The notes below the pieces were generated by a model. That model did not search any database. It saw only the letters and a program-made list of their open reading frames with translations, and was not told where the DNA came from. Of a DNA stretch of 11,626 bases, positions 1-11,626 are shown piece by piece. How positions within the stretch are numbered: the stretch's first letter is position 1; every line of letters begins with the position of its first letter. The position numbers were made by a program, and so were the translations under genes. Origin of the DNA: Casimicrobiaceae bacterium (lineage in GTDB: Bacteria; Pseudomonadota; Gammaproteobacteria; Burkholderiales; Casimicrobiaceae); the NCBI GenBank assembly GCA_955652025.1, contig CATPAO010000059.1, positions 1 to 11,626 on the forward strand, given 5' to 3'.

Positions 1-504
1 AAGCTGCGCGAGGCTTCGGATGTAAGCGGCAGCGTCGGAAAATGCCTTGCGCTCGTGGACGTCTTTCGGCCCGGCGCCGTCCTGCTTCGCGCCCGCCGGT
101 TCGGGCACCGGCGCGCCGAGTCCGATCTGCACCGGCGACGCGGCGCCCAGATTCGTTCCCGGCGCCATCGCCGCAACGTGGCTCGCGTACAGGATGAACG
201 TACCGGCGCTCGCCGCCCGCGCGCCGGCGGGCGCGACGAACGCGGCGACCGGCACCGGCGAAGCCAGGATGTCCTGCACGATGCGGCGCATCGATTGGTC
301 GAGCCCGCCCGGCGTGTCGAGCGTCAGGACGACGAGCTCCGCGCCGTCGTCGTGCGCTTTCGCGAGCCCCCGATGGACGTACTCCGCGGTCGCGGGTCCG
401 ATGGCGCCTTCGACGGCGAGCGTCAGCACCGGCCCCGGCGCAGCGTTTGTCGACGCCGCGGCGAACGAGACCGCAAGCAACGCAACGAACCGCGGAACCC
501 TCAT
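1..504 (-). CDS. nfeD: NfeD-family membrane-bound ClpP-class serine protease, 5' part (runs off left edge)
   Basis: The reading frame is open from an ATG at 504 to the window edge, giving the first 168 residues. Residues 1-22 look like a signal peptide (MRVPRFVALL, then an Ala-rich stretch). Next comes a ClpP/crotonase-like fold with TLDTPGGL at 61-68 and GARAASAGTFIL at 94-105, where Ser99 fits the catalytic serine. ERKAFSDAAAYIRS at 151-164 has Lys153 in the place of the catalytic lysine of the Ser-Lys dyad known from the archaeal homologue PH1510. An Ala/Pro/Gly-rich stretch at about 129-148 looks like a flexible insertion. The family normally continues into membrane segments and a C-terminal OB-fold NfeD domain, and is often followed by a stomatin/slipin gene; all of that would lie outside the window. 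It acts on membrane proteins from the periplasmic side. It follows solA on the same strand after about 50 bp with no clear terminator. No strong ribosome site is visible; GTG at 507 is an in-frame alternative start. Confidence 0.9.
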   Translation of the reverse strand, partial: MRVPRFVALLAVSFAAASTNAAPGPVLTLAVEGAIGPATAEYVHRGLAKAHDDGAELVVLTLDTPGGLDQSMRRIVQDILASPVPVAAFVAPAGARAASAGTFILYASHVAAMAPGTNLGAASPVQIGLGAPVPEPAGAKQDGAGPKDVHERKAFSDAAAYIRSLAQL

Positions 505-553
505 CACCGTAGCCGGGAGCGAATCAACGCGAAAAATGTCGCGCGGGAGACCA

Positions 554-1741
554 TTATCCTCCGGTTCCGGCGCCGGAATCGAACCGCGACCATCGGAACG
601 GACTGAGATCGAGCCGGCTCGCGCCGTCGACGACCCGCTCGGCCAGCGCTTCGCCGATCGCGGCGGAATGCTTGAATCCATGCCCGGAACAGGGGGAAGC
701 GACGAGGACGCGCTCGAACTCGGGATGGGCGTCGACCACGAAACCGAAATCGGGCGTGACCGTGTACAGGCACGTCGTCGCCCGGAGGCACGCGCCGGAC
801 ACCGCCGGCAAATAGGGCGCGACGCAGGTTTCGTACATGACACTTTTTTCATGGTCGGACACGGTGCGCTCGACGGTCTCCGGCGTCGTCGGCGCCCCGA
901 ACTGTTCGGTCGCGACTTTCAATCCCCCGGTCGGCCCGTCGATCGCCGGAAATCCATAGACACCTTGCGGCTTGCCCTGAAGTTCCCAGATGAAGACCGG
1001 AAAGCGATCGCTTTCGAACGCGCGCAGCGGTCCACGGAGGTCGAACCAGAATTGCGTTTGTCGATAGATCCTGAAATGCGACGCGCGATCGGCGCCGAGC
1101 CATCGGGGGAGCCACGGGCCGGCGGCGATGATCAAACGGCCGACGCCGTAGGTGGCGCGATCGGTCGAGACTTGGACCCCCGACGGTGTCGCGTCGAACG
1201 CGTGGACGGTTTCTCCCACATGGATCGCGGCGCCATGGCGCTGCGCGAGCGATAACTGCGCGCGGACGCATTCCTCCGGCCGCAGAAAGCCGGCGTCGCG
1301 CTCGAAATAGCCGACTTCGTCGTCGCGCACGTTGAATTGGGGAAAGCGGCGCCGAATCTCGTCCGCGTCCAGCACCTCGTGGTCGATCGCGAACTTCTTC
1401 GCCGCCGCCAATGTGTTGTCGAAAAAGTCGTCGACATGCGTGACGGCGCGCGGGGCGCGACTGGAGATGATCAGTCCGCCGTTGCTCGTGAGTAGCGTCG
1501 CGCCGGTCTCGCGCTCCACTTCCCGCCAGATCTTGTGCGAGCGGATTGCCAGCGGCGTGTATTGCGCGCCCTCGCCAACACCCAGTCGCGTGATCCGCGT
1601 ATCGCCGTGCGTCGAGCCGTGGGCGTGCGGCGGCCTGAACCGGTCGATAGCGAGAACTTTGTTCCCCTTCTTGGCGAGCTGGTAGGCGGCGGCGCTGCCC
1701 GTCGCGCCCAGGCCAAGCACGATCGTATCGAACATGGTCAT
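554..1741 (-). CDS. solA: N-methyl-L-amino-acid oxidase (SolA / monomeric sarcosine oxidase family)
   Basis: This 395-residue flavoenzyme oxidatively demethylates an N-methyl amino acid (sarcosine, N-methyltryptophan or similar) to the amine, formaldehyde and hydrogen peroxide in the cytoplasm. The N-terminal FAD-binding Rossmann motif is GLGATG at 10-15, with an acidic residue (Asp33) at the end of beta-2. HGDTRITR supplies His45, Arg49 and Arg52, matching the numbering of the active-site residues of Bacillus monomeric sarcosine oxidase. Lys275 in GGLKVAT fits the oxygen-activating lysine. Cys324 in TTCLYTVTPD fits the cysteine that binds FAD covalently. SGHGFKHS at 352-359 carries the conserved His354 and Lys357. 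Length is normal for the family (about 370-390). Starts at GTG 1744, ATG 1741 and ATG 1735 are all in frame; I use 1741, but no good ribosome site decides. The choice between sarcosine and N-methyltryptophan as substrate cannot be made from sequence alone. A perfect dyad sits just upstream of the start. Confidence 0.93.
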   Translation of the reverse strand: MTMFDTIVLGLGATGSAAAYQLAKKGNKVLAIDRFRPPHAHGSTHGDTRITRLGVGEGAQYTPLAIRSHKIWREVERETGATLLTSNGGLIISSRAPRAVTHVDDFFDNTLAAAKKFAIDHEVLDADEIRRRFPQFNVRDDEVGYFERDAGFLRPEECVRAQLSLAQRHGAAIHVGETVHAFDATPSGVQVSTDRATYGVGRLIIAAGPWLPRWLGADRASHFRIYRQTQFWFDLRGPLRAFESDRFPVFIWELQGKPQGVYGFPAIDGPTGGLKVATEQFGAPTTPETVERTVSDHEKSVMYETCVAPYLPAVSGACLRATTCLYTVTPDFGFVVDAHPEFERVLVASPCSGHGFKHSAAIGEALAERVVDGASRLDLSPFRWSRFDSGAGTGG

Positions 1742-1747
1742 CACGTC

Positions 1748-1760
1748 GTTTCAATGAAAC
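1748..1760. promoter_or_regulatory. Perfect dyad at the solA start (possible operator)
   Basis: GTTTCA-A-TGAAAC is a perfect 6+1+6 inverted repeat lying 6 bp upstream of the solA ATG in the solA/plcP divergent region. Flanking CGTC (1744-1747) and GACG (1764-1767) extend it imperfectly. Its size and place fit a repressor half-site pair or a small hairpin at the mRNA start. No regulator gene is in the window, so the role is inference. Confidence 0.35.
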
Positions 1761-1804
1761 AAGGACGATAGTTGCATTGGTTGAGCACTACGAACGCCGC
1801 CGGA

Positions 1805-1822
1805 TCCCCGCCTTCGCGGGGA
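1805..1822. repeat. REP-like palindrome (GGATCCCCGC type)
   Basis: TCCCCGC (1805-1811) and GCGGGGA (1816-1822) are perfect 7-bp arms around a CTTC loop. They sit within a wider element at about 1798-1831 that starts CGCCGGATCC and ends GACGACGGGG. Dispersed intergenic elements with this core are common in GC-rich proteobacterial genomes, which is established knowledge. I see only one copy here. It lies between the divergent solA and plcP-like genes, where it could insulate the two promoters or stabilise transcripts. Confidence 0.6.
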
Positions 1823-1843
1823 CGACGGGGAGTCTTGCGGACG

Positions 1844-1861
1844 CCGTCATCACATCGTCAC
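1844..1861 (+). promoter_or_regulatory. Possible Pho box upstream of the plcP-like gene
   Basis: CCGTCAT (6 of 7 matches to CTGTCAT), four spacer bases CACA, then TCGTCAC (4 of 7) give the 7-4-7 layout of a PhoB site with 10 of 14 matches. It points toward the plcP-like gene and ends 22 bp before its ATG. The second half is weak and the spacer is not AT-rich. A -10 element placed at the usual distance would put the transcript start near 1884, which would favour the downstream GTG at 1911 as start codon. Matches of this quality can occur by chance in a region of this size. Confidence 0.3.
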
Positions 1862-1883
1862 CGAACCGCCACGGGCATGCAAC

Positions 1884-2765
1884 ATGTGCCGACTACGCTC
1901 TCGTCTCGACGTGAGCCCGTCCCCCGCCAAAGATGCCGAGAAGGACGAGTCCGACGGCCTGCTTCGATTCCGGACGATCTGGATATCGGATCTTCACCTG
2001 GGAACGGCGGGGTGTCAGGCGCGGCATTTGCTCGATTTCCTGCGCGCGACGGAGTCCGAGTTCCTATACCTCGTCGGCGACATCGTCGACGGCTGGCAGC
2101 TCCGCCGCCGCTGGTATTGGCCGCAAACGCACAACGACGTCGTGCAAAAGATCCTGCGCAAGGCGCGCAAGGGTACGCGCGTCGTCTTCATTCCGGGCAA
2201 TCACGACGAATTCGGCCGTCACTTTCTGAAGCTGTCGTTCGGCGGCATCGAGGTCTGTTCCGACGCCATTCATACCACGGCCGACGGCCGGCGGCTCCTG
2301 GTCTTGCACGGCGACTTGTTCGACGCCGTCGTCCAGCGTGTGCGATGGCTCGCGGTCGTGGGCGATCGCCTGCACACCGCGGTCCTGCATCTCAATCGCT
2401 GGTTGAACGCGATGCGCGCGCGGATGGGCTTTCCGTATTGGTCGCTTGCGCAATACGTGAAGCTCAGGGTCAAGGACGCGGTCAAGTACATGGTCGATTT
2501 CGAATGCGCGGTCGCGGCGGAAGCGAAACGGCGTGGGGTCCACGGCGTCGTTTGCGGCCACATCCACAAGGCCGAGATCCGCGATATCGGCGGCATTCTT
2601 TATTGCAACGACGGCGATTGGGTCGAAAGCCTGACCGCCCTCGTCGAAACCGATCGCGGCGACTTGCGCATCGTTCGCTGGCACGAGGTCGCTGCCCAAG
2701 CGACGCAATCCCTTTCCGCCGCAACCCACGAGGACATGACCCTTGCGTATATTGGTCGCCACTGA
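1884..2765 (+). CDS. plcP: PlcP-type metallophosphoesterase (phospholipase C-like; usually annotated UDP-2,3-diacylglucosamine diphosphatase, LpxH-like)
   Basis: This is a 293-residue calcineurin-like phosphoesterase with every metal-binding motif: SDLHLG (Asp36, His38), GDIVDG (Asp66), GNHDEF (Asn106-His107-Asp108), LHGD (His142) and GHIHKAE (His226, His228). No signal peptide or membrane segment is seen, so it is probably cytoplasmic or membrane-peripheral. The general family name is LpxH-like. However, stretches such as GDIVDGWQLRRRWYWPQTHN (65-84), QKILRKARKGTRV (88-100) and LYCNDGDWVESL (239-250) resemble what I recall of rhizobial PlcP, which cleaves phosphatidylcholine or related phospholipids to diacylglycerol during phosphate starvation. 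The next two genes act on diacylglycerol, which supports that role. Its end overlaps the glycosyltransferase start by 23 bp. The first 28 residues are not conserved and no Shine-Dalgarno precedes ATG 1884; GTG 1911 is a credible alternative. True LpxH in lipid A synthesis remains the competing reading. Confidence 0.9.
   Translation: MCRLRSRLDVSPSPAKDAEKDESDGLLRFRTIWISDLHLGTAGCQARHLLDFLRATESEFLYLVGDIVDGWQLRRRWYWPQTHNDVVQKILRKARKGTRVVFIPGNHDEFGRHFLKLSFGGIEVCSDAIHTTADGRRLLVLHGDLFDAVVQRVRWLAVVGDRLHTAVLHLNRWLNAMRARMGFPYWSLAQYVKLRVKDAVKYMVDFECAVAAEAKRRGVHGVVCGHIHKAEIRDIGGILYCNDGDWVESLTALVETDRGDLRIVRWHEVAAQATQSLSAATHEDMTLAYIGRH
2730..2734 (+). promoter_or_regulatory. Ribosome binding site fixing a TTG start
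   Basis: GAGGA lies 8 bases before TTG 2743, inside the 3' end of the plcP-like gene. The nearby ATG at 2736 belongs to the upstream gene's frame. The protein read from TTG begins MRILVATDAWTPQVNG, the usual N-terminus of this glycosyltransferase family, so this site and start codon are well supported. Confidence 0.65.
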
Positions 2766-3759
2766 CGCCTGGACGCCGCAAGTCAACGGCGTCGTCATCA
2801 CGATGCGCAACACGATTCGCGGCCTCGAAGCGGCGGGCCATACGGTGAACGTCGTCGGCCCGGACCGCTTTCGCAGCATCGCGTGTCCGACGTATCCGGA
2901 AATCCGGTTGGCCATCCTGCCCGCGCGCGGGCTTGCCAGGATCGTCGGCGAATTCATGCCCGACGCCGTGCATATATCCACCGAGGGCCCGCTCGGCATC
3001 GCGATGCGCAAGCTCTGCCTTGCCGAGAATCTTGCGTTCACGACCGCCTATCACACGCGCTTTCCCGAATACGTGCATGCGCGAACGCGGATCCCGACCG
3101 GCATCGCCTATGCCTGGTTGCGCCGCTTTCATGCGCCGTCCAAGGCCGTCATGGTGGCGACCGGCGCCATCGAGGACGATCTCTCGCGGCGCGGATTCTT
3201 GAATCTCGTCCGCTGGTCGCGCGGCGTCGACACCGCGCTGTTTCGCCCCGGGGCAAAGACGCCCAACGCGTGGCCACGTCCGGTTTTCATGTATGTGGGC
3301 CGCGTCGCGGTGGAAAAAAACATCGGCGCATTCCTGGCGCTCGACCTGCCGGGCACCAAGGTCGTCGTCGGCGACGGGCCGCAGCGCGCATCGTTGCAAC
3401 AGCGCCATCCGGACGCCGTGTTCACCGGCGCTCACTCGGGCGAGGCGCTGGCCGCGCACTTTCGGAGCGCCGACGTCTTCGTCTTCCCGAGCCGCACCGA
3501 CACGTTCGGGCTCGTGATGCTCGAGGCGATGGCGAGCGGCACGCCGGTCGCCGCGTATCCGGTGCCGGGTCCGCTCGATGTGATTCGCCATGGCGAAAGC
3601 GGAATTGTCGGAGACGACCTCCGCGCCGCCGCGCTGGCCGCGCGCGGTCTCGACCGCGACGTCGTGCGGCGCCACGCGCTCGCGTATTCGTGGGAGCGCG
3701 CGACGGCACAGTTCATCGCGCATCTGCATCCCAATCGTGCGCGCGACCGAGCTGCCTGA
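2743..3759 (+). CDS. GT4-family glycosyltransferase (Agt-like, probable glycosyl-diacylglycerol synthase)
   Basis: This is a 338-residue GT-B retaining glycosyltransferase. The N-terminal acceptor-side domain has TPQVNGVV (11-18), HISTEGPLG (77-85) and AYHTRFPEY (102-110). The C-terminal nucleotide-sugar domain has WSRGVD (158-163), YVGRVAVEKNI (184-194), GDGP (210-213) and SRTDTFGLVMLEAMASG (250-266). The EX7E signature is present as Asp253 to Glu261, with Asp for the first Glu. The protein resembles the Agt enzymes that transfer glucose, galactose or glucuronate from UDP-sugars to diacylglycerol, and the PimB/MgtA mannosyltransferase relatives. The sugar cannot be read from sequence. No membrane helices are seen, so it is probably membrane-associated on the inner face. 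Its TTG start overlaps the plcP-like gene by 23 bp and its end overlaps dgkA, which suggests translational coupling and a shared substrate. Known plcP-agt pairs are phosphate-starvation genes; applying that here is inference. Confidence 0.9.
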   Translation: MRILVATDAWTPQVNGVVITMRNTIRGLEAAGHTVNVVGPDRFRSIACPTYPEIRLAILPARGLARIVGEFMPDAVHISTEGPLGIAMRKLCLAENLAFTTAYHTRFPEYVHARTRIPTGIAYAWLRRFHAPSKAVMVATGAIEDDLSRRGFLNLVRWSRGVDTALFRPGAKTPNAWPRPVFMYVGRVAVEKNIGAFLALDLPGTKVVVGDGPQRASLQQRHPDAVFTGAHSGEALAAHFRSADVFVFPSRTDTFGLVMLEAMASGTPVAAYPVPGPLDVIRHGESGIVGDDLRAAALAARGLDRDVVRRHALAYSWERATAQFIAHLHPNRARDRAA

Positions 3760-4153
3760 AAGCCCGCACAAGGGACAGCGCGGACTGCGCCGTCTCGGCA
3801 ACGCGTTGTTCTACTCGTTGTCGGGTCTTCGTCTCGCGTTTCGCCACGAAAGCGCGTTCCGCCAGGAGGTGGCGCTCGCGGCGATCCTGGTGCCGATCGC
3901 GTGCATGGTCGACGTGTCGCCGGCGGAGCACGTTCTGTTGATCGCGTCGGTGCTGCTCGTGTTCGTCGTCGAGCTCCTCAACTCGAGCGTCGAGGCGGCG
4001 GTCGACCGGATCGGTCTCGATACGCACCGGCTGTCGAAGCGCGCCAAGGATTTGGGGAGCGCCGCGGTGCTGATCGCGCTCTTGATGCTCGCGACGACGT
4101 GGGGACTGATCGCGCTGCCGCCGCTCATGCGATGGCTCCAACATGGCGGATAG
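3737..4153 (+). CDS. dgkA: Diacylglycerol kinase (DgkA, prokaryotic integral membrane type)
   Basis: This small inner-membrane kinase phosphorylates diacylglycerol with ATP to phosphatidic acid. Counted from GTG 3737 it has 138 residues (E. coli DgkA is about 121). After a basic amphipathic N-terminus come three hydrophobic segments at about 44-60, 63-82 and 108-128. The signature ELLNSSVEAAVDRIG (79-93) gives Glu79, Asn82 and the catalytic Glu86, and AKDLGSAAV (103-111) gives Lys104 and Asp105; these are the key residues of the E. coli enzyme. The longer open frame back to 3590 lies wholly inside the glycosyltransferase gene and encodes Arg/Ser-rich shadow sequence, so I place the start at GTG 3737, overlapping the glycosyltransferase by 23 bp. 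No ribosome site is evident, consistent with coupled translation. In E. coli, DgkA recycles diacylglycerol from osmoregulated glucan synthesis; here the source may be the PlcP-like enzyme. Confidence 0.93.
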   Translation: MRATELPESPHKGQRGLRRLGNALFYSLSGLRLAFRHESAFRQEVALAAILVPIACMVDVSPAEHVLLIASVLLVFVVELLNSSVEAAVDRIGLDTHRLSKRAKDLGSAAVLIALLMLATTWGLIALPPLMRWLQHGG

Positions 4154-4164
4154 TCAGCGCTGAC
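4153..4164. other. 12-bp perfect palindrome between dgkA and the NCS2 permease gene
   Basis: GTCAGCGCTGAC starts at the last base of the dgkA stop codon. It is too short and lacks a T-run for a convincing terminator. It could be an operator for the downstream permease gene or simply chance. The 63-bp gap holds nothing else I recognise. Confidence 0.25.
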
Positions 4165-4216
4165 GGCGGGTGAGGTTTGGGTGTTCAATGCGCGTGTTCC
4201 CTAACCGGTGCCCGCG

Positions 4217-5530
4217 ATGAACCCCAAAAGTGCGCCCTATTTCCCCCGCTGGAAGCTGCGCCACGAAGGCGTGATCGCGCCCGACGAGCGCTTGCCCGCG
4301 CCGCAGTCCATCGTCCTCGGCTTGCAGCACGTGGTCGCGATGTTCGGCGCCACGGTGCTGGCGCCATTGCTGATGGGTTTCGATCCCAACGTGGCTATCC
4401 TGTTCTCCGGGATCGGCACGCTGATTTTCTTCCTGGCGGTGGGCGGTCGCGTGCCGAGCTATCTCGGCTCGAGCTTTTCCTTCATTGCCGTGGTGATCGC
4501 CGCGACCGGATATTCCGGCAGCGGTCCCAACACGAATCTCGGCGTGGCGCTCGGCGGGATCGTTGCCGCCGGCGCGATGTACGCGGTGATCGGCCTTGTC
4601 GTGATGGGCATCGGCTATCGCTGGATCGAGCGCCTGATGCCGCCCGTGGTGACCGGCGCGGTGGTCGCGGTGATCGGCCTCAACCTCGCGCCGATCGCCG
4701 TGAAAGGCATCTCGGGCGGCGCACTCGAGACGTGGATCGGCATCGCGACGATTGTCGCGGTGGGCCTCGTAGCCGTGCGCGCACCGGGTCTTGCGCGGCG
4801 TTTGCCGATACTCCTCGGCGGATTGGCCGGCTACCTGCTCTACGCGCTCTGCACCAACGGGATGGAACTCGGCAAGCCGATCGACTTCACCGGAGTCGTG
4901 AATGCGTCGTGGGTCGGATGGCCGAAGTTCGCATCGCTCGTATGGAACACGCAGGCCATCGCGCTGATCGCGCCGGTGGCGATCGTGCTGGTCGCCGAGA
5001 ATCTCGGCCACGTCAAAGCGGTCGCCGCGATGACGGGGCAGAATCTCGACCCGTACCTCGGACGCGCGTTCCTGGGTGATGGACTCGCGACCATCGTGGC
5101 GGGCGCCGGCGGCGGCACCGGCGTGACCACGTACGCGGAGAACATCGGCGTCATGGCGGTGACGAAGATTTATTCGACGCTGATTTTCGTCGTCGCGGCG
5201 GCGGTCGCGATTGTGCTCGGCTTCTCCCCGAAATTCGGCGCGCTCATCATGACCATTCCGGGACCGGTCTTAGGCGGGCTGTCGATCGTGGTGTTCGGAC
5301 TCATCACGGCGACCGGCGGACGCATCTGGGTGCAAAATCGCGTCGACTTCTCGCGCGCGCGCAATCTCGTCACGGCGGCAGTGGCGCTGACGGTCGGCGC
5401 GGGCGATCTGGCGCTCAAGCTCGGCGGCTTCACGTTGGGCGGCATCGGCACCGCAACGTTCGGCGCGATCCTGCTCTACCAGCTGTTCAGCGATGGGCAG
5501 CCGGAGGCCGAGGCGCCGGCAGCCGACTAG
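4217..5530 (+). CDS. rutG: NCS2-family nucleobase:cation symporter, RutG/UraA-like (probable uracil permease)
   Basis: This is a 437-residue multi-pass inner-membrane transporter expected to import uracil or a related base with protons (usual fold: 14 segments in two inverted repeats). The N-terminus has VIAPDERLP (19-27) and the first-helix QH motif GLQHVVAMFGATVL (35-48). SYLGSSFSF at 81-89 is a conserved substrate-region loop. VAENLGHVKAV (259-269) holds Glu261 and His265, matching UraA Glu241 and His245. TTYAENIGVMAVTK (304-317) holds Glu308, matching UraA Glu290. The C-terminal GGFTLGGIGTATFGAILL region (403-420) and the whole layout look closest to E. coli RutG rather than UraA. No other rut genes lie nearby, so it may serve salvage rather than RutA-type pyrimidine breakdown. 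GTG 4208 is an in-frame alternative start; ATG 4217 gives MNPKSAPYF. It is on the same strand as dgkA after a 63-bp gap, possibly a separate unit. Confidence 0.92.
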   Translation: MNPKSAPYFPRWKLRHEGVIAPDERLPAPQSIVLGLQHVVAMFGATVLAPLLMGFDPNVAILFSGIGTLIFFLAVGGRVPSYLGSSFSFIAVVIAATGYSGSGPNTNLGVALGGIVAAGAMYAVIGLVVMGIGYRWIERLMPPVVTGAVVAVIGLNLAPIAVKGISGGALETWIGIATIVAVGLVAVRAPGLARRLPILLGGLAGYLLYALCTNGMELGKPIDFTGVVNASWVGWPKFASLVWNTQAIALIAPVAIVLVAENLGHVKAVAAMTGQNLDPYLGRAFLGDGLATIVAGAGGGTGVTTYAENIGVMAVTKIYSTLIFVVAAAVAIVLGFSPKFGALIMTIPGPVLGGLSIVVFGLITATGGRIWVQNRVDFSRARNLVTAAVALTVGAGDLALKLGGFTLGGIGTATFGAILLYQLFSDGQPEAEAPAAD

Positions 5531-5582
5531 CCGCGAGAGAACGATCTGCCGCGCGTGCGATCATGGGCGGTCGCGCCGCGGC

Positions 5583-5586
5583 GGAG
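5583..5586 (+). promoter_or_regulatory. Ribosome binding site favouring GTG 5593 for the ABC transporter
   Basis: GGAG (followed by AATTCC) lies 6 bases before GTG 5593. The upstream ATG 5563 has no such site. The protein from 5593 begins MFTWFEHLIHPYPDAPP, which matches the N-terminal style I recall for this ABC exporter family. Confidence 0.5.
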
Positions 5587-5592
5587 AATTCC

Positions 5593-7554
5593 GTGTTCAC
5601 CTGGTTCGAACACCTGATCCACCCTTATCCCGACGCGCCGCCGGCGACGCCGCCGCGCAGATTCTTCGCGTTCCTGTGGGACTGCACGCGCGGCCTGCGC
5701 CGCTACATCTTCGCGATGACGCTGCTCACCGCAGTCATCGGCGCATTCGAGGCGCTGTTGTTCAGCATGATGGGTCACATCGTCGACTGGCTGGCCGCGG
5801 TCGCGCCCGCGCGCCTGTGGACGGAAGAGCGCGGCACACTGCTCTTGCTCGCGGGCGTGCTCGCCGGCAGCGTGCTGCTGGTCGTGTTGCAATCAACGCT
5901 CAAGCAACAGGCGCTCGTCGGCAACTTTCCGATGTTGCTGCGCTGGAACTTCCATCGACTGATGCTCGGGCAGAGCATGGGGTTCTACCAGGACGAGTTC
6001 GCCGGCCGCATCGCGACCAAGGTGATGCAGACCGCGCTCGCCGTGCGCGATGTCTGGATGATCCTGGCCGAGCTGCTCGTTTTCGTGATCATCTATTTCG
6101 TCACGATGCTCGCGGTCCTGGGCAGTTTCGACCTGTGGCTGCTGGTGTCGTTTTTCGTCTGGGTCGCGCTCTACGTGGCCGCGCTGTCCTACTTCGTGCC
6201 TCGATTGGGTCGCGTGGCGCGCGAACAGGCCGACGCACGCTCGCTGATGACCGGTCGTATGACCGACGCCTACACCAACATCGCCACCGTCAAGCTCTTC
6301 TCGCACGCGCGGCGCGAAGCCGGCTTTGCGCGGAGCGCGATGCAGGAGTTCCTCACGACCGTCCACGCGCAGATGCGGCTCGTCACCGGCTTCGAGATCG
6401 TCAATCACGCGCTCAGCATGGCGCTGATCGCGAGCACCGCCGGTGTGACGCTCTGGCTGTGGACGAAAGGACACGTAGGCGTGGGCGCCGTCGCCGCGGC
6501 AACCGCGATGGCGTTGCGCTTGAACGGCATCTCGCATTGGGTAATGTGGGAAATGGCCGCGCTGTTCGAGCACATCGGCACCGTGCAGGACGGCATCAAC
6601 ACGCTCGCGCGCGTGCATACGGTGGTCGATCGGCCCGATGCAAGGCCTCTCGTCGTGACCCGTGGCGAGATTCGCTTCGAGCATGTGAGCTTTTCGTATG
6701 GCGGCAAGACACGCGTCATCGATGATCTGTCGCTGACGATCCACCCCGGCGAGAAGATCGGCCTCGTCGGACGCTCCGGCGCGGGCAAGTCGACGATCGT
6801 CAACCTGCTGTTGCGCTTCTACGACACCGAAGGCGGCCGCATTCTGATCGACGGCCAGGACATCGCGCACGCGACGCAGGAAAGCCTGCGCGCGCAGATT
6901 GGCATGGTGACGCAGGACACGTCGCTGTTACATCGCTCCGTGCGCGACAACATCCTCTACGGCCGGCCCGACGCGACCGACGCCGACATGGAGGCCGCGG
7001 CGCGGCGTGCCGAAGCGGACGATTTCATTGTCGGCCTGGCGGACGCGAAAGGTCGCCGCGGCTTCGAGGCGCACGTCGGCGAACGCGGCGTCAAGCTATC
7101 GGGCGGCCAGCGCCAGCGTATCGCGATCGCGCGCGTGATGCTGAAGAACGCGCCGGTCCTGCTGCTCGACGAAGCGACAAGCGCGCTCGATTCGGAAGTC
7201 GAGGCGGCGATTCAGCAAAGTCTCTATCGCTTGATGGAAGGCAAGACCGTCGTCGCGATCGCGCATCGGCTGTCGACGATCGCTGCGATGGACCGGCTGA
7301 TCGTGCTCGACCGCGGCCGCATCGTCGAGGAAGGCGAGCACCGCACGCTGCTGGCGCAAAGCGGGCTTTACGCGCGCCTGTGGGCGCATCAAAGCGGCGG
7401 CTTCCTGGGCGAAGACGCGACCGAAGGCTCCGTCGTGGGCCTGCATGGCGACGCGAGCAACGACGAGATCGAACCCGAGTTATCCTCGCGGCGGCTCGAG
7501 CCGGCGCGCATCGGTCACGACCGGCTGACGGGCTCCGACCCGGGGATTTCGTAG
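5593..7554 (+). CDS. ABC exporter half-transporter, fused permease and ATPase (MsbA/multidrug type)
   Basis: This 653-residue protein (ten more if ATG 5563 is used) should form a dimeric exporter in the inner membrane. The permease domain spans about residues 35-330, with hydrophobic segments near 38-63, 80-102, 152-178, 181-201, 267-290 and 295-312. The ATPase domain begins near 358 (GEIRFEHVSFSYGG). It has Walker A GRSGAGKST (393-401), Q-loop Gln441, signature LSGGQ (502-506), Walker B VLLLDE (522-527, catalytic Glu527), D-loop SALD and H-loop His558 in AHRLST, so it should be catalytically competent. The last 45 residues or so form an acidic, non-conserved tail after the usual domain end. 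Substrate is unknown: lipid, drug or peptide are all possible, and nearness to the lipid genes is only weak evidence. It starts about 60 bp after the permease gene on the same strand, and is followed by a strong palindrome. Confidence 0.92.
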   Translation: MFTWFEHLIHPYPDAPPATPPRRFFAFLWDCTRGLRRYIFAMTLLTAVIGAFEALLFSMMGHIVDWLAAVAPARLWTEERGTLLLLAGVLAGSVLLVVLQSTLKQQALVGNFPMLLRWNFHRLMLGQSMGFYQDEFAGRIATKVMQTALAVRDVWMILAELLVFVIIYFVTMLAVLGSFDLWLLVSFFVWVALYVAALSYFVPRLGRVAREQADARSLMTGRMTDAYTNIATVKLFSHARREAGFARSAMQEFLTTVHAQMRLVTGFEIVNHALSMALIASTAGVTLWLWTKGHVGVGAVAAATAMALRLNGISHWVMWEMAALFEHIGTVQDGINTLARVHTVVDRPDARPLVVTRGEIRFEHVSFSYGGKTRVIDDLSLTIHPGEKIGLVGRSGAGKSTIVNLLLRFYDTEGGRILIDGQDIAHATQESLRAQIGMVTQDTSLLHRSVRDNILYGRPDATDADMEAAARRAEADDFIVGLADAKGRRGFEAHVGERGVKLSGGQRQRIAIARVMLKNAPVLLLDEATSALDSEVEAAIQQSLYRLMEGKTVVAIAHRLSTIAAMDRLIVLDRGRIVEEGEHRTLLAQSGLYARLWAHQSGGFLGEDATEGSVVGLHGDASNDEIEPELSSRRLEPARIGHDRLTGSDPGIS

Positions 7555-7565
7555 CGATCGATCAA

Positions 7566-7593
7566 TCGGGGTCGCCCGCGCGGGCGACCCCGA
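7566..7593. terminator. 28-bp perfect palindrome between convergent genes (probable bidirectional terminator)
   Basis: Two perfectly complementary 14-base arms (7566-7579 and 7580-7593) start TCGGGGTCGC and end GCGACCCCGA, with no unpaired spacer on paper. A further 7-bp pair, GATCAAT (7560-7566) and ATTGATC (7605-7611), encloses it. It sits in the 64-bp gap between the ABC transporter stop and the stop of the opposite-strand glycine-zipper gene, the right place for a shared terminator. There is no T-run on either strand, so termination efficiency is uncertain; it may act as a 3'-end stabiliser instead. Confidence 0.6.
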
Positions 7594-7618
7594 ATCGACC
7601 TCGCATTGATCAGACGCT

Positions 7619-8140
7619 TCAGATGCGCGGCTCACCGTCGCGATTGACCAGAATTGTCGCGCCCGGCGGGGCGCTCGTCTGGACGTGATGCACCATTCCG
7701 TTGAACGTATACGTGACGTCCCAGTAATCCGGCCGCGATTCGCTCGGCACGGTCGCGCAACGCTGCACATCCTGGCTGTAGACGCTCGTACCGCCGCGTC
7801 CGCGATCGACATTGGCGCCGATGGCCCCGCCGGCGACGGCACCGCCCACCGTGGCGGCATCGTTACCGCGCCCACCGCCGATCTGATGGCCGAGAATGCC
7901 GCCGATCACCGCGCCGGCGATCGCGCCGCCCACGTTGGGCGCGCCGCGATTCTCCTCGACCACTTGCTGTCGTTCAACCCAGCAACGCTGCTCGGGAGGA
8001 CCGACGACCGCATGCACCGCGACTACCTGCGCCTCGTACAGGCGTTCGTCGCCATGGCGGCGATAATCACCCTGCGCCACCCCTTGCGTGGCGACGACCA
8101 GGCCGGCAATGCCGAGCACTGTCTTGGACGTGATCTTCAT
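7619..8140 (-). CDS. Glycine-zipper 2TM envelope protein (17 kDa surface-antigen/SlyB-like family)
   Basis: This is a 173-residue exported protein. Residues 1-22 (MKITSKTVLGIAGLVVATQGVA) form a signal peptide with probable cleavage near VAQ-GD. There is no lipobox cysteine, so it is not obviously a lipoprotein, unlike SlyB. A glycine-zipper region at 71-111 contains two Gly-rich helices, GGAIAGAVIGGILGHQIGGG and, after a short polar link, VGGAVAGGAIGANV. Two cysteines flank the zipper: Cys53 in QRCWVER and Cys128 in VQRCATV. They could form a disulfide in the periplasm. The C-terminal part (about 139-173) ends VTYTFNGMVHHVQTSAPPG and looks like a small beta-domain common in this family. Role unknown; family members are linked to outer-membrane stability. 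ATG 8140 is chosen over GTG 8146 because GGAGG overlaps the latter. Confidence 0.88.
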   Translation of the reverse strand: MKITSKTVLGIAGLVVATQGVAQGDYRRHGDERLYEAQVVAVHAVVGPPEQRCWVERQQVVEENRGAPNVGGAIAGAVIGGILGHQIGGGRGNDAATVGGAVAGGAIGANVDRGRGGTSVYSQDVQRCATVPSESRPDYWDVTYTFNGMVHHVQTSAPPGATILVNRDGEPRI

Positions 8141-8145
8141 ATTCA

Positions 8146-8150
8146 CCTCC
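8146..8150 (-). promoter_or_regulatory. Strong Shine-Dalgarno fixing the glycine-zipper gene start
   Basis: On the minus strand GGAGG is followed by TGAAT and then ATG (8140), an ideal 5-base spacing. The alternative GTG at 8146 uses the last base of this site and is therefore unlikely to be the start. Confidence 0.75.
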
Positions 8151-8309
8151 GATCTCTACGTTCGGCGCGCGCGAAACCAAAAGTTCCCGCGCTGTACCGT
8201 CGGAACGGCACCAAGTTAACGCGCGTGGAGCGTTCGCGCCGTAGGACGACGGTCCAACGTCATGTCAGACACGGACGCAATCGCCGCCGAAATGAAGGTT
8301 CGGACCACG

Positions 8310-9665
8310 TTACAGCGCACGCCCCTTCGTTGCGATGACCTCCGAATAGAAGCGGGCGCTGTCCTTCGGCGTGCGCTTTTGCGTCGCAAAATCGACGTGC
8401 ACGATCCCGAAGCGCTTGGAATATCCCTGCGCCCATTCGAAATTGTCGAAGAGCGACCACACGAAGTACCCGCGCAGGTCGACGCCTTTATCCATCGCTA
8501 TGCGCAGCGCCTTGATGTGCTGGCGGAGGTAGTCGACGCGCAGCGGGTCTTCGAGACGATTGCCGTCGGCGGTCGGCGGATCGAAAAAGGCGGCGCCATT
8601 TTCTGTGACGTACATCACCGGATTTCCGTAGCGTTCCTTGACGCGCACGAGGGTGTCGGTCAGCCCCCGCTCGAACACCTCCCAGCCCGTCTCGGTATGC
8701 GTGGCCCGCTGCTGGCGCACCGGCGCGGCGTGCAACAACCAGTGGTCGGGATCGAATTGCGTGACGCTCCGCGTGTAGTAATTGACGCCGACGAAGTCGA
8801 TGGGCTGCTGGATCAGCCTGAAGTCCTCCGCGGGCCACTCGGGCCACGCATCGCCGAAGATCGCGCGAAGCTCCTCAGGATAGCGGCCGAGGAATACCGG
8901 ATCCAGATATTGCCGATTCATGTAGGCATCGGCGCGGGCCGTCGCCTCCCGGTCCGCTCGAGATTCCGACGCGGGGTACTTGGGCTCCAGGTTCACCACG
9001 ATGCCGATACGATGCTTGCCCTCGCTGCGATACGCCTGCACCGCGGCACCATGCGAACGCAGCAGATGATGCGTGGCGATCGGCGCCTCGAAGCGATTGC
9101 GGTGGCCGGGCGCGAGCACGCCGAACAGATAGCCGCCGTCGGTGACCACCCAAGGCTCGTTAAGCGTCGACCATAGCTTCACGCGGTCGTCGAGCCGCCG
9201 AAACAGAATCGCCGCGTAGTCGGCGAACCAGCCGGCGATGTCGGGATTGAGCCACCCTCCCTGGTCATCGAGCGCGGCCGGCAAGTCCCAGTGATAGAGC
9301 GTGGCCATCGGCTCGATGCCGTTCTGCAACAGCGCGTCGACCAATCGATCGTAGAAGTCCAGTCCGGCCGCATTCACCGTGCCGCGCCCGCGCGGCAGTA
9401 CGCGGCTCCACGAGATGCTGAAGCGATAGGTGTTCGTGCCGAGCTCTCGCATCAGCGCGACGTCCTCGGCGTAGCGCCGATAGTGATCGCATGCGACATC
9501 GCCGGTGTCGCCGCCGCGCACCCGGTTCGGCGTGTGCGCGAATCGCGTCCAGATGCTCGGACCGGCGCCGTCGGCCTGTGGCGAGCCTTCGATCTGATAT
9601 GCGGAGGTGGCCGTTCCCCAAAGGAAGTTCGCGGGAAATTCCATATTCTTCGACATTTTTATCAT
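8310..9665 (-). CDS. GH1 family beta-glucosidase
   Basis: This 451-residue (beta/alpha)8-barrel retaining glycosidase should release terminal beta-linked glucose (or galactose/fucose) from small glycosides. There is no signal peptide, so it is cytoplasmic. The N-terminal signature is FLWGTATSAYQIEG (14-27, Gln24). His125 in LYHWDLP and STLNEPW with Glu170 give the acid/base site. Tyr297 in NYYTRS, YVTENGAAF with Glu355 as nucleophile, and WSLFDNFEWAQGY (403-415; Trp403, Glu410, Trp411) complete the standard sugar-binding set. Length and all catalytic residues are typical, so it should be active. ATG 9665, 9656 and 9644 are all in frame; no strong ribosome site decides. It starts 19 bp after the six-hairpin gene on the same strand, so the two are probably one operon. 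The exact sugar is not readable from the sequence. Confidence 0.95.
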   Translation of the reverse strand: MIKMSKNMEFPANFLWGTATSAYQIEGSPQADGAGPSIWTRFAHTPNRVRGGDTGDVACDHYRRYAEDVALMRELGTNTYRFSISWSRVLPRGRGTVNAAGLDFYDRLVDALLQNGIEPMATLYHWDLPAALDDQGGWLNPDIAGWFADYAAILFRRLDDRVKLWSTLNEPWVVTDGGYLFGVLAPGHRNRFEAPIATHHLLRSHGAAVQAYRSEGKHRIGIVVNLEPKYPASESRADREATARADAYMNRQYLDPVFLGRYPEELRAIFGDAWPEWPAEDFRLIQQPIDFVGVNYYTRSVTQFDPDHWLLHAAPVRQQRATHTETGWEVFERGLTDTLVRVKERYGNPVMYVTENGAAFFDPPTADGNRLEDPLRVDYLRQHIKALRIAMDKGVDLRGYFVWSLFDNFEWAQGYSKRFGIVHVDFATQKRTPKDSARFYSEVIATKGRAL

Positions 9666-9684
9666 CCCGGTCGCGATAGCCCGT

Positions 9685-11626
9685 TCATTGCGTGTCGACT
9701 ACCACCTCGGCGGGGAGCTCGCGGACAAGCAACTCCTTGCCGCGCCATGCGGTCACCTTGCCGTTGACGTGCGCGATGCCCGGCGATTCCTTTCCGGGCC
9801 AGACGAATACAACGCCACCCGGCGGTAGCGTCATGTCGCGCGCAATGCGCACGATCACACGTTTGTCTTCCTTCCGCGCCGAGTATCGCAAACTCCCGTA
9901 GCGTGTGCGGAGGCCGCTCACGGCGATGCCCGGGCCGTCGAGCCAGTCCGCCGGAACGCCGGCGGCGAGCACCAGTGCGCCATCGCCCCGGCGCTCGTAC
10001 GCGAACAGATCGAGCGCGGTGCGAATGAAGTCGGACGCGACCCAGCCATGCGGCATGTCGCCGACAAAGCGCGGCTGCCTGACGTTACGACCGACGACCT
10101 CGGCCCATTGATTCCATGCCGCCGGACACCGGCCGGCAAGGAAGAACGCGAGGAGCTCCTGCGCGCGGTCGCGCCAACCCAGGCGCACGAACGTGCCGAC
10201 CGTGCGAAGCTCGTACGGCGTGTAGTCGCTCCATTCCTTGCGGCCATCGCGGCGATCGACGAACTCGCGCCAGTAACGTTCGTACGTCGGCTCGATGCCG
10301 GCCGGCGCGAGCTGATCCAGGTCACCCTCCGGAGCCAATGCGATCGCCGTCGACGTGGGATCGAAATCGCCGAGCTCGGCGGCGCCGGGAATATACGAGA
10401 TTCCGTGCGCGGCCATCGACGCGCGGAGTGACGCCGCGAGGTCCCCGCGAAATTCGTCGCGCTCGCGCGCGAGCCGATCCGCCGCCTCACGGTGACCGAG
10501 CACCGTGGCGGCATCCACTGCGGCATCGTAGCCCTTGAGCGCCCAGAAATCGTCCCAGTACGAGTGCATCGGCTTTTCCGAATATCCCTCGTGACTGATC
10601 GACGCCGGCATCAGTCCGTAGAACGCGCGACGCGCGGGGGCAAGATTCGCTTCCGTGCGTTCGGATTGGCGCAAGCGCTCGAGGTAGCGCGCCGCCGCGT
10701 CGAGCCGCGGCCACAGCGTCTCGAGCAACGCGCGATCGCCGGTGTGGCGATACACGGCCATGGCCAGAAACAGCAACTCGCCGGCGCTGTCGTTTTCGGG
10801 AACGGGATCGGCGCCGCGCTCGTCGACACAACAGGGAACTTTGCCGTTGTCGAACTGGTGCGGCGCGTACCAGCGCAAATAATCGGCCGCGACATCCGCG
10901 TGTCCAAGGCGCAACAGCGATTCCGACATCATCGCGCCGTCGCGAATCCACGAGCGCGCGTACGACCGCGTTCCGGGACGCAGCACCGGGCCGTCGCGCG
11001 TGATCAGGATATGCGCGAGCGCCGTGCGCAACGTGTCGGCGATCGGTTTGCCCGCCGCGGGAACGCGGATCGCCACGCGGTTCTGCTTCGAACGCCACGC
11101 CGCGGCGACCGCGTCCTGCTGCCGTCCCAGCCAGCTCGACGGCGACAATCCCATCAGCGTCGGACGCATCGCGGCCCCGGACAGCGGGACGACAACGCCG
11201 ACTGTGCGGCTTCCCCGTGGCGGAAGCGTCAGGCGGTAAGCGAGCGCGCCCGACGCATAGCCGGTCGGATCGTGGACCTCTTTGGCGGCCGCCCAGGTCG
11301 ATGTCGTAAAGAGTTTGGGCACGGGCCTGGCATCGAGCGGGAATGCACCCACGCGATCCGGCGGCGACAACGCGAAGACGCGGCGCGTGCCGTTCACCGA
11401 CATCGCGCCGTCGTCCCAGGTGACGTCCCAGATCGCGCTCACGCCGCCCGGCGCATTGAGAAATTGCGTCGGCGGGTTCACCTGGAACGGACGGATCGCG
11501 AGAACGAGCGTCAGCGTCACCGGCCGGCTCGTGCGATTGCGGACGTCGTAGCGCGCGATCAATTGCGACGCGGCGCGCGTGCCCGCGGCAAACGTCGTCA
11601 CGCGCATCTCCCACGCGGAACGACGC
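9685..11626 (-). CDS. Six-hairpin (alpha/alpha) glycosidase-like protein, C-terminal part (5' end off right edge)
   Basis: The frame is open to the right edge with no stop; the Met at 11607 is probably internal because six further sense codons precede it. Numbered from that Met (640 residues), 1-140 is beta-rich (ARYDVRNRTSRPVTLTLVLA at 18-37) and looks like the beta-sandwich that precedes an (alpha/alpha)6 barrel. The barrel spans about 188-540, with SWIRDGAMMSESL (219-231), NGKVPCCVDERG (254-265), ENDSAGELLFLA (271-282), SYWDDFWALKGYDAA (349-363) and GDMPHGWVASDFIR (516-529). Acidic residues Asp223, Glu271, Asp273 and Asp352-353 are candidates for catalysis. A small beta domain closes the chain (about 545-640). 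Similar proteins are often annotated 'discoidin or coagulation factor 5/8 domain' or 'six-hairpin glycosidase'; any discoidin part would lie outside. The substrate is unknown; the GH1 gene next to it suggests a glucan or glycoside. Whether it is exported cannot be judged without the N-terminus. Confidence 0.85.
   Translation of the reverse strand, partial: RRSAWEMRVTTFAAGTRAASQLIARYDVRNRTSRPVTLTLVLAIRPFQVNPPTQFLNAPGGVSAIWDVTWDDGAMSVNGTRRVFALSPPDRVGAFPLDARPVPKLFTTSTWAAAKEVHDPTGYASGALAYRLTLPPRGSRTVGVVVPLSGAAMRPTLMGLSPSSWLGRQQDAVAAAWRSKQNRVAIRVPAAGKPIADTLRTALAHILITRDGPVLRPGTRSYARSWIRDGAMMSESLLRLGHADVAADYLRWYAPHQFDNGKVPCCVDERGADPVPENDSAGELLFLAMAVYRHTGDRALLETLWPRLDAAARYLERLRQSERTEANLAPARRAFYGLMPASISHEGYSEKPMHSYWDDFWALKGYDAAVDAATVLGHREAADRLARERDEFRGDLAASLRASMAAHGISYIPGAAELGDFDPTSTAIALAPEGDLDQLAPAGIEPTYERYWREFVDRRDGRKEWSDYTPYELRTVGTFVRLGWRDRAQELLAFFLAGRCPAAWNQWAEVVGRNVRQPRFVGDMPHGWVASDFIRTALDLFAYERRGDGALVLAAGVPADWLDGPGIAVSGLRTRYGSLRYSARKEDKRVIVRIARDMTLPPGGVVFVWPGKESPGIAHVNGKVTAWRGKELLVRELPAEVVVDTQ

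Follow-up and report, generated by a model that had tools for sequence, protein, structure and literature searches.

The window, a stretch of 11,626 nucleotides from a Casimicrobiaceae bacterium, carries three plus-strand frames, each overlapping the next, at 1884-2765, 2743-3759 and, for the last, ending at 4153. They had been described in an initial annotation as serially overlapping genes for a PlcP-like metallophosphoesterase, a GT4 glycosyltransferase and a complete DgkA, and this arrangement was borne out by the ORF list of the window and by the Pfam domains of the products: Metallophos (1e-12) in the first, GT4 domains (best 1.1e-22) in the second and DAGK_prokar (2.2e-32) in the third. 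The coordinates of all features are given in Table 1.

Table 1. Genes and upstream repeat elements of the locus, in window positions.
Feature	Position	Strand	Remarks
Pho-box-like direct repeat CCGTCAT-CACA-TCGTCAC	1844..1861	+	GTCAT and GTCAC 11 bp apart
Degenerate third repeat GCCAC of the Pho-box-like element	1868-1872
plcP (PlcP-type phospholipase C, metallophosphoesterase)	1911..2765	+	ORF open from ATG 1884; GTG 1911 preferred
agt-like GT4 glycosyltransferase, predicted diacylglycerol glucosyltransferase	2743..3759	+	TTG start; GAGGA at 2730-2734
dgkA, integral-membrane diacylglycerol kinase	3737..4153	+	GTG start

Gene limits and neighbours

The overlaps of the initial annotation were retained, but two of the starts listed with it were not. 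For plcP, GTG 1911 is the more likely start, because the start predicted in the closest relative, at 90% identity, coincides exactly with it. The third ORF as listed opens at ATG 3590, and homology to DgkA begins only near position 3779; since GTG 3737 is the in-frame start nearest to this homologous core, dgkA was placed from there to 4153. With these limits, the overlaps between plcP and the glycosyltransferase gene and between the latter and dgkA are both of 23 nt. The 23-nt overlap of plcP and the glycosyltransferase gene is common, by alignment, to eight other loci (L003, L006, L012, L192, L193, L194, L196 and L197), equivalent to about six independent sequences because L003 and L194, as well as L006 and L197, are identical pairs.

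The 5' neighbour of plcP is a minus-strand gene for an FAD-dependent oxidase, and downstream, beginning 54 nt past dgkA, is the ORF of an NCS2-type nucleobase permease. Searches for RNA families and tRNAs across the window gave no matches.

Assignment of the three products

By its sequence, the first gene is of the PlcP phospholipase C type and not an LpxH, and its product is predicted to hydrolyse phospholipids. The identity of the product was 48.6% to PlcP of Sinorhizobium meliloti, taken from a 3.7-Mb record labelled pSymB, about 50% to PlcP of Pseudomonas aeruginosa and 27% to the LpxH of its own genome. All the metal ligands claimed for it were recovered, as the motifs DLH, GD, GNHD, HGD and GHIH are present and align with those of the S. 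meliloti and P. aeruginosa proteins. The P. aeruginosa pair (L150) was obtained from a plasmid record and was taken as PA3219-PA3218 on the basis of its gene order, its annotation and an identity of 46.6% to the S. meliloti protein; an identity of 46% between PA3219 and the S. meliloti protein is reported in PMC8528852.

Relatives of the window protein are annotated as LpxH in the databases, as had been foreseen for routine annotation, and many plcP genes carry this label. On such annotations, on weak matches to LpxH models and on membership in a shared superfamily could be based the alternative that the first gene encodes an LpxH-type lipid A enzyme and that the cluster serves envelope lipid A or glycan synthesis. 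This alternative is highly improbable, being largely contradicted already: the product scored far below the cut-offs of two LpxH models (44.1 bits against 190.35 and 47.9 bits against 134), a separate LpxH (265 bits, over the curated cut-off) is encoded on another contig of the same genome, and the two protein types were cleanly separated in the trees. In the careful tree of 68 rows, 64 PlcP-like proteins, the window protein included, and four LpxH proteins (L001, L153, L158 and L161) occupied opposite sides of one branch with a support of 100/100. L155 was left out of this tree as a wrong-frame sequence, and in a tree that included it, with LpxH from five of ten loci, the LpxH proteins did not form one side of a branch. 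In a quick drawn tree, with LpxH from three of ten loci, the window protein was placed among the PlcP proteins of Burkholderiales, with those of S. meliloti and P. aeruginosa on the same side. On account of the low model scores, the separate LpxH and the tree separation, the LpxH reading was rejected.

The second product, in addition to its GT4 domains, is 52% identical over nearly its whole length to the glycosyltransferase encoded after plcP in P. aeruginosa, taken as Agt1, in agreement with its initial description. Agt1 is reported to form monoglucosyl-diacylglycerol from UDP-glucose and diacylglycerol (PMC8528852), and the second gene is predicted to encode a diacylglycerol glucosyltransferase, with glucose as the presumed sugar in the window organism. 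The best NCBIfam match of the protein is N-acetylglucosaminyl-phosphatidylglycerol synthase, which could point to another acceptor, such as phosphatidylglycerol; nevertheless, this match is weak (56.7 bits against a cut-off of 480), and the near full-length similarity to an enzyme shown to use diacylglycerol (PMC8528852) makes a different acceptor quite unlikely.

The third product contains a complete PF01219 domain and aligns over 111 residues with the solved DgkA structures 3ze3-3ze5, which we take to be those of the Escherichia coli protein. The motif VELLNSSVEAAVDRIG...RAKDLGSAAVL, presumably that of the active site, is retained, and the gene was thus confirmed as a complete dgkA. It differs from the solved DgkA in that its gene overlaps a lipid-remodelling pair. 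Enzymes of the DgkA family convert diacylglycerol to phosphatidic acid. Apart from that of the window, no DgkA was found in the assembly, whose completeness is 67%.

Lipid remodelling by PlcP and Agt is established (PMC4796936, PMC8528852, PMC9239053, PMC3972451), and the first two genes of the locus resemble the known systems. The gene order of plcP-agt1 in P. aeruginosa is that of the window, although the genes overlap by 4 nt in L150 and by 23 nt in the window, and no dgkA is annotated at that place, whereas in the window dgkA overlaps the glycosyltransferase gene. Likewise, plcP adjoins a GT4 agt gene and a glycolipid is made in marine bacteria with the type 2 arrangement (PMC4796936) and in Methylosinus trichosporium (PMC9239053). 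The marine arrangement is described without a diacylglycerol kinase, a term with no occurrence in the available text of PMC4796936, and neither 'kinase' nor 'DgkA' occurs in the available text of PMC9239053. The S. meliloti gene encodes a protein with the identical motif set and has no glycosyltransferase gene or dgkA annotated within 3 kb.

Pho-box-like repeat upstream of plcP

Pho boxes have been reported for PlcP clusters (PMC4796936), and one is described upstream of plcP-agt1 of P. aeruginosa (PMC8528852). The direct repeat 5' of plcP in the window agrees with 10 of the 14 positions of the Pho-box consensus CTGTCATNNNNCTGTCAT given in PMC8528852; this single site is weak, because 51 of 352 random windows equal or exceed that value. 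Among relatives, at least 11 consensus positions were found in 24 of 79 plcP upstream regions against 14 of 352 controls. The window repeat also matches GTCAYN6GTCAY exactly. Of 128 distinct regions 5' of plcP, 44, that of the window among them, contain this pattern, against 25 of 2457 control windows; the excess is inflated because the 128 regions are related and not independent. The spacing peak is sharp: with any one of the 13 alternative spacer lengths between 2 and 15, the pattern occurred in 0-2 of the 128 regions. The strict pattern was absent from the remaining 84. The genome encodes PhoB (333 bits) and PstS (364 bits), both above their cut-offs, and binding of PhoB at the repeat is predicted.

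For dgkA genes located away from plcP, a box was found in one (L242) of 60 upstream regions, a subset taken from plcP-bearing genomes; with no box in the other 59, Pho control of dgkA wherever it is located is not supported. Among ten loci in which the two genes are linked, several of them with dgkA downstream in the same operon, a forward box lies directly 5' of dgkA in L211 alone. In L213 and L214, where dgkA is on the strand opposite plcP, the 500 bases preceding dgkA contain no box.

Linkage of dgkA to plcP and its predicted role

The linkage of dgkA, singled out at the outset as the least familiar part of the locus, proved to be recurrent and common within the order. Matches to plcP were obtained in 155 of 300 genomes, of which 149 entered the linkage count. 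A DgkA was located within 3.3 kb of plcP in at least 34 of the 150 listed plcP places of these 149 Burkholderiales genomes, with ten family labels; the figure is a lower bound, because DgkA positions were taken from the matches listed, mainly for plcP-bearing genomes and complemented by those of 80 further genomes, and none was entered for four of the 149 genomes (among them G014, with no DgkA match). By chance, from 0.24 (4-Mb genomes assumed) to 0.73 (1.3-Mb genomes assumed) of the 150 places would be expected, and a chance adjacency of dgkA and plcP was rejected, with at least 34 linked places against less than one. The linkage is not required, since, among the matches listed, 116 of the 150 places had no DgkA inside the 3.3-kb limit. 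Among 80 named Burkholderiales loci, DgkA is near plcP in 24, and within the 69 whose sequence extends 2.5 kb or more downstream, a glycosyltransferase gene adjoins plcP in 40 and all three genes are present in 21.

Several gene arrangements were observed. The order plcP-glycosyltransferase-dgkA is that of the window and other loci; the frames also overlap in relatives such as L003, L193, L194 and L208, and in 17 loci of Burkholderia and Paraburkholderia the DgkA core begins 161-480 nt past the glycosyltransferase stop. A second glycosyltransferase gene follows dgkA in L198-L201, and in L205 and L206 plcP is followed by a gene for an OlsB-like acyltransferase and then by dgkA; the scores of the OlsB-like proteins (154-169 bits) do not reach the cut-offs for OlsB (320-350). 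The two genes are divergent in L213 and L214. The order is plcP-dgkA in L212, where DgkA was recognised by a PF01219 match at that place and a 140-bit hit, and dgkA-plcP in L211; no Agt-like gene was found in the fetched regions of these two loci. Genes of phosphate metabolism adjoin some of the loci: the dgkA-plcP pair of L211 is flanked by phoX and pstS-pstC, the pair of L213 comes after pstC-pstA-pstB, an OlsB-like gene and pstB are near the pair of L214, and phoX is divergent to plcP in L201.

A tree was built of the PlcP proteins of 120 loci, those with less than 2.5 kb of downstream sequence and no DgkA having been dropped; on it the linkage label needs six changes (gains or losses), at least three of them forced by well-supported branches. 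Outside the order, 133 genomes gave a PlcP match, and none of the 20 regions fetched from them had a DgkA hit; in four plasmid records, too, no dgkA is annotated near plcP. With flanks mostly of 2-4 kb, both are weak negatives. A literature search found no report of plcP-agt-dgkA clustering, although most subscription journals lie outside such a search and a report may exist. The pathway is known, and the conserved dgkA-plcP linkage is modest news.

The three genes probably form a PhoB-controlled operon for membrane-lipid remodelling, in which DgkA would balance diacylglycerol during starvation, with activities and co-transcription predicted from the sequence data. At low phosphate, PhoB would bind the repeat and turn on all three overlapping genes. 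PlcP would then remove the phosphorylated head group from phospholipids, leaving diacylglycerol, to which the GT4 enzyme would add glucose (possibly glucuronate) to give a phosphate-free glycolipid. The diacylglycerol that is not glycosylated would be phosphorylated by DgkA to phosphatidic acid, by which a build-up of diacylglycerol would be avoided and re-entry into phospholipid synthesis allowed. Phosphorylation of diacylglycerol in starvation would also partly cancel the phosphate saving.

The initial annotation had proposed for DgkA either a safety valve or a return route. The action of DgkA as a balancing valve in starvation is favoured over that of a pure return route, because the Pho-like box predicts expression in starvation and because dgkA and plcP are found together without a nearby Agt-like gene in L211 and L212. 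That DgkA serves mainly to return leftover diacylglycerol to phospholipid once phosphate is again available would fit the chemistry of the enzyme, but is rather unlikely: a gene under such a box would be shut off on refeeding, and the glycolipids themselves are, to our knowledge, not substrates of DgkA.

A further reading, possible if somewhat doubtful, is that the kinase of the operon is a housekeeping enzyme that clears diacylglycerol whatever its origin (periplasmic glucan synthesis or the modification of lipid A, for instance), with no special role in starvation, and that it lies beside plcP since both handle diacylglycerol. Such a general function remains a reading because, among the matches listed, 23 of the 34 linked genomes show no DgkA besides the linked one; the many plcP places where no DgkA was found nearby are also in its favour, as is the gap after the glycosyltransferase stop in the 17 Burkholderia and Paraburkholderia loci, which leaves room for another promoter. 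Against it, the overlapping frames in the window, L003, L193, L194 and L208 suggest a single transcript from the Pho-like promoter, dgkA of L211 adjoins pst and phoX genes with a box upstream, and boxes are missing from nearly all the unlinked dgkA genes.

Beyond the window, there may be about an even chance that in the Burkholderiales DgkA has been drawn into phosphate-starvation lipid remodelling more than once, giving a three-enzyme branch point at which the kinase would set the split between glycolipid and phospholipid. The repeated recruitment is suggested by the label changes on the PlcP tree and by the several gene arrangements. In the literature found, as far as its available text extends, accounts of PlcP-Agt remodelling concern Alphaproteobacteria and Pseudomonas and say little about what becomes of diacylglycerol that escapes conversion into phosphate-free lipid; now that plcP of another order has a recurrent kinase partner, this question becomes open to a test by removal of a single gene.

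A functional link between a kinase and remodelling has a precedent in Pseudomonas putida BIRD-1, since PlcP and the diacylglycerol kinase DagK are both up under phosphate depletion (PMC5082522). In the available passages of that source, DagK is listed among the lipid-remodelling proteins, and its type, DgkA or other, is not stated. The proteins named there as lost in the phoBR mutant do not include the kinase, although the discussion calls these lipid-remodelling proteins PHO-dependent (PMC5082522).

Distribution of the cassette close to home

The distribution of the plcP-agt-dgkA cassette is patchy close to home, because neither PlcP (E up to 1e-40) nor DgkA was found among the matches listed for the genomes G290, G037, G183 and G266, comprising one genome of the same genus and three of the same family, with a completeness of 97–99%.

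Features in the window and beside dgkA at locus L214
Feature	Location	Strand	Remarks
GH1 beta-glucosidase	window 8310-9665	minus	score above model cut-off
Protein with weak glycosidase-family matches	window 9685-11607	minus	adjoins GH1 beta-glucosidase
ArsR-type regulator and ACR3 arsenite transporter gene	L214:5745-7593		downstream of dgkA

dgkA at L242 and L214

Among the upstream regions fetched from plcP-bearing genomes, L242 (a region of G136:C19) was the sole unlinked dgkA with a good Pho-box-like repeat, GTCATCAAACCGTCAC, located 77 nt upstream of the dgkA homologous core. Genome G136 has two DgkA genes among the matches listed. At L214, where dgkA is divergent to plcP, the arsenite-related genes (ArsR-type, ACR3) are set among phosphate genes.

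Organism and plasmid labels

The plcP of L063, from a genome bin labelled Klebsiella pneumoniae, was placed among Burkholderiales in the PlcP trees, and on this grouping the label is probably wrong. The S. meliloti record L149 bears the label plasmid pSymB; its size of 3.7 Mb, judged against the usual size of pSymB, suggests a mislabelled chromosome. A plcP homologue was also present on three P. aeruginosa plasmid records (matches H19-H21). On one of the three, L150, the plcP homologue is followed by a glycosyltransferase gene, and the genes around this pair are chromosomal in look.
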